A stretch of DNA of 64,000 nucleotides from an uncultured Gammaproteobacteria bacterium. GTDB lineage: Bacteria > Pseudomonadota > Gammaproteobacteria > HK1. Under the pieces are notes generated by a model that was not told where the DNA came from, did no database searches, and saw only the letters and a program-made list of their open reading frames with translations. Every line of letters begins with the position of its first letter. The stretch's first letter is position 1. Shown here piece by piece: positions 1 through 64,000 of this stretch. The stretch lies in the NCBI GenBank assembly GCA_958295465.1, contig OY282353.1, positions 3,339,001 through 3,403,000 on the forward strand, in the 5' to 3' direction. The translations under genes and the position numbers were made by a program.

Positions 1-344
1 CGCTGGATCCCGTCCCGCAGGAGGTAGCGCGAGACCATGAACGCGACGGTGGCGCCGAGGGTCGATGCGAAGGAGACGGCGACGCTCCCCCACAGCAGCC
101 CGAACACCGCCCCGCCGGCGAGGGTCAGGATGGCGGCGCCGGGCAGGGACAGCCCGGTGATCGCGACGTAGGCGGCGAAGTATGCGGCCAGCGACGCCAC
201 GGGGTATTCGCGGTAGAGGGCGTCGATGTCCGCCTGACGCGACTTGAGGTAATCGAGATCGAGATAGCGGCCGAGGTCGAACGCGAGAAACGCGGCGACG
301 AACACCACGATGAGCGCGACGACCGCGATTTTCCCCTTGCTCAC
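1..344 (-). CDS. TVP38/TMEM64 family membrane protein, 3' end off the window
   Basis: The minus strand reads open from a GTG at 344 to the left edge (about 114 residues, no stop). It starts VSKGKIAVVALIV with a hydrophobic first segment. It then runs through TGLSLPGAAILTLAGGAVFG and a STLGATVAFMVSRYLLRD stretch, the conserved core of the TVP38/TMEM64 (SNARE-associated/DedA-like) family of inner-membrane proteins. An AGGCGG lies 10 bp upstream of the GTG. Transport substrate is not inferable. The C-terminal half lies outside the window. Confidence 0.85.
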   Translation of the reverse strand, partial: MSKGKIAVVALIVVFVAAFLAFDLGRYLDLDYLKSRQADIDALYREYPVASLAAYFAAYVAITGLSLPGAAILTLAGGAVFGLLWGSVAVSFASTLGATVAFMVSRYLLRDGIQ

Positions 345-659
345 GTTACGTTATCCGCCTTTCGCCCCAAGCGCCGGAATTTCCAAGGCAGGGGAGGCGT
401 CGCTGCCGTCGTGCCGGAGCGTCACCACCATTTTCTGCCCGGGGGTGGGCACGCCGGTGATGCCGAGGCCGGGAACCCCGGTGACCAGATCGTAGCTGGA
501 AGTGGATATTCCGGTGACCGATCTGTTTCTGGAATACGCACGCGCCGTCTCGGTCGGGTGAAGGTCAGAGAACAGCAAGACATGGACGTTTCATGCGCAT
601 CCTCCCTTCCAGGCTGGACGGAGACTTTGACGCCCTTGTGATCGAGTGTGTTGAAAACG
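345..659. other. Non-coding or decayed sequence
   Basis: No convincing gene. Short open frames exist on both strands, but none has recognisable motifs or a ribosome-binding site. A 75-residue minus frame (351-578) has a plausible composition at its C-terminal end but resembles nothing I can name. This looks like the eroded edge of the accessory region that follows. Confidence 0.5.
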
Positions 660-1113
660 GAGCTGCGAATTGAACAAGTTGGGTGATCAATGTCAAGGTA
701 TTCATCCTCACACCCTCCAATGTCCGCACCGCCGGCAACGCCGCATCGCCAGGCACGAACCCTTCGGCCATCTGCCGCGCCCAGTCCGCGAACGCGCGCT
801 TCAATCCATCGTCACGCGGGTCACGCATCCACTCCACCAGCAGCCCCGCCACCCGCACCACGTCCCCCGGCGTGCGGCTCTGCTCCAACCCCAACACCGC
901 CGCCGTCAGGTTCGATGCCGGCAAATCCTCTGCCCCAGTGTGACGCTCGTCAACCACGTGGTAACGCTGCGACGGCTGGTAAGGCGCCAACTCCGATCCC
1001 ACCGGCACAATCAACTCCCCCACCGCCACCGCCGCCCGCCACCGCGCCTCATCGTTGCAGAGCACGATCGGCAGCACCGCCGGCCTCCGCTCACCCGCAT
1101 CCAGCGCATCGTT
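660..1113 (-). pseudogene. Fragment of an Rpn/YhgA-like recombination-promoting nuclease
   Basis: On the minus strand a roughly 145-residue stretch reads LPIVLCNDEARWRAAV, then SELAPYQPSQRYHVVDE, NLTAAVLGLEQSRTP and LKRAFADWARQMAEG, followed by LPAVRTLEGVRMNTL. This pattern is characteristic of the C-terminal part of Rpn family PD-(D/E)XK nuclease/transposase proteins. The N-terminal part with the catalytic residues, and the glutamine-rich tail that usually follows, are both missing. The surrounding frame (565-1176) is unrelated at both ends. I read it as a remnant. Recognition rests on remembered family sequence. Confidence 0.6.
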
Positions 1114-1381
1114 CGGCAGCGTCGTCGAGGGCCTCGCGGGGACCGTCGTCATGGAAGCGCAAGGGCACGACGGCACACGTCTCGCCGGCGACGGTCACGG
1201 CTTGCGGTCGGGTTTTCACGATCGACAGACGCCTCCCCGGATTTCGGCGGCCTCGACCGTCAGGATCGATTCCTCGGTGTTCAGCGTGTTACGGTACGCG
1301 CCGGTCGCCAACCCGCAGCCGGTCGCCGCCACCGCGTAGTGGCTTGACGCGGACTTGTCCTCCGACTATGGATAGCAGTCG

Positions 1382-1789
1382 ATGTTGACACCATATCAGT
1401 TGTCGATTTTTCTGCCCGCCGCTTTTGTCGTGGCCATTTCTCCTGGCGCAAACAATATTCTTTCATTGTCACATGGCGCATCGGCTGGTTTTTACCCGAC
1501 GGTATTCAGTCTGATCGGGCGCTTTTTTGCATTTTCCTTGATGCTGCTCCTCGTCTCGGCAGGACTTGGTGCAATCATAACGACATCGAATTCCGTATTT
1601 CTCACAATAAAATGGATCGGGATTTGCTATCTGGTATATATCGGATTCTCGATGTGGTTTTCCAAGTCCCACTACAGCCTGACCGACCCACCACATGGCT
1701 TGGACAATATCTCACTGGCGAAAGAAGAGTTCAGTGTAGCGATGACAGAAGTGGACCCCATCGGTTGGACAGGAATCGCGAATCAGTAA
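1382..1789 (+). pseudogene. Truncated LysE/RhtB-family amino-acid exporter
   Basis: From an ATG at 1382 the frame gives MLTPYQLSIFLPAAFVVAIS followed by PGANNILSLSHG, the LysE/RhtB N-terminal signature, and then three hydrophobic segments. Homology stops near residue 120 (EEFSVAM). The last 14 residues are unrelated, and the frame ends at 1789 with 135 residues, where full exporters have about 205. The missing C-terminal helices make export activity unlikely. Base composition is visibly more AT-rich than the flanks, which suggests a transferred gene cut by the rearrangement that placed an mrpD fragment directly after it. Confidence 0.75.
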
Positions 1790-1826
1790 GTGTCTTCTGC
1801 CATGATCATAGCAGGGAGAGAGAGGA

Positions 1827-2147
1827 GCAGAAGAACAGCGTGATCTTCCCGAACGTATGCATCACGATGTGCAGCGCCGCGCCCACCGTCCCCCACGCGC
1901 TCGCCAGCACCGCCCCCAGCACCACGTAGGAGAGCTGGCTGATGGTGGAGTAGGCGAGGCGCGCCTTCAGGTTGTCCTTGCTCATCGCCACCAGCGAGCC
2001 GATGAGAATCGCAGCCCGAGCGGCTCGACCACGATCCGGAGTGCGACCCCCCGGCACGAGCGGGGCGAGGATGACGTCCGGTCGCGCACCCTGCGAGACC
2101 TCCGGGTAGAGCCCGAGCACGCATCCGAGGGCGAGCGCCCCGGCCGC
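1827..2147 (-). pseudogene. Internally deleted duplicate of the second MrpD-like gene
   Basis: Bases 1827-2011 match 17119-17303 without gaps. The next stretch, 2012-2147, matches 17923-18057, so 619 bp of the parent gene is missing at the join. The second block also carries one extra C in a C-run, which shifts the frame. It still encodes recognisable pieces such as SKDNLKARLAYSTISQLSYV. It lies on the same strand as the intact gene at 16666-18165, and the two bracket the whole phosphorothioation island. Confidence 0.9.
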
Positions 2148-2173
2148 AACGCGGCCAACAGCACGGTGGAGCC

Positions 2174-2196
2174 GGGGCCGGGGCCGGGGCCGAGGG
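2174..2196 (+). repeat. GGGGCC short tandem tract (possible G-quadruplex)
   Basis: Three GGGG runs separated by CC (2174-2177, 2180-2183, 2186-2189) are followed by GGG at 2194-2196. The tract lies between the mrpD remnant and the dndE stop codon. It fits a two-base-loop G-quadruplex pattern, but such runs are common at this GC content. Confidence 0.35.
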
Positions 2197-2300
2197 CCGA
2201 GGACCGCCAGGACATGGATCGACAGCGATCCGATCTCAAGAAAACGGATTCATGCCTTGGCGACGGCCAAATGCGTTTGCGTTGTCGCGGCGGAACTGGC

Positions 2301-2744
2301 TTACCCCTTGGCCACTTCCGGGATCGGGCCAGACAAGACGCCGCGGGCGTCTTCCCGACACTCGCCGGAAGCAACGGCTGGAGAGATGAGATCGTCGATC
2401 CCGCGTATCTTGCGGCCATCCGCGAGATACGAGATCCCGCGATGCAAGTGCAGGCGAAACTGCTGGGAGACAGTTTCGGGATCGATGGGAAGAGCATCGC
2501 GGCACAACCGCTCCTTCAGGAGTGCCATGTAGAGGTCGGCGTGGCGGCCTCCGAACACCCGCCAGCTCATCTCGACGTTGCTGTCCAACGGGATCTCGGT
2601 CGCCGGCGGGACACCCGGTTCCGAAAGCGACAGGCAGAAACCCCAGCGGCACAGCACGTTCCAGTGCTGGATTCCGGTCACGCGCTTGAGCTTGATGAGC
2701 TGGTCCTTCGCCCGCCGCGAGACCCTGACGGTGTCGATCGCCAT
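2301..2744 (-). CDS. dndE: DNA sulfur modification protein DndE
   Basis: A 147-residue protein starting MAIDTVRVSRRAKDQLIKLK, with TGIQHWNVLCRWGFCLSLSE, DSNVEMSWRVFGG and QQFRLHLHRGISYLADG. This is the DndE pattern: a small basic protein of the phosphorothioation complex thought to bind nicked DNA or assist DndC/DndD in swapping a backbone oxygen for sulfur. The dndD stop overlaps this start by one base (TGATG), so the two are translationally coupled. The protein is about 30 residues longer than typical because of a C-terminal tail after GIDDLI. It is the last gene of the dndBCDE transcript. Confidence 0.95.
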   Translation of the reverse strand: MAIDTVRVSRRAKDQLIKLKRVTGIQHWNVLCRWGFCLSLSEPGVPPATEIPLDSNVEMSWRVFGGRHADLYMALLKERLCRDALPIDPETVSQQFRLHLHRGISYLADGRKIRGIDDLISPAVASGECREDARGVLSGPIPEVAKG

Positions 2745-4735
2745 CACGTCGCCTCCGCTCCATCGAAGTACCCTTCCTCGATCCTGGTGCTGCCGCTGGT
2801 GTCGTCGTAGGCGAGGCGATAGCTGCGGCCGATGAAGGGCCGGAGTTTCTCCAGGTGCGCGCCGACGATCTCCTCGTCCGTGGAGAACAGCAGGACTTGA
2901 TGGCTGGCGAAGGGAAAATACCGCTCCACGAGATGCGTCCGGTGTCCGGCATCCAGGCGCCCGAGCGGCGTGTCGATAGCGGTCGGCAAGGGGCGCCCGG
3001 AGGTCTTCGCGAGTCCCCACAACAAGGCGATCGCCAGTAGCTGGCGCTCGCCGGCGGACAGCCTCTCGGCGCTCAACTCGCACCCGTCCCGCGCGTACAG
3101 CGTGAGGGCGAAGGTTTCCGGATCGATCTCGAGGCTGGTCACGAGAGACGCTTTGCGGAGCAACTGCTGGTAGCTCTCCAGGACTAGCTGCTCGATCTTG
3201 CGAACATGTCGCACGATCACGGCCTTGCGGAACATTCCGAGCGTCGTCCGAACACGCACCGCGTGCCGGAGGACGCGGACGCGGTCCTGGCGCCGGCCCT
3301 CCGCCCTCGCGTCGGCCTCGACAAGGCGCGAAAGTGCCTGTTCGCCGCGCTCGACGTCCCGGTACAAGCGGTCGATCTCGCCCTGCTTCGCCGCGTAGCC
3401 GGCCTCAAGGGCGGCGATGTCGCGAACCAGCTCGTCTCTGCGGCATGCGACTTCGGAAACCGCGTCACCGGCAGGGACGCCAGCCTGGACCATCCGCACA
3501 TGGTCCGCCCGAGCCCTCGCCTCCGTCCACCGCGCCAGTTCCGAACCGGCCTGCCGCGCGAGCTCCTCGAATCTGCCGTCCAGCAGCCCCCGGAGGTCGC
3601 TGCGGACATCGGGCGGCAGGTTCAGGACGGTACTGCGGCCGCCTGCCCTGAGACGCGCCTCGCGATCTGCATCCAGGTAAGCTGCGATGGCTTCGAGGTC
3701 GCCGACGGCGATACCCCGGTTGCGTATGAGCCCCAGCAGCCGCTCGTCACGCTCGTCGAGGACGGCCGATACGTCCCGCGACCGGCGGGTTTCTTCTTCC
3801 GCAAGATCGCGCTTGAGGGCGCCGTCCAGAAGGCCGCAGACCATCAGCAGTGGCAGGTCGCCCGCCGCGATCTCCCGTAGACGGGTGGCGCTTTCGTCGA
3901 GGGCACGTTCCGCCTCCTCCGCATCGTGCTCGATCTCGATCCGCTTCTCGTAGAGCTCCCCCCCGAGATTCCGGTACTCCTCCTCGACCGCACAAAGATC
4001 TTTGCGGGCCGGGTCGAGTCGAGTGGCCTTCAGCGCCGCCTGCTCCTGCCTCAGGTCGGAGATCCTCGCACGCAAGACCTTCAGCGCCGCCTCGGATTTC
4101 TCGATCTCGCTCCGGTTCGGGTCGTCCTTGTCTTCTGCTCGCTTCCGCCGCTGGTAGGTCTGGAGGTCTTTCTCCAGTTGGTCGACGACATCGAGGCCGA
4201 GGAGGTTGCGGATCGCCGTTCCGATGAGCTGCATGGAGCTGTCCCGCGCCGCGTAGCCCTGGACCTGCTCGCCATCGAAGAGGAACAGGTTGGCGATATT
4301 CGGCGGAATAAGGTCTTCAACCTGGCTGATCCAGTTCTCGGCCAGCGCGTCGTCGCGGTGCCGGTTCTTGATCACCTCGAAGTGCTCGCGATAGCCGCCC
4401 GCGCCCTTGCGCCATGATCGATGCAGCCGGAAGCGGTCCTCCTTGCCGTCGATGGTGTGGCGAAACGCGAGCTCGACGGCGGCCTCGCGCGTATCCGAGC
4501 CGCGATGGACGCTACGGGCCAAGTAGTCCTGGTAGGCCAGCCCGTTCCGGTTGGATATCTTCGCGAACGGCCCGTACAGGCAAAGCTGCACGGCGTCCAG
4601 CAGGGTCGTCTTGCCGTGGCCGTTGAGCCCGCCGAAGAGGATGATCGACCGGCTGGAGTCGGGCGGCGTCAGGGCGACCGTCTGGCGTTCGGCGTAGAGC
4701 CCGAAGTCGTGCAGGACGATCTCGTCGAGGATCAT
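2744..4735 (-). CDS. dndD: DNA sulfur modification protein DndD (SMC-like ATPase)
   Basis: 663 residues starting MILDEIVLHDFGLYAERQ. It has a P-loop GGLNGHGKTT near the N-terminus and a long charged coiled-coil centre (about residues 200-550). The C-terminal ABC signature is LSAGERQLLAIALLWGL and the Walker B is PTAIDTPLGRLD. DndD is the ATPase of the phosphorothioation machinery and acts with DndC and DndE. I chose the ATG at 4735 because it overlaps the dndC stop as ATGA. An in-frame start farther upstream would lie deep inside dndC and adds non-homologous sequence. Confidence 0.96.
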   Translation of the reverse strand: MILDEIVLHDFGLYAERQTVALTPPDSSRSIILFGGLNGHGKTTLLDAVQLCLYGPFAKISNRNGLAYQDYLARSVHRGSDTREAAVELAFRHTIDGKEDRFRLHRSWRKGAGGYREHFEVIKNRHRDDALAENWISQVEDLIPPNIANLFLFDGEQVQGYAARDSSMQLIGTAIRNLLGLDVVDQLEKDLQTYQRRKRAEDKDDPNRSEIEKSEAALKVLRARISDLRQEQAALKATRLDPARKDLCAVEEEYRNLGGELYEKRIEIEHDAEEAERALDESATRLREIAAGDLPLLMVCGLLDGALKRDLAEEETRRSRDVSAVLDERDERLLGLIRNRGIAVGDLEAIAAYLDADREARLRAGGRSTVLNLPPDVRSDLRGLLDGRFEELARQAGSELARWTEARARADHVRMVQAGVPAGDAVSEVACRRDELVRDIAALEAGYAAKQGEIDRLYRDVERGEQALSRLVEADARAEGRRQDRVRVLRHAVRVRTTLGMFRKAVIVRHVRKIEQLVLESYQQLLRKASLVTSLEIDPETFALTLYARDGCELSAERLSAGERQLLAIALLWGLAKTSGRPLPTAIDTPLGRLDAGHRTHLVERYFPFASHQVLLFSTDEEIVGAHLEKLRPFIGRSYRLAYDDTSGSTRIEEGYFDGAEAT

Positions 4736-6285
4736 GACGTGACGGTCGGCGCCTCGTCGGCCGGGGGGAGGTCGAGCACCTTCTGAATCATGGGGTCGTT
4801 GCCTCGGAACGCCCGCTCGTGCGCATCCTCGACCGCCTTGTGCCGGGACAACGCCCGCTCGGTGGCGTCTTCCTCGTTCTCGTAGAAGTGGCGGTGGAAT
4901 GCCTGGTCTATCGCATCGAAAAGCCCGGCGCGGCGCAGCATGGACTTGTACTTCTTCTCGACCGACAGGAGTTCCCGCGTCAACTGGTAGCGGAGTTCGT
5001 CCCCGTCGCAAGCTTCCCGGAGGGCCTCCATCTCGTCGACGCCGAAGATGCGGTTGTCGTCGAGGCTGCGGCCCGGATAGTTTTCGCCGACCACCTCTTC
5101 GTAGATGCGCGGCAGGTGGTCTTCAATCTCATGCTTCTCGACAACCCAGATACGGCGGATCTCCTCGAGCTCCTCGCGGCAGATCAGCTCGATGTCGCGG
5201 ACCTCGGCAGGACCGTGCTCCCTGATGTAGTGCTGGGCGCGAAGGACTTTGCGGAGCCAGTCCGCGCGGACCTCCTGCTTGTAGGGTCCCGGGATAGGGC
5301 GGCCGCGGAATAGCTGGACGGCGCCGCTCATACGCCGGAAGTCGCGCAGGAGCCGGTCGGCGTCCGGGGTGTTGGGCGGATCGAGTTCGTTGCGGAGATC
5401 GAGGAGCGGCAGCATCCACTCCTTCTCCTCGTCGTTCCGGATCATGGCCTGCATCGACTTGTCCTTCTCGACGAGCGTGCAGACCCAGCAGCCGAAGCGG
5501 CTGTCGCCGCAACTCGGCGTCGTCGTGTCGACGACCAGCGGGCACTCGCCGTCGGCGGACGCACCTTGGTACATGGTCAGGAGATCCTTGTTCCTGTATC
5601 CCCACGGGTTGGCAACCTGCATGAGGAACAGCCACACGTCGTCGTTGCTCCAGTCCTCGAGCGGCGTGTAGACGAAGGAGTTGGGCAGGCTGCCGTTGGG
5701 ACTCAGCTTCTCGCGGATTCGCCTGCGCTCGAACTTCTCCATGACCAGCGCCCGCTTCCGGCTTTCCGCCTTGCGGGAGCCGAGGACCAGGATCGCCTCC
5801 CCGTGGATCTGGACGACCGAGCTTATGAAGCGGGTGGACGGCAGGATCTTGAGGCGTTCGGTGCACCAGCGGAACTTGGGCCGGGGGGCGGGGTAGCCGC
5901 GGCCGATGAGGTTCACCCAGAAGGTGTTCTCGGGTTCGGGCGTCAGGCGGTGAGCCGTGAGGGGAAGCCCCTGTTCTTTGGCGGCGGCCTCCATCTTCTC
6001 AAGGGACTTCGAGACCCAGAGCGCGACGATGGGATTCTCGACCAGGGTGTCGGTGCTGATGACGTGGACGGGCTTGGTCAGCCTGTCCTTCGGGAGTGCT
6101 GACAGCGCGAGCCACACCAGTTGCAGGGCCGCGGTCGAGTCCTTGCCGCCGCTGTAGCCGACCACCCACGGGATCCGGTCGCTCTCGTAGAGCGCGGCGA
6201 CCTCGTCCAGCAGCCGGGCGACGGTCTGCTTGAAGCCCATCTGCTCGAAAGCCGATGCCGCCCTGCGGACGTCAGATCCCGTCAT
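4732..6285 (-). CDS. dndC: DNA sulfur modification protein DndC (PP-loop ATPase)
   Basis: 517 residues. The PP-loop motif YSGGKDST lies at about residues 44-51, as in PAPS reductase-like enzymes. Four cysteines (about 248, 259, 266 and 269, in CPLVV...PSCGDSRFGCWVC) fit the 4Fe-4S cluster reported for DndC, with a further Cys near 141. DndC adenylates the DNA backbone before sulfur insertion. The start at 6285 has GGGAGGG ahead of it and overlaps the dndB 3' end by 14 bp. The stop overlaps dndD as ATGA. Nothing looks broken. Confidence 0.97.
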   Translation of the reverse strand: MTGSDVRRAASAFEQMGFKQTVARLLDEVAALYESDRIPWVVGYSGGKDSTAALQLVWLALSALPKDRLTKPVHVISTDTLVENPIVALWVSKSLEKMEAAAKEQGLPLTAHRLTPEPENTFWVNLIGRGYPAPRPKFRWCTERLKILPSTRFISSVVQIHGEAILVLGSRKAESRKRALVMEKFERRRIREKLSPNGSLPNSFVYTPLEDWSNDDVWLFLMQVANPWGYRNKDLLTMYQGASADGECPLVVDTTTPSCGDSRFGCWVCTLVEKDKSMQAMIRNDEEKEWMLPLLDLRNELDPPNTPDADRLLRDFRRMSGAVQLFRGRPIPGPYKQEVRADWLRKVLRAQHYIREHGPAEVRDIELICREELEEIRRIWVVEKHEIEDHLPRIYEEVVGENYPGRSLDDNRIFGVDEMEALREACDGDELRYQLTRELLSVEKKYKSMLRRAGLFDAIDQAFHRHFYENEEDATERALSRHKAVEDAHERAFRGNDPMIQKVLDLPPADEAPTVTS

Positions 6286-7372
6286 GGTGGTCCCTCCCGA
6301 AGGCGTCCTCGATCCGCTGCTCGTCGGGAGACAGCGGCAGCCCGAGGTGGGCCTTTATGGCGTTCGCCGTCAGCGTGACGTTGTTCTGGGACTTCCGGAG
6401 CCTGCCGGCCAGCAGCGCACGGCCTTCCCACAATTCGGCGTTGCCGCGTCTCCAGTCGATGTCTGCGATCCTCCCGATCTTCTTCTGCCAAGCCCGGGGA
6501 TGCCGGCGGATGAGGTCGTTACCCGCGCGGGCCAGCGCCTGCAGGACGACGCCGTGCGTGTGAATGTAGTCGGTCCTGACCTCGCCTGCCGTAGCGTCCC
6601 CCGCCCTGACAAGCTCCCATTCCTTGATGTGTCGGGCAACCTCCTCCCAGAAGGTGAGCGCGAGCTCGGCCTCCTCCCTCGGGCCATCGAGATCGAGGTC
6701 TTTCACGAGTTCGGCAGTCGCATTGTAGATCGCGCTCAGTGTGAACAGCCGCCTTGAGCGCCGGGAGAGGGTCGTCTTCTCGAGCTCCACGAGACCGCCG
6801 AAGATAGCCGATCGCTTGATGAGCGTCTTGGCGAGCTCCGCAGCCTCGTCGCGGTGGTCGTACAGGAGGCCGAGCGACTTGGAGGGGCGGACGGCGTAGC
6901 GGTTGAGATCAGCGAACATCTGCTGGCAGCGCTCCAGCCCCACGTCGCGGAAGAAGACGACGGCGATGGTCTCCTCGCCGATCTCGGGCCGGTGCTCCAA
7001 GGCCATCTCGATGGCGGCGCGACGGTGCTGGCCGTCATTGATGACGAAGCGGGCGGCCATCGGGACGTGGAGGAGCCCAATCCTGTCGGCTCGCTCCTCT
7101 CCGCTTAGATGCTCGAAGGCGACCTCGCCGTCGATGGACGCGGTCAGGGCGGAGAAGACGTAGTCGTCAGGGTTTTCGTGGATGTAACGAGACATCTCCG
7201 GGATGCGGGCCTTGTTGAGGTACCGCTGGGCACGGAGCTCGGGGGCCATTTCCTCGCCGTTGAAGATGAACAGCCGCGGGATGAGCCGGAGGGGGCACAT
7301 GGAGACGTAGTATTCCCTCCGCGACTGTATGCCCCGTATGGCGGGAAAGACGTACTTGAAGTCGGCGGTCAT
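6272..7372 (-). CDS. dndB: DNA sulfur modification protein DndB (DGQHR protein)
   Basis: 366 residues from MTADFKYVFPAIRGIQSRRE. The DGQHR motif lies at about residues 113-117 (VINDGQHRRAA) with FADLNRYAVRPSKSL downstream, the DndB hallmark. DndB is not essential for sulfur insertion in studied systems and acts as a modulator or repressor of the dnd operon. An alternative ATG at 7408 would add 12 residues but falls inside an AT-rich repeat block that looks like an operator. I therefore prefer 7372, although its ribosome-binding site (AGGC) is weak. It is the first gene of dndBCDE. Confidence 0.93.
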   Translation of the reverse strand: MTADFKYVFPAIRGIQSRREYYVSMCPLRLIPRLFIFNGEEMAPELRAQRYLNKARIPEMSRYIHENPDDYVFSALTASIDGEVAFEHLSGEERADRIGLLHVPMAARFVINDGQHRRAAIEMALEHRPEIGEETIAVVFFRDVGLERCQQMFADLNRYAVRPSKSLGLLYDHRDEAAELAKTLIKRSAIFGGLVELEKTTLSRRSRRLFTLSAIYNATAELVKDLDLDGPREEAELALTFWEEVARHIKEWELVRAGDATAGEVRTDYIHTHGVVLQALARAGNDLIRRHPRAWQKKIGRIADIDWRRGNAELWEGRALLAGRLRKSQNNVTLTANAIKAHLGLPLSPDEQRIEDAFGRDHHDGI

Positions 7373-7597
7373 CGGGTGTTGCCTGTTTGTTTGTACTGAT
7401 GCAAACATACGAACATACTACACAAACATCTGTCAACAGCGGCCGCGACACGCCGGCCGCGGGACTGCGGGCGCTCCGGGGGGACGGCGCGGGTTCGCGG
7501 CGAAGCGGATTCGGTTGTGGGGGGCGGGACGAGGTGCTATAGGGCCGGCTACGTTACCGGTCGGAACCGTGCGGACGGACCGGGAGAGGAGGCAACC
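7373..7597. promoter_or_regulatory. Divergent dndB/dndA promoter region with AACAT repeats
   Basis: An AT-rich block sits in otherwise GC-rich DNA. On the plus strand there are three direct copies of an AACAT-containing motif: GCAAACATAC 7401-7410, GAACATAC 7411-7418 and ACAAACATC 7422-7430. A TGTTTGTTTGTAC at 7384-7396 lies partly inverted to them. On the minus strand TTGACA (7436-7431) is a consensus -35 facing dndB, but I see no good -10 at 17 bp. The repeats overlap the expected dndB promoter and could bind a regulator, possibly DndB itself. The binding protein is unknown. Confidence 0.5.
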
Positions 7598-8767
7598 ATG
7601 AATCGTATCGGTGCGGTCGCGCACGTCGAGAATGCCGGTCCGGTCTATCTCGATTGCAACGCCACGGCCCCGATCGAGCCGGCGGTACTCGAAGAGATGA
7701 ATCGGCTCTGGACCGAAGGGCCGGGCAACGCCGGTAGCAGGACTCACGAATACGGGCTGCGGGCGAAGAAGGCCGTCCAGAAGGCGCGCGAGCAGGTGGC
7801 TTCGGTCGTTCACGCCGACCCCGAGGACGTACTGTTTACGAGCGGTGCGACGGAAAGCAACAACATCGCCATCCTGGGACTCGCGACCCATGCGGCCGAA
7901 GCGGGCCGCCGCCACATCGTCTCGACAGCCATAGAGCACAAGGCGGTCCTGGAGCCGCTGGAAGTGCTTGAGAGGCGCGGCTTCGAGGTCACGTTCGTTC
8001 GGCCCGGCGAGTCGGGGGCGGTGACGGCGGACGCGGTGAGCGACGCGCTACGGCCGGATACGGCGCTGGTCTCGGTCATGCACGTCAACAACGAGACCGG
8101 CGTCCTCCAACCGCTCAAGGAGATCGCGGCCATCCTTGAAGACCACCCCGCCTATTTCCATGTCGATGCCGCACAGGGGTTCGGCAAGGAGTTCGAAGGG
8201 TTGCGTAGTGGCCGCATCGACATGATCGGCGTCAGTTCCCACAAGGTCTTCGGACCCGTCGGCGTTGGGAGCCTGATCGTCCGCCGCCGCGGCTTCCGGA
8301 GGGCGCCGCTGAAGCCTATCGCCTTTGGCGGGGGACAGGAGCGCGGACTGCGGCATGGGACGCTGCCGGTTCCGCTCATCGCCGGGATGGGTCTCGCTGC
8401 GGAAATCGCCCTGCGGAACCATGCGATCCGGCGCGCGCGATGCCTTAAGATCCGGACCGTCGCTCTTGACGCGCTCGGCCCTCTCGGGATCCACCTGAAC
8501 GGTGCCCCGGAGCGCATCTTGCCACACGTGCTGAATTTTTCGGTGGAGGGAGTGGATGCGGAGGCGCTCATGGTGGTGCTCAAGGATCTGATCGCGGTCT
8601 CGAACGGCTCGGCCTGCACGTCGCAAAGCTACGAGCCGAGCCACGTCCTGACCGCGATGGGGCTCTCCGACGCGGAGGTCGCGGGTGCCGTCCGGATGTC
8701 CTGGTGCCACATGACACCCGACGTCGATTGGCTGGCGGTCGCGAGCCGCATCGCGTCGATCGCCTGA
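7598..8767 (+). CDS. dndA: Cysteine desulfurase DndA
   Basis: 389 residues of the NifS/IscS fold. The PLP-binding lysine is near 216 (GVSSHKVFGPVG), the TSGATESNN motif near 81-89, and the persulfide cysteine near 340 (SNGSACTS). In this context it supplies sulfur to DndC. The ATG at 7598 was chosen because GAGAGGAGG stands 6-8 bp upstream. The open frame extends 27 codons further but without family similarity. It is transcribed away from dndBCDE and convergently with the RelA/SpoT-domain gene, with only 44 bp between their ends. Confidence 0.93.
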   Translation: MNRIGAVAHVENAGPVYLDCNATAPIEPAVLEEMNRLWTEGPGNAGSRTHEYGLRAKKAVQKAREQVASVVHADPEDVLFTSGATESNNIAILGLATHAAEAGRRHIVSTAIEHKAVLEPLEVLERRGFEVTFVRPGESGAVTADAVSDALRPDTALVSVMHVNNETGVLQPLKEIAAILEDHPAYFHVDAAQGFGKEFEGLRSGRIDMIGVSSHKVFGPVGVGSLIVRRRGFRRAPLKPIAFGGGQERGLRHGTLPVPLIAGMGLAAEIALRNHAIRRARCLKIRTVALDALGPLGIHLNGAPERILPHVLNFSVEGVDAEALMVVLKDLIAVSNGSACTSQSYEPSHVLTAMGLSDAEVAGAVRMSWCHMTPDVDWLAVASRIASIA

Positions 8768-8811
8768 CTCGTACCCGGCTTCAGCGCGTCCCGTCGCGTT
8801 GGGATGCCGGA

Positions 8812-9771
8812 TCAGGCTCCCTCGGGCATCCAGTCCTGCGGATCAAGGGATTGGCCGCCGACGAAGTTCGGATGGGTCCGGGTCAATACGCCCTTCAGCT
8901 CGGGGCTGTCGGCGACGCCGACGAGCAGCAGGGGATGAAGACCCCGCCGGGACTCGTAATAGCGGAGGCGTTTGACCGCCGTAGCGATATCGGTGCCGCA
9001 AGGGTGAAAACCGTACCGCTCGGGCGGGTCGACCCACGCGACGGCCAGATTGTAGGGATCGACGAACGGCGGCAGCCGCTGCTGCAAGTTTCCCCGGTGC
9101 GCCTCCTCCCAGCGGGCGACCGTCCGTGAGCGGTCGATCAGTTCGCGCTTCATGGTCTCGACGGCCTCCCGGTCGGAGCGCTCCCTGTTCGTGAATCCTT
9201 CCTTGGCCTGCTCCCCGTGGCTTTCGCACCAGCACGCCCAGAGATGCTGATACCAAGTCCGGATCTGCACCTCGAAACGCACCGTCACATGTCTGTCGAG
9301 CAGGGGCTGTCGGAATCTCGCAATCCCGTGAATCGCGCGGTAGCCGACGCCAGCCCTGTGAATGCCCTTGAGGTAGTTCTTCGTTCTGGCCGGCATCTTG
9401 TTCTCGATCCGGTGCCCAAGGGCCTCCGCCCCATCAAGGGACTCGCAAACGATACGGAAGCCGATGATGTCGTCCATCTCGTTGACCAGCATGGACTGGT
9501 TCGGGTACCGCATCATTTTCCGGTGCGTGCTTTCGAGGCGCTTCAGCCTCGCGCTGACCAGGACCCGTTCGGGTAGTTCGGCTCTCCGGAGAAGGGATAG
9601 ACTCGTCCGGATGCAGGCGATCCTGTACTCCCGATAGGAGTCCAGGATCGAGCGTGCCTCGATATTTCGGGAATCCTCGCAGAACGCCCTGCTGGCGCGG
9701 CGGATGTCGCCCATGCTTTCGAAGCGTAGGCTCGGAGGTGCCGGGCACTCCGCGGCCGACGTGCCATGCAT
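8812..9771 (-). CDS. RelA/SpoT-domain nucleotidyltransferase-like protein in the Dnd island
   Basis: About 319 residues. Motifs match the (p)ppGpp synthetase fold: RLKRLESTHRKMMR, then NEMDDIIGFRIVCES, GVGYRAIHGIARF, and VRFEVQIRTWYQHLWACWCE. There is no HD hydrolase, TGS or ACT domain, so this is a stand-alone synthetase-like enzyme. It could make alarmone-like nucleotides or modify RNA like toxic small alarmone synthetases; which is unknown. The start at 9771 lies two bases after the preceding gene's stop; ATGs at 9837 (overlapping) and about 9708 are alternatives. It is the last gene of the second minus-strand block of the island, hence probably part of the defence response. Confidence 0.75.
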   Translation of the reverse strand: MHGTSAAECPAPPSLRFESMGDIRRASRAFCEDSRNIEARSILDSYREYRIACIRTSLSLLRRAELPERVLVSARLKRLESTHRKMMRYPNQSMLVNEMDDIIGFRIVCESLDGAEALGHRIENKMPARTKNYLKGIHRAGVGYRAIHGIARFRQPLLDRHVTVRFEVQIRTWYQHLWACWCESHGEQAKEGFTNRERSDREAVETMKRELIDRSRTVARWEEAHRGNLQQRLPPFVDPYNLAVAWVDPPERYGFHPCGTDIATAVKRLRYYESRRGLHPLLLVGVADSPELKGVLTRTHPNFVGGQSLDPQDWMPEGA

Positions 9772-9773
9772 GT

Positions 9774-11438
9774 CTATCGCCACGGGTCGGGAAGTGAGAA
9801 TTCGTCGTCCGTCTTCAGATGGCCCGACAAGTCCCATGCCACAGGCTCGCCGGAATCTTCGCCGCCTATCCTTGCTTCGAAGAAGCCATCGAAGAGCTTC
9901 TTTCTGCGCTGCTCTTCGTTGTCAAAACCGCCACCGAGAAGATAGATCATCATCTCGACGCAAAGATCTTCGTACCTCTTCTGACGACGTACTTTCCCTT
10001 CTATTGTATCGCACAGGATTCCGAACCAAGGCGCCTTCTTGTTCGCGAGATCAAACTCGCCTGACTCCTCATGGCAAGCCAGGATCTCCATCAGATCACC
10101 CAGATCGGCTCCCTTGTCCTTCTGAAGCCGGGCGATGGCACGCGCCAATGCTACCTGCGCGATAGGCCGAAACAAGATGTTCCTGTCGCTGCCGCCTCGG
10201 AGTTCCGCCGGTGACTTGCCCTCCTGGGCGTCTGAGGAGAAATGCAAGATCATACTTTGGTGGGACGTCAGCTTCGCCAGCGCGTCGAAATACATGGATA
10301 GCTGCGTCAGCCCCTTCTCAATCTCGCCGTCCGTGGGTCGGAGAGGCCCGACGCCGCGCCTTCCCTTCAGGTCGAGAACAGTGTCCTTCCATCCATTGAA
10401 CTCGGGCCTTTCTCCCAAATAGGCTTGCGCGATCGACACGAGCGCGTTGAGCACCGTGTAGTTCGGGGATCTCTCCGGAATCTGGTTGCTCTTGGTGTCG
10501 ACGTTCAACCCGCCGCCGCCGTCCTTGAACAACGGGTGCTTGGTCATGACCGTTCGTGCCACGATTCTGAAAGCGTCGTTTTCATCAAGCAACGTGAGCT
10601 CGCCCTTCTCCAGCCTCTTGGCGTTCTCGTTCACGTCGACGAACACGTTCCGGAGACGCGACACGGATTCTCTGAAGGTCTCACGGGTCTGCACTGCGGG
10701 AATGATCTCGACCCCCATCACCTCGTCCATAGTGCTCTGGAGTTCGTTGGGGTCGAGACCCTGCTCCTCGAAGTACCCCTCGATCTCGTCCCGTGTCACG
10801 TCCTTGCCGGCGATCGCCGTCCCGTCCTTCTTCCTGGCGCTCAGCCGGCCGTTGTCCAACAGATCCTTCAATCCCTTGATGGCCATGAGGCGATGTTGGC
10901 CGTCGAGCGCGAAATATTGTGTGTTCGCGACATCCAAATCCACTACGCAGGCCTTCGTGTCAAGGCCCTCGACGTTGAGAGAATTCTCCCTGGCGCGTCC
11001 GTGCGGATCCCACATGTCGTGGGCCTCGTCATATACCCAGTCCTGATAGGCGACCAGCAGAAGCGACGGGAACTTGTGGTGTTTTCGGGTGGCCAGATAC
11101 ATCGCCATCGGTAGCTGCCGCGTGTAGTCGGGCGCCCGCTGCTGAAGGTAGGCGGTGGTCACGTCGTTGATGTCGATCGCCATCGAGTCCTTGCGCAGGT
11201 ACTTCTTGAAGATGGGAAGGTCGCGGGCGAAATAGACGTTGGCGGCGATCCAGCCGAGAGACGCCGAGACGAGATAGGATTTGCTCGTTCCCATCCTCGC
11301 CGGCAGGGCGACATGATGGTCTTCCCTGTCTCTTTGCCAGTCCAGCAGGAGGCGCAACGCCTCCTTGTAGTTGAATTCCCTTTCCAACAGATCTTCGGAA
11401 GTCTGGCGGATCCTGTCCGCATCGAAATCGCCATTCAT
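9774..11438 (-). CDS. Phosphorothioation-associated DGQHR-domain protein
   Basis: 554 residues with DGQHR at about 179-183 (TQYFALDGQHRLMAIKGL), distinct from DndB and much longer. An N-terminal segment (MNGDFDADRIRQTSEDLL) precedes LGWIAANVYFARDLP. After the motif comes VFVDVNENAKRLEKGE, the usual NxxA-type companion of DGQHR proteins. Long DGQHR proteins are known companions of dnd loci. A modification-sensing role is inference. GGAGGCC sits upstream of the ATG at 11438. The stop is followed two bases later by the RelA/SpoT-domain start, suggesting one transcript. Confidence 0.8.
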   Translation of the reverse strand: MNGDFDADRIRQTSEDLLEREFNYKEALRLLLDWQRDREDHHVALPARMGTSKSYLVSASLGWIAANVYFARDLPIFKKYLRKDSMAIDINDVTTAYLQQRAPDYTRQLPMAMYLATRKHHKFPSLLLVAYQDWVYDEAHDMWDPHGRARENSLNVEGLDTKACVVDLDVANTQYFALDGQHRLMAIKGLKDLLDNGRLSARKKDGTAIAGKDVTRDEIEGYFEEQGLDPNELQSTMDEVMGVEIIPAVQTRETFRESVSRLRNVFVDVNENAKRLEKGELTLLDENDAFRIVARTVMTKHPLFKDGGGGLNVDTKSNQIPERSPNYTVLNALVSIAQAYLGERPEFNGWKDTVLDLKGRRGVGPLRPTDGEIEKGLTQLSMYFDALAKLTSHQSMILHFSSDAQEGKSPAELRGGSDRNILFRPIAQVALARAIARLQKDKGADLGDLMEILACHEESGEFDLANKKAPWFGILCDTIEGKVRRQKRYEDLCVEMMIYLLGGGFDNEEQRRKKLFDGFFEARIGGEDSGEPVAWDLSGHLKTDDEFSLPDPWR

Positions 11439-11746
11439 TGCAAGGCCTCCGGTTGTTCAGGAAATTCACAGCGTTCCGACGCCGACCGACGGCTCGGGCT
11501 CGTCGTAGTGCCGCCGGGCGAGGGCCGCTGGTTCCGGGACAAGGAACGACCCGCCTGCCGTCGCCAACCGTCGGAATCGTTCGATACCGGGGTGTGCGGG
11601 TGGTGGCCCGGGTTCGGTATGGTCCGCGCGACGACGGACGCGCCAATGCAGGTGTGTTGCCGGAGACGTTTCAAGTCCGAGCACATGCGCCCGCTCTTGG
11701 ACGCCGCATCCGGCGTTGGACGAAGTGCATCCACCGGCTGAGCTCC
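11439..11746. other. 308-bp spacer inside the Dnd effector block
   Basis: No supported gene. A minus-strand frame ending at 11466 (tail GIERFRRLATAGGSF) has a protein-like last 40 residues, but nothing before them and no start or ribosome-binding site. It may be debris of a lost gene. The spacer presumably carries a promoter for the downstream DGQHR and RelA/SpoT-domain pair, but I could not identify -35/-10 boxes. Confidence 0.4.
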
Positions 11747-12238
11747 CTATTCGCCTTCCTTGACCGCGAACGTCTCGTCGATCCGACGTTTGAAGGTTCG
11801 CAGAAATGTTTCGAGCGATGTCGGGCGGTCGTCGAACCACTCGCGCAGGACATCGAACCCGCCGAAGGAATACTTGTTCAATTCACGCACTCCGTCGTCG
11901 CTCAGAAAATTCTGTGCCTGTGGCTGGACGAGCTCCGACAAGACGTCTCGAACCCTTTGACGCTCCGTCGGATCCACCCCTCTGCTTTTCAGCTCTCGGC
12001 TCAGAAAAAGGGAAACCAGGAGGCTACCGCGGCTCTTGTAAGCTTCGGGAAACCCCGGAACGAGCTGTGCGGTCGCTTCCTGCGGCAACGATTCCTTGCG
12101 GTTCGCGGCGATACCGGCAATGAAACAGAAATAGAATGCGTCGAAATCCGGCGCGGCCCTCGCGCCCGGCAGGGCGCTGAACTCACCCCTGATGTCCCGG
12201 AACCAGACGCGCGCCTCCTTGCGAATGAAGAAGTCCAT
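11747..12238 (-). CDS. Conserved hypothetical protein of the Dnd effector block (163 aa)
   Basis: 163 residues starting MDFFIRKEARVWFRDIRGEF, with DFDAFYFCFIAGIAANRKES and a helical C-terminus (RTFKRRIDETFAVKEGE). I do not recognise a catalytic motif. The start overlaps the ATPase stop by one base (TGATG), so it is tightly coupled to the SMC-like ATPase and likely its small partner. Similarly sized proteins sit beside the ATPase in phosphorothioation-linked restriction clusters; that link is by context, not by motif. Confidence 0.75.
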   Translation of the reverse strand: MDFFIRKEARVWFRDIRGEFSALPGARAAPDFDAFYFCFIAGIAANRKESLPQEATAQLVPGFPEAYKSRGSLLVSLFLSRELKSRGVDPTERQRVRDVLSELVQPQAQNFLSDDGVRELNKYSFGGFDVLREWFDDRPTSLETFLRTFKRRIDETFAVKEGE

Positions 12239-14241
12239 CAGCCGGGCTCGCTCTCGACCTGGAAGTCGTTGAAGAACGCCTCTCCGATGACGCGGCATCC
12301 GTCCCGTGTCTTCTCGACGCCGGACGACATCGCCGAAGCTCGGTCCTCCAGGTGGCTGACGCCCCTCCTGAAGAGCGTAATGTACTGTATATCGTCGTTG
12401 CTCGCGCGTTCGAGGCTCGGAAGAAAACTGTCGCGTTCGGTCGAAATCATGAAGGCGACGACCTGTTCCGTGAGCCGGGGCACGAGGCTGCCGATGGTGG
12501 GTCGAATATCCCCGTCTATGGGCACGACCGGCGAGTCCACCACAAACGGCAACTGATGATGGTCGCCACGATTGAACAGAGTTGCCAGAAAGGCGTATCC
12601 GACCGACAGGTTCTCTCCGGCGCTGCCGCCTGCTTGATCGCGCAACAGCAGCGCATTCTCTATCCTGTCTACCCGGACCGAGTTGTTCGGCATCAATCCG
12701 GCGATCCGATCGTTGGTCTCGTCCCGTATCGCGTTGGCGATCGCAAGCTTCGCCTTGTCGCGCGCCTGGCCGAGGATCCGGACGAGAGCGTCGCGCTTGT
12801 CCTTGAGCTCCAGCGTCTTCGTCCTTCGCGCGACTTCATCCTCAAGGCTCTCCTTTGCCTTCTTCGCCATCTCGATGGAGAAAACCGTGTCGGGGTCGAT
12901 CGATCTCAGCCTTTCGAGCGGTATGCTCTCCTGACCGTCCTCGAATTTCTCCAGCTCGCTCTTCATGCGGGCGCGGTCTGCTTCGAGGCGGTCCTTCTCG
13001 TTCCTCGCAGTCGCAATGGCAGGATCGGACGCCTCGGCTTCCCGCCGCAGCAGGGTGAGGTCATTGTCGGCCTGTTGGTGCTTCCTGGATTGCTCGGCCA
13101 GCTCCCGTATCCGGTCTTCCAGGGCCTGGGCCGGCTGGCGCGTCGACGTCCCCACGGCCTCGGAAATGTCCGACTTGATACGGTTCAACAGAATGACGTC
13201 GTCGGACCCGAGATATCTCTCTGCGCGGTCCCGGATGATCGTTCGGATCGCTTCGTCGATGGGACGACCGCACACGCATTCGGCTTCGTCCGACAGCTCC
13301 TCGAACCATTCCCGGGCGGCGCTCTCGGGTAGTTTGACGCGATCGAGACCCGATTTGAACGCAAGCATGTCGTCGGCGAAATCAGACGACAGGGCCTGCG
13401 GTTCCCGCATTGCGTCGAGAACGGATCTGGTCATCTCGTCGAGCCCGGCTCGAAGGGCATCAACCTGAGCCTGTATCTCTTTCAGCTTCCCCATCCTCAC
13501 GACTTCCTTTGCCATCTCCTCCCGGTATCTTTCTTCCTGACGGGCGATCCGGCCGTCGGTCTTGTCGAGTGAGCCTTCGAGCTTTTGCTTGCTCTTCTTG
13601 AGGTAGATCAGGCGTTCCGCCCACTTGTGGAGGCGGTTCTGGCTTCTCGTGAGACCGGATTGACCCTTGGCGGTTTCCGCTTTCGTACTCCGTTCCCAGT
13701 ATTTTTCGATCTCGGCGGACATCTGATCGATCAGATGGACCTGGAAGAGGCTTTCGACCGCCTTGCCGGCGTCGGTCTTGTCCCGATCCAGCAAGTCGTC
13801 CGCGAGCTCACCGTCGAAAATGTAGAAGTTGACGAAGTCCTCGTTCATGAACCGACGCAGGGGACGCGGCGGGCGGAAGCCGAGTTCCTGTCCGCTCCTC
13901 CACGTGGTCTTGTAGTCGACCCGTCCGAGGACGAAGTCGAATTCCAAGGCCACCGTAAGAGGCTTGTCGTCGAGTTGGAGCCTGACTTTGAACGTACCGT
14001 GGCTGCTGTCGGAATCCCTCTTCCGGAACCGCCTGATGTCCGCGGACTCCCCTCGCTCTTCGAGGTTTCCCGACAGCGCCGCCCGAAGCAGTTCGAGCGT
14101 CGTCGTCTTCCCCGTGCCGTTCGGCATTTGAATCAGGGAGACGTGGAAGGGACGGTCGCGGCGTTCGAGGAGGTCGATTTCGTGATCGGGGCACCGAAGG
14201 CCTTCGGCTTTCCACCCCAGTATACGTAGCGTGGTGGTCAC
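12238..14241 (-). CDS. SMC/Rad50-like ATPase of the Dnd effector block
   Basis: 667 residues. Walker A is at 39-48 (MPNGTGKTTT). A long coiled coil is interrupted by CVCGRPID (about residue 330), which resembles a zinc-hook CxC. The C-terminal signature is NLSVGYAFLATLF and the Walker B is LPFVVDSPVVPIDG. The fold is like DndD but the protein is clearly different. The gene starts with GTG at 14241, overlapping the preceding stop as GTGA. Together with the helicase-nuclease gene it resembles the ATPase of PbeABCD-type, phosphorothioation-dependent antiviral modules. That assignment is from gene content and needs profile searches. Confidence 0.85.
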   Translation of the reverse strand: MTTTLRILGWKAEGLRCPDHEIDLLERRDRPFHVSLIQMPNGTGKTTTLELLRAALSGNLEERGESADIRRFRKRDSDSSHGTFKVRLQLDDKPLTVALEFDFVLGRVDYKTTWRSGQELGFRPPRPLRRFMNEDFVNFYIFDGELADDLLDRDKTDAGKAVESLFQVHLIDQMSAEIEKYWERSTKAETAKGQSGLTRSQNRLHKWAERLIYLKKSKQKLEGSLDKTDGRIARQEERYREEMAKEVVRMGKLKEIQAQVDALRAGLDEMTRSVLDAMREPQALSSDFADDMLAFKSGLDRVKLPESAAREWFEELSDEAECVCGRPIDEAIRTIIRDRAERYLGSDDVILLNRIKSDISEAVGTSTRQPAQALEDRIRELAEQSRKHQQADNDLTLLRREAEASDPAIATARNEKDRLEADRARMKSELEKFEDGQESIPLERLRSIDPDTVFSIEMAKKAKESLEDEVARRTKTLELKDKRDALVRILGQARDKAKLAIANAIRDETNDRIAGLMPNNSVRVDRIENALLLRDQAGGSAGENLSVGYAFLATLFNRGDHHQLPFVVDSPVVPIDGDIRPTIGSLVPRLTEQVVAFMISTERDSFLPSLERASNDDIQYITLFRRGVSHLEDRASAMSSGVEKTRDGCRVIGEAFFNDFQVESEPG

Positions 14242-14453
14242 GGATCCGACCTCCCCTCGTCGTCGGACTCTTCGCCTACCAACGTGGTGCTGTCGTAGAG
14301 GGGCTTGAGGTGTTTTTCCGCGTCGTCAATCCGTTCGTTGCCGGACGAGAGCTCTTCGAACCACGCGATCAACTTTCTCGACAGCGACGCATCTTGGCCG
14401 TCCTCTTCGACGGCGACCTCGATCGCTTCCCTGATCCTCGGATCTATCGCCAT
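14238..14453 (-). CDS. Small DNA-modification-system-associated protein (71 aa)
   Basis: 71 residues: MAIDPRIREAIEVAVEEDGQ, then SLSRKLIAWFEELSSGNERI and an acidic C-terminus. Small proteins of this pattern are found beside modification systems, with no known biochemical function. The ATG at 14453 lies four bases after the helicase stop, and the stop overlaps the ATPase GTG (GTGA). The coupling on both sides argues that it is a real component, perhaps bridging helicase and ATPase. Confidence 0.75.
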   Translation of the reverse strand: MAIDPRIREAIEVAVEEDGQDASLSRKLIAWFEELSSGNERIDDAEKHLKPLYDSTTLVGEESDDEGRSDP

Positions 14454-14457
14454 GCCG

Positions 14458-16353
14458 TTACTCCGCGGGGCGCACTCGGGACAATTCCGCCAGCCAATCG
14501 CGGCGGGTCTCGTCCGCGTTCGGATCGTCGTTGTCACCGCCATCGCGAATGAAGTCGACGACGTTGGCGGTCTTGCCGGGGTTGTCCGGGTCTATGCGCA
14601 GGCAGCGCCCGAGGCGCTGGATCGTCTCCAGGCGCGCCCTGTCCGAAGAAAAGAGAATGACCGTTTCCAGAGAGCGGATGTCGATTCCTTCCGACAGGCG
14701 ATGGCACGCGATCAGGCATTCGAGATCGCCCGTGGCGAACCTCCTGAGCGTTCCGGCGTCCTCGCCCGAGAAGTAAGTGTGAATATCCGCCCGATACTTC
14801 TGAACGGTCTCCAGGACGGCGTGGCCGTAGCTCGTGTCTCCGGCGAAGACGATGCACCGCTTCAGAAGGTTCCGGCGACCTGCAATGAATTCGTCGAAGA
14901 TCGGCAGCTTGGCCGGGGACGTCTTGTAGACGAGGGCGATCTCGTTCCAGACCATCTCTTCCGGCATGGGGTCCCCGGCGGCTTCCCTCGCGGCGCGTCT
15001 CCTGAAGATGGCCGCGATGCGCTCACGGTCAGCGGCGGTCAACTCGTAATGGAGAGGGTAGTAGTCGAAAGGCGCCAGAACGCCGCGTCCGATGGCTTCT
15101 TCAAGCCCGAAGGTCATGAGGACGGGACCGATGTGTTCCTCGATGAAGGCATTGCCCTCCTGATCGTACATCCGCTCCGGAGTGGCGCTCAGCCCGAGCC
15201 GGAAGCGTATGTTGTCCGACAGCCCGGCCAGGCGCTCGCGGTTGCCTTTGCTGCCCAGTCCGTGGACCTCGTCGTGGACGAGGAGCATTCGGGATGCCTG
15301 TACGGGGGTCAGGCGGACCAGCGCTCTGGCACACGGCTCCCGCGATGCCAGGAGGATCCTGTGTCCGGTATCGAGGGCGAAGTTGTCGAGCTGCTTGTTG
15401 GGGCCGTAGTGGCGGGATACGACGGCCCGCTCCGGGAGGTGCGCCGCGGCCGTCTGGAGTTCCGCGAACCACTGATCGAGCAGATCGGTACCGTGCGTGG
15501 ATACGATGACGCTGTCGATGGCATTCCGCTCGAACAGGGTTCGGAGGATCCTGATGGCCGTCCGCGTCTTGCCCGTGCCGGTCGCCATGTCGAGCACGCC
15601 GCGCTCCGCCGCGAGAAACGCCTTCACGGCTTCGTCCTGATGGCGCCATCTGGTGAAGGCGGCGTCGACCCGCGAGCGTCCGGCGTCGCGTTCCGCGCAG
15701 ATTCGGATCAGCCGCTTCCTGGCCGCTTCGGGGAAGCTGTAGACCTCGACGCCTTGGTCTTCGCGGTTCCACAGGGCTTCGAAATGCGCCCGCTTGCGCT
15801 CGGCACGGTCGGCGCCGTCACCGGATGTCCAGGATGTGAACACGTCGATGCACTCGCGGTTGTTCTCGAATGCGTTGCGGCTCTCGTTCGAGGATCCGGT
15901 GAAGGCGACATAATCGCCACCGTCCAGGAAGAGGCCGATCTTCTCATGATAGATGCCCGTGCCGGTCTTGGGGACCGCAATGCGGATCTCCAGGCGGTCC
16001 ATCTCGAGCAGCCGGACCAAGCGCGCCGTGCCGTCGCCCATGTCGTCGGCGAACTCCTCTTCGACGATCCGGGAGACGCGATCAGCGCAGATCCGGCGCT
16101 TCGCCGTGCCTGCCTCGATGGCCTCGAGATCGGCTTCGGAAAGCTCGACCGAGGTGACCAGCCGGATACGGCCGTCGCTCGCGACGAACTCGCCGAGTGG
16201 TGCACCGAAGGCTTCGAAGGCCGAGCTGGAGAAGTATCCGACGGCTCGCCAGTACTCCCGCGCCACGCGCAGAGACGGCCGGAAGAAATCCTCGACGATG
16301 TTGTCGTGCCCGGACCGATAGTCCTCCCGGTAGAGGACATCCTGAAGGCTCAT
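14458..16353 (-). CDS. Phosphorothioation-system restriction enzyme: PLD nuclease fused to SF2 helicase
   Basis: 631 residues. The N-terminal phospholipase D-like nuclease module has HEK at 136-138 (IYHEKIGLFLDGGDY) and GSSNES at 153-158. It is followed by an SF2 helicase with Walker A MATGTGKT (256-263), DEVH box (361-364), SATPER (389-394) and motif VI QRLGRCLR. Only one HxK site is present, so dimerisation or a degenerate second site is expected. Likely role: ATP-driven cleavage or replication block on unsulfurated invader DNA. The ATG at 16353 starts the family-like sequence (MSLQDVLYRED); a GTG at 16395 would add 14 unmatched residues. First gene of the effector block. Confidence 0.88.
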   Translation of the reverse strand: MSLQDVLYREDYRSGHDNIVEDFFRPSLRVAREYWRAVGYFSSSAFEAFGAPLGEFVASDGRIRLVTSVELSEADLEAIEAGTAKRRICADRVSRIVEEEFADDMGDGTARLVRLLEMDRLEIRIAVPKTGTGIYHEKIGLFLDGGDYVAFTGSSNESRNAFENNRECIDVFTSWTSGDGADRAERKRAHFEALWNREDQGVEVYSFPEAARKRLIRICAERDAGRSRVDAAFTRWRHQDEAVKAFLAAERGVLDMATGTGKTRTAIRILRTLFERNAIDSVIVSTHGTDLLDQWFAELQTAAAHLPERAVVSRHYGPNKQLDNFALDTGHRILLASREPCARALVRLTPVQASRMLLVHDEVHGLGSKGNRERLAGLSDNIRFRLGLSATPERMYDQEGNAFIEEHIGPVLMTFGLEEAIGRGVLAPFDYYPLHYELTAADRERIAAIFRRRAAREAAGDPMPEEMVWNEIALVYKTSPAKLPIFDEFIAGRRNLLKRCIVFAGDTSYGHAVLETVQKYRADIHTYFSGEDAGTLRRFATGDLECLIACHRLSEGIDIRSLETVILFSSDRARLETIQRLGRCLRIDPDNPGKTANVVDFIRDGGDNDDPNADETRRDWLAELSRVRPAE

Positions 16354-16665
16354 GGGTGTGGGAACCGACCGATGGCAAGACCCCACGCCCGGCACAGTCC
16401 CGAGCCTTGGGTTGGCACGTGACCCGGGGATGCGTGGGCATCGCCGTCAAGCCGCTCTTCGCGGCGCCGACCGGAACCCCAGCCTGCTGTGACGCTCTCT
16501 CTCCGGCTATCCGCGGGCACGTGGTCCGACCGACACGTCCGCGGGCACTTGGCATCGGGCTGTCTACGGGGAAGAGCCGAACCGTGAGCGTCCCCGAAGT
16601 GGGATCGTGCGTCCCAAGGCTGTGGCTGCGAGACCCGCACCGCGCCGGAAAGCGCAACAAGCACC
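16354..16665. other. 312-bp spacer between the Dnd island and the Mrp operon
   Basis: No gene seen. The spacer should hold the promoter of the minus-strand effector block and the end of the Mrp transcript. I see no strong Rho-independent terminator and no clear -35/-10 pair. It is the right-hand edge of the phosphorothioation island. Confidence 0.45.
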
Positions 16666-18165
16666 TCAGCGCTCCCCCGCGACCTGGCTGACCAGCGCGA
16701 AGAACGGGTCCGGATACAGGAACAGCGCTACGCACCCGCCCGCGGTAACGAGGATCGCGACCAGGCAGGCCGGCGGCGCCTCCCGGATCTCCCACGCCTC
16801 CCCGTTCCCCCGCTCCCCGGCCCCCTCTCCCCGCTCACCCTCTCCCGTGGCCCGTGAGAACGCGCGTATCGGCACCGTGAGCAGATACCCCATGCTCAGC
16901 AGCGAGCTCAGCAGCAGCACCCCCAGCAGCACCCACTCCCCCGCGTCCACCGCCCCCCTCGCCAGATACCACTTGCTCCACGCGCCCCCCAGCGGCGGCA
17001 GCCCGATGATGCACAGGCTCGCCACCACGAACGCCCCCATCGTCACCGGCATCCGCCGCCCCAGACCCCCCAGCTCGCTCACCTCCGTCTTGTGCGCCGC
17101 CACCAGCACCGCCCCGGCGCAGAAGAACAGCGTGATCTTCCCGAACGCATGCATCACGATGTGCAGCGCCGCACCCACCGTCCCCCACGCGCTCGCCAGC
17201 ACCGCCCCCAGCACCACGTAGGAGAGCTGGCTGATGGTGGAGTAGGCGAGGCGCGCCTTCAGGTTGTCCTTGCTCATCGCCACCAGCGAGCCGATGAGAA
17301 TCGTCGCGCCGGCCACCCAGGCGATGATCGTCCCGCCCCCGCTCGCGGCGAGCAGGTCGGGACCGAACACGTACACCGCCACCTTCAGGATGGTGAACAC
17401 CCCCGCCTTCACCACCGCCACCGCGTGCAGCAGCGCGCTCACCGGAGTCGGGGCCACCATCGCGGCCGGAAGCCAGCGATGGAACGGCATCAGCGCCGCC
17501 TTGCCGGCGCCGAACGCGAACAGGCAGAACACCACGGCGGCGACGCCCTCGGGCATTCGCCCGGCGAGGATGCCGCCCTCGCGGAAGTCCACGGTGCCGG
17601 CATAGGCGTAGGTCCACGCGATCGCGAGGAGCTGGAACGCGATCGAGGTCCCGAGCAGGGTGGCCAGATACACCCGTCCCGCGCGCCTCGCCTCGGGGGT
17701 GCCGGCGTGGGTCACGAGCGGATACGTGGACAGGGTCAGCACCTCGTAGAAGACGAACAGGGTGACGAGGTTGCCCGCGAACGCGACCCCCATCGCGGCC
17801 GCGATGGACACCGCGAAGCAGGCGTAGAAGCGGGTCTGGTTGCGCTCGTGGTGCGCCCGCATGTACCCGATGGCGTAGATCGTGGTCACCGGCCACAGGA
17901 ACCCCGCCACCATCGCGAACAGCAGCCCGAGCGGCTCGACGACGAGCCGGAGCGCGATCCCCGGCACGAGCGGGGCGAGGACGACGTCCGGCCGCGCGCC
18001 CTGCGAGACCTCGGGGTAGAGCCCGAGCACGCATCCGATGACGAGCGCCCCGGCCGCCAGAGTCACCGCCTCGCGCAGGTTCGGCGTACGCCCTGTCGCG
18101 ACGATCAGCACGCTCGCCAGCACCGGCAGCGCGATGCAGCCGAGCGCAAGCAGCGACGGGTTCAC
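16666..18165 (-). CDS. Mrp-type antiporter membrane subunit D (second copy), proton-conducting family
   Basis: 499 residues starting with GTG (NPSLLALGCIALPVLASV) and many transmembrane segments. It shows the proton-conducting subunit signature: FAFGAGKAALMPFHRWLPAA with PTPVSALLHAV, and SKDNLKARLAYSTISQLSYV. Related to MrpD/NuoM/HyfB. The start overlaps the preceding mrpD stop as GTGA, so it is the last gene of the operon. It probably replaces the missing N-terminal part of MrpA functionally. A low-complexity GEGERGEGAGERGNGEA insert sits in a late cytoplasmic loop. A broken copy lies at 1827-2147. Confidence 0.9.
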   Translation of the reverse strand: MNPSLLALGCIALPVLASVLIVATGRTPNLREAVTLAAGALVIGCVLGLYPEVSQGARPDVVLAPLVPGIALRLVVEPLGLLFAMVAGFLWPVTTIYAIGYMRAHHERNQTRFYACFAVSIAAAMGVAFAGNLVTLFVFYEVLTLSTYPLVTHAGTPEARRAGRVYLATLLGTSIAFQLLAIAWTYAYAGTVDFREGGILAGRMPEGVAAVVFCLFAFGAGKAALMPFHRWLPAAMVAPTPVSALLHAVAVVKAGVFTILKVAVYVFGPDLLAASGGGTIIAWVAGATILIGSLVAMSKDNLKARLAYSTISQLSYVVLGAVLASAWGTVGAALHIVMHAFGKITLFFCAGAVLVAAHKTEVSELGGLGRRMPVTMGAFVVASLCIIGLPPLGGAWSKWYLARGAVDAGEWVLLGVLLLSSLLSMGYLLTVPIRAFSRATGEGERGEGAGERGNGEAWEIREAPPACLVAILVTAGGCVALFLYPDPFFALVSQVAGER

Positions 18166-19655
18166 GGCCCGCCTCCGGCCAGGGCCGCGCCCGCCAGAGC
18201 CGCGAACCCCGTGCTGAACGAGGTCTCGACGCCGAACCAGACGTTGGCAGCGGCGAGCGCGACCACCGGCGCGACCATCGTCCAGGGCGCCTCCGCCGCG
18301 TGCGCCTGGACCGTGTCGGGGCCGGCCCGCTCGAAGAACGCGACGCCGATCACCCGCCACAGGTAGATCGCGGCGAGCAGCGACGAGATCAGGATCACGA
18401 TCGCGATCGGCCATAGCCCCTCCTCCAGCGCGGCGCGGAGCAGGTACCACTTCGATACGAAGCCCGCAGTGAGGGGCACGCCGACGAGACTCATCGCGGC
18501 CATCAGGAACGCCCCCATCGTCCACGGCATGTTCCGCCCCACCCCCGCGAGGCTCGCCAGCGCCGCGGACCCGGTGCGATAGACGAGATTCCCGACCGCG
18601 AGGAAGAGCGCGACCTTCATCAGCGCATGGTTGAACAGGTGGAGGATCGAGGCGGTGGCCCCGGCCGCGGTGCCGAGCCCGAGCCCGAGCACCATGTAGC
18701 CGATCTGGGCGATGCTCGACCATGCGAGCAACCGCTTCACGTGGTCCTGGAACACCGCGACGGCCGAGCCCGCGACGATCCCCGCGATCGCCAGCAGGAC
18801 CAGGAACGTCCCCGGATCGAGCCGCCCGAACGAAAGATCCACCCCGAAGACGTCGAACAGGAAGCGCGCCAGGACGTAGACGGACACCTTGGTCGCGGTC
18901 CCGGCGAGGAACGAGGCGGCGCTCGACGGCGCGCATGCATAGGCGGCAGGCAGCCACGCATGGAGGGGGAAGACCGCGGCCTTGAGGCCGAGGCCGAGGA
19001 TCACGAACACGATGCCCGCGGTCACCGTCCGGGTATGGGCGACCCCGCCCAGCCTCCCGGCCAGATCCGCCATGTTCAGGGTGCCGGTCATCATGTAGAG
19101 CAGCCCGACGCCGATGAGGAAGAAGGTCGCGCCGATCGAGCCGAGGACGAGGTAGCGGAACGCGGCGAGCAGCGCCTCGCGCCCGGGGCCGAGGGCGACC
19201 AGGGTGTAGGTCGCCAGCGACGAGATCTCGAGGAAGACGAAGACGTTGAACGCATCCCCGGTGATCGCCATGCCCAGCATCCCGGTGAGGCACAGCAGCC
19301 ACGCGGTGTAGAAGAGCCCGATGCGCTCGCGGCGGACCTCACGGGCGACGCTGAGCCGGGCGTGCACGAGGGTCACCGTGCTCGCCCCGGTCACGATCAC
19401 GAGCACCAGGGCGTTCAGCGCGTCGATCCGGTACTCGATGCCCCACGGCGCCGCCCATCCGCCGAGGAGATAGGCGATCTCCGAGCCGTCCGACACTGCG
19501 ACGGCGAGCGCCGCCGCGACCGCGAAGCTCGCCCCGCTCACCGCCGCGGCAAGGCCCCAGGCGAGGGCGGGACGGCGCAGCAGCGAGCACAGCGGCGCCG
19601 CCAGGAGGGGGACGACGATTTGCAGGGCGGGAAGCTGCGCCTGCAAGGTGCTCAT
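18162..19655 (-). CDS. mrpD: Monovalent cation/H+ antiporter subunit D
   Basis: 497 residues beginning MSTLQAQLPALQIVVPLLAA. Around 14 hydrophobic segments; NVFVFLEISSLATYTLVALG, FPLHAWLPAAYACAPSS and HVKRLLAWSSIAQIGYMVLG are MrpD/MnhD hallmarks. It is an inner-membrane proton-translocating subunit of the Na+/H+ antiporter. The ATG at 19655 was chosen over an upstream start at 19688 because GGAGG precedes it and family similarity begins there. A short frame in the spacer ends by overlapping this start as ATGA. Confidence 0.93.
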   Translation of the reverse strand: MSTLQAQLPALQIVVPLLAAPLCSLLRRPALAWGLAAAVSGASFAVAAALAVAVSDGSEIAYLLGGWAAPWGIEYRIDALNALVLVIVTGASTVTLVHARLSVAREVRRERIGLFYTAWLLCLTGMLGMAITGDAFNVFVFLEISSLATYTLVALGPGREALLAAFRYLVLGSIGATFFLIGVGLLYMMTGTLNMADLAGRLGGVAHTRTVTAGIVFVILGLGLKAAVFPLHAWLPAAYACAPSSAASFLAGTATKVSVYVLARFLFDVFGVDLSFGRLDPGTFLVLLAIAGIVAGSAVAVFQDHVKRLLAWSSIAQIGYMVLGLGLGTAAGATASILHLFNHALMKVALFLAVGNLVYRTGSAALASLAGVGRNMPWTMGAFLMAAMSLVGVPLTAGFVSKWYLLRAALEEGLWPIAIVILISSLLAAIYLWRVIGVAFFERAGPDTVQAHAAEAPWTMVAPVVALAAANVWFGVETSFSTGFAALAGAALAGGGP

Positions 19656-19831
19656 CGATCCCCGGCCTCCCTGTTCACAACCCGGCATGGCCGGAACCAG
19701 ATGCCGGTCGGCGAAGATCTTCGTCGTTTTGTCGAAGGCTTCACGGACGAGGGACTACCCCGGCGGAGCCGGAACCGGGGGTCGTTCATGAGTTTCTTCG
19801 ACGTCATGCATGGGATTCGCCGGAAGCGCGC
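19656..19831 (-). other. Spacer with internal duplications and a coupled 45-codon frame
   Basis: A 45-codon frame (ATG at 19789, starting MNDPRFRLRRG) ends in a TGA at 19654-19652 that overlaps the mrpD ATG. The spacer also contains two copies of CCCGGCNNNGCCGGAACC-like sequence (19681-19698 and 19758-19775, 77 bp apart). A third pair (19789-19824 and 19833-19873) partly repeats the mrpC 3' end. The peptide is basic and low-complexity; I do not think it is a conserved protein. Confidence 0.4.
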
Positions 19832-20317
19832 TCACGAAGTTCTTCCACGTTCCGCACGGGATTCGATCGCCGGGGATCCGGAGGCGCCGCCGCCCTCCCC
19901 GGCGGATTCTTCACCGGCCCGGTGATGCACCTGCAAGGGCACTTGCGACGGCGCCTGCAAGGGCTCGGCCTCCGCGCGGGCGATGTCGTCCTCCTCGACG
20001 CTGCCGTAGACGGCATGGATGCGCACCACCAGCGCGAGGGCGAGGGCCGCGGTCGCGACCCCCACCACGATGGCGGTGAGGATCAGCACGTGGGGCAGCG
20101 GGTTCGCGTAGGCGGCATGGGACGGTCCGGCGATGGGCGCGGTCGCGCCCTCGACCGCGCCTATCGAGATGTAGAGCACGAAGACCGCGGACTGGAACAC
20201 CGAGAGCCCCATCACCTTCTTCACGAGGTTCCCGCTCGCGGTCACCGTGTAGAGCCCCACGCCGAGCAGAACGATGGCGCCCCAGTAGGCGTAGTGGCCG
20301 AGAAAGGTGTCGAGCAT
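19832..20317 (-). CDS. mrpC: Cation/H+ antiporter subunit C
   Basis: 161 residues from MLDTFLGHYAYWGAIVLLGV. Three hydrophobic segments, with VFQSAVFVLYISIGAVEG and LPHVLILTAIVVGVATAALA typical of MrpC/NuoK-like subunits. The last 45 residues (from ARAEAEPLQAP on) are a charged low-complexity tail beyond the family's usual end and look derived from spacer sequence. The start was placed at the ATG where similarity begins; the upstream frame is arginine-rich and not conserved. Confidence 0.92.
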   Translation of the reverse strand: MLDTFLGHYAYWGAIVLLGVGLYTVTASGNLVKKVMGLSVFQSAVFVLYISIGAVEGATAPIAGPSHAAYANPLPHVLILTAIVVGVATAALALALVVRIHAVYGSVEEDDIARAEAEPLQAPSQVPLQVHHRAGEESAGEGGGASGSPAIESRAERGRTS

Positions 20318-20336
20318 CGTCCCGGTCCGCGGCGGT

Positions 20337-20870
20337 TCAGCTCGTGGAGGTCCAATCCGGCCCGGCCCGGCTCGCACCACCCCGGTCCGCGACGGCCCGC
20401 TCCGCGGCAGCCCGCTCCGCACCATCCCGGTTCGCGACCGCCCGATCCGTCTCCGCCCCCTCCACACCGGCGAAGGCGTAGAAGAGCAGGATCATCACCG
20501 CGGTCACGGTGAGCCCCACCCCCAGCTCCACGAGGAGGATGCCGAGGTGCTGGCCGGCCACCGGATCGGCCGCCAGGATCCCGTAGTCGAGGAAGTTCGC
20601 GCCGAGCAGCAGGGACGCCACCCCGACCCCGGTGTAGAGGAGCACCCCGAGCGCGGCGGCGGCGCGGACCGCGCCGGGCGGGACCACCGCGCGGGCGTGC
20701 CCGGTGCCGAACACCAGGGCGTAGAGGATGATCCCGGCCCCGAAGATGACCCCGGCCTGGAAGCCTCCGCCCGGGCCGAAGTCGCCGTGGAACTGGACGT
20801 AGAGCGCGAACAGCAGGATGAAAGGCAGGAGCAGCTTCGCGGCGACCTTGAGGACGGTGTGGTGCTGCAT
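20337..20870 (-). CDS. mrpB: Cation/H+ antiporter subunit B (MnhB domain)
   Basis: 177 residues. MQHHTVLKVAAKLLLPFILL and YVQFHGDFGPGGGFQAGVI are the MnhB/MrpB signature, followed by LGANFLDYGILAAD. Four hydrophobic segments. The protein ends in a repetitive tail (DRAVANRDGAERAAAERAVA and similar), encoded by imperfect repeats at about 20341-20460 and not expected in the family. Membrane subunit of the Mrp complex. Confidence 0.93.
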   Translation of the reverse strand: MQHHTVLKVAAKLLLPFILLFALYVQFHGDFGPGGGFQAGVIFGAGIILYALVFGTGHARAVVPPGAVRAAAALGVLLYTGVGVASLLLGANFLDYGILAADPVAGQHLGILLVELGVGLTVTAVMILLFYAFAGVEGAETDRAVANRDGAERAAAERAVADRGGASRAGPDWTSTS

Positions 20871-20885
20871 GGCTCCGACCCTCCT

Positions 20886-21452
20886 TCAGTCTCGCCGCGC
20901 CCCGCCGCCCAGCCCGAGCAGGGCGAGGACGCCGATGCCGGCGGTGAAGATCACCGTGACCTCGCCGAGGGTGTCGTAGCCCCGGTAGCTCGCGAGCACC
21001 GCGGTGACGACGTTGGGCACCCCCGTCTCCCGTGGTCCCTCCTGGAGGTAGCGGGGCGCGACGTGCAGGTTCGCGGGGGCCTCGGGCGCGGCGAAGCGGG
21101 GGCGGTCCGAGGATGCCCAGGCGAGGAGCAGCACCAGCCCCGCGGCCAGCGCGAGGGGGCCGGGGCGCAGCCGCGGGCCGGCGCGCTGCCGGGCGTTGGT
21201 CCTCGCCAGGGTCGCGAGCATCAGGATGGTCGAGATCCCCGCCCCCACCGCCGCCTCGGTGAACGCGACGTCGACGGCGTCCAGCACCACGAAGACCGCC
21301 GCCGACAGGAGGCTGAAGATGCCGAACAGCATTGCGGCGGCGAACAGGCTCCGCGTCAGGGCGATGGCCCCCGCGGTCACCGTCATGAGCGCGAGCAGGG
21401 AGACGAGGATCAGGTGCTCGATGACGGCCGGAGGCATCGAAAGGACGTTCAT
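20886..21452 (-). CDS. DUF4040/MbhE-like subunit corresponding to the MrpA C-terminal region
   Basis: 188 residues. AVIEHLILVSLLALMTVTAG and FAAAMLFGIFSLLSAAVFVV plus VAFTEAAVGAGISTILML form the DUF4040 (MbhD-like) part. ASYRGYDTLGEVTVIFTAG near the C-terminus matches the MbhE/MrpA-tail part. In classical Mrp operons these domains are the C-terminal end of MrpA; here they are a separate gene and no large MrpA N-terminal domain is present. The start ATG at 21452 overlaps as ATGA with a frame that repeats its own 5' end 71 bp upstream. Confidence 0.85.
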   Translation of the reverse strand: MNVLSMPPAVIEHLILVSLLALMTVTAGAIALTRSLFAAAMLFGIFSLLSAAVFVVLDAVDVAFTEAAVGAGISTILMLATLARTNARQRAGPRLRPGPLALAAGLVLLLAWASSDRPRFAAPEAPANLHVAPRYLQEGPRETGVPNVVTAVLASYRGYDTLGEVTVIFTAGIGVLALLGLGGGARRD

Positions 21453-21498
21453 TCCGTGCAGGCGAACAGGGAGATGAGGATCAGGCGCTCGATGACGG
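21391..21498. repeat. 71-bp-period duplication of the mrpA-like gene start
   Basis: Bases 21391-21427 (inside the DUF4040 gene, encoding VIEHLILVSLLA) recur at 21462-21498 with few changes (encoding VIERLILISLFA in a frame ending TGA at 21451-21449). The extra copy forms the 3' end of mrpG, whose last residues (PPSSSA) are this repeat read in another frame. The TGA of the copied frame overlaps the ATG of the real gene. Confidence 0.85.
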
Positions 21499-21819
21499 CG
21501 GCTCCGGCGGGCGGCCCGAGAGCGGGTCCAGGCGTCCGTGCAGCGCCGCCTTGGCGAGCGCGTGGGTCGCGGTCGGGCCGGTGAGCAGCATGAAGCCGAG
21601 GATGAGCACGAGCTTGACGCTCGGCAGCGACCACCCTGCGAGGAGGATCAGGCCGATGAGGGTCAAGCCCATGCCCATCGTGTCGATGATCCCGGTGGCG
21701 TGGACCCGGGTGAAGAAGTCCGGCAGCCGGACCAGCCCGATCGCGCCGACGAGCAGGAAGGCCGCGCCCCCGAGCAGGCAGGCGCCGGCCGCGAGATCGA
21801 TGAGGGACGGCACCGTCAC
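21481..21819 (-). CDS. mrpG: Cation/H+ antiporter subunit G
   Basis: 112 residues. The GTG start at 21819 is followed by TVPSLIDLAAGACLLGGAAF. VGAIGLVRLPDFFTRVHATG and DTMGMGLTLIGLILLAG are the PhaG/MnhG/MrpG signature; three hydrophobic segments. I place the start at this GTG because the upstream part of the frame is not family-like. An upstream short frame carrying a copy of the same N-terminus ends in GTGA overlap with this codon. The C-terminus is extended by repeat-derived residues. Confidence 0.88.
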   Translation of the reverse strand: MTVPSLIDLAAGACLLGGAAFLLVGAIGLVRLPDFFTRVHATGIIDTMGMGLTLIGLILLAGWSLPSVKLVLILGFMLLTGPTATHALAKAALHGRLDPLSGRPPEPPSSSA

Positions 21820-21893
21820 GAATTCCACGGGTTCGGATACGACGCCGCCAACGCCGCGCCGGCCGCAAGATCGATGAGGGACGGCATCGTCAT
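21816..21893 (-). other. 25-codon frame copying the mrpG N-terminus, coupled by GTGA overlap
   Basis: ATG at 21893 reads MTMPSLIDLAAG, nearly identical to the mrpG start, then AALAASYPNPWNS and TGA at 21818-21816. That TGA overlaps the mrpG GTG (21819-21817). The copy arises from a 74-bp-period duplication (21797-21819 against 21871-21893). It could act as a leader that delivers ribosomes to mrpG, or be a chance relic of the duplication. Confidence 0.55.
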
Positions 21894-21960
21894 GTCTCCG
21901 CACTCCCCGCCGCGGGCGGGGCGCAAGGAAGGCGACGGTGGATGCACGGGGACGGCATCG

Positions 21961-22236
21961 TCAGTCCTCCGTGCTCCCCGTCGCACCGAGGTCGCCGTAC
22001 TCGAAGAACTTCAGCACCGCCACCGTGCCGATGAAGTTGATCAGGGCGTAGAGGAGCGCGATGTCGAGAAACTCCGGCCGTTCGGTGAGGAATCCGTGCA
22101 GGGCGATCAGGAGCACGGTCAGGGTCCCGAAGCTGTTCACCGCCAGCACCCGGTCGTACAACGTCGGGCCGCGCAGCGCCCGGATCAGGGTGATGCCCAT
22201 CGCGGCGAGCACCGCGAGCGCCGCGGCCCCGGTCAT
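21961..22236 (-). CDS. mrpF: Cation/H+ antiporter subunit F
   Basis: 91 residues from MTGAAALAVLAAMGITLIRA. LRGPTLYDRVLAVNSFGTLT and RPEFLDIALLYALINFIGTV are the MrpF/PhaF pattern, with three hydrophobic segments. Its ATG overlaps the mrpE stop as ATGA. Small inner-membrane subunit of the antiporter complex. Confidence 0.93.
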   Translation of the reverse strand: MTGAAALAVLAAMGITLIRALRGPTLYDRVLAVNSFGTLTVLLIALHGFLTERPEFLDIALLYALINFIGTVAVLKFFEYGDLGATGSTED

Positions 22237-22871
22237 GGCGCCGGCTCCGAGGTCGATGGCTCCGGACGCGACGGCCCGGAGGCCGGCGGCTCCGAACGCG
22301 ACAACCCCGAGGCCGGCGGTTGCGAGCGCGACGGCCCCGAGGCCGGTGGCCCCGAACTCACCGGCTCCGATGCCGATGGTCGCGGGCGCGCCGGCTCCGG
22401 TTCCAGCCGACTCACCCGGTCGTCCATGTCCAGCCCGCCCGCGAGTGCGTCGAGGGATTCCTCGTTCAGCGCATGGACTTCGACCCATCCGTCCACGAGA
22501 TCGATCGACAGCGTCCCGGGGGTCAGCGTGATCGAGTCGGCGTAGACGACGCGCCCCAGCTCGCTGCGCTGGCTCGCCGGCAGCCACCGCACCGCCGGAG
22601 CGATCGGCAGGCCGGGGGAGAGGATCCGGCGCGAGACGTCGACGTTCGCCTTGACGATCTCCCAGGCGAGCCAGAGCAGGTAGCCCGCGAGTCGCCCGAG
22701 GCGCAGCACGAAGGGGACCGGCTCGCCGTCGCGGCGGTCGGCGCGGGCCGCGAGCCATGCCACGGCGAGGCTCGACGCGAGCCCGAATCCCAGCAGCAAC
22801 GGCGAGAGGATCCCCGAGAGCAGCACCCACACACACGCGAGGACCAGCGCCGGTTTCACTTTGTGCATCAT
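22233..22871 (-). CDS. mrpE: Cation/H+ antiporter subunit E with repetitive C-terminal tail
   Basis: 212 residues from MMHKVKPALVLACVWVLLSG. WLAWEIVKANVDVSRRILSP and SITLTPGTLSIDL are MnhE/MrpE signatures. After GGLDMDDRVSRLEPEPA the protein continues for about 50 residues as a Pro/Ser-rich decapeptide repeat (SGPSRSQPPA, SGLSRSEPPA). This is encoded by four 30-bp DNA repeats and is absent from ordinary MrpE. First gene of the Mrp operon, 100 bp after relA on the same strand. Confidence 0.9.
   Translation of the reverse strand: MMHKVKPALVLACVWVLLSGILSPLLLGFGLASSLAVAWLAARADRRDGEPVPFVLRLGRLAGYLLWLAWEIVKANVDVSRRILSPGLPIAPAVRWLPASQRSELGRVVYADSITLTPGTLSIDLVDGWVEVHALNEESLDALAGGLDMDDRVSRLEPEPARPRPSASEPVSSGPPASGPSRSQPPASGLSRSEPPASGPSRPEPSTSEPAP
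22261..22380. repeat. Four 30-bp tandem repeats at the mrpE 3' end
   Basis: Units 22261-22290, 22291-22320, 22321-22350 and 22351-22380, with a shared core like CGACGGCCCCGAGGCCGG. The first three are most similar. The period is a multiple of three, so gain or loss of a unit changes only the tail length of MrpE. Confidence 0.9.
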
Positions 22872-22971
22872 GCCGTCGGACCCCATCCACGGCCGGTGGA
22901 CCGAGCCGGAAGAATACCCCAACGCGGCGGTCATGCCATGCCGGCACGGGGGCCGCCGCTCCATGCGCCGG

Positions 22972-25146
22972 CTACCCCAGCCGCCGGCAGTCGGACACGT
23001 TCGGGAGCTGCGCGAGCCGGTCGAAGATGCGGCTGAGTTGCTCGACGTCGCGCACCTCGACGGTGATGCGCATGTCGACGATGTGGATGTCCGGATCGGT
23101 GTCGGAGTCCATCGTGACGATGTTGACACCTTCGTTCGACACCACCGTGGTCACGTCGCGCAGCAGACCCTTGCGGTCGTAGGCCTCGACGGCGATCTCC
23201 ACCGGCCAGGTCTCCTCCACCCCGCTGCTCCACGCCACGTCGATGAGCCGCGCCCGCTCCGAGCCGGCGAGGTCGAGCAGGTTGCGGCAGTCCGCGCGGT
23301 GGATGCTCACGCCGCGTCCCCGGGTGATGTAGCCCGTGATCGGATCGTTGGGCAGCGGCTTGCAGCACTGCGCCATCTGCGTGAGCAGATCGCCGACGCC
23401 GCTGATGCGCACGTTGCCGGTGCGTTTCCGGCGCCGCTTCGCAAGTCTCGGCGCCGGCGGCGGGGGCGCGGGCAGGTACGGCTGAAGCGCGCCCGCGAGC
23501 TGGGGCACGCTCACCTCTCCACGCCCCAGCGCGGCGAGAAAATCCTCGAACCTCGCCGCGTGGAACCGCTCCGCCAGCGCCTCGCGGGGCGGGTCCCCGA
23601 CCCCGAGCCGTTTCAGCTCCCGATCCCAGATTTCCTGTCCGTCGGCCACGTTGCGCTCGCGATCCTGGTGCTTGAACCAGTGCCGCACCTTCGCCCGCGA
23701 GCGGGCGCTGCCGAGGTAGCCGAGGTTCGGATTGAGCCAGTCGCGGCTCGGGCGCGGGTGCCGGGTGGTGAGCACCTCGATCCGGTCCCCCGAGCGCACC
23801 GTGTACGTCAGCGGCACGATCCGCCCGTCGACCTTCGCGCCCCGGCAGCGGTGGCCGACTTCGGTGTGGATCTGGTAGGCGAAGTCGAGCGGGGTCGAGC
23901 CGGCGGGGAGATCGACGATGTCGCCGCGCGGGGTGAACGCGTAGACCCGCTCCGACTCGATCTCCTTGCCGAGCGAAGCGAGCGGCGATCCGGCCTCGCC
24001 CGCTTCTTCATGGGTCTCCAGGAGTTGCCGCAGCCACCCGATGCGGGTGTCCAGCCCCGGCTCCGGACGCTGCGCGCCCTCCTTGTACCGCCAGTGCGCC
24101 GCGACCCCGAGCTCCGCCTGGCGGTGCATCTCGCGCGTACGGATCTGCACCTCCAGGGTCCGGCCGTCCGGGCCGACGACCGCGGTGTGCAGCGATCGGT
24201 AGCCGTTCGGCTTGGGGTTGGTCACGTAGTCGTCGAATTCGCGGGGAAGGTGCGTCCACAGCCCGTGTACGGTACCAAGGGCCGTGTAGCACTCGGCCTC
24301 GGTATCGACGAGCACGCGGATCGCACGCAGGTCGAACAACTGCTCGATGCCGGCCTGCTCGATGCCGAGCGATTTGCGCTGCATCTTGCGCCAGATGCTG
24401 TGGATGTGCTTGGCGCGGCCGATCACCTCGGCGTCGATCCCCGCGTGCCGGAGCCGGGCGCCGACCCGGTGCACGGCCTCCTCGACGTAGCGTTCACGAT
24501 CGACGCGCCTTTCGGCGAGCTGGGCGGCGATGGCCTTGTACGTCGCCGGGTCCGATTCGCGGAACGCGAGGTCTTCGATCTCCCACTTGTACTGCCAGAT
24601 GCCGAGGCGGCTCGCGAGCGGAGCGTAGAGCTCCAGGCCCTCACGGGCGAGGCGCTCCCGGTCCGCGCGCGGGCGGCCTCGCGCGGTGCGCAGCCGGTGC
24701 AGGGTCAGGGCGAGCTGCATGATCAGGATCCGTACGTCGTCGACGACGGCAAGCAGCAGCTTGCGCAGCCGCTCGGCCCGTGCCGCCCGGCTCGCGGACC
24801 CGGTATCCTCGGCCTGGATCGACCGCAGCTCGTCGAACCGCAAGAGCCCTTCGAGGAGGGTCACCGCCTTGTCGCCGAGATGCGCCCGCGCGGTGTCGAG
24901 CCCGACCAGGCCGCGCTCGACGAGAAGACCGGCGAGGCCCGCGGCGATGCAATCCACATCGAGGCCGAGCGCCGCGAGCATCTTTGCCGCCTCGGCCCAT
25001 CCCGCCGACTCCTCGGCCGGCACCGCGGCGGCGCCGGCCCGGCCCGCGACGGCGGCGAGTTCGCGCACCAGGTGCACCGCCTCGGATGCGGCGTCGTGCG
25101 CGGAACCGTGGGAACGCGTGATGGAGGCCGCGCCGCCCGTCTTCAT
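22972..25146 (-). CDS. relA: GTP pyrophosphokinase RelA
   Basis: 724 residues from MKTGGAASITRSHGSAHDAA. The N-terminal HD region lacks the HDxxED hydrolase motif (LLRFDELRSIQ and RLRKLLLAVVDDVRILIMQL, as in gammaproteobacterial RelA). The synthetase domain has NPKPNGYRSLHTAVVG and EVQIRTREMHRQAELGVAAH. A TGS domain (VYAFTPRGDIVDLPAGSTPL) and a C-terminal ACT domain follow. It makes (p)ppGpp on stalled ribosomes. An upstream in-frame start at 25446 would overlap the divergent rng promoter region and is not preferred. Confidence 0.93.
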   Translation of the reverse strand: MKTGGAASITRSHGSAHDAASEAVHLVRELAAVAGRAGAAAVPAEESAGWAEAAKMLAALGLDVDCIAAGLAGLLVERGLVGLDTARAHLGDKAVTLLEGLLRFDELRSIQAEDTGSASRAARAERLRKLLLAVVDDVRILIMQLALTLHRLRTARGRPRADRERLAREGLELYAPLASRLGIWQYKWEIEDLAFRESDPATYKAIAAQLAERRVDRERYVEEAVHRVGARLRHAGIDAEVIGRAKHIHSIWRKMQRKSLGIEQAGIEQLFDLRAIRVLVDTEAECYTALGTVHGLWTHLPREFDDYVTNPKPNGYRSLHTAVVGPDGRTLEVQIRTREMHRQAELGVAAHWRYKEGAQRPEPGLDTRIGWLRQLLETHEEAGEAGSPLASLGKEIESERVYAFTPRGDIVDLPAGSTPLDFAYQIHTEVGHRCRGAKVDGRIVPLTYTVRSGDRIEVLTTRHPRPSRDWLNPNLGYLGSARSRAKVRHWFKHQDRERNVADGQEIWDRELKRLGVGDPPREALAERFHAARFEDFLAALGRGEVSVPQLAGALQPYLPAPPPPAPRLAKRRRKRTGNVRISGVGDLLTQMAQCCKPLPNDPITGYITRGRGVSIHRADCRNLLDLAGSERARLIDVAWSSGVEETWPVEIAVEAYDRKGLLRDVTTVVSNEGVNIVTMDSDTDPDIHIVDMRITVEVRDVEQLSRIFDRLAQLPNVSDCRRLG

Positions 25147-25537
25147 GGGACGTTCCGATTGTTCATCGCCGTCATCATCCTCGATCGACGCCTCCGCCGC
25201 ATCGGGTCGGGATGGACGGACGGACCAAGATCGTTTCACGCCACGGTTCCGGACCGACAGGCCCGGATGACGGAACGGATGCCTATTGACGGCGCAGGCG
25301 GCGCGTACATGACGCACCACGGGCGCCGTGGTCGTCCGGCCTTCCGCCGGGGGCGAGAGGCTCAGCCCGCCTGACGTGGCCCTCGGGGGTCGGGGGCAGA
25401 CGTTGGCAGTACAAGGCGAACTCTCTACACTTCGGACCGTCGACATCCTGGATTGCGTAGCCGGGTCGAACCCGCCATTCGGCGGCTGGCGTCACGGCGG
25501 AGCCGCGGGCGGTACTGCCGGCGAGACGAGACGAGCC
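25147..25537. promoter_or_regulatory. Divergent relA/rng intergenic region
   Basis: 391 bp between two divergent housekeeping genes, which must contain both promoters. I could not assign convincing -35/-10 pairs by eye. ATTGACGGCGC near 25289 gives one TTGACG hexamer on the plus strand without a matched -10. No RNA gene or attenuator seen. Confidence 0.4.
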
Positions 25538-27109
25538 ATGAGCGCCGAGTTGCTGGTCAACGTCACCCCGCGCGAGATCAGGGTCGCGCTGATCGAGAGC
25601 GGCGTGCTCCAGGAGATCTTCATCGAGCGCGCGAACCGGCGCGGGCTCGTCGGGAACATCTACAAGGGCCGGGTGTGCCGCGTTCTCCCCGGCATGCAGG
25701 CCGCCTTCGTGGACATCGGGCTCGATCGCGCGGCGTTTCTTCACGTGTCGGACATCGCCGACGCGGACGCGCAGCAGGTGCGCGACACTCCTGTCTCCGG
25801 CCAGGGCAGCTCGGACCCGGCGAGAACGGAGCCGGTGTCGATGCTTCGCAACGGCGCGGCGATCACCGATCTCGTGCACGACGGACAGGAAGTGCTCGTG
25901 CAGGTCATCAAGGATCCGCTCGGCACCAAGGGAGCACGTCTCACCACCCACGTATCGATCCCCTCGTGCTACCTCGTCTTCATGCCCGGCAGGGCGACGA
26001 TCGGGGTGTCGCAGCGGATCGAGGACGAGGACGAACGCAGGCGGCTGCGCGATCTGGTGCGCGACAGCGCCCGGCGCGCCGCCGGTGAGAACGCCGGGCC
26101 TGGCGAAGACGACGGCAAGGATTGGGTCCCGGATGACGGGTACATCGTCCGCACCGCGGCGGAAGGGTGCACGGACGCGATCGTCGAGGCGGACATGGCG
26201 TTCCTGCGCAAGCTGTGGGCTTCGATCACCGGGCTTGCGGCGTCGGTCAACGGGCCGGGCATCGTGCACGAGGATCTGACCCTCGTCGTCCGGACCCTGC
26301 GCGAGCTGTCGTCCACCACCATCGAGAGGGTGCGAATCGACTCGCGTGAAACGCTGGAGCGCGTGCTCGACTTCACCGGCCGGTTCCAGCCCGAGATGAG
26401 CCCGCGCATCGAGCTCTACACGGACGAAGGACCCATCTTCGAGCTCTACGCGGTGGAGGACGAGATCCGGAGAGCCCTGCACCGCAAGGTGCAGCTCAAG
26501 TCGGGCGGGCACATCGTGATCGACCAGACCGAGGCGATGACCACCGTCGACGTCAACACCGGCGGATTCGTCGGGCATCGCAACTTCGACGAGACGATCT
26601 TCAAGACCAACCTCGAAGCGGCCCAGACCATCGCGCGGCAGCTCCGCCTGCGCAACCTCGGGGGCATCATCATCATCGACTTCATCGACATGGGCAACGA
26701 GACGCACAAGCGCCAGGTGCTCCGCGCGCTCGAGAAGGCGCTCGCCCGTGACCACACCCGGACCCACATCAGCAACGTGTCGCCGCTCGGCCTGGTGGAG
26801 ATGACGCGCAAGCGTACGCGCGAGAGCCTGGAGCACGTGCTGTGCGATCCATGCCCGACCTGCAACGCACGGGGCTCGATCAAGTCCGCCGACACCGTGT
26901 GCTACGAGATCTTCCGCGAGATCCTGCGCGAAGCGCGCCAGTTCGATACCGAACGCCTGCTCGTCATCGCGTCGCCCGAGGTCACCGATCAGCTCGTCGA
27001 CGAGGAATCATCGGCCTTTGCGGAACTCGAGGCGTTCATAGGAAAACCCATCACGCTGCAGGTCGAGAGCTTGTACTCGCGCGAGCAATACGACGTCGTG
27101 CTGATGTGA
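25538..27109 (+). CDS. rng: Ribonuclease G
   Basis: 523 residues starting MSAELLVNVTPREIRVALIE. The S1 domain region reads GNIYKGRVCRVLPGMQAAFV. The catalytic core includes EAMTTVDVNTGGFVG and LRNLGGIIIIDFIDM, and the zinc-link is CDPCPTCNARG. RNase G matures 16S rRNA 5' ends and degrades some mRNAs. An insert around DADAQQVRDTPVSGQGSS lies in the S1 region. The start was chosen by similarity; in-frame sequence upstream is not conserved. yhdP follows downstream, as is usual in gammaproteobacteria. Confidence 0.95.
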   Translation: MSAELLVNVTPREIRVALIESGVLQEIFIERANRRGLVGNIYKGRVCRVLPGMQAAFVDIGLDRAAFLHVSDIADADAQQVRDTPVSGQGSSDPARTEPVSMLRNGAAITDLVHDGQEVLVQVIKDPLGTKGARLTTHVSIPSCYLVFMPGRATIGVSQRIEDEDERRRLRDLVRDSARRAAGENAGPGEDDGKDWVPDDGYIVRTAAEGCTDAIVEADMAFLRKLWASITGLAASVNGPGIVHEDLTLVVRTLRELSSTTIERVRIDSRETLERVLDFTGRFQPEMSPRIELYTDEGPIFELYAVEDEIRRALHRKVQLKSGGHIVIDQTEAMTTVDVNTGGFVGHRNFDETIFKTNLEAAQTIARQLRLRNLGGIIIIDFIDMGNETHKRQVLRALEKALARDHTRTHISNVSPLGLVEMTRKRTRESLEHVLCDPCPTCNARGSIKSADTVCYEIFREILREARQFDTERLLVIASPEVTDQLVDEESSAFAELEAFIGKPITLQVESLYSREQYDVVLM

Positions 27110-27369
27110 CCGGCTCGCATGGAACAGACCCGTTCCTCGCCCGTCAGCGCATTGGGCGTGGACGCGACCGCGCCAGCGATCGCATGCTCGCATCCTCTCC
27201 GCCCACGCCGGGCGTCGGGGACCACCGCCGCCAATGACCCGACGCCGGTGAGCGAGTCGGGCCTCCCTTCCTTCCGGGAGACGAGACGGGGACGGAGCAT
27301 GGAACCGGGAGCGCGGAAACGAAGCCGCCGCCGCGGCGCGGGCCGTCGCGCGCCCACCCCCGGCAAGTC

Positions 27370-30300
27370 ATGAGCGCCGGCGTGCAGCCCCCGCGCGGTA
27401 CGGACAGGCTCGGCCGCAAGCTGTTGCGCTCGTGCGCATACGCGCTGGCCGGCATCGCCCTGCTCGGCGCCACCACGCTTGCCGGGCTGCGGGTATTCCT
27501 CCCCGAGCTCGGGCACTATCGTCCGGAGATCGAGGCGTGGCTGAGCCGTATCGCCGATCGGCAGGTCGAGTTCGGAACGGTCGACGCCTACTGGCGCGGC
27601 TGGACACCGGTATTTCGAATCAAGGACGTGCGGATCGCCGGCAACGAGGCCGCGGCAGGCGCACCGGCGGAGCCTTCGATCCGGCTCGCCGATCTCAGGT
27701 TCTCGATCGACCCGCTCGATCTTCTCCGGTCAGGAGTCTTCCAACCACGCGAGATTGTTGCCAGCGGTGCGTCGCTCATCGTCGTGCGGCGGCCCGACGG
27801 AACGTTTGAGGTCGAAGGACTCGGAGAGCTCGCACCGGCCGGACCGCGGGAAGGTGACGGTCTCGCCCGGTGGATACCGGCTCAGGAAAGAATCTCGCTG
27901 TCCGCGTCGAGCATCCTCTGGATCGATGAAGGGCACGGCCGGCACCCGCTGCCGCTCGACGGCGTGGCCCTGCATCTGGAGCCCGTGGGCGATCGGTATC
28001 GCATCTCCGGCTCGTTCGAGCCTCCCGAGGCCGGCCGGGTCGACTTCGCGGTGGACATGGCCGGCGATGCTCTCACTCCGTCATGGACCGGCGAAGCCTA
28101 CGTCGCCGCCCGCGACGTGGATGTCGCCCGCCTTGGCCTCGACGCCCTGCGGCCGGAGACGGAGGAAGTCTCCGGAATCATCTCCGGCCAGGTATGGAGC
28201 ACTTGGCAAGATGGCCGGTTCGTCGAGGCCGAGGGAACGATCCAGGCTCGATCACCGGGCGTCGTGCACGAAGGGAGCTGGCGAAGGCTCGACGAGGCGA
28301 GCGCTTCGTTCAAGGCCGAGCGCGGCCCGGAGGGCTGGACGCTCGCCGTGCGTGACCTCGCCGTCGCCACGTCCGGCGGGGTCTGGCCTCCCTCCAGCGG
28401 CAGGATGAAGTGGACGCCGCCGCGCGACGGCCGCGACGGCGCGCTGGTGGTCAACGCGGAGCTCGCGCGTATCGAGGATCTCCTGGCGCTGGCCGCACCG
28501 CATGGCGATGCGTCGGGCCCGGTGCCGGATATCCTGATCGAAGCCGTTCCGCGCGGCGTGATCGAGGACCTCCGCGTCTCGGTACCGGTCACGGATCGCG
28601 TCGAGTTCGAACGCGCCCGGGCCAGCGGCCGGTTCACCCGCCTGCACATCGGTCCGGAAGGCTGGCCGATCTCCGTCCATGCGGCCGGTGGGCGGTTCGA
28701 GGCGAGTAGGCGGGGGATGGTGGCAGAGGTGGAGACCGGAGGCCTCCGTCTGAGCGCCCCGGACTGGCTTGCACGACCCTTGGAGGGTGAGAAGCTCGCC
28801 GGCGCCTTCGCCGCCGTTCGGTTGCCGGAGGGCTTTCGGATGCGATTCGACGGAGCGAGCCGCACCGTCGAGTGGGGAAGGATCGCTGCGGAAGGCCGGA
28901 TGTTCGAGCCTCGGGACGGGAGCCCGCCCGAGTTGAGCGTCGCCTTGTCTCTGGACGCATCGCAAATCGCCGCGGTCCGTGCCTTGCTCGCGGATCGGGT
29001 GGTGCCGGGGCCGGCGTCGCGCTGGCTCGACTCGGCCGTGCCGTACGGCGACGTCCGCGGGGCGCGGTTGACCTTCGATGGCCGCCTGCCGGAGATGCCG
29101 TCCGGCGCCGACGCCGGCACCGGGGCAGGCGCCGGGGCAGGCACACTCGACGCCGCCTCGGAGCAATTCCGAACAGAAAATGGCGCACGGCCCGGCGCCG
29201 GAACGCTCGACGTCACAGCGGAGCTCGTCGTGCCGGTGCTCGGCTACGCCCGCGACTGGCCGGAGATCACGGACGTGTCGGCCAAAGTGCGATTCGACGG
29301 ACGGCGTCTCGACGTGCGCCTGGAATCGGGACGCATCCTCGGATTGGACGTCCGCGAGGGCAGGGTCACCATCGAAGACCTGGGCGCCGAGGCGCCGGTG
29401 GCGCAGGTCGAGGCCCGTATCGAGGGCGCGAGCGCCAACGTCGTGCGCTTCCTCGCCGAGAGCCCTCTGCGGGCACGGTTCACGCCGGCGATCGACCACT
29501 TCGCGATACACGGCGACAGCACCATCGACCTGGAGCTTGCGATTCCCCTGGACGGGGACGGCCGGTCGATCACCGTCGACGGCAGGATCGCCCTCGACGA
29601 CAACCGGATCGACGTCCCGGGGCTTCATCGAGGGCTGGCGGCGGTGAACGGCACGATTGTGTTCGACGGCGCCTCGGTCGAATCCGACGGCATCACCGCG
29701 ACCTGGCTCGGTGAACCGCTCCGCGCCGTCATCGGCGCTTCTCCCGAAGTGCCGGACGCGACGCGCCTGCTCGTCCACGGACGCCTGACGCCACGCCTGC
29801 TGGCCGCGTATCTCCACGATGCCGGCCTCGTCGAGACGACACGGCCCGGCGACTCTCCCCTCCTCGCGCGGGTCCGCGGCGAGGCGGCCTGGAACGCAGC
29901 CCTCGACGTCCCGCACGCCGGAGGCACAAGGCCGGTGAAGCTGCGCATCGCCAGCGATCTGGCAGGCCTCTCGCTGGATCTCCCGCCACCGTTCGGCAAG
30001 GCGAAGGGGGCCGCGCGCATGCTCGGCATCGGCAGCCATGTCACCCCCGGTGTGGAAAGCATCACCGAGGTCCGCTACGGCGACCTTGCGAGTGCGGCGC
30101 TGCGGCTTGTCCGGGACCGGGACGCCGGCAGACTCCGGATCGAGCGCGGCGCGATCCGTGTCGGCGCCGGTGACGCGGCGCTTCCCGACACGCCCGGCAT
30201 GACCGTGCACGGCGCACTGCCGGTGCTCGATACCGGCGCATGGGGCACGTTCCTCGAAGACGCCACCGCCCACCGCACGCCGGGCGCCGACGCCTCATGG

Positions 30301-31407
30301 CTCGGCCACGTGCGGGAGGTGTCGGTCGACGCCGGGTCGGTGACCGCGCTCGGGGCTCGATTTCCCGAAACCCGGATACGAGTCGCGCACGGCGCCGGTG
30401 GGGATTTGCGCCTGGACCTTGCCGGCCCTCATCTGGAAGGCGTGGTGCGGATCCCTCCCGACCCGGGCGCCGAACCCGTGACCGCGGACCTGGAGCGCTT
30501 CGTGCTGGAACCCGGCTTCACCGGAGCCGGGAACGCACCGCATCGCCTCGACCCTCGCGCCTTGCCCGCCCTGTCGTTCTCGGCCCGGCGCTTCGTCTTC
30601 GGCGATGTCGATCTCGGACACGTCAGCTTCACCACCGCGCCCTCCGAGCACGGAATGCAGCTCGAACGGCTCGACGTGCGAGCCGGCTCGTTCGAGGGCG
30701 AGGCGACCGGGAGCTGGTCGGTCGCCGAAGAGGAGCACCGCACCGAGTTCAACACGAGGATCTACGGCGACGACCTCGGGCGGATGCTCGATTCGCTGGG
30801 ATTCGACGGCAGCGGGGTGGCGGGAGGAAAGACGAACATCTCGTTGGATGGCTCATGGACGGGAGCGCCGGCCGACTTCGCGCTGGAGCGGCTGACCGGC
30901 GTCATGCATTTCCTGTCCACCGACGGGCGCCTGACCCGGCTCGAACCCGGCGTGACCGGACGCGCGTTCGGGCTGCTCACCGTCACGTCGCTGCCGCGCC
31001 GCCTCATCCTCGATTTCAGCGATGTCTTCAAGGACGGTTTCAGGTACGACCGGATCGACGGCAGCTTCGCGATCGAGAACGGCAACGCCCATACGAGCGA
31101 TCTGTTCATGGAGAGCGACACCGCACGGTTCGAGGTGGCAGGACGCACCGGGCTCGTAAGCGAGGACTACGACAAGCACGTGACCGTCATTCCGAAGATC
31201 TCGTCCAGCCTGCCCCTCCTGGGCCCGGCCCTCCTGAGCACGCCCCTCCTGAGCCCGGCCCTCCTGTCGGCATGGTTTGCACAGAAGCTCTTCGACCGCA
31301 GCAACGTCTTCGACAAGGCATTCGCCTACCGGTACACGGTGACCGGCACCTGGGACGAGCCCGTGGTGGAGTTGACCTGGAAGCGACAGAGCGACGACAG
31401 GGAATAG
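27370..31407 (+). CDS. yhdP: YhdP family AsmA-like envelope protein
   Basis: 1345 residues. One N-terminal transmembrane helix (CAYALAGIALLGATTLAGLR) is followed by VFLPELGHYRPEIEAWLSRI and an extended beta-rich region. The C-terminus has GRAFGLLTVTSLPRRLILDF and FRYDRIDGSFAIENGNAHTS, the TIGR02099/YhdP signature. In E. coli the homologue is a large periplasm-spanning protein implicated in phospholipid transport to the outer membrane. Length is close to the family (about 1270). A small low-complexity insert (GADAGTGAGAGAGT) lies mid-protein. 260 bp separates it from rng. Confidence 0.93.
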   Translation: MSAGVQPPRGTDRLGRKLLRSCAYALAGIALLGATTLAGLRVFLPELGHYRPEIEAWLSRIADRQVEFGTVDAYWRGWTPVFRIKDVRIAGNEAAAGAPAEPSIRLADLRFSIDPLDLLRSGVFQPREIVASGASLIVVRRPDGTFEVEGLGELAPAGPREGDGLARWIPAQERISLSASSILWIDEGHGRHPLPLDGVALHLEPVGDRYRISGSFEPPEAGRVDFAVDMAGDALTPSWTGEAYVAARDVDVARLGLDALRPETEEVSGIISGQVWSTWQDGRFVEAEGTIQARSPGVVHEGSWRRLDEASASFKAERGPEGWTLAVRDLAVATSGGVWPPSSGRMKWTPPRDGRDGALVVNAELARIEDLLALAAPHGDASGPVPDILIEAVPRGVIEDLRVSVPVTDRVEFERARASGRFTRLHIGPEGWPISVHAAGGRFEASRRGMVAEVETGGLRLSAPDWLARPLEGEKLAGAFAAVRLPEGFRMRFDGASRTVEWGRIAAEGRMFEPRDGSPPELSVALSLDASQIAAVRALLADRVVPGPASRWLDSAVPYGDVRGARLTFDGRLPEMPSGADAGTGAGAGAGTLDAASEQFRTENGARPGAGTLDVTAELVVPVLGYARDWPEITDVSAKVRFDGRRLDVRLESGRILGLDVREGRVTIEDLGAEAPVAQVEARIEGASANVVRFLAESPLRARFTPAIDHFAIHGDSTIDLELAIPLDGDGRSITVDGRIALDDNRIDVPGLHRGLAAVNGTIVFDGASVESDGITATWLGEPLRAVIGASPEVPDATRLLVHGRLTPRLLAAYLHDAGLVETTRPGDSPLLARVRGEAAWNAALDVPHAGGTRPVKLRIASDLAGLSLDLPPPFGKAKGAARMLGIGSHVTPGVESITEVRYGDLASAALRLVRDRDAGRLRIERGAIRVGAGDAALPDTPGMTVHGALPVLDTGAWGTFLEDATAHRTPGADASWLGHVREVSVDAGSVTALGARFPETRIRVAHGAGGDLRLDLAGPHLEGVVRIPPDPGAEPVTADLERFVLEPGFTGAGNAPHRLDPRALPALSFSARRFVFGDVDLGHVSFTTAPSEHGMQLERLDVRAGSFEGEATGSWSVAEEEHRTEFNTRIYGDDLGRMLDSLGFDGSGVAGGKTNISLDGSWTGAPADFALERLTGVMHFLSTDGRLTRLEPGVTGRAFGLLTVTSLPRRLILDFSDVFKDGFRYDRIDGSFAIENGNAHTSDLFMESDTARFEVAGRTGLVSEDYDKHVTVIPKISSSLPLLGPALLSTPLLSPALLSAWFAQKLFDRSNVFDKAFAYRYTVTGTWDEPVVELTWKRQSDDRE

Positions 31408-31726
31408 GATGTTCGCATCCGCCGTCTCTCGGCGACGGCGCCGGACCGTTCGATGCAGGTGGCGTGCGGCGGCATCATCGCGATGAGGGGCTGGCGCAGC
31501 CCCGATGTCGCCTTCGACCCGAAATAGCCCACTCGCGCAGCCCTACCGCCTGGACAGGAACCGCGTCTTGGCGACACCTTGACAATGTCGCCAAGATGGC
31601 GTGAGTAGCTACGACAAAACAACACTTTATCGACTACACCACTATCGACCCGCACGGATTCGTGCGTGGCGGGCGCTGATGAAGGTCTTTTCCCGAGGGC
31701 TTGCGCTCTCGTGTCCCGGAGTCCCG
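31408..31726. other. Convergent spacer with two hairpins
   Basis: No gene. Between yhdP and the convergent ABC transporter operon lie two inverted repeats. GGGGCT/AGCCCC (31487-31503, 5-nt loop) and TCTTGGCGAC/GTCGCCAAGA (31566-31596, 10-bp arms, 11-nt loop) could end the two transcripts. Neither is followed by a clear T-run, so they are candidates only. Confidence 0.45.
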
Positions 31727-32466
<740 letters not shown>

Positions 32467-32470
<4 letters not shown>

Positions 32471-32718
32471 CGGCACGACCTCCTTGCGTTCTGGTCACGG
32501 CCGGCCGGGACCGGCGGTTCGGAGCCGCCGGCGAGCGAGCCGGCGGAGGATGGGTTCGCGACGGATCGCATGCGCGAGCGTCCGCCGGCGCCCGGCGGCC
32601 CCGGCGGCAGGGAGCCGGCCCGCGCCGCCTTCCGATCCGGGACCCGAGTGATGCGAGGCCGACGCCGCGCCGAACGCGCGCCCGTTCCCGCTCTACCCGC
32701 CTTCGATCGATTGGTCAT
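32467..32718 (-). other. 83-codon frame overlapping both neighbouring genes (ATGA and GTGA)
   Basis: ATG at 32718 overlaps the permease stop (ATGA) and the TGA at 32469-32467 overlaps the ATPase GTG. The product (MTNRSKAGRAGTGARSARRR, then Pro/Gly/Arg-rich) has no family resemblance and looks like spacer sequence read as protein. It may exist to keep translation coupled across an expanded spacer. I do not claim a functional protein. Confidence 0.4.
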
Positions 32719-33602
32719 CGATCGACCGCCATGCGCCGCTCCATCCAGTCGAACAGCAGCGCACAGAAATAGCACACGCAGAAGTACAGACCGGCCACCG
32801 TGATCCACACCTCGAACACGCGCGTCGTCGACACCGCGGTCTCGATCGCGAGGAAGGTCAGCTCCTGGATCGAGATCAGCGACACGATCGACGAATCCTT
32901 CACCAGCGTGATGAACTGCCCGGCCAGCGGCGGAACCACCCGCTGCACCGCCTGGGGAAGGATCACGTAGCGCATGAGCTTGAGACGCGAGAGCCCGATG
33001 CTCAGGCCGGCCTCGGTCTGCGTCTTCGGGATGGACTGGATTCCGGCCCGCACGATCTCGGTCACGTACGCGCCCTCGAACATGGCGAGGCAGATGACGC
33101 CCGAAATCACGTTGGAGATGAGCTTCGGAGGTCCGAACAGGAATTCCAGCCAGGCCAGCGTCTCCGGCGAGGCGCTGCGCACGAGCTCCTCGATGCCGAG
33201 CAGGGGCATGATCTGGCTGCTGATGAAGAAGTAGAAGATGAAGATGAAGACCAGCGGCGGGACGTTGCGGATCAGCTCGACGTAGACCCGGCTCAGCAGG
33301 CGCGGAAACAGGCGCCGGCTGGTGCGCATGATCCCGAACACCACGCCGATGAGCGCGGCCAGCACGATGCTCCACAGCGCGAGCCGGATCGTCGTGTAGA
33401 GCCCCTGCATCAACAGGTTCGCGACCCACCGCTGCTGCTCCTCGTCCCACCGGTACAGGTAGTGCGGAATGACGGCCCAGTCCCAGCGGTACTCCAGCAC
33501 CGAATCGACGCGGTACCAGACGTACGCGACGGCCGCGATCAGGATCGCGAAGACCACGTAGTCCATCCACCCGAGACGGGGCGTTCCGCGTCGTGCGGTC
33601 AT
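32715..33602 (-). CDS. Polar amino-acid ABC transporter permease (AapM/GltK-like)
   Basis: 295 residues. An N-terminal membrane anchor (MDYVVFAILIAAVAYVWYRV) precedes the permease core with VELIRNVPPLVFIFIFYFF, MFEGAYVTEIVRAGIQSIP and LPQAVQRVVPPLAGQFITLV (EAA-type loop). Inner-membrane subunit for glutamate/aspartate-like or general L-amino acids. The ATG at 33602 is the last of three tandem near-copies of the same start region (71-bp period), each linked to the next by an ATGA overlap. Confidence 0.93.
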   Translation of the reverse strand: MTARRGTPRLGWMDYVVFAILIAAVAYVWYRVDSVLEYRWDWAVIPHYLYRWDEEQQRWVANLLMQGLYTTIRLALWSIVLAALIGVVFGIMRTSRRLFPRLLSRVYVELIRNVPPLVFIFIFYFFISSQIMPLLGIEELVRSASPETLAWLEFLFGPPKLISNVISGVICLAMFEGAYVTEIVRAGIQSIPKTQTEAGLSIGLSRLKLMRYVILPQAVQRVVPPLAGQFITLVKDSSIVSLISIQELTFLAIETAVSTTRVFEVWITVAGLYFCVCYFCALLFDWMERRMAVDR

Positions 33603-33775
33603 GGATCCGGTCCGTGGAGGAAGCGCGCCGTCACCGCTACCGCGGGACGTGTGGTTCCGCGCCGTGCGGTCATGGGTCCGATCCGAGGAGGAAACGCGCC
33701 ATCGCCGCCACCGGAAGAGGTGTGGTTCCGAGCCGCGAGGTCATGGGTCTCGTCCGGGGAGGGGACCGGCGCCGG
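33583..33775. repeat. 71-bp tandem repeats carrying copies of the permease start
   Basis: Copies begin at 33583, 33654 and 33725 (last one partial). Shared sequence includes GTGCGGTCATGG and GGAAGCGCGCC-like parts. On the minus strand each copy has an ATG. ATG 33744 reads MTSRLGTTPLPVAAMARFLL to a TGA at 33672-33670 overlapping ATG 33673. ATG 33673 reads MTARRGTTRPAVAVTARFLH to a TGA at 33601-33599 overlapping the permease ATG at 33602. The period is 2 modulo 3, which is exactly what recreates ATGA at every junction. Confidence 0.9.
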
Positions 33776-33818
33776 ACGGCGCCGGTCCCGCCGGAGGGGT
33801 CACCGGGCCGGGACGGGG

Positions 33819-34661
33819 TTACTGATCCGGATTGACCTGATCCACCCAGTCCCTGGTCTTGAACCAGTAGTGATGACGCTCCGCCAGCCAGCCGTTCGTC
33901 GTATTGACGAGGATCCAGTTGGAGAAGAAGTTCAGCGCGTCCGGATCACCCTTGCGCAGACCGAACGCCTCGTCGCCCTGGGACAGGTTGTCCGTGGTCG
34001 GAAGGACGATGTGTTCCGGATTGCCGTCGGCCCATTCCACCGGCTTCGGGTACGACGAGAGGACCGCGTGCGCGTTGCCGTTCAGGACTTCCTGGAACGC
34101 CTGGATGTCGTCGTCGAACTTGCGGACCGTCGCCTTCGGGAACAGCCGGTCCGCGTCGTTGCACGAGGTCGCGCCGCGCCGGCACGAGAAGGTCACGTCG
34201 GCGCTGTCGTAGTCGTCCGGCCACATCATGTTCGCGGTCATCTCCTTGTTGGCCGCGATCCCCATGCCGGAGTGCGCGTAGGGAGTGGTGAAGTTGATGG
34301 TGAGGTTGCGCTGGGGACGCACGCTCATGCCCCCGATGATCACGTCGAACTTGCCGGCGATCAGGGCCGGAATGATCCCGTCCCAGGAGGTCGGGATGAA
34401 CTCGACGTCCACTTCCATGTCTGCCGCGACCTTCTTCGCGACGTCGATCTCGAAGCCGACCAGCTCTCCGTTCTTGTCCCGCATCGCCCATGGGACGAAC
34501 GTCGACATGCCGACCTTCAGCGCCCCGCGCTTCTTGATCGTCTCGACGACGCTCTCCGACGAAAGCTGCTGCTGGGCGCTCTGTGCGACGGCCCCGGTCG
34601 CGACCGCCGTGCCGAGCACCGCTGCCATTCCCAGCTTCAAACCTGCCTCGGTCAATCTCAT
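33819..34661 (-). CDS. Amino-acid ABC transporter substrate-binding protein
   Basis: 280 residues. An N-terminal signal peptide (MRLTEAGLKLGMAAVLGTAV, likely cut after ATGAVAQ) precedes a SBP_bac_3 domain: LKVGMSTFVPWAMRDKNGEL, VGFEIDVAKKVAADM and FDVIIGGMSVRPQRNLTINF. Two cysteines in FSCRRGATSCND may form a disulfide. AAGGAG lies upstream of the ATG. Periplasmic receptor for the transporter. Ligand class (acidic or other polar amino acid) is inferred from family only. Confidence 0.94.
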   Translation of the reverse strand: MRLTEAGLKLGMAAVLGTAVATGAVAQSAQQQLSSESVVETIKKRGALKVGMSTFVPWAMRDKNGELVGFEIDVAKKVAADMEVDVEFIPTSWDGIIPALIAGKFDVIIGGMSVRPQRNLTINFTTPYAHSGMGIAANKEMTANMMWPDDYDSADVTFSCRRGATSCNDADRLFPKATVRKFDDDIQAFQEVLNGNAHAVLSSYPKPVEWADGNPEHIVLPTTDNLSQGDEAFGLRKGDPDALNFFSNWILVNTTNGWLAERHHYWFKTRDWVDQVNPDQ

Positions 34662-34710
34662 TGCCTTCTCCTTGCTCTCGTGGTGGGTGAACTACGGGCG
34701 GACCGCGACG

Positions 34711-35532
34711 TTACTCGCGCGCCCGGACGCGGTGCTCGAGGTAGCTCACGAACACCGACAGGGTGACGGTCAGCACCAGGTAGATGGCGGCGACCGTCAT
34801 CCAGATCTCGAAGCTCAGGAACGTATCCGCGATGATGTTGCGTCCCTCGGTGGTGAGGTCGAACACGGCGATGACGCTGACGATCGCCGAGTTCTTGATG
34901 AGCGAGATGACGAGCCCCGTCAGGGGCGGGAGCATCAGCGGCACCGCCTGCGGGAGGATGACGTAGCGGTAGCCCTGCACGCGGCCGAGCCCGATGCCGT
35001 CGCTCGCCTCCCACTGGCCACGGGGGACCGACAGGATCCCGGCCCGGATCACCTCGCAGGCGAACGCGCCCTCGAACACCGACAGGCACGCGACCCCGAC
35101 CCAGAACCGGTCCAGGCCGATGATCGGGCCGAGGACGAAGTAGAACAGGTAGATCTGGATCAGCAACGGCGTGTTGCGGACCGCTTCCAGATAGACCTTC
35201 GCGACGATCCTTCCGGAGAAGGAGTTCGAGAGCCGCAGCAGGGCGGTGACCAGCCCGATCGCGAGGGTGATGACGACGCTCCAGGCGGTGATCTCCAGGG
35301 TGACCACCAGCCCCTTGATCAACGGTCCCCAGATCAGCTCCCCGTCCACGACTCGGTAGATGAAGCGGGGCACGCGGTACCACTGCCAGTTGTACCCCAT
35401 GTTCATCGCGCCGGCGACCGTCAGCCACAGCAGGGCGCCCGTGAACACGGCGAACTGGAGGGTGTCGAACCACGGTGCGTTCCACCAGCGCCCGCGGCGG
35501 AGGTGCGTCGGCGGCGGGCGGGAAGCGGCCAT
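34711..35532 (-). CDS. Polar amino-acid ABC transporter permease (AapQ/GltJ-like)
   Basis: 273 residues from MAASRPPPTHLRRGRWWNAP. The permease core has VYLEAVRNTPLLIQIYLFYF, SVFEGAFACEVIRAGILSVP and VILPQAVPLMLPPLTGLVIS. It pairs with the second permease gene to form the heterodimeric channel. First gene of the four-gene minus-strand operon (permease, binding protein, permease, ATPase). The start is uncertain: no good ribosome-binding site near 35532, with GGAGG 19 bp upstream. Confidence 0.92.
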   Translation of the reverse strand: MAASRPPPTHLRRGRWWNAPWFDTLQFAVFTGALLWLTVAGAMNMGYNWQWYRVPRFIYRVVDGELIWGPLIKGLVVTLEITAWSVVITLAIGLVTALLRLSNSFSGRIVAKVYLEAVRNTPLLIQIYLFYFVLGPIIGLDRFWVGVACLSVFEGAFACEVIRAGILSVPRGQWEASDGIGLGRVQGYRYVILPQAVPLMLPPLTGLVISLIKNSAIVSVIAVFDLTTEGRNIIADTFLSFEIWMTVAAIYLVLTVTLSVFVSYLEHRVRARE

Positions 35533-35886
35533 CGGCGAGTCGATTGGTGGATCCTCCGAAGGCTCGGCCCCCTTCGCCGCGACCTGCCATCGGCGGCGAT
35601 CGCAGTTGCGGCGGTGCAACGGACGGCGAAGATAGCAGATCCCGGGAGGCGGCGGCGCACACGCCGTCGCGCCTCCAGGGCGATATCGCGTTGCGGAATG
35701 GGTCGCGCCCGCAGCGTGGTTCGGTCGAATCAGACCGGCGGACATCCTGGGGACGGCGCGCCGTTCCCGGGAACGGCCCTTCCATGCCTGCATACCAGGC
35801 CTGTCCGCATCCAAGCCGCGGTCGGCCAGGATGAAATCACCCTGTCGCACCCCCCGGAATGCACCCGCGGCGCGGCCCCGCGCCGG
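35533..35886. other. 354-bp spacer upstream of the ABC transporter operon
   Basis: No gene supported. It must contain the transporter operon promoter (minus strand) and the end of the TPR gene transcript. I see no clear promoter boxes, RNA element or terminator. Confidence 0.4.
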
Positions 35887-37611
35887 CTACTCCCGCGTGC
35901 CACGCCCGGGGGGACAGGAGATGCACCGGCGCCGGCACAGGCACGAGGACCGGATCGGCACGTCCGTCCTCGCCAGCGCCAGGGCGAGCCGCGGGGCCAC
36001 CAGCGCCGCCTCGGCCTGCTTGCCCCGGCGCACGAGGCATTCGTGAAAGCCGTGCAGGCTCCAGACGTTGTCGGGATGCCGGCAGGCCCGGAGCGGAGCG
36101 TCGCCGCCGAGCCCGAGGTCGGCCCGGTAGACGGCCTCCGCCTCCTCGACCCGGCCCTGCTCCAGCAGGAGCGCCCCGAGCGCGTGCCGCGGCGGCTGCA
36201 TCCAGCCCCAGGGCTCGTCGTAGGGCAGCGCGTCGGCGAGCCGGACCGCGGCGCGAAGGTGCTCGAACGCGGTCTCGTGATCGCCCGCGCGGTAGCTCAC
36301 CTCCCCGTGCAGCATCCGCGCCGCGATGGCGAGGATGTCGAGGCAGGTGTTGTTGAACACGATGCGCGTGGCCGGCACCCGGTCCACCGCGGCCTCGAAG
36401 CGCGACCGCTCGACTTCCGCCGCGGGCACGTCCTCCAGCACCGCGTGCGCGAGGCCCCTGGCGTAGTGCAGCATCGCGGTGGTGGTGCAGTAGAACGCGC
36501 GGTCCTCCGGCAGCGGCATGGCGAGGATCTCGTGCCACTTGCCGAAGCGGATCGGCGCGTGCACCTGCATCGCCACGTAGCCTTCCAGCCAGTCCGCCAT
36601 CGGCGGGCTTTCCGTGCGGAGCACCGATTCGGGAACGGCCTCCAGCAGGCCCGCCGTCGCGGTCGTCGCAGCCCGGTGATGGCCCAGCAGCATCGCCCCG
36701 TAGAGCATGAAGTGGTAGTTGTGCGCGAAGGAGAGCGCGAACCAGGGGCCGGGGGCCTCGCGCTCGAAGTACTTCCGATCGGCGGCGACGGCGCGGGCGT
36801 TCCATTCCACCGTCGCGTGGTAGTCCCCGCACTGGACGTCGATGTGGGTGGGCATGTGCCGCAGGTGGCCCGCGTCGGGCACGAGGTCGCGCAGGCGGTC
36901 GGCGGCGCGCAGCGCCCGTTCCGGATGCGGAGACATCTCCAGGACGTGGAGGTACATGTGCAGCAGGCCGGGATGGTCCGGCTGGCCCGCGGCTTCGCGG
37001 GCGCCGATGCCTTCTTCGAGCGCCGCGAGCGCTTCGAGGGTGTCCGCGCCCTCGGCCGGCTCGCCCGTCCCGAGATCCCACAAGGCCCAGGGCGTGCGGT
37101 TCATGAGCGCCTCGGCGAACAATGTGCACACGTCCGGATCGCCCGGGAACGCCCGGTACGCCTCGCGCATCGCATCGGCGTAGTCGTCGTTCCACCGGTC
37201 GAAGTCGCCGGCTTCGGCCGGCCCGGATGACGAGCAACGCCGCGCGAGCGCCTCGACGAGCGCCCGCTCGACCGGGCTCGCGTTCCCGATGCGATCGAGC
37301 GCCTCCCGGGTGGCGGCGCGGACCTCGCCCAGAGTAGCCGCGAGATCGGCCGGGTCGAACTTGCTCCACGGCTTGTTGTAGTAGGGCCCGGCGGCGTAGC
37401 CGATCCCCCACCAGGCCATCGCGCAGCCGGGGTCGTGTCCGGCCGCCCGCCGGAAGCAGCGCACCGCCTCCTCGTGGCTGAAGGCATAGCACCACACCAG
37501 CCCCCGGTCGAACCAGCGTTGCGCCTCGGCCGAGCGGGTCGAGACGGCGCGGGAGAAGGTCCCGAGATCGTAGTCGTAGTGGTCGCCGGTGCTCGTCATC
37601 TCGCTTTCCAT
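35887..37611 (-). CDS. TPR-repeat protein of unknown function, full-length copy
   Basis: 574 residues. Starts MESEMTSTGDHYDYDLGTFS; MTSTG at 37599 is an alternative start. Helical pairs such as EAQRWFDRGLVWCYAFSHEE, AVRCFRRAAGHDPGCAMAWW and HPGLLHMYLHVLEMSPHPER are tetratricopeptide-like. The last 25 residues (SSCLCRRRCISCPPGR) are cysteine-rich and may be a shifted end. Function not known. The start lies one base after the stop of the restriction gene upstream. Its first 420 residues are duplicated at 46296-47555. Confidence 0.8.
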   Translation of the reverse strand: MESEMTSTGDHYDYDLGTFSRAVSTRSAEAQRWFDRGLVWCYAFSHEEAVRCFRRAAGHDPGCAMAWWGIGYAAGPYYNKPWSKFDPADLAATLGEVRAATREALDRIGNASPVERALVEALARRCSSSGPAEAGDFDRWNDDYADAMREAYRAFPGDPDVCTLFAEALMNRTPWALWDLGTGEPAEGADTLEALAALEEGIGAREAAGQPDHPGLLHMYLHVLEMSPHPERALRAADRLRDLVPDAGHLRHMPTHIDVQCGDYHATVEWNARAVAADRKYFEREAPGPWFALSFAHNYHFMLYGAMLLGHHRAATTATAGLLEAVPESVLRTESPPMADWLEGYVAMQVHAPIRFGKWHEILAMPLPEDRAFYCTTTAMLHYARGLAHAVLEDVPAAEVERSRFEAAVDRVPATRIVFNNTCLDILAIAARMLHGEVSYRAGDHETAFEHLRAAVRLADALPYDEPWGWMQPPRHALGALLLEQGRVEEAEAVYRADLGLGGDAPLRACRHPDNVWSLHGFHECLVRRGKQAEAALVAPRLALALARTDVPIRSSCLCRRRCISCPPGRGTRE

Positions 37612-37633
37612 CTCACTGGCCGCGGGGCGGGGC
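36352..37633. repeat. 1.28-kb direct repeat, copy A (TPR gene 5' part)
   Basis: Matches 46296-47577 at a constant offset of 9944 bp with only scattered substitutions and the same orientation. It covers the start of the TPR gene and about 20 bp upstream. With copy B it brackets the modification-restriction operon. Confidence 0.93.
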
Positions 37634-40600
37634 AGCCGGCGCAGCGGCGTCCACGCCCGACACGCCGTCGGGCGAAGAACGGCTTTGTTCCATACCAGCG
37701 CCCCGGGCGTCGATCAGATTCGCGAAGTCGGCATCGAGCGACTGCGGGTTCCGGCAGACGAGGAAACGCCACTCGCCGAGCCGGCCCCAGTGGTTGACCG
37801 CGGAGACCCAACGCCTTGCCGCCTGGTGCTTGACGTCCGTGTCCTCGTGCGACCGTCCCTTGATTTCCAGAACGACGTTAAGGCCGTTCGCCAGCTTCAC
37901 GATGAAGTCGGGCTCGTAGGCGCGCGGAGTGCCGTAGAGCTCGAAGGGGATGTTGAACTCGAGGCGGTCGTTGCGTGCGTAGCAGTGGACGATGCCGTCG
38001 TTGGCCAGCTTCTCGAGCCGGAACGTCGCGGCCTGCTCCCAGGTACCGGTGTCGCAGGCCACGTGGTTCAGATGGCTGGCGAAGGTCGCCTGGACGGGCT
38101 TCACCGTCTTGAAGTGGACGCTGCCGGTGCTCCCGATGGGCCGGTAACGGTTCAACCTCGGCAGCAACGGCGCTTCGTCCTTCGAGTCGTCGGGCATGAT
38201 CGCGGCGACCAGCAGATCCACGATGCGCCGGGCGTAGGTCTGCAACCCGACGTCGCAGGGATGCAGGCCGTTCAGGTCCACGCGCTTGCGGACGTAGTCC
38301 GAGACGATGCGCAGCACTTGGGGAAACAGGGTCCGGCGGCTTTCGCATCGCAGCCGCTCCTTGCCGGGGTGTGCGGCCTCCGTGAGCGCCCGCACGATCT
38401 CGACGGCGATGGCGAACGCGATCGTCTGCGGGTGCACCGAGTCGTAGTACTGCCGGCGATCCACTTCCTCGAACCCGAATCCGCCGTATGCGCCCGGGTG
38501 GCCGATCTGGTATCCGACCTGCGGGCGCACGAAGGCGGCGGTCGGCGTGGCCCATGGATCCAGCGAAGTCCGCTCCACGGCGTCGAGGTCACAGGCGATG
38601 CGGTTCTTCTTCAACGACACGACGTAACCTTCGACGATCGGAAACCGGATCTCGAACGCCTTTCGCTCCGGCAGGGCCATGACCTCGTGCCTGGGGCGGT
38701 CTTCCGGTGGCGGCCCGCCTCCCGGCTGGCGGCCCTTGAACGGAATGAGCGAGAACGGGACTCCGAAGACGTCGACGTATTCGGCGGTCAGGAGTCCCGT
38801 TTCCGGATCGGGCGTGTAATCCATCCTGCGCAGCCCCCGCCCGACCACCTGCTCACACAGAAGCTGGCTGTGGAACGCGCGCAACCCCAGGATATGCGTG
38901 ACGTTGTTGGCGTCCCAGCCCTCGCTCAGCATGTTGACGCTCACCACGCAGCGGATACGTTCCCCCGGTTCGCCCGGAGCGCCCACCGTCGAAACGATCT
39001 TCCGCAACTCCTCCGCGGCGTGCTTCCTGGTGGCCTTAGGGTCCTCGCTCTCCGCCGCCGCGAGCAGCTTCGAATCGATGCGCAACGTGACCTCGGCGCC
39101 GTCCCGGTTCCACAGCTCGGGGAACCCCGGCAGCCCCGCGCCATAACGCTTGACCGCCTTCGGCTTCTTGCTCTTGTTCCTCGGGCTTTCGGGCGAATCG
39201 CCGTTGCCGTCGTCGTCGTCTTCCATCTCATCGGCCGCCCCGGCCGCCACCAGCTCCTCGCCCGAGATCATCCGGTGGAAATGCTCCGCGACGTCGGTGT
39301 TGTCGCAGACCGCGATCATCACCGGCGGGGTCCGGTCCTGCCCCGGGGCCGACGCCTGCACCTGATCGAAGCGTTCCTTCCACTCCCCCGCGAGCGTGAG
39401 CAGCGCGGCTTCCGCCTCGCGGTAGGCGGCCTCGGGCTTCGGCTTGCCTCCCGGCAACCGGTCCCCCGGCTTGAGGCGCTTCGCCACGTGCTCCCACAGC
39501 CTGAAGTACACGGGATCGGGGCGGCCCGTGCTGTCGATCGCCGGGAGGCGGGGGATCTTGGTGATCCCCGATTCGATGGCGTCCACCAGACTGAAGTCGC
39601 TGACGATCCAGGGGAAGGGGGAACCCTCGGGATATCCGCTTCCGTGGAGGTAGAAGGGCGTCGCCGAAAGATCCACGCAGAGCCCGATCCCGCAGGCGGC
39701 GTTGATCCGGTCCAGGCCGCTCACCCAGACCGTCGCTTCCTCGCGGTCCGCCTTTTCCTCGGAGGACAGCTTCGTCTTCTCGCCGACCGGGGCGGGACGA
39801 TACGCATGGTGTCCCTCGTCGTTCAGCACCATCAGCGGCTCGTCGTCCCAGAGATCGCCGAGGCGGCCGCGGGCGAACGCCTCGGGTGTTTCGTCCCCCA
39901 GCTTGCCGACCGGCACCCCACCCACCGTGATGACGTCGGATTCCGGACTCAGGACGTGCCAGTTCGTGACCAGCACCTTGCCCTTCGCCAGCTCGGGGCG
40001 CAGTGAGGAGGGCACGACGTCGAACTTCTCGTAATAGTTGCCCGGATCGCCGGGCCGCAACACGCTCAGGCGTTCCCTGATCGTCAGGTTCGGACAGACC
40101 ACCAGCACCCGGCGGGGATAGCGCGGATCACCGGGCTTCGTCCCGCGGTTGCAGAACGCCCACGCGATGAGCATGGACATGACCACGGTCTTGCCGGCGC
40201 CCGTCGCCATCTTGCAGGCATAGCGCGGAATGGACGCCGCTCCGGCTTCGTTGGGAACATCGGAGAGCTTGGGATGCTGCGCAACCCTGGCCACCCATTC
40301 GTCCGGCCTGGGGTTGCGTCCCGCTTCCAGCATCCTGAATTCGTCCGGGGCAAGTTGCGGCTTCCAGCGCGGCTTCCGTCCCGCGACCAGGATCTCCCGG
40401 AGGTAGACGATCGTCTCGGCGGCTTCGAGCTGGCAGAAGAACAGGCGCCGCGTCCGATCCTCGCGCCACCAGTGGCGGAGCAGCTTCTTCGTCGTCTCCG
40501 AAGCGTTCTGCCAACCGGATTTCCGCCAGCGCCGCACGTCGTCCCGGAGCGCGTTGACGAGCGGCAGATCGTCCCGTTCTTCCTCGGCGAGCAGGGACCG

Positions 40601-40774
40601 TTGCGCGCTGCCGGTCCGCTCGCTCTTGTACCAGTAGCTCGCCTCCCTGCGGGCCGGAACCTTCGAGGGCCTGCCCGTCTTCGTGTCGTAGAGCCAATGC
40701 AGGCCGGGTTCCTCGTAGGGGGAGCAGAGGATGGGGTCCTCGACCGGCTGGATGGGGATCTGGATTTCCGGCAT
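37613..40774 (-). CDS. Type III-like restriction subunit: SF2 helicase with C-terminal nuclease
   Basis: 1053 residues. Walker A MATGAGKT (189-196), a DEAH-type box VLNDEGHHAYRP, SATPFYLHG and motif VI QVVGRGLRRMDY define an SF2 translocase. EPDFIVKLANGLNVVLEIKG near the C-terminus is a PD-(D/E)XK nuclease core. It resembles Res subunits of type III-like restriction systems. The start lies 3 bp after the TOPRIM-like gene. The last 25 residues run into the duplicated TPR block and are probably not native, suggesting the 3' end was set by the island's integration. Confidence 0.88.
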   Translation of the reverse strand: MPEIQIPIQPVEDPILCSPYEEPGLHWLYDTKTGRPSKVPARREASYWYKSERTGSAQRSLLAEEERDDLPLVNALRDDVRRWRKSGWQNASETTKKLLRHWWREDRTRRLFFCQLEAAETIVYLREILVAGRKPRWKPQLAPDEFRMLEAGRNPRPDEWVARVAQHPKLSDVPNEAGAASIPRYACKMATGAGKTVVMSMLIAWAFCNRGTKPGDPRYPRRVLVVCPNLTIRERLSVLRPGDPGNYYEKFDVVPSSLRPELAKGKVLVTNWHVLSPESDVITVGGVPVGKLGDETPEAFARGRLGDLWDDEPLMVLNDEGHHAYRPAPVGEKTKLSSEEKADREEATVWVSGLDRINAACGIGLCVDLSATPFYLHGSGYPEGSPFPWIVSDFSLVDAIESGITKIPRLPAIDSTGRPDPVYFRLWEHVAKRLKPGDRLPGGKPKPEAAYREAEAALLTLAGEWKERFDQVQASAPGQDRTPPVMIAVCDNTDVAEHFHRMISGEELVAAGAADEMEDDDDGNGDSPESPRNKSKKPKAVKRYGAGLPGFPELWNRDGAEVTLRIDSKLLAAAESEDPKATRKHAAEELRKIVSTVGAPGEPGERIRCVVSVNMLSEGWDANNVTHILGLRAFHSQLLCEQVVGRGLRRMDYTPDPETGLLTAEYVDVFGVPFSLIPFKGRQPGGGPPPEDRPRHEVMALPERKAFEIRFPIVEGYVVSLKKNRIACDLDAVERTSLDPWATPTAAFVRPQVGYQIGHPGAYGGFGFEEVDRRQYYDSVHPQTIAFAIAVEIVRALTEAAHPGKERLRCESRRTLFPQVLRIVSDYVRKRVDLNGLHPCDVGLQTYARRIVDLLVAAIMPDDSKDEAPLLPRLNRYRPIGSTGSVHFKTVKPVQATFASHLNHVACDTGTWEQAATFRLEKLANDGIVHCYARNDRLEFNIPFELYGTPRAYEPDFIVKLANGLNVVLEIKGRSHEDTDVKHQAARRWVSAVNHWGRLGEWRFLVCRNPQSLDADFANLIDARGAGMEQSRSSPDGVSGVDAAAPAAPPRGQ

Positions 40775-40777
40775 GGC

Positions 40778-41395
40778 TCAGGGTGCGGGGTTCGGCGCAG
40801 TGTGCGGTGCAGGGTTGAAGGTTCCAGGTGCTTCGAGGTGGGCGGCGATTCGATCGCGCAGGGACTGGAGCTCGGGACAAAGCCGGAACAGGCGAGGCAG
40901 GTTGGCCAGCGACGCCGAAATCATCAGATCCCTGCCTGCGCCGGCCCTTCGAGGATCGCCGTGGCTGGCGAGCAGGGGCGCGAAAATCTCCTCTTTCATC
41001 CGCGGATGGCGGCGGGCTTCCTCCCAGATGCCCGTTCCCGGGAGTTCGTTGCGGAACGCGGCGCAGGCGTAGATCTCTACTTCAGGCTGTGCGGCACAGC
41101 ACAGCAACGCGATTCCCTGCTTGGCGACATGTTCCTCCAGAGCCTGCATGGCATCGTCGGTGGCCTTGTCGGCATCCGGGAAGAACAGCCACAAGTCCTT
41201 GAAGCGGTATCTTCCCGGAAGCTCGTCTCGGATGACTTGTACGGCGTGGTCGTATCCGCGGAGCCTCGGGTTGCTCAGCACGTCCACCTTCGCGGCCGGT
41301 CTGCCCGCATCCGCCATGATGGCCTTGGCCAAGGGCTTCAGGATGTGGCCGTTGAGCATGGGATCTTCGGGAATGACGAGCACGGTGAAGCTCAT
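40778..41395 (-). CDS. TOPRIM-like (DUF4276-type) partner protein
   Basis: 205 residues. MSFTVLVIPEDPMLNGHILK, then DLWLFFPDADKATDDAM, give an acidic residue followed by a DxD, in the spacing of TOPRIM-like nucleases. CCAAQPEVEIYACAAF follows. It probably works with the ATPase encoded just before it, as in OLD-like two-gene systems. The ATG overlaps the ATPase stop (ATGA). The C-terminus is a low-complexity NPAPHTAPNPAP tail. The nuclease assignment is from pattern, not proven. Confidence 0.65.
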   Translation of the reverse strand: MSFTVLVIPEDPMLNGHILKPLAKAIMADAGRPAAKVDVLSNPRLRGYDHAVQVIRDELPGRYRFKDLWLFFPDADKATDDAMQALEEHVAKQGIALLCCAAQPEVEIYACAAFRNELPGTGIWEEARRHPRMKEEIFAPLLASHGDPRRAGAGRDLMISASLANLPRLFRLCPELQSLRDRIAAHLEAPGTFNPAPHTAPNPAP

Positions 41396-42621
41396 GACGC
41401 CGCTTCGAGCCAGCCTTCCGAGAACAGTTCTGAAGCCGGTGTCTTCTTGATGACGTCCATGAATTGGGGTACGTCGGCCAGGGAGCGGATCTTCGTTTCA
41501 CCCGTTGATTCATTCCGCGTACACAGGAAGGTGGTCTTGTAGTCTTCTTCCTGAAGCCAGTCCAGAATCTCCGGCGAGTGTGTCGTTGCGAAAATTTGTA
41601 TCTTCGCGGCTTCGGCTTGGGTGCGAAACAGCTCCAACAGAAGCTGAACGCGGCTCGCATGGATGCCGTTCTCGATCTCCTCGATCGTCATGATGCCGGG
41701 CATGTCGGGCTGGAAGAAGGCAGCCGTGAGTGCCGCGAAACGCAAGGTGCCGTCGCTCAGGACGGGCGCCGGATACTCTTTCCCATTCTCCCGAAGCATG
41801 AACATCGGTTCACCGACAGCGCCGGTCAAGGTCCCGACGTCGTCCACCTCTTCCGGACGAAGTTGACGCAGCCATGCGAGATAGACGTCCTTGGTTTTTT
41901 CGTCTTGACAGAGCGTTTTGATCAGAGCTGCGAAGTTTTCCCCATGGCTACCCATGCGCTGGGTGCTACCATATTGAGAATAAGATCCGAGTATTGCCGG
42001 TCTGAGGGCTATAAATTGCATATCCGAAAACAACTTTGGCAAAGATATGAGAGGCGTTAATAACACAGTTTCGTCTTTAATAAAAAAATGCTGAAATAAT
42101 TCCCACCATTTTGTGCCACCGAGCATTGATTCCAGATTTTTATGTGTAAAAGATAATCTGAAATTAAGTATCGATAGAAATGGCAGGAATGGATCTGCAT
42201 GTATCTTATTAGCATCCTTGCGGGAATAATTAAATTCATCCTCTATGTCTATGACTTCGTCGATTATTTCCCTTTTCTTTGACGAAAACGCAATTTTATA
42301 TTCCCATTTCATCGAAGATGATTCTTCCAACCTACCGAATGCAGTGATCGCTACTTCATCTTTTACAACAGGATTGGAGAAGCACGCATATTTACTTCCT
42401 CCACGAATACCCGCCCATACCTCGCTGGTCGTACTTCTCGGTTTTCCGTTGAGAATCTCATCGATCGTAAAACCATTACCGATGCCTTCCAGCACTCGCA
42501 ACGCTTCGAGGAAATTCGATTTTCCGCTCGCATTGGTCCCGATGAACAGATTCACCCGTCCCAGTGACAGATCCACGCTTCGCAGGCTCTTGAAATTCTC
42601 GATGACGATACGTTCGATCAT
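41392..42621 (-). CDS. OLD/AAA15-type ATPase in the modification-restriction operon
   Basis: 409 residues from MIERIVIENFKSLRSVDLSL. P-loop GTNASGKS at 28-35. Late motifs VLSDGTLRFAALTAAFF and PGIMTIEEIENGIHASR (Walker B), then IFATTHSPEILDWL (H-loop), are typical of stand-alone AAA15/OLD ATPases. The middle third (about 41900-42400) is clearly AT-richer than either end. The ATG lies 2 bp after the methyltransferase stop; an earlier in-frame start would overlap that gene by over 70 bp. Confidence 0.88.
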   Translation of the reverse strand: MIERIVIENFKSLRSVDLSLGRVNLFIGTNASGKSNFLEALRVLEGIGNGFTIDEILNGKPRSTTSEVWAGIRGGSKYACFSNPVVKDEVAITAFGRLEESSSMKWEYKIAFSSKKREIIDEVIDIEDEFNYSRKDANKIHADPFLPFLSILNFRLSFTHKNLESMLGGTKWWELFQHFFIKDETVLLTPLISLPKLFSDMQFIALRPAILGSYSQYGSTQRMGSHGENFAALIKTLCQDEKTKDVYLAWLRQLRPEEVDDVGTLTGAVGEPMFMLRENGKEYPAPVLSDGTLRFAALTAAFFQPDMPGIMTIEEIENGIHASRVQLLLELFRTQAEAAKIQIFATTHSPEILDWLQEEDYKTTFLCTRNESTGETKIRSLADVPQFMDVIKKTPASELFSEGWLEAAS

Positions 42622-42623
42622 GT

Positions 42624-45600
42624 TCACTCCCCCAAGGTCAACACCCGCAAGCCCTCGTTGCCGCGGGGATCGATCACCTTGACCGCGACCCGCCACGCCT
42701 GTCCCTTACCCAACCGGGACGGCTTTGGGAAGGGGAGGCTCGTCAGGCCGCTGAGCGCATCGAATGCGCCCCGCTCCACCGCCCCGACGTCGTCGAGCGC
42801 CTTGGCCAGTCGGTCCCACTTGCTCTTGTCGGGAAAGAACGCCTGACAGATGCAGAAGGTCCGGCCGTCGTAGTCCGTATCGAGAAACCATGCCGCGATT
42901 CGCTGCCGGTCGGTCGGGTAGAGCATGTTGCTCACCGGGTCGTAGACGTCCATGCCCTCGACCTCGACGGCGTACTCTCCGTCCTCCCGACGCATCGGCC
43001 CCTTCACGCGGGGCGCGCTGAAGACGGTGAAGAGCTGGCTGCCCGGCTGCGTCTTCAGCAGGTCGTCCATGGCCACGTCCGGGCGGATCAGCGCCATGTG
43101 CAGGCGCAGCTTCGGATGGCTGGCGCTCTCGATGGCGTCCTGCGCCGCCGCGTCGAACCCGAATCCGGCAAACACCACGTCGTCGTATCCCGACCGGTTG
43201 GCGCTCCGGATCGCATCCTCCACCTGCATCGCGGCCACGTTGCCGACCTCCGGGCCGATGCTGACGGCGATCCTTCGCTCTTCCCCCGTGCCGTTCAGCC
43301 ACTCGCCTTCCGCGTGGATCAGGGCCGCGCCGGTCAGCGGCTCGATCCGACTGAACTTCATGTTCCGGTTGCCCGGGAAATCCACACCCGCCGCCTTGAG
43401 CAACCGGATGACCTTGTCGAGATGCGCCTCGGCATTTGCTACGGCTACGTCTCCCGCTTCATCTCCGTCGAAGACCTCCATCTCCTCGTCGGGGGCGCCG
43501 CCGATGGGAGAGTGCGGACCGTCCAGCGGTCCGGGACCGTTGAGCGGTCCGGGGCCGTCGAGCAGTCCAGGACCGTCGAGCAGTCCAGGACCGTCGAGCA
43601 GTCCAGGACCGTCGAGCGACCCGGGGGCGTCGGAGTGGTGCGGACCGGACGGACGGTCCGGGCCTTCCTCCACCGCGATCACGCCCTCCATCGTGAACGG
43701 TCCCGAAACGCGCACCGTCCCCTTGACGATCTCCGGCTTGTCCACCAACTCCTCCGAGGTCGCGTTGGCGGCGATGCACTCGTTGACTTCGTCCATCTTC
43801 GCCCGCCACGCGGCGCGGTAGGCGGTCAGTGCCTCCCGCAAGGGCTCCGGCCAGTCGGGGTCGGTATCGAAGGGAATTTCCCATTCCTTCCACTCCCCGC
43901 GCGGAATCTTCTCGCGGTACTTCTCGACCTGTCTGGCCGTGACGCCCTTGAACGGCCTGCGGGCGGGAGCGGTCCTGATCCGTTGGGGAGGTGCGTCCGG
44001 CAGGAGCCAGCGGCGCACGTCTGCGTCCGTGATGGCGCTGGCCCCTTCCTTGCGGTGCTTGTCGATGAGCTTGTCGGCCAGTGCCGACTTCAGGTCCGCG
44101 CCGACCTTGGCGGCTTCGCGGTTCAACGTGGCGAGTTTCTGGACGAGGATCGGTTCGTGCCTGTCGAAGATGGGGTCGAGCGAGGTGTTGCGGGCGATGC
44201 TGCGCAACGTGACGTGTGGGACAGTTTGGCAGTCGAAGGTCAATCGCCTGCCGGTCGGTTTGCCTTTCCCGTCCAGCTCGGCGATCCAGGTTCCGTGAGG
44301 GCTGCGCTCCCTGTCTTCGGCGTTCAACTCGCGAAGCTGGTAGTAGTCGAACTTGGCCGTCATCAGGCGGTGTTTGGCCAGCGACAAGGCTACTCGGCTA
44401 GTGTCGGTGGTGATCCAGCGGCGGCCCCACTGTTCTGCTGCATGGGCTGTTGTTCCGCTTCCACAAGTTGGATCTAGTACCAGATCTCCCGGATCTGTGG
44501 TCATAAGAATACAGCGTTCGATAACTTTAGATGCCGTTTGTACAATATATATTTTTTCTTCTCCAGAAAACCCGGCTATTGCCGTATCATCCCATCTATC
44601 CGTTACAGGATACACAGGATAATCGTCAAAATATCGCTTATAGTTTGGGGATAAACCAAGAAGTAGTAGCCTGTTGGCTGACACTAGGCGTCTTCGTCCC
44701 TCAGAATTGGTTTTCCAGTGATGAGAGATTCCGCAATGAAACATTTGTCCGTTCAACCTCAATATTCCATCATCGCCAGAAGTTGCATTTTGTGATCGAA
44801 AATTCTGTGCCGATAGTACTCGCCATTTTTCTGGTATGAGTCTGTTAACTTGTATTTCCTCATCAGTCATTCTTCGCCATGTCCCATCTGGAGATTCGAC
44901 GATTGAATAACTGGCAAGTGCAGTAGTCGTTTTCTTCCAGTACAGTTGCCGATATTTCACCTTATTTCTATCTTTGCAATACCACAATATGTAGTCGCCA
45001 CTGGACGGTAGTAGAGAGCTGGCTTGCCCTGTGGTTTTGCTGAACCAAATTGTACTAATGCAATTTCCTATACCAAACACCTCATCCATCACACACCGCA
45101 CGCGATGCAGATTCTCGTCGCTGATCTGCACGAAGATGCTGCCGGTATCGGCAAGCAGCTCCCTCGCCATCGCCAGCCGGTCGCGCAGATAGGCGAGGTA
45201 CGAGTGGATGCCGAGCGTCCAGGTGTCCCGATACGCCTTGACCATTTCCGGCTCTCGGGTCAGATCCTGCTCCCGATCCTTGACGTCGCGCTGGCCGAGC
45301 TGCGGTTGGAAGTTCGATGCGAACTTGATGCCGTAGGGCGGGTCCACGTAGATCATCTGCACCTTGCCCGCCAGGTCCTCGCGGCGCGCGAGGCTCGCCA
45401 TCACCTGGAGCGAGTCGCCGAGGATCATCCGGTTCGTCCAGTCCACGTCGTGACGGTAGAACTGGACCGCCTTCGCGTAGTCCTGCTGCGGGTCGGCGAA
45501 GAGGTCCCGGTGGACGTCCTTCCGTGCCAGCACCCGCAGGATGGCCTGGGTGGAAACCCGTTCGTGCATGTGCAGGGCCACCGGATCGACCTCGAACCAC

Positions 45601-45935
45601 GGTCTCTCCCGCTTGCCGCTCCATTCCAGCCACGGCTCGTAGCGCTCCAGCGCCGCGGCCAGGATGCCCGCCTCCTCCTCGGAAAGCGCACGTTGCCGGG
45701 CGGTTGCCAGGAGCTCCTGCAACCCGTCGGTCGCCGCCGGATCGGGTGACGACCGCAGCACCGGAGGCAAGTGCGGGTCGTGCCGGTAGTAAACCGCCTC
45801 CTCCTCTTTGACGAAGCCTTGCGCTTCGAGCCCCGCCAGGGGAATGTTCTTCCGGGTCGCCGGATACTTGAGCGACGTGACGGCCTCGCTGCTCGCACTT
45901 TCCGGGGCCGTTGGAGTTTTCTTCCGGCGCGGCAT
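42624..45935 (-). CDS. Type III-like adenine-specific DNA methyltransferase (Mod)
   Basis: 1103 residues from MPRRKKTPTAPESAS. Catalytic DPPY at 198-201 (MIYVDPPYGIKFASNF). The SAM-binding motif DPTCGSGTTAHAA comes about 300 residues later, so the order is beta-class (N6-adenine). The region between (about 44400-45060) is AT-rich and is the likely target-recognition part, probably swapped in. A long C-terminal extension holds six 18-bp repeats (residues about 771-806, DGPGLL units). AGGA stands 8 nt upstream of the ATG at 45935. First gene of a four-gene operon. Confidence 0.9.
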   Translation of the reverse strand: MPRRKKTPTAPESASSEAVTSLKYPATRKNIPLAGLEAQGFVKEEEAVYYRHDPHLPPVLRSSPDPAATDGLQELLATARQRALSEEEAGILAAALERYEPWLEWSGKRERPWFEVDPVALHMHERVSTQAILRVLARKDVHRDLFADPQQDYAKAVQFYRHDVDWTNRMILGDSLQVMASLARREDLAGKVQMIYVDPPYGIKFASNFQPQLGQRDVKDREQDLTREPEMVKAYRDTWTLGIHSYLAYLRDRLAMARELLADTGSIFVQISDENLHRVRCVMDEVFGIGNCISTIWFSKTTGQASSLLPSSGDYILWYCKDRNKVKYRQLYWKKTTTALASYSIVESPDGTWRRMTDEEIQVNRLIPEKWRVLSAQNFRSQNATSGDDGILRLNGQMFHCGISHHWKTNSEGRRRLVSANRLLLLGLSPNYKRYFDDYPVYPVTDRWDDTAIAGFSGEEKIYIVQTASKVIERCILMTTDPGDLVLDPTCGSGTTAHAAEQWGRRWITTDTSRVALSLAKHRLMTAKFDYYQLRELNAEDRERSPHGTWIAELDGKGKPTGRRLTFDCQTVPHVTLRSIARNTSLDPIFDRHEPILVQKLATLNREAAKVGADLKSALADKLIDKHRKEGASAITDADVRRWLLPDAPPQRIRTAPARRPFKGVTARQVEKYREKIPRGEWKEWEIPFDTDPDWPEPLREALTAYRAAWRAKMDEVNECIAANATSEELVDKPEIVKGTVRVSGPFTMEGVIAVEEGPDRPSGPHHSDAPGSLDGPGLLDGPGLLDGPGLLDGPGPLNGPGPLDGPHSPIGGAPDEEMEVFDGDEAGDVAVANAEAHLDKVIRLLKAAGVDFPGNRNMKFSRIEPLTGAALIHAEGEWLNGTGEERRIAVSIGPEVGNVAAMQVEDAIRSANRSGYDDVVFAGFGFDAAAQDAIESASHPKLRLHMALIRPDVAMDDLLKTQPGSQLFTVFSAPRVKGPMRREDGEYAVEVEGMDVYDPVSNMLYPTDRQRIAAWFLDTDYDGRTFCICQAFFPDKSKWDRLAKALDDVGAVERGAFDALSGLTSLPFPKPSRLGKGQAWRVAVKVIDPRGNEGLRVLTLGE
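43517..43624. repeat. Six 18-bp tandem repeats inside the Mod gene
   Basis: Units start at 43517, 43535, 43553, 43571, 43589 and 43607, of the form GACCGTCGAGCAGTCCAG. The fourth and fifth are identical. They encode six-residue Leu/Asp/Gly/Pro units between the methyltransferase core and the C-terminal domain. The period keeps the reading frame. Confidence 0.93.
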
Positions 45936-46295
45936 GGCTCGATTCCTGGCTTGGGGGCGTGCGGCCCGTACAGGATTTCCGATCGTGTCAGGGCAGCTTT
46001 CCGGCCTCAGCCGCCCGACCGTCCTGCCCCGATGCATCCGACTGCTTCGGGAATTCTAGCCGTTTCAGAGAGCTGCCGCTCTTGCCCTGCCAGAGAGAGC
46101 GGATCGGCAGCGAGGGGCCGGGAGCTGGCGGCTGCACGCTGCTCCCGGATCAGCCTGCTCTCCACTGGATTCGTCCGATGCCGAGTTCAGGATCCGGCGT
46201 TGCCATCCCTCTCGATGCCCGCGCCGACGCGGGACAGCAGTTCGGCGCCGGTGCCGCATTCGATGACCCAGTCGCCTACCTGGAGCATTTCCGTC
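45936..46295. other. Spacer left of TPR copy B
   Basis: No supported gene. A 33-codon minus frame (MLQVGDWVIECGTGAELLSR) just outside the repeat resembles a SAM-methyltransferase glycine motif and could be a gene scrap; the evidence is thin. The operon promoter for the methyltransferase gene should lie here. Confidence 0.4.
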
Positions 46296-47555
46296 GTTGA
46301 ACACGATGCGCGTGGCCGGCACCCGGTCCACCGCGGCCTCGAAACGCGACCGCTCGGCTTCCGCCGCGGGCACGTCCTCCAGCACCGCGTGCGCGAGCCC
46401 CCTGGCGTAGTGCAGCATCGCGGTGGTGGTGCAGTAGAGGATGGGATCCTCCGGCAGCGGCATGGCGAGGATCTCGCGCCATTTCCCGAAGCGGATGGGC
46501 GCGTGCACCTGCATCGCCACGTAGCCTTCCAGCCAGTCCGCCATCGGCGGGCTCTCCACGCGGAGCACCGATTCGGGGATGGCCTCCAGCAGGCCCGCCG
46601 TCGCGGCCGTCGCGGCCCGGTGATGGCCCAGCAGCATCGCCCCGTAGAGCATGAAGTGGTAGTTGTGCGCGAAGGAGAGCGCGAACCAGGGGCCGGGGGC
46701 CTCGCGCTCGAAGTACTTCCGATCGGCGGCGACGGCGCGGGCGTTCCATTCCACCGTTGCGTGGTAATCCCCGCACTGGACGTCGATGTGGGTGGGCATG
46801 TGCCGCAGATGGCCCGCGTCGGGCACGAGGTCGCGCAGGCGGTCGGCGGCGCGCAGCGCCCGTTCCGGATGCGGGGACATCTCCAGGACGTGGAGGTACA
46901 TGTGCAGCAGGCCGGGATGATCCGGCTGGCCCGCGGCTTCGCGGGCGCGGATGCCTTCTTCGAGCGCCGCGAGCGCTTCGAGGGTATCCGCGCCCTCGGC
47001 CGGCTCGCCCGTCCCGAGGTCCCACAAGGCCCAGGGCGTGCGGTTCATGAGCGCCTCGGCGAACAATGCGCACACGTCCGGATCGCCCGGGAACGCCCGG
47101 TACACCTCGCGCATCGCATCGGCGTAGTCGTCGTTCCACCGGTCGAAGTCGCCGGCTTCGGCCGGCCCGGATGGCGAGCAACGCCGCGCGAGCGCTTCGA
47201 CGAGCACCCGCTCCACCGGGCTCGTGTTCCCGATGCGCTCCAGCACTTCCCGGGTGGCGGCGCGGACCTCGCCCAGGGTGGCCGCGAGATCGGCCGGGTC
47301 GAACTTGCTCCACGGCTTGTTGTAGTACGGCCCGGCCGCGTAGCCGATCCCCCACCAGGCCATCGCGCAACCGGGGTCGTGCCCGGCCGCCCGCCGGAAG
47401 CAGCGCACCGCCTCCTCGTGGCTGAAGGCATAGCACCACACCAGCCCCCGGTCGAACCAGCGCTGCGCCTCGGCCGAGCGGGTCGAGACGGCGCGGGAGA
47501 AGGTCCCGAGATCGTAGTCGTAGTGGTCGCCGGGATTCGTCATCTCGCCTTCCAT
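46065..47555 (-). pseudogene. 3'-truncated copy of the TPR-repeat gene
   Basis: Residues 1 to about 420 (MEGEMTNPGDHYDYDLGTFS through VPATRIVFN) parallel the intact gene at 35887-37611. The frame then continues as unrelated sequence (DGNAPGRRLGHRMRHRRRTA) for about 77 residues. The last 155 residues of the parent are missing. Copy B keeps the 5' flank next to sucB, so it probably occupies the ancestral upstream junction. It may still be translated but is likely non-functional. Confidence 0.85.
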
Positions 47556-47577
47556 CTCACTGGCCGCAGGGCGGGGC
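46296..47577. repeat. 1.28-kb direct repeat, copy B
   Basis: Partner of 36352-37633, same orientation, constant 9944-bp offset. The match stops abruptly at 46296 on the left and near 47577 on the right. Confidence 0.93.
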
Positions 47578-47630
47578 GCAGCCATGAACTGGAGTTGCGT
47601 CCGCCCGGCGTCCGGCGGCAACGTCGCGGA

Positions 47631-49043
47631 TCAGATGTCCAGGAGCAGTCGCGCCGGGTCCTCGACCGCTTCCTTCACGCAGACGAGGAACTGCACCGCC
47701 TCGCGTCCGTCGATGATGCGGTGGTCGTAGGACAGGGCGACGTACATCATCGGGCGCACGACGACCTCGCCGTTCTCGACCACCGGGCGCTCCTCGGTCT
47801 TGTGCATGCCCAGGATGCCGCTCTGCGGGGGGTTCAGGATCGGGGTGGAGAGCAGCGAGCCGAACACGCCGCCGTTGGAGATGGTGAACGTGCCGCCGCT
47901 CATCTCGTCGAGGGACAGGGTGCCGTCGCGGGCCTTCGCCCCGAACTCGGCGATCTGCGCTTCGATCGTGGCGAACGACATGGCCTCGACGTTTCGCAGG
48001 ATCGGCACCACGAGCCCGCGCGGCGAGCCGACCGCGACCCCGACGTCGCAGTAGTCGTGGTAGACGACGTCGCCGTCCTCGATGCGGGCGTTGACGGCGG
48101 GGAAGCGCTCGAGCGCCCGCACCGCCGCCTTGGCGAAGAACGACATGAAGCCGAGGCGCACGCCGTGCCGGCGCTCGAAGCCCTCCTTGTGCCGGGCGCG
48201 CAACGCGATCACCGGTTGCATGTCGACCTCGTTGAAGGTGGTCAGGATCGCGGCGGTGTGCTGCGCCTCCACCAGGCGCTCCGCAATCCGCCGACGCAGC
48301 CTCGACATCGGCTCGCGGCGTTCGCCGCGGGAGCCGGGCGCCGGTGCGGCATGCACAGGCGCCGATGTGCCTGGCTTCGGGGCAGATGCGGGGACCGGTA
48401 CAGGGCCGGCGGGGAGCACCGGAGCGCCGGTCGCAGGTTGGGGCGCGATGCCGGCGGAGGCAGGTGCGGGTGCGGAGCCGGCAGGGGAGGGTGGCGCTAC
48501 GCCCGCGGCCGGTTTCGCGGCGGCTTCGAGATGAGCGAGCACGTCGCCCTTGGTGAGCCGGCCGTCTCTCCCGGTGCCCGCGATCTCCGCCGGGTCGAGG
48601 CCATGCTCGTCGACGAGCCGGCGCACCGCGGGGCTCAGGCGCTCGTGGCTAGCCGCTCCGGCCCCGGAATTCGCCGGGGCAGTGGAAGCGGAGGCGGGGT
48701 CCTTGGACCCCGGTGCGCCGGGGACAGGAGCCCCGGGATCCGGCGTGGCAACGGCGGCCGGGACAAGTCCGACGGCAGGATCCGAAGCCGCGGCGGATGC
48801 ACCTCCGCCGGGGTCGATCCGGGCGAGCACTTCCTGGCTCAACACCGTATCGCCGGTCTGCTTCAGCACCTCGGTCAGGACTCCTGCCGCGGGCGCCGGA
48901 ACCTCAAGCACGACCTTGTCGGTTTCAAGCTCGATCAGGATCTCGTCCTGTGCGACCCGGTCGCCGGCTTGCTTGCGCCATTCAAGCAGCGTGGCGTCCG
49001 GGATGGACTCGGCCAGCACCGGCACCTTCACATCGACGGTCAC
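47631..49043 (-). CDS. sucB: Dihydrolipoyl succinyltransferase, E2 of 2-oxoglutarate dehydrogenase
   Basis: 470 residues. The N-terminal lipoyl domain has the attachment lysine at about 43 ([14 protein letters not shown]). A long Ala/Pro-rich linker leads to a peripheral-subunit-binding domain ([20 protein letters not shown]) and, after a second linker, the catalytic domain ([18 protein letters not shown] and [15 protein letters not shown]). The GTG start at 49043 follows GAGGAG. It lies 98 bp after sucA, as a two-gene operon. No lpd or sucCD is in the window. Confidence 0.96.
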
Positions 49044-49141
49044 TGCGGTGTCTCCTCAGACGCTGACGATTCTCGAGACGTTCATGATTACCGGATGGTT
49101 CGTGGGGGCCGGAGGCCCGCGTTCCCGCGTTTCACCCATTC

Positions 49142-51928
49142 TCACGCGCTCTTCTTGCGTGAGGCTGCCTGATCGAGGCCCAGTGCGGTCTCCACCAGCG
49201 CCTGCTGTTGATCGGCATGCACGTTGTGGTAGCCCGCGGCGGGGGACGCGGAGTAGTCGCGGCCGGCGTAGATCAGCGTGTGCTTGCGTTGCAGGCATCC
49301 CACGAGGTGGCGCCGCGAGAGCATGAAGAACCAGCTTCCCTGGTTGCGCGGCTCCTCCTGCGCCCAGCAGATCTCGGTCGCCTTCGGGTATGCCTTGAGA
49401 ATCGCCCGGATCTCTTCTTCCGGGAACGGATAGAGCTGCTCCACCCGCGCGAGGGCGACGTGCCGCAGCTCCGCCTCGCGCCGCCGCCCCAGGAGGTCGT
49501 AGTAGACCTTGCCGGAGCACAGCACGAGCCGCGTCACCTGCCCTGGATCGACCGGATCGATCTCATCGATGAGCACCTGGAACCCGCGCGCGCGCAGATC
49601 CTCGCTCGTCGAGGTCGACAGACGGTGCCGCAGCAGGCTCTTCGGGCTCATGACGACGAGCGGCTTGCGGTAGGGCCGCAGGAGCTGCCGCCTGAGCAGG
49701 TGGAACATCTGCGCCGGAGTCGTCGGCACGCAGACCTGCATGTTGTCCTCCGCGCAGAGCTGGAGGAAGCGTTCGAGGCGGGCCGATGAGTGCTCGGGTC
49801 CCTGGCCGTCGTAACCGTGCGGGAGCATCAGCACCAGTCCGCAGAACCGTCCCCACTTCGCCTCCGAGGAGCTCAGGAACTGGTCGATGACGATCTGGGC
49901 GACGTTCGCGAAGTCCCCGAACTGCGCCTCCCAGATGGTCAGCCCCTCGGGCTCGGCGGTGCAGTAGCCGTACTCGAACCCGAGGACCGCGACCTCCGAG
50001 AGCATGGAGTTGATGGCCCGGAACCGGGGTTGCCCCTCGAACAGGTGCTCGAGCGGCGTATACGTGCCGAAGCGCTTCTGGTTGTGCAGCACCGCGTGGC
50101 GGTGGAAGAAGGTGCCGCGCTGGCTGTCCTGGCCGGACAGGCGCACCGAGTAGCCGTCCTCCAGCAGGGTGGCGTAGGCGAGGTTCTCCGCGAACCCCCA
50201 GTCCATCGGCCGCTCTCCCCGCGCCATCGAAAGCCGCGCGTCGATGATCCGCTTCACGCTGCGGTGCAGCTCGAAATCGTCCGCCGGGTACTCGCAGAGC
50301 TTCCTGCCGAGGCACTCGATGCGTTCGATCGCCACCGTGGTGTCGCAGGGGGCCCGCCAGCCGGTCCCGAAGTAGGGCATCCAGTTGGCGAGGTACTCGT
50401 TCTCTCCGTCGTCGACGAGTGGCCTCGACATCGTCCGGTCCGCTTCCAGGCCGGCGAGGTACGCCTCGGACATCGCCTCCGGCTCGCCGGGCTCGATCAC
50501 CCCCTCGGCCACCAGCCGGTCCCCGTACACCTTGCGCGGGCCGTGCTGGCTGCGGATCTTCCTGTACATCATCGGCTGGGTCGCCAGCGGCTCGTCGGCC
50601 TCGTTGTGGCCGTAGCGGCGGAAGCAGATCATGTCGATGACCACGTCCTTCTTGAACCGCATCCGGAAGTCGAGGGCGACCTGCGCGATGAACACCACCG
50701 CCTCCGCGTCGTTGCCGTTGACGTGGAAGATCGGCGCCTGCACGAGCTTCGCGACGTCCGTGCAGTACAGGGTGGAGCGCGAGTCGAGGGGGTCGCTGGT
50801 GGTGAACCCGATCTGGTTGTTCACCACCACGTGCACGGTCCCTCCGGTGCCGTAGCCGCGCGTCTCCGAGAGGTTGAGGGTCTCGGTCACCACGCCCTGG
50901 CCGGAGAAGGCGGCGTCGCCGTGGATCAGGATCGGCAGCACCTGGCCGCGGGTGGAGTCGCCGCGGCGCTCCTGCCGCGCCCGCACCGACCCTTCGACCA
51001 CCGGATTGATGATCTCCAGGTGCGAGGGGTTGAACGCGAGCACGAGGTGCAACGGCCCCCCGGGCGTCTCCACCGTGGAGGAGAAGCCGAGGTGGTACTT
51101 GACGTCGCCGGAGCCGGAGCCCACGTCGATCTCTCCCTCGAACTCTCCGAACAGCACCTTGGGATGCTTGCCGAGGATGTTCACCAGCACGTTGAGCCGC
51201 CCGCGATGCGCCATGCCGATGACCGCCTCGCGCACCCCCCGGCCGCCGGCGTCCTGCACGATCTCGTCGAGGAGGGGAATGAGGTTCTCTCCACCTTCGA
51301 GCGAGAACCGTTTCTGGCCGACGTACTTGCGGTGCAGGTAGTCTTCGAGCTTGCGGGCCGAGGTGACCCAGCGCAGGATGTCGCGCTTCTTCGCCGCGTC
51401 GAAGTCCGGCTGTCCCCGACAGCTCTCCAGCCGTTCCTGCACCCATCGCTTCTGCTCGGTCGATGAGAGGTGGGTCACCTCGACGCCGATCGGCCCGCGG
51501 TAGGTGTCGCGCAGCAGCGCGTCGATCTCGCGAAGCGTCGCCGCCGGCTTGCCGATATGGAGCGTTCCGGTGTTGAACGTGCGGTCGAGGTCGTCTTCGC
51601 CGAGCCCGTGGTGTTCGGGATACAGGTCCGGGGCCGGTGGCCGCTCGTAGACCTTGATGGGATCGAGGTCCGCGCCCCGGTGGCCGCGGTAGCGGTTCGC
51701 GTTGATGAGCGCGAGCACCTGCATCTGCTTCTCGGTGAACTCGGAGAGGGTGTCGGCGTCCGCGGCGGGGGGGCGGGGGGCGGGGGGCGCGTCGAGGGCG
51801 CCGTCGTCGATGCCGGAGAAGAACGTGCGCCACCGAGGCTCGACCGACGCTGGGTCCCGACGCCAAGCGTGGTAGAGCGCGTCGAGGAACGCGGCGTTTC
51901 CGATCTGCAGCGGGGAGAGGTCCGTCAT
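49142..51928 (-). CDS. sucA: 2-oxoglutarate dehydrogenase E1
   Basis: 928 residues from MTDLSPLQIGNAAFLDALYH. Thiamine-diphosphate region: GMAHRGRLNVLVNILGK and HGDAAFSGQGVVTETLNLSE. NNQIGFTTSDPLDSRSTLYC and the C-terminal LVLCSGKVYYDLLGRRREAE are conserved in OdhA/SucA. It decarboxylates 2-oxoglutarate and passes succinyl to SucB. I used the ATG at 51928 (AGAGGA upstream); an earlier in-frame start adds arginine-rich sequence without similarity. Confidence 0.97.
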   Translation of the reverse strand: MTDLSPLQIGNAAFLDALYHAWRRDPASVEPRWRTFFSGIDDGALDAPPAPRPPAADADTLSEFTEKQMQVLALINANRYRGHRGADLDPIKVYERPPAPDLYPEHHGLGEDDLDRTFNTGTLHIGKPAATLREIDALLRDTYRGPIGVEVTHLSSTEQKRWVQERLESCRGQPDFDAAKKRDILRWVTSARKLEDYLHRKYVGQKRFSLEGGENLIPLLDEIVQDAGGRGVREAVIGMAHRGRLNVLVNILGKHPKVLFGEFEGEIDVGSGSGDVKYHLGFSSTVETPGGPLHLVLAFNPSHLEIINPVVEGSVRARQERRGDSTRGQVLPILIHGDAAFSGQGVVTETLNLSETRGYGTGGTVHVVVNNQIGFTTSDPLDSRSTLYCTDVAKLVQAPIFHVNGNDAEAVVFIAQVALDFRMRFKKDVVIDMICFRRYGHNEADEPLATQPMMYRKIRSQHGPRKVYGDRLVAEGVIEPGEPEAMSEAYLAGLEADRTMSRPLVDDGENEYLANWMPYFGTGWRAPCDTTVAIERIECLGRKLCEYPADDFELHRSVKRIIDARLSMARGERPMDWGFAENLAYATLLEDGYSVRLSGQDSQRGTFFHRHAVLHNQKRFGTYTPLEHLFEGQPRFRAINSMLSEVAVLGFEYGYCTAEPEGLTIWEAQFGDFANVAQIVIDQFLSSSEAKWGRFCGLVLMLPHGYDGQGPEHSSARLERFLQLCAEDNMQVCVPTTPAQMFHLLRRQLLRPYRKPLVVMSPKSLLRHRLSTSTSEDLRARGFQVLIDEIDPVDPGQVTRLVLCSGKVYYDLLGRRREAELRHVALARVEQLYPFPEEEIRAILKAYPKATEICWAQEEPRNQGSWFFMLSRRHLVGCLQRKHTLIYAGRDYSASPAAGYHNVHADQQQALVETALGLDQAASRKKSA

Positions 51929-52251
51929 CCCCGGGTCCTCTCCGGCACGGCACGGGGGGCAGGCGCCGCGGAAGAGCCCGCCGCCCGCCGCCGGTGGCCG
52001 GCGCCTCGCCGCTTCCTGATCCGTGTGCGGAACATCTCTTCTCGAGTAGCGACTCGAGTGGCCGTGAGGATTCAAGCGTCGGCATAGTGTACCGAAGTGG
52101 ATCCGCGATGGGTACGGAAGCGCGGGGGCGTGAGATCACACGCCCGGAATCATGCGTCGCGGCGCGAAATGTCGCACCCTGGAACCCGGGCACACTTCAG
52201 CCATCTTTAGCCGCCATAGGCTAATTATCCACGCTTGGCTAAACTCGGCTA
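51929..52251. other. Divergent spacer between sucA and the stand-alone ATPase
   Basis: No gene. It contains the sucA promoter (not resolved), a CTCGAG palindrome pair near 52044-52060, and at its right end the GGCTAA repeat cluster described separately. Confidence 0.45.
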
Positions 52252-52252
52252 A
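52207..52252 (+). promoter_or_regulatory. GGCTAA operator/promoter overlapping the ATPase start codon
   Basis: TTAGCC (52207-52212) and GGCTAA (52219-52224) form an inverted pair with a 6-nt centre. Further direct GGCTAA copies lie at 52237-52242 and 52247-52252, the last merging into the ATG. No Shine-Dalgarno is present, so a leaderless transcript starting at or near the ATG is plausible, with TAAACT (52240-52245) as a weak -10. Such repeated sites at a start suggest autoregulation. Confidence 0.6.
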
Positions 52253-53388
52253 TGACGGTGGAAGACCCTTGGCATTTCGAGCGTACCGGGTTCTCGGCGC
52301 GCATCCTCACCCTGCTCACCGGCGGGCCGGCGCAGGCCCTGACCCTGTTCGCCCCACGGCGCACGGGCAAGACGGAGTTCCTGCTCAAGGATCTCGCGCC
52401 ACTCGCCGAGAGCCGGGGGCATCGGGTGATCTACGCCTCCTTCCGGCAGGCGCCGCTCTCCCCGCTGGCGGTACTGCTCCATGCGCTGGAGACCTCACTC
52501 AAGCGGGGGAGGGCCGGCGACGGGATACGGAGTGCGGCACTGGCGCTCGCGCCGAGGCTGAGCCTTTCGGGGCCGGTGTCCGGCGCCGGAGTGAAAGCCG
52601 AGATCGACCTCACCGCGCTCGAAGGAGAGCCGCCGGGCGATCTCCTGCTCCACCTCGACGACCTTCTCGAACGCGCCTCCCGGAAACGCAAGGCCACGAT
52701 CCTGCTGCTGGACGAAGTCCAGGAGCTTGCCCGCGCCCGCGGCAACGCACCGCTGGTGGCCGCGTTGCGGACGAGCCTCGACAAGCGGAATGACCGGCTG
52801 AAGGCAGTGTTCACCGGGTCGAGCCGGGAAGGACTCGCGGCGATGTTCCCCGCGCGTCAGGCGCCCTTCTTCCACTTCGCGACCCCGATCGAGCTGCCGG
52901 CCCTCGACGCGCCCTTCGTCGATCATGTGCTCGGCGCCTTCAGGAAGGTGGCGCGGCGGACGCTGAAACGGCGCGACATGCTTTCCGCCTTCGAACGGCT
53001 GCACGCCAATCCCTATTTCTTCCGGGTCCTGGTCGAGACCTTGCTTCACGATCCGGCCCTCGGCGTCGAAGCCGCGCTCGAACGGGTCCGGGAGCGCATC
53101 GCCGCCGACCTCGGCTATCCGAACACCTGGCTTTCGCTGACCCCCGTTCAACGCGCGACCGCGCAGGTGCTCGCCGGCGGCGCCGGCCGGCCCTTCAGCC
53201 GGCGATTCCGCGAGATGGTGGGCATCGCGCTCGGAGAGGAAGCGCCACCGGCCGCGCGCATCCAGGCCGCGCTGCGCAGGCTCGAACGGCTTGGACTCGC
53301 GGACACCCACACCGGGGACTGGGCGCTCGTCGATCCGGAGTTCGCCGCCTGGATCAGGGAGAACGATGGGGGGCCGTCCGGTGCATAG
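52252..53388 (+). CDS. Stand-alone AAA-type ATPase
   Basis: 378 residues. Walker A FAPRRTGKTEF (about 34-42), Walker B ATILLLDEVQELARA, then VFTGSSREGLAAMF (sensor-like) and a C-terminal winged-helix-like region (RRLERLGLADTHTGDWALVD). It belongs to the archaeal-type ATPase_2/AAA group, whose members often have a DNA-binding tail. No partner gene overlaps it. Function unknown; the repeat promoter hints at self-regulation or a toxin-like role, which is speculation. Confidence 0.8.
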   Translation: MTVEDPWHFERTGFSARILTLLTGGPAQALTLFAPRRTGKTEFLLKDLAPLAESRGHRVIYASFRQAPLSPLAVLLHALETSLKRGRAGDGIRSAALALAPRLSLSGPVSGAGVKAEIDLTALEGEPPGDLLLHLDDLLERASRKRKATILLLDEVQELARARGNAPLVAALRTSLDKRNDRLKAVFTGSSREGLAAMFPARQAPFFHFATPIELPALDAPFVDHVLGAFRKVARRTLKRRDMLSAFERLHANPYFFRVLVETLLHDPALGVEAALERVRERIAADLGYPNTWLSLTPVQRATAQVLAGGAGRPFSRRFREMVGIALGEEAPPAARIQAALRRLERLGLADTHTGDWALVDPEFAAWIRENDGGPSGA

Positions 53389-53707
53389 CCTTCGACCCCT
53401 GGGACGTGCGAGCGTGGCCGCTCCGGTTCGTCACCCCTTCCGGCCGTGTGGACGGCCAGCCCTACGTGCTCCTCTGGACATGCGAGCGTGGCCGCTCTGG
53501 TTCGTCACCGGCGACGAGTCGAGCCGGATGGCCGGCACGGGTCCTGTGATCGACGGCGGCATGGCGGCCGTCCAGGCGCTGCCCCATTTCGGCAACACCC
53601 TTACGACCTTGGGCGAACGAGAGAATGACGGCCATCCATGCGCTGCCCATTGCTTGCCTGATTGAAGTCATATTGCGATCTTGACGAAAAATCGTTAGCG
53701 TCGAGAA
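53389..53707. repeat. Spacer made largely of two imperfect duplications
   Basis: TGCGAGCGTGGCCGCTC plus GGTTCGTCACC occurs at 53407-53435 and 53481-53509 (74 bp apart). ATGRCGGCCRTCCADGCGCT occurs at 53561-53586 and 53625-53650 (64 bp apart). No gene is seen. The last 50 bp before the ATPase ATG are AT-richer and likely contain its promoter. Confidence 0.7.
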
Positions 53708-54919
53708 ATGATTCATACATTCTCCGTCTCCAACTACCAATCGATCCGCGAAGAGGTGGTTCTCGACCTGCGCATTCCGGGAACCGCCCCCGACCTGCCA
53801 CGCTTCCGGCACAGCGCGGCCAGGCCGGATGTCCGGCTCCCTTCCGTCGTGGTGCTCATGGGACCCAACGGGTCGGGCAAGTCGACCTTGCTCAAGGCGC
53901 TGATCGAGATCGCCCAGATCGCCTTTTCCGCGTCGCACGTAGTGAAAAACAACCCGATCGAGGATTTCCTCCCCTTCGCCTCGACGAAGACCAGGGGAGA
54001 ACCGACACGGTTCCTGTTGGAGGTCGAGGCGGATTGGCTGGCGCCGGGCGAGCCCCGGCAACTGTTCCGCTACGAGGTGGTCGTGGGACGCGACAGTACC
54101 GGCATCAAGAACCACGTCCTCCGTTACGAAGCGCTGTCCTGTTTTCCGAAGGGCCGCCCCCGCCGTCTCTTCGAGCGTGGCGGTCCGGGGGAACCCATAT
54201 ACGTCTCTCGCGAGATCGGACTCAAACCCCAGGATGAGCGCCTCAAGGCGGTCCGGGCGGACGCCTCGGTGATAGCCACGCTCGCCCTGCTCAACGTGCC
54301 CCTGGCCATGCGCATCGCGGAATTGATGCAGCGTACCTGCGTTGCCAGCAACGTCCTGCATTACGGGAAATGGGAGCTGCCGACCAAGAAGGTGATCCAG
54401 ATGCTCAAGAACAGTCCCAAGCTGAAAGGCTGGATCGAGAAGTACATCCGGTCCAGCGACCTCGGGATTCAGGGCATGAGCATTCCTGGCGACACCGGGG
54501 AGGATTCGGTGTTCTTCAACCATCATGGGCTCGACGCGCCGGTCGGTCTGTATGCCGAATCCAGCGGGACGAAACGGCTATTCCATTTGCTGCCCCAGCT
54601 CAGATTCGCACTCGACTGGGGCTTTCCCGTTGCTCTCGACGAGGTGGAAGGCGATCTGCACGTGGACATCGCTGGCGAAATACTCGGTTGGTTTCGCTCC
54701 CGGGACACCAACCCCCGTGGCGCACAACTTTTCGTCTCCTCCCATAACGTCGGCCTCCTCGACGATCTGGAGAAGGAGGAACTCTTCATCGTCGAAAAGG
54801 ACGGCGGCGGCGCGACCCGGGTGCACGGCGCCCAGGACGTGCACGGCCTTCGCCGCGACACCCGCCTCTATCCCAAGTACCGGGCGGGGGTGCTCGGCGG
54901 TATCCCGAAGATCGGCTGA
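53708..54919 (+). CDS. AAA15-family ATPase of an RloAB/AbiL-like pair
   Basis: 403 residues from MIHTFSVSNYQSIREEVVLD. P-loop GPNGSGKST at 52-60. C-terminal FPVALDEVEGDLHVDIAGEI (Walker B region) and LFVSSHNVGLLDDLEKEELF (H-loop). Stand-alone ATPases of this type work with RloB-like nucleases in abortive-infection and restriction-linked systems. The partner gene starts 6 bp after the stop. Confidence 0.87.
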   Translation: MIHTFSVSNYQSIREEVVLDLRIPGTAPDLPRFRHSAARPDVRLPSVVVLMGPNGSGKSTLLKALIEIAQIAFSASHVVKNNPIEDFLPFASTKTRGEPTRFLLEVEADWLAPGEPRQLFRYEVVVGRDSTGIKNHVLRYEALSCFPKGRPRRLFERGGPGEPIYVSREIGLKPQDERLKAVRADASVIATLALLNVPLAMRIAELMQRTCVASNVLHYGKWELPTKKVIQMLKNSPKLKGWIEKYIRSSDLGIQGMSIPGDTGEDSVFFNHHGLDAPVGLYAESSGTKRLFHLLPQLRFALDWGFPVALDEVEGDLHVDIAGEILGWFRSRDTNPRGAQLFVSSHNVGLLDDLEKEELFIVEKDGGGATRVHGAQDVHGLRRDTRLYPKYRAGVLGGIPKIG

Positions 54920-54925
54920 GAAGCG

Positions 54926-55495
54926 ATGCGCCGCCGCCGACCGGTCGAACCAAGGCGAGTCATTTTCATCGCCGTCGAGGGAGAGAGCGAACGGGCCTTC
55001 GCACGGTTTCTTCAACGCTGTTGCGAAAGGGAAGGCCGGCATCTGCACCTGATTATCAAGCCGGGGAACGGCGGCGATTCGGTCTCCGTCGTCGAAGAAG
55101 CCGGTCGCCACTTGGCGAGACATTCTGCAAGGAGGCACATCGGCGACCGGCTGGTGTTGCTGGACCGGGATCGGATCGAGCAAGACCTGAGAGCCGGACG
55201 CGATGCCCAGGCCGCAGCGTCCGGATGGAACCTGAAGATGCTCTTTCAGGACCCGAACCTGGAAGGATTGCTGTTCAGGCTGCGTCCGGGATGCGAGGAG
55301 CGGAGCATAATGGCAGGCCATGCGATGGCGGAGCTTCGAAAGGTCTGGCCCGAATACCGCAAGCCACCGACGGCGGATCAGTTGAGCCGGCGCTTCACCT
55401 TGTCCGATGTGCGGCGAGCGGCTCGGTACGACGAGGAGTTGCAAAAACTTCTCACAGTTCTCGGCCTTAAGCCTCGTCGTGAAACCCGCAAATGA
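54926..55495 (+). CDS. RloB-like TOPRIM protein
   Basis: 189 residues. VIFIAVEGESERAFARFL gives the TOPRIM glutamate (VEGESE, 17-22) and DRLVLLDRDRIEQD the DxD. FQDPNLEGLLFRL follows, as in the RloB family. Predicted metal-dependent nuclease partner of the preceding ATPase. The pair resembles AbiLi/AbiLii. Ends in a basic KPRRETRK tail. Confidence 0.82.
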   Translation: MRRRRPVEPRRVIFIAVEGESERAFARFLQRCCEREGRHLHLIIKPGNGGDSVSVVEEAGRHLARHSARRHIGDRLVLLDRDRIEQDLRAGRDAQAAASGWNLKMLFQDPNLEGLLFRLRPGCEERSIMAGHAMAELRKVWPEYRKPPTADQLSRRFTLSDVRRAARYDEELQKLLTVLGLKPRRETRK

Positions 55496-56051
55496 TCTCG
55501 GCTACTCCATGCAGATCAACACATCGGAGTCCTCCCGATTGGCGCATGAATCAAAGACCCGTCACTCTCCCGGTCGAGCCGGGGCAGGCTCCGCGAAAAC
55601 CCGTCATTCCCGCGAAAGCGGGAATGACGGGAAATGATGGCCTGAAGAAGATCATTGGCAGGTGTGGCTTGACCTCACCGGTGGTGAACTTGACCAACAT
55701 GCCGTTTTTGGCCAAGAAATCCCGTGTTGTTGTGCAGCGACTGTGTATCTGGATGGAAACATCATGCGACTGGCAGGCCCTCTCTTGACGGGACAAGTTC
55801 GACAAATCGGAAGGCCGCGACACCGGACGCCCTTCCGTACCGATGTTCTTGCCGGATCGTAGCGCCGGGATCTCTGCTCGGTTCCGGCGATTCGACCCGT
55901 AGTCCGGTGCATTTTGCGTCGGAGGCTCCGATCAACTCAGGACATCGCGTTCGTCCCAGGTCACTACGTGGCCATTCGTTCCGTGGAACCCGATGCAGGG
56001 TGGCACATTCACGCGATCGGAGCACGAGATCTCGTTTGCGTATTCCGGTCC
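55496..56051. other. Spacer between the ATPase-RloB pair and the IS21 remnant
   Basis: No gene recognised. It holds the hairpin repeat at 55600-55631. The rest contains only short unrelated frames on both strands. Confidence 0.45.
55600..55631. repeat. REP-like palindrome with GAAA loop
   Basis: Fourteen-base arms CCCGTCATTCCCGC and GCGGGAATGACGGG enclose GAAA. This is a widespread bacterial repeat. It could also terminate the rloB-side transcript. A core of the same sequence (CCCCGC GAAA GCGGGG) is embedded in the IS21 remnant at 56332-56347. Confidence 0.85.
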
Positions 56052-56515
56052 AAAGTGATCAGTGATTCCGGCGCAAAGTGGTCAGCGATTCCGGTGGGAG
56101 GGTGATCACTTTTGCGGGATGCACCGCACTGGTGCAAGGGGTCTGACCCCTGGAGTTGAGCGACGCGGGACAACCGGTCGCCGTAGGACCCTTCGAGGAT
56201 TTGAAGGAGGGTCCGACGGTGGCGAACAGGAGGTTGTCCATGCGTAAAGTTCGAGAGGTTCTGCGGCTGTACTACGCTGCGGGGATGAGTGCTCGGGCGA
56301 TCGCCCGGAGCCTGAAGGTGTCGCCGGCGGTCCCCGCGAAAGCGGGGATGGGGAAGTGCATCCGCCGCGCCGAGGCGCGGGATGTGAGTTGGCCCCTGCC
56401 TGACTCGGTGGGTGATGCGGGGCTGGAGCGGCGGCTGTTCCCGGCGTCGGCGCCGATTCAATCGAAGCTTAGGCAAACGGGCCGGAGCAATCAACTGTCC
56501 ACGAGATCGGAGTAA
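56052..56515 (+). mobile_element. IS21-family left end with disrupted istA
   Basis: IS21-style terminal direct repeats AAAGTGATCAGTGATTCCGG (56052-56071) and AAAGTGGTCAGCGATTCCGG (56075-56094) precede an istA start. The ATG at 56240 has AGGAGG before it. MRKVREVLRLYYAAGMSARA plus IARSLKVSP is the helix-turn-helix N-terminus of IstA. An in-frame 8-codon insertion (around AVPAKAGM), carrying a REP-like core, interrupts the helix-turn-helix region. After about 70 codons the DDE part is missing and the frame ends at 56515. No istB is present. Immobile remnant. Confidence 0.85.
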
Positions 56516-56686
56516 GTCTACTACATTGGCAATTTTGGCCAAGGGGTCGCCAAAGCCATCAAGTTTCGCAAAACGTCCTTCCAGATCGGAAAATTACAAA
56601 TGACTAATCCGTGATTTGTTCTCACTACACTCCATTGATATTTTATCCGAACAGAGATCAAAATTCTGCAATTGTGAGGAATTTCA

Positions 56687-57103
56687 TTACGACGATTCCA
56701 GACCAAATATTTTCCTAATGCAACGCGAAAGCGAATCCGTGTTCTTTGTATCGCACTCCCAGATGATCTCAACTCTCCATCCTAGATCCAGGAGATCCCC
56801 GATAATTCGCCGATCTCGATCAACATTTCCGTCGAATTTGTTTTTCCAGAACCATGTCCGTGTTTTGGGGAAGGTCGCTTTTTTGCAACCGGGATGACGG
56901 TGCCAAAAGCATCCATGAACGAAGATTATGACGCCATATTTCGGAAACACGAGATCAGGCGTGCCAGGAAGATCTCGTCGATGAAGACGATAGCGCAGTC
57001 CCAAAGCATGAACTGTCCGTCGTACCCGTATCTCCGTCGAGGTGTCTGTCGATCCGATCCGAGACATCAACCACGACCTTCGCTCTCGCGTGAGACGATC
57101 CAT
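56687..57103 (-). CDS. vsr: Very short patch repair endonuclease Vsr
   Basis: 138 residues: MDRLTRERRSWLMSRIGSTD, LRYRLHRRDLPGTPDLVFPK, then VHGCFWHRHPGCKKATFPKT and FWKNKFDGNVDRDRR. These are the Vsr catalytic Asp/His and zinc-binding residues. It nicks T:G mismatches that arise by deamination at the partner methyltransferase's site. It lies 17 bp after dcm. Low GC, like the whole operon. Confidence 0.96.
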   Translation of the reverse strand: MDRLTRERRSWLMSRIGSTDTSTEIRVRRTVHALGLRYRLHRRDLPGTPDLVFPKYGVIIFVHGCFWHRHPGCKKATFPKTRTWFWKNKFDGNVDRDRRIIGDLLDLGWRVEIIWECDTKNTDSLSRCIRKIFGLESS

Positions 57104-57120
57104 GACAATTCGCTCGACAG

Positions 57121-58230
57121 TTATCGGCCTCGAATATCGAGTCGCGCTCCAATCGCCCTGAATATGGCTTTGGCAATAATGGGAGATACGCTGTTTCCAA
57201 TCATCCTGAACGAGTGCCAGACTGTAGAGTGGAAGCGGTGGTAGTCTGGGAAACCTTGAAGTCGTGCAGCTTCCCTAACCGTGATGACGCGTGGGTGTTC
57301 TGGGTGTATCGGTCGGATCGATTGGTGAGACCCCCGGTCAGGGCCTGTTCCGGCTCGAAGAGTAGGGCATTGACCTGACCAAGAGAGACGCGGATGGCGT
57401 CCAACCGTGTCGATACCCCCCGGGGGAACTGCATCGAACCGAGCCACAACCTGGCCACAGTGACTGGTCACTCGGTGTCCCGTGAAGAGTCCGTCTGGGG
57501 AACGCAAGATCCGGGCGTAATTATAGGGTCGCCCGGTTCTCGTAATCCGCCAAGTGTCGAATCCATCTCTCTGTCCGAGAGCGGCCGCCCCGTCCAGATC
57601 GCTGATAGCGGCCTTAACGGTCGCCGGAGCTCGTTTCAGGGTGCCGAAGTGTTTCAAGGTCAAAGCCTCTCCCCTGTTCTTATGGATACCGACAACGAAT
57701 AGTCGAGAACGATTCGTGGCCGCGCCAAATTCAGCGGCGTTTAGCATGATGGGTCCCAGGATCACGTATTCGTCTTCCACAAGTTGGAGCGCTTCGTCCA
57801 GCACGCTTCGGGCATTGGAATAAGCGAGCCCTCGCACGTTCTCCATCGCGAAGAACGACGGTCGTACCTCTCGGACGATTCTGAAGAAATGGCACAGCAA
57901 TCGACTGCGCGGGTCTGCGGGATGGCGATTTCCGATGTCGCTGAAACCTTGGCAAGGCGGACCGCCGACAATGCCGTCCACTTGCCCCTCCGCTGCGGCA
58001 CGGACCATGTTGCCATCTACTTCGGTCACATCTCTGAACACCATCCGCGTGTTAGGGAAATTGTACTGATACGAAGATGCCAGGATGCGATCGTTGTCGA
58101 AGGCGGCCACTACTCTAAAACCGGCTTTATGGGCTCCGAGAGAAAATCCGCCACAACCGGAAAACACATCGACGATCTTTGGGCCACTCGCGGGTTCGTC
58201 TTTCGTCCGTTTGTTTTGTAGTATCGACAT
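57121..58230 (-). CDS. dcm: DNA cytosine-5 methyltransferase
   Basis: 369 residues. Motif I VDVFSGCGGFSLG (21-33). Motif IV PPCQGFSD with catalytic Cys near 93. ENVRGL (motif VI) and the C-terminal RMIGNSVSPIIAKAI (motif X) are present. The target-recognition region lies around WRITRTGRPYNYARIL. The solitary pairing with Vsr is usual; here it follows a GHKL ATPase and a methyltransferase-fold protein in the same direction, suggesting a restriction system without an obvious classical endonuclease. Confidence 0.96.
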   Translation of the reverse strand: MSILQNKRTKDEPASGPKIVDVFSGCGGFSLGAHKAGFRVVAAFDNDRILASSYQYNFPNTRMVFRDVTEVDGNMVRAAAEGQVDGIVGGPPCQGFSDIGNRHPADPRSRLLCHFFRIVREVRPSFFAMENVRGLAYSNARSVLDEALQLVEDEYVILGPIMLNAAEFGAATNRSRLFVVGIHKNRGEALTLKHFGTLKRAPATVKAAISDLDGAAALGQRDGFDTWRITRTGRPYNYARILRSPDGLFTGHRVTSHCGQVVARFDAVPPGGIDTVGRHPRLSWSGQCPTLRAGTGPDRGSHQSIRPIHPEHPRVITVREAARLQGFPDYHRFHSTVWHSFRMIGNSVSPIIAKAIFRAIGARLDIRGR

Positions 58231-58260
58231 AGTGCATGTTATTCCGAGAGATCGACATCT

Positions 58261-59211
58261 CTAGGTAATAATCTGCGCGAATGCCGGATACTCTCGATAA
58301 TACTTCACATAGGCTTTGATTTGTTCGTCTTCGAGATCAAATCCTAAATCACGTACCAGTTTTCGGGACAGACCTTCCGGGCTAGGAAGCATGGATTGGA
58401 GAGTCATAGCCTCTCGAATTGTCAAAAGTGGAGAGATAATCGGATTTTCCGGTCTGCACTTCCACTCGTTCGCCTCGACGATATTCGAGACCGTGCGGGC
58501 CGTGTCTCTGCTGGAGGGCAAGACTCCGCCTACCGTCACCATGGCGGCACCGTCTCTATAGATAATTCGGAATGCCGGAGCGAAACCTCCTGGACGCGCC
58601 GCCCTTACCGCCGATGATTTCATGAAGTCGGTAGCCAAATCGGCTAGGGTATTCCGCATATTTGTGGAATCGCACCTACTCATGCAGAGATCATCCGGAA
58701 CCACATCTCCGAACAAATCTCGAAGTCTGCCGGGCCTGTCTTTTGCGCGGCCATACTTCCGCTCGCTACCGTTGAACGTGATCAGGAAAATGGTATCATT
58801 CGGTGCCCTCTCGATGGTGGCACGAATGTCATCAATAGACGTCTCATCGAGAGCACTGTCGTAGTCCAACCACATTACCCATGGCCGTTTGCATATGGTT
58901 TCGTCATCGTAAAGAGTCGGAAGAATATCTGAGGAAGCTCCTTGGCAAATTTGTACAGATGCATAGGGAGAATTGAAAACTGCTCGGCGATACAGGATCT
59001 CATCTTCCTCCATAGAAATCATCTCGTCTATGTCTAGAATTTTGTGAGCCATAACGAAATCGGCGAACCAAATCGAACCGAAGCCGATGTAGATCGACTC
59101 GTCTACATCGAGAGAGCTCCTTAGAGTGCGGATGCCATCAAAAACTATTTGCCTCTGAATGCTCTTGCTGGGCCGGAGGCTGTAGTTTATGTAATGGAGT
59201 GAGGACATCAT
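58261..59211 (-). CDS. Methyltransferase-fold protein paired with the GHKL ATPase
   Basis: 316 residues from MMSSLHYINYSLRPSKSIQR. A Rossmann-like order is visible: SIYIGFGSIWFADFVM (motif I-like), DIDEMISMEEDE (acidic strand end), VQICQGASSDILP and RPWVMWLDYDSAL (motif IV-like). I cannot name the family. The start overlaps the ATPase stop (ATGA) and the stop is 30 bp before dcm. It could be an effector, a specificity factor or an O-methyltransferase relative. Confidence 0.7.
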   Translation of the reverse strand: MMSSLHYINYSLRPSKSIQRQIVFDGIRTLRSSLDVDESIYIGFGSIWFADFVMAHKILDIDEMISMEEDEILYRRAVFNSPYASVQICQGASSDILPTLYDDETICKRPWVMWLDYDSALDETSIDDIRATIERAPNDTIFLITFNGSERKYGRAKDRPGRLRDLFGDVVPDDLCMSRCDSTNMRNTLADLATDFMKSSAVRAARPGGFAPAFRIIYRDGAAMVTVGGVLPSSRDTARTVSNIVEANEWKCRPENPIISPLLTIREAMTLQSMLPSPEGLSRKLVRDLGFDLEDEQIKAYVKYYREYPAFAQIIT

Positions 59212-60581
59212 TCATCCTCGACAAGGTCTTCATAGGCGTATTCGAACGACTTGAGACCGACTTCGCGATAGGGCATTTGTATACTACCAAATCCCTTCGC
59301 AAGCTGTTTCATCTTGGATACTGGAACCGAATAGTGCACGTTGGCGCGGCGTTCGATCCGTTGTTTAGGAATCATCGGAAGTTGTATAGTAGGTTGGTTC
59401 TCCACATTTTGGATTGAAATGACTGCCGCTTTATCTTCCTTCTTTTTAGCGTTCGCTAGATTATATTTTCTTGCATTCGTATAGGCTATCCATCGCTTCG
59501 AAACGTCGCGCATCCGCAGGCGGGCACGTATAAAAGTGTTCGATGATACATCGACGCTACGTTTCGTGGTAGTTAATGGAAGGGCTGCAGCATTTGACGC
59601 TGTGAAGAGAACGATACCGATAAATCCGGTATACTGACGGTGCCATTGGGGCCAGTTGGGAGTCCCCCATCCGGACACGGCGGACTTGTCCGCAGCGAGA
59701 ACGATTCTCCCGTTACATGCGACATACCAACCGAACCCCTTTTCGCCATCGATCTTGTCGTCCGGTTCCGTGCTTTCGGGTGGCGGAGCGGCCATTCCGG
59801 CAATGATCTCGACCGATACCTTTTTATTTTCTGGGTCGCTTTCGTCTTCTAGTTCATCCTCGTAATGGTTACGCATAGGAACGAACTCGTCGCTTTTACG
59901 TAGCTCGATCGATATACCGTCTACAGCTCGATCATTGACCAAGATATTCAGTCCACGCCTCAGATAGAGCGAATAGTCTCGAGCGATTATGCGCCGCAGA
60001 TTTTCGACAAACTCGGGATTACCAAGCGCTGTTTGAGCTTCTCGTGTGAGTTCTTGTACTACGACTTCCACACCATTCTCATCCAGGTCTTCAGCGTCGT
60101 CGATATCGAAATCCCACGGAGGATCGTCGTTATTTAACCATTCGGCTACGTCAATCGGGACGACAAAGGCCGTTCTGGAACCATCGGTATCCGTAAAAGT
60201 ACTTCTGACCCTTATGTTCCTACCGAGCTTGAAGGCGGCCCGCTTCATCCCGATTCCGTAAACGCCTATGCTGTACGCATCATATGCTTCACTGGTTCTC
60301 CTACCGAAGCTGAAGGCGTGGTCTGCGGCGTTGTTGAGTGTCATTCCACCGCAATTGTCCGTTATCGAGAACTTGTCGGACGAAGCGACAATCGAAATCC
60401 TGTATTTCGACAAATCGTCACCGTCATCTAAATTTATAGGAGGATTCCCTTCACTCCGAGAGGCCCCGTCGACACTGTTGTCGATCAAATCCAAAATACA
60501 ATCTTCGAAAGTGATGTCACGAGTGATCATTGTCACGAAGAAGGTTTTTGTAGGGTATGCTTTTGCCGTCTTATTGTTCAT
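59208..60581 (-). CDS. MORC/MutL-like GHKL ATPase
   Basis: 457 residues. Bergerat fold: N-box DLIDNSVDGA (31-40), G1 box ITDNCGGMTL (73-82) and G2 box SIGVYGIGMKRAAFKLG (104-120). An S5-like region follows with KRSVDVSSNTF. GHKL ATPases of this kind linked to restriction-modification loci have been proposed as prokaryotic relatives of MORC proteins. It begins one base inside the preceding stop (TAATG). It probably acts as the DNA-clamping ATPase of the Dcm-linked system. Confidence 0.85.
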   Translation of the reverse strand: MNNKTAKAYPTKTFFVTMITRDITFEDCILDLIDNSVDGASRSEGNPPINLDDGDDLSKYRISIVASSDKFSITDNCGGMTLNNAADHAFSFGRRTSEAYDAYSIGVYGIGMKRAAFKLGRNIRVRSTFTDTDGSRTAFVVPIDVAEWLNNDDPPWDFDIDDAEDLDENGVEVVVQELTREAQTALGNPEFVENLRRIIARDYSLYLRRGLNILVNDRAVDGISIELRKSDEFVPMRNHYEDELEDESDPENKKVSVEIIAGMAAPPPESTEPDDKIDGEKGFGWYVACNGRIVLAADKSAVSGWGTPNWPQWHRQYTGFIGIVLFTASNAAALPLTTTKRSVDVSSNTFIRARLRMRDVSKRWIAYTNARKYNLANAKKKEDKAAVISIQNVENQPTIQLPMIPKQRIERRANVHYSVPVSKMKQLAKGFGSIQMPYREVGLKSFEYAYEDLVEDE

Positions 60582-60955
60582 TATGCTTCTCCCCTCGCGT
60601 TACCAGTCGTGTCGACGTTCACGGTTTCCGAAGAACCCACGGGGTGCGTCGCCGATTTCGTCGCCTTGCTGGGCACTTTCGGGGCGATTTGTGAGATGTT
60701 TCGGCAGATCTCGTCGAGTTCCTCCTTGCGCCCGGCGGCGATCATGTCGCGTGCAGTAGCTTGGGCCGTGAACAGGCACGACCGAAGCATCTGGATTTCA
60801 AGAGGGTTCTGCGGCCATTCCCTGTTGTCGAGCGCCTCGACGGCCAGCTCGACGAGGAGCTGATTCGGTGTGGTCCGGCGTTCGTTCGCGAGCGATTCGA
60901 TGCGCCGCCAGTGCTCCGCGTCGATCCGGACGTGTCTGGCGATCGTTTTCGACAT
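60581..60955 (-). CDS. Ribbon-helix-helix-like small protein, first gene of the Dcm operon
   Basis: 124 residues from MSKTIARHVRIDAEHWRRIE, then SLANERRTTPNQLLVELAVE, a plausible ribbon-helix-helix (Arc/CopG-type) DNA-binding N-terminus. A helical segment (FTAQATARDMIAAGRKEELD) and a polar tail follow. It overlaps the ATPase start by one base. It may regulate the operon. Confidence 0.65.
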   Translation of the reverse strand: MSKTIARHVRIDAEHWRRIESLANERRTTPNQLLVELAVEALDNREWPQNPLEIQMLRSCLFTAQATARDMIAAGRKEELDEICRNISQIAPKVPSKATKSATHPVGSSETVNVDTTGNARGEA

Positions 60956-61875
60956 GGCCGGTGGTCCCCCTAGCTCGGTATGGTCGGAGGGGCGTCTCGG
61001 CGGAAATCCTACCTGATCCGTGTCGGATTCCGCACCAATTCTTTCACGGATCTGCCGGGAAGCCGCTGGTCCGGTGCGAACGGGAGAGCGACCAGAATGC
61101 GCCCTCTCACGGCGGAGCGCAAGTGCGGCGAAGGCGCATCCGGGGCGCACACGGCGACCACAACGGTTCCTCGCGGCACCTAAACGTAGAGATATCAATC
61201 AGTTGGGTCGAGCGGTGAAGATGGTCGCTGCCGTTTCCGGCACGACAGGACGTTGATTCGGCCGGATTCATCGCGTCCGGGAGCTGTCCTTCGCAGGCTG
61301 TCGCGGCTGTGGCATGGCCGGCACCTTTGGTGCGTGGGGTGTGAGAACAGAGACCGCTCAGCGGTGACCATGACCACGGGCCGGTGCACGAGCAGTCGGG
61401 CCATCGGGGCCGGGGAGCGCGGCGGAGGTTAGATGAATTGGAGCGGAAAGCCCGGCCGCGAAGCGGCTCGCGCAGAAGTTGAAGTGGGCTTGGCTCGGCA
61501 GGAAGGGGGGATTCCTGGAGGAAGGGCCGGAGAGGGTGAGGATGTTGGTCCTTGGGGAGGTCGGTTCGGAACGGAGCGAAGGGAGGCGGCGAGTCTGAAG
61601 GCGGGCGGATGGTGTTGTCGGAGGACGATGGAGCGGTGCCTGAGCGGCGACGGAGAGAAGGTGAGAGGGAAACGGTTGGCGACGACCAGAACGAGAACAG
61701 GGCACGGAGCCGAAGTGTGCCGATAGGGAAGACGAGGCGAGACGGGGAGGAGAGCGGACGGAGTGCGGGAAGAGTGGAAGAGTTGGCGGGCTTGGTGTCG
61801 CATCGGACGACGACCGGCCTGCCGGAATCGTCGGATGGAGTGGAGGGAGGTGAGGAGCGGGAGGAAAGATGAGGA
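60956..61875. other. Non-coding tract with a strong purine bias
   Basis: No gene supported. From about 61430 to 61875 the plus strand is strikingly rich in G and A, so that long open frames appear on both strands but consist of low-complexity Arg/Glu/Gly or Pro/Ser. None shows a family pattern. The first 400 bp hold the promoter side of the RHH-first operon. Confidence 0.5.
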
Positions 61876-61920
61876 GCAAGGCAAGGGCCGGACTGCGGAG
61901 CGGTCCGGCCCTTGCCTTGC
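61876..61920. terminator. Perfect 18-bp hairpin
   Basis: Arms 61876-61893 (GCAAGGCAAGGGCCGGAC) and 61903-61920 pair perfectly around a 9-nt loop. It lies 75 bp beyond the stop of the small minus-strand frame at 61995-62141 and may end that transcript. There is no T-run, so a mobile-element or structural role is also possible. Confidence 0.6.
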
Positions 61921-61994
61921 GGGGATGGGAGAAGGCGATGCGCCTTGCGTGCGGGAGAGTGTGGAGGTCTCCGCGGTCCGGCTCGGCGTTCGAC

Positions 61995-62141
61995 TCAGAA
62001 AGGCAGCGGCTCGCCGAACTCGGCGATTTCCTCGGCTTCGATTTCCCGGCACCGCTCGCAGTCTTCGACCGCGCAGAGCATGGCGCCGCCGTCGTGCCCG
62101 CCGTGCCAACCGCACAACAAGGGGCCGGGCGGGCTGCTCAT
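61995..62141 (-). CDS. Small Cys/His-rich protein (48 aa), plasmid-like
   Basis: 48 residues: MSSPPGPLLCGWHGGHDGGA, then MLCAVEDCERCREIEAEEIA. Cys and His spacing (CxxH, CxxxxCxxC) suggests a metal-binding knuckle. It overlaps, in another frame, a minus-strand reading (ATG 62304, MYDDCPAPDEHGLDAQAARL) that is protein-like for its first 58 residues. The two may be one gene split by a frameshift, or two coupled genes. The hairpin downstream supports a transcript end. Confidence 0.4.
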   Translation of the reverse strand: MSSPPGPLLCGWHGGHDGGAMLCAVEDCERCREIEAEEIAEFGEPLPF

Positions 62142-62304
62142 CGGTGGGGAGCCGCCAAGGGGCGCCGGCGTCGGACGTGTAGCACAGGGCGGCGAAGTCG
62201 CGCATCGCTTCGAGGGCGCGGCGCGCGTCGTAGCGGCTCCGGTCGAGCCGTGCGGCCTGCGCGTCGAGCCCGTGTTCGTCGGGGGCGGGGCAGTCGTCGT
62301 ACAT
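62142..62304 (-). pseudogene. Possible N-terminal part of the small plasmid-like gene
   Basis: ATG at 62304 reads MYDDCPAPDEHGLDAQAARL, then ARRALEAMRDFAALCYTSDA and GAPWRLPTDEQP. It then passes into arginine-rich shadow sequence where the other frame (61995-62141) becomes protein-like. The EAMRDFAALCY segment recalls N-terminal regions of DUF2493-linked plasmid proteins. Low confidence. Confidence 0.35.
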
Positions 62305-62470
62305 GGCGATGTTCTCTTGATGGGCGAAGTGGGTGAGGACGGAGCCGCAAGCCGTTGCGGGCGCCGGATCGCTCCACCGGCCCTTGAAGCTTGCCCGCTC
62401 GCCGCATGGCTCCTGCTCTGCGGGGAGGCGGCTCGGCGTTCGGGGGGCCGGCCCGTGGGAGGGCGTCGCG

Positions 62471-62712
62471 TCAGGCGGCGACGGAGTGGACGGGAATGCC
62501 GAGCTGCCTAGCCTTGTCGACCAGGTTGGCGGTAATGCCGGCGCCGGGGAAGGCGACGAGGCCCTTCGGCATGAGGCTGAGGAGGTCGTCGTTGCGGCGG
62601 AAGGGGGCGGCGCGTCCGTGGCGGCGGTCCCAGTCGGGCTTGCACACGACCTGGTGGACCTCGTTGCGCTCGGCCCACTTCGCGGCGATGCGCTCGGCGC
62701 CGGGTCCACTTC
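62471..62712 (-). pseudogene. C-terminal fragment of a DUF2493 (SLOG) protein
   Basis: About 80 residues: SGPGAERIAAKWAERNEVHQ, VCKPDWDR, PFRRNDDLLSLMPKGLVAFP, then GAGITANLVDKARQLGIPVH. This is the second half of the SLOG/YspA-like DUF2493 domain, a nucleotide-binding fold common on plasmids and in defence contexts. The N-terminal VxGxR half is missing. The upstream junction joins it to an unrelated transposase-like start. Confidence 0.7.
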
Positions 62713-62798
62713 TGGCCACGACAGGCGCGCAGATGGTCGAGCCAGAATGGGTCGCGCGCCTTGGGACGTGCCCTTGAACGGGCTCTCGCCTGAGCCAT
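62713..62798 (-). pseudogene. N-terminal scrap of an IS66-type accessory transposase protein
   Basis: ATG at 62798 has GGGAGGG upstream and reads MAQARARSRARPKARDPFWL, then DHLRACRGQ. The FWxxHLxAC pattern is like IS66 TnpA-type proteins. After 29 codons the sequence switches to the DUF2493 fragment in another frame. Recognition is tentative. Confidence 0.35.
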
Positions 62799-63002
62799 CA
62801 CTGTCACCCTCCCACAGGACATTGGAGGGTGCACCGTGGCACGAGCGACACAGCTATGGAATTACGTACTTCTCCGGGCGCTTACGAGCAAGCGCCCGCC
62901 GGATCAACGGATTCCGGCGACATCGCTCCGGCCGGACGCCGGTGATACTCTGGCCATCATGGTGCCGCGCCCGGCGCCCTCGGGACAAGGTGAGTGCCTG
63001 AC

Positions 63003-64000
63003 GTGTCGTGGCTGCAATTCAAGGGAAGGGTGTTCGTGGAGAACCACCATCTGGCGGTTCCGTTCCACGAAATGCAGCCGGTCCGGTCCAGGGGGCTGAG
63101 CCGGAAGGCGAGCCTGCACGACAACCTGATCGTCGAGGGCGACAACCTGGCCGCCTTGAAGGCGCTGTTGCCCACGTACCAAGGCAAGGTCAAGTGCATC
63201 TACATCGACCCGCCCTACAACACCGGCAACGAGGGCTGGGCCTACAACGACAACGTCAACTCCCCCATGATGCAGGACTGGCTGGGCAAGGTCGTGGACC
63301 GCGAGGACCTCACCCGCCACGACAAGTGGTGCTGCATGATGCTCCCCCGCCTGAAGCTGCTGCGCGAGCTTCTCCGAGACGACGGCGCGATCTTCGTCTC
63401 CATCGACGACAACGAGTTTCATAGGCTGCGTTCTCTCATGGACGAGGTGTTTGGCGAAGAAAACTTTGTGGCGACCGCCATCTGGCAAAAGGTTTATGCT
63501 CCGAAAAGCTCGGCCAGACACTTTTCGGAAGATCATGATTTCGTGGTCATCTACGCTCGCGACGGAGAGAAGTGGGTGCCGAATCTTCTGGCACGAACCG
63601 AGGCACAGGACTCTGTCTATCGAAACCCGGACGAGGATCCGCGTGGCCCATGGCGTCCGAACAATCTTGCGGCGAGGAATTCATACAGCAAGGGCGTTTA
63701 TTCCATTACCTGCCCCGGTGGCCGAAAAATAGACGGGCCTCCGAAGGGCTCGTACTGGCGGGTCTCGAAAGAACGATTCCTGGAGCTCGATGCGGATGGT
63801 CGCATCTGGTGGGGAGAAGGCGGCAACAATGTCCCGGCGCCCAAGATATTTCTTTCCGAAGTGAAACAAGGAAGGGTTCCGCAGACACTGTGGACATATC
63901 AGGAGGTAGGACATACGCAGGATTCGAAACGCGAAATCATTTCCATACTCGATTTTGACAGCTCCAATGATGTTTTCATTACCCCGAAACCCTCGTCGTT
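63003..64000 (+). CDS. Type III-like site-specific DNA methyltransferase, 3' end off the window
   Basis: Open from a GTG at 63003 to the right edge (332 residues, no stop). Starts VSWLQFKGRVFVENHHLAVP, then IVEGDNLAALKALLPTYQGK and catalytic CIYIDPPYNTGNEGWAYND, followed by LRDDGAIFVSIDDNEFHRLR. These are hallmarks of beta-class Mod subunits. AAGGTGAG lies 8 nt upstream of the GTG; a GTG at 62994 is an alternative. The sequence turns AT-richer from about 63440, where the target-recognition domain begins. Confidence 0.93.
   Translation, partial: MSWLQFKGRVFVENHHLAVPFHEMQPVRSRGLSRKASLHDNLIVEGDNLAALKALLPTYQGKVKCIYIDPPYNTGNEGWAYNDNVNSPMMQDWLGKVVDREDLTRHDKWCCMMLPRLKLLRELLRDDGAIFVSIDDNEFHRLRSLMDEVFGEENFVATAIWQKVYAPKSSARHFSEDHDFVVIYARDGEKWVPNLLARTEAQDSVYRNPDEDPRGPWRPNNLAARNSYSKGVYSITCPGGRKIDGPPKGSYWRVSKERFLELDADGRIWWGEGGNNVPAPKIFLSEVKQGRVPQTLWTYQEVGHTQDSKREIISILDFDSSNDVFITPKPSS

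Follow-up and report, generated by a model that had tools for sequence, protein, structure and literature searches.

The window, a stretch of 64,000 nucleotides from an uncultured gammaproteobacterium, contains a type III-like restriction-modification (R-M) operon in which genes for an ABC ATPase and a small TOPRIM-like protein stand between mod and res. We consider it moderately probable that the Mod-Res junction forms a slot and that the pair held in it is a sensor-effector module that arrests the infected cell. The operon lies on the minus strand in the order Mod, ATPase, TOPRIM-like protein, Res. All four reading frames are open and bear out the order and the junctions given in a preliminary description of this DNA: 2 bp between the Mod stop codon and the ATPase ATG, an overlap of 4 bp (-4) between the ATPase and TOPRIM genes, and 3 bp between the TOPRIM and Res genes. 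No signs of decay were seen in the four genes, and their motifs are intact. The features of the locus are:

42624..45935, minus strand: Mod, beta-type N6/N4 methyltransferase, type III-like, with DPPY before CGSG; the reading frame is open to 46037
41392..42621, minus strand: ATPase of the ABC/OLD-PtuA type, 409 aa, with Walker A, signature, Walker B and H-loop
41947..42351, minus strand: hypervariable lobe of the ATPase (codons 91-225), proposed sensor of phage products
40778..41395, minus strand: small TOPRIM-like protein, 205 aa, with E10, D74xD76 and E105xE107; proposed nuclease effector
37613..40774, minus strand: Res, BPTD_3080-family SF2 helicase with a C-terminal PD-ExK nuclease motif
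36349..37633, no strand assigned: direct repeat of a TPR-protein gene on the 3' side of the operon, 96% identical to the other copy
46292..47576, no strand assigned: direct repeat of the TPR-protein gene on the 5' side of the operon, a truncated gene copy

The 1.28 kb direct repeats of the TPR-protein gene (96% identical) bracket the operon, and the upstream copy is broken off at the start of the R-M segment. A sister genome (L053) has a single TPR copy in the stretch retrieved. The arrangement looks like integration by homologous recombination. A search inside the operon, which was not informative, returned four weak promoter-like matches and no minus-strand terminator.

The Mod reading frame opens at 46037 and has an in-frame ATG at 45935; 42624-45935 is taken as the better gene because this ATG matches the only start available in a relative (L055). 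Mod matches N6_N4_Mtase in Pfam (2.7e-32) and MTase_III in PADLOC (7.3e-170), and the motif order read in the sequence, DPPY before CGSG, is of the beta type. Res belongs to NCBIfam NF046055 (BPTD_3080), with 898.4 bits against a cut-off of 800. Helicase motifs (TGAGKT, DEGH, SATP, GRGLRR) and a PD...ExK nuclease motif at the C-terminus can be read in its sequence; comparison with the PDB by sequence profile gave no credible match. From these features Mod and Res are a BPTD_3080-type (type III-like) R-M system, for which methylation and restriction activity are predicted. The window resembles the BPTD_3080 family in a Res above the family cut-off and a linked beta-type Mod, but its Res falls in a Mod-first clade and it carries cargo in the Mod-Res junction, whereas most of the higher-scoring members examined, including one in the same genome, are ordered Res then Mod.

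Within Mod, an in-frame 18-bp tandem repeat (43516-43617 in the window, 5.7 copies) encodes a GLLDGP-like linker. Most of the copies are missing from the Mod of L053, so that linker length differs between the sister genomes. Another BPTD_3080 system of the same genome (L155, 2.918-2.937 Mb) has the order Res-x-Mod with a small insert, and near it an AAA_21 ATPase gene is followed by a gene for a 222-aa protein lacking a Pfam match.

The ATPase has a complete set of motifs: Walker A (GTNASGKSN), signature (LSDGTLRF), Walker B (IEEIENGIH) and H-loop (ATTHS). In Pfam it matches AAA_21 (1.5e-28, 101.2 bits) and AAA_15 (64.3 bits). Its best PADLOC profiles are PDC-M07A (2e-58) and HEC-01A (1.5e-37), and AriA is matched at 2.4e-30. 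In structure comparison the model superposes on PtuA, SMC and Rad50 heads with Z 17-20. Assignment to Mad3 of MADS was rejected (98.9 bits, where the cut-off is 420).

The second protein of the pair was recognized by the layout of its acidic residues, with E10 after strand 1, D74xD76 after strand 3 and a later E105xE107. E10, D74 and D76 are invariant in 11 sequences; E105xE107 is invariant too. The structure model (pLDDT 85) has strands at residues 4-9 and 68-72 in a Rossmann-like core. No match was found to any model in Pfam (up to E 10), NCBIfam or PADLOC, DUF4276 (PF14103) included, and none that was credible in the PDB by sequence profile. Foldseek returned unrelated Rossmann-like folds (best E 0.009). 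The C-terminal region of OLD is a weak match to the model (Z 6.2-6.3, 158-162 residues aligned), and Argonaute MID and lumazine synthase score level with it or above it. We therefore propose a TOPRIM assignment from motif order and topology and make no fold claim from structure matches. A remote profile similarity to DUF4276 (78.5% probability, E 1.7e-5) was detected; hhalign against three DUF4435 proteins found nothing.

The Res protein was scanned against about 85,000 species genomes, which gave 287 matches, and the best 80 were kept. Among these the order Mod-ATPase-TOPRIM-Res, whose frequency the preliminary description had proposed to count, is present in six other genomes: the sister genome L053, with a Res 98% identical, another gammaproteobacterium (L054), two Acidobacteriota (L055, L082), a member of the Spirochaetota (Spirochaetia; L061) and Leptothrix (L070). 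Because the order recurs in this way, the arrangement is more than chance, and insertion of the pair in this genome only, which would have spoken against a common system, is excluded. All of the recurrent operons come from metagenome-assembled genomes. However, L082 and L053 are labelled chromosomes, the contig with the L061 operon is 1.65 Mb long, and the operons differ by at least 9%, mostly by 20-40%, the pair of the window and L053 excepted; recurrence is therefore not explained by binning error.

The ATPase and TOPRIM genes overlap by exactly 4 bp in all seven operons, and Mod and ATPase overlap by 4 bp in four of them. Across the seven, protein distances correlate with those of Res (Mod r 0.95, TOPRIM 0.92, ATPase 0.77; Mantel p 0.0002-0.0012); the genes of the operon have therefore been passed on together, by descent or by transfer. 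The tight coupling of translation, which is conserved, and the divergence of the four proteins in step with one another also speak for a single machine, in which the ATPase and TOPRIM proteins would be accessory Mod-Res subunits with a role in gating or extending restriction (Res-dependent loading of the TOPRIM nuclease on foreign DNA would be one way). We regard this as unlikely, since Mod directly adjoins Res, with no pair in between, in almost half of those Res relatives that could be assessed, among them the close relatives L057, L062 and L064 (71-77% Res identity).

On a tree built from 79 Res proteins, the pair occupies seven rows, which requires five changes. Mod and Res are adjacent in 30 rows, and about 31 rows have another spacer or insert, a count that includes short spacers and some gaps with no convincing gene. 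Identified inserts are TIR/SEFIR (L129), Fic (L108, L125), a zeta-toxin-like kinase (L104), PIN (L131), DUF3800 (L099 and a Thermus plasmid, L050), AlbA_2 with a HATPase domain (L113), AAA_14/DUF4143 (L066), DUF1828 (L103) and an AAA_21 ATPase with a small partner (L118). Large proteins fill the position in Phycisphaerales (L126:8667-9968, L127:8707-9966); the L126 protein has a faint match to DAC (diadenylate cyclase), which makes nucleotide-signalling cargo possible there. Inserts in Poribacteria (L093:8772-9983, L101:8369-9983, L122:8859-10004) have similar C-terminal halves, and no convincing Pfam family was found for them. In L060 a fragment of the TOPRIM gene is left between Mod and Res, a relic of pair loss, and L063 has kept the ATPase with no TOPRIM gene beside it. 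The three Res relatives on viral contigs all have Mod and Res less than 50 bp apart and no pair. Since relatives carry varied inserts, the pair or directly adjacent genes, the Mod-Res junction behaves as a cargo slot. The presence of unrelated genes in this position is also at odds with a single machine.

Related pairs were found in other settings. A Brasilonema plasmid carries an isolated two-gene ATPase-TOPRIM cassette, also with a 4-bp overlap, and one viral contig has a copy among phage structural genes. A related pair is joined by DUF499 in L134 (ATPase, TOPRIM, DUF499) and in L158 (HEPN, DUF1156 methylase, ATPase, TOPRIM, DUF499), so that two different systems based on methyltransferases harbour pairs of this kind. 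Such occurrences, alone and in DUF499 loci, again count against a single machine. Relatives without the pair, other inserts in the junction and pairs elsewhere together lead us to read the pair as a swappable backup module, not as subunits of one machine. Of the two readings offered in the preliminary description, a single machine or a backup module, the second has thus gained indirect support (relatives lacking the pair, pairs alone or in other systems, toxin-like replacements) and the first is not supported.

The embedded pairs resemble that of the window closely (ATPase 55-76%, TOPRIM 62-98% identity), and the standalone and DUF499 pairs only at about 26-30% (TOPRIM 26-29%). This suggests one capture into the R-M clade followed by losses, over repeated capture. 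That the pair is instead an independent defence cassette using the Mod-Res junction for expression or co-transfer, with no functional link to restriction, seems quite unlikely to us: standalone and phage-borne relatives, the mixed cargo of the slot, and pair loss with its remnant in L060 fit such a passenger, but the seven embedded pairs are mutually much closer than they are to the standalone ones, which points to one lineage kept with the R-M clade across three phyla.

The genome that contains the window is rich in pairs of ATPase and TOPRIM-like proteins. Two further ATPase-TOPRIM pairs are found at 4.648 Mb (L016:8293-10184) and 3.471 Mb (L017:8021-9322); one is intact, with a fragment behind it that is similar to the beginning of a DUF499 protein, and in the other the TOPRIM gene is cut after 30 codons. 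At least five DUF4276 proteins lie beside AAA_21-like ATPases (for example at 3.552, 4.270, 1.889, 0.170 and 1.916 Mb).

Comparison of the window with L053 bears on the sensor part of the proposed backup module. Synonymous divergence (dS) is 0.072 for Mod, 0.464 for the ATPase, 0.063 for the TOPRIM gene and 0.041 for Res; dN of the ATPase is 0.14. The divergence is confined to about 42565-41500, with both limits within approximately 100 bp of the ATPase gene ends. Between the two genomes the ATPase allele alone has been swapped, and the rise in dS beside that in dN points to replacement by recombination and not to fast protein evolution alone. For TOPRIM and Res, dN/dS is 0.14-0.17, as in ordinary purifying selection. 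Amino-acid change peaks at ATPase codons 91-225. The seven ATPases share 26-33% identity over residues 91-215, compared with 87% over residues 1-60 and 79-87% in the nucleotide-binding parts. This combination of a conserved motor and a lobe that is hypervariable and recombines would be expected if the ATPase senses phage proteins.

The closest functional parallel is PARIS, in which the ABC ATPase AriA sequesters the TOPRIM tRNase AriB and a phage trigger such as Ocr leads to its release (PMC12409363, PMC9122126); PARIS does not need R-M in the cell (PMC9122126). It shares with the window a split two-gene ABC ATPase/TOPRIM pair, an AAA_21 ATPase and a proposed role as an abortive backup to restriction. 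PARIS has been delimited by an AAA_15/AAA_21 ATPase above 32/27 bits and a DUF4435 partner above 27 bits (PMC9122126). The window ATPase exceeds the former thresholds (AAA_15 64.3 bits, AAA_21 101.2 bits), but classification as PARIS was rejected, as the TOPRIM partner has no DUF4435 match by Pfam or hhalign. The partner is closer to DUF4276-type proteins, and the pair is nested between Mod and Res.

OLD-ABC and TOPRIM modules have been described as backup effectors within BREX and DUF499 BREX-related (Hma) systems in a 2026 survey (PMC12839542). There too a pair of like kind sits inside a methyltransferase-based defence operon, as in L158, whereas the host system in the window is a type III-like Mod-Res. 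The phrase "type III R" does not occur in the main text of that survey. Membership in DUF499/Hma was rejected, with no DUF499 ATPase or DUF1156 methylase among the four window proteins. OLD class 1 and Gabija GajA were also rejected, as ATPase and TOPRIM are encoded by two genes (4 bp overlap) and not in one chain; they are the only genes between Mod and Res, with no GajB-type extra gene. The uncharacterised PADLOC candidates PDC-M07 and HEC-01 share the ATPase component (PDC-M07A, HEC-01A), but the TOPRIM partner in the window matches no PADLOC model. Neither P0002 (the TOPRIM-like protein) nor P0007 matched a PDC-M07 model, and no paper naming PDC-M07 was found in a literature search.

That the four-part order is not known as a named system, as the preliminary description has it, holds for PADLOC 2.0.0, NCBIfam and the literature searched, although the general theme of nested OLD-ABC and TOPRIM modules has been published (PMC12839542). 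The parts and the backup theme are already known; no description was found of the slot (cargo between mod and res), of a split pair within it or of an ATPase-only swap.

We infer a role in phage defence as follows. Mod and Res would carry out ordinary self/non-self restriction. The ABC ATPase, in complex with the TOPRIM protein, would keep it inactive and watch the cell through the hypervariable lobe. The trigger would be a phage product, most plausibly an anti-restriction protein or another conserved early phage protein, upon which the ATPase would free or activate the TOPRIM nuclease. Cleavage of tRNA, as in the analogous case of AriB, or of DNA would then arrest the infected cell. By analogy with PARIS, the pair may act once restriction has been overcome, and it is likewise by analogy that an anti-restriction protein is suggested as the trigger.

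A broader proposal, which we put forward tentatively, is that the slot is dedicated and functionally coupled, housing unrelated second-line effectors that fire when restriction is blocked, with the sensor part of the ATPase swapped alone, through recombination, to track phage triggers as they change. Its cargo may include ATPase-TOPRIM, TIR, Fic, zeta-like kinase, PIN and DUF3800 proteins and perhaps the DAC-like ones.

If the slot reading is true, type III-like R-M operons would be a modular chassis, with a fixed Mod-Res and a socket for exchangeable backup effectors, and would in this resemble BREX and DUF499 systems, which are already thought to be modular. Genes between Mod and Res would offer a simple route to new effectors, and the self-guarding of defence operons against anti-restriction proteins could be addressed in one locus, where the ATPase-only allele swap points to the sensor part expected to bind the phage trigger.
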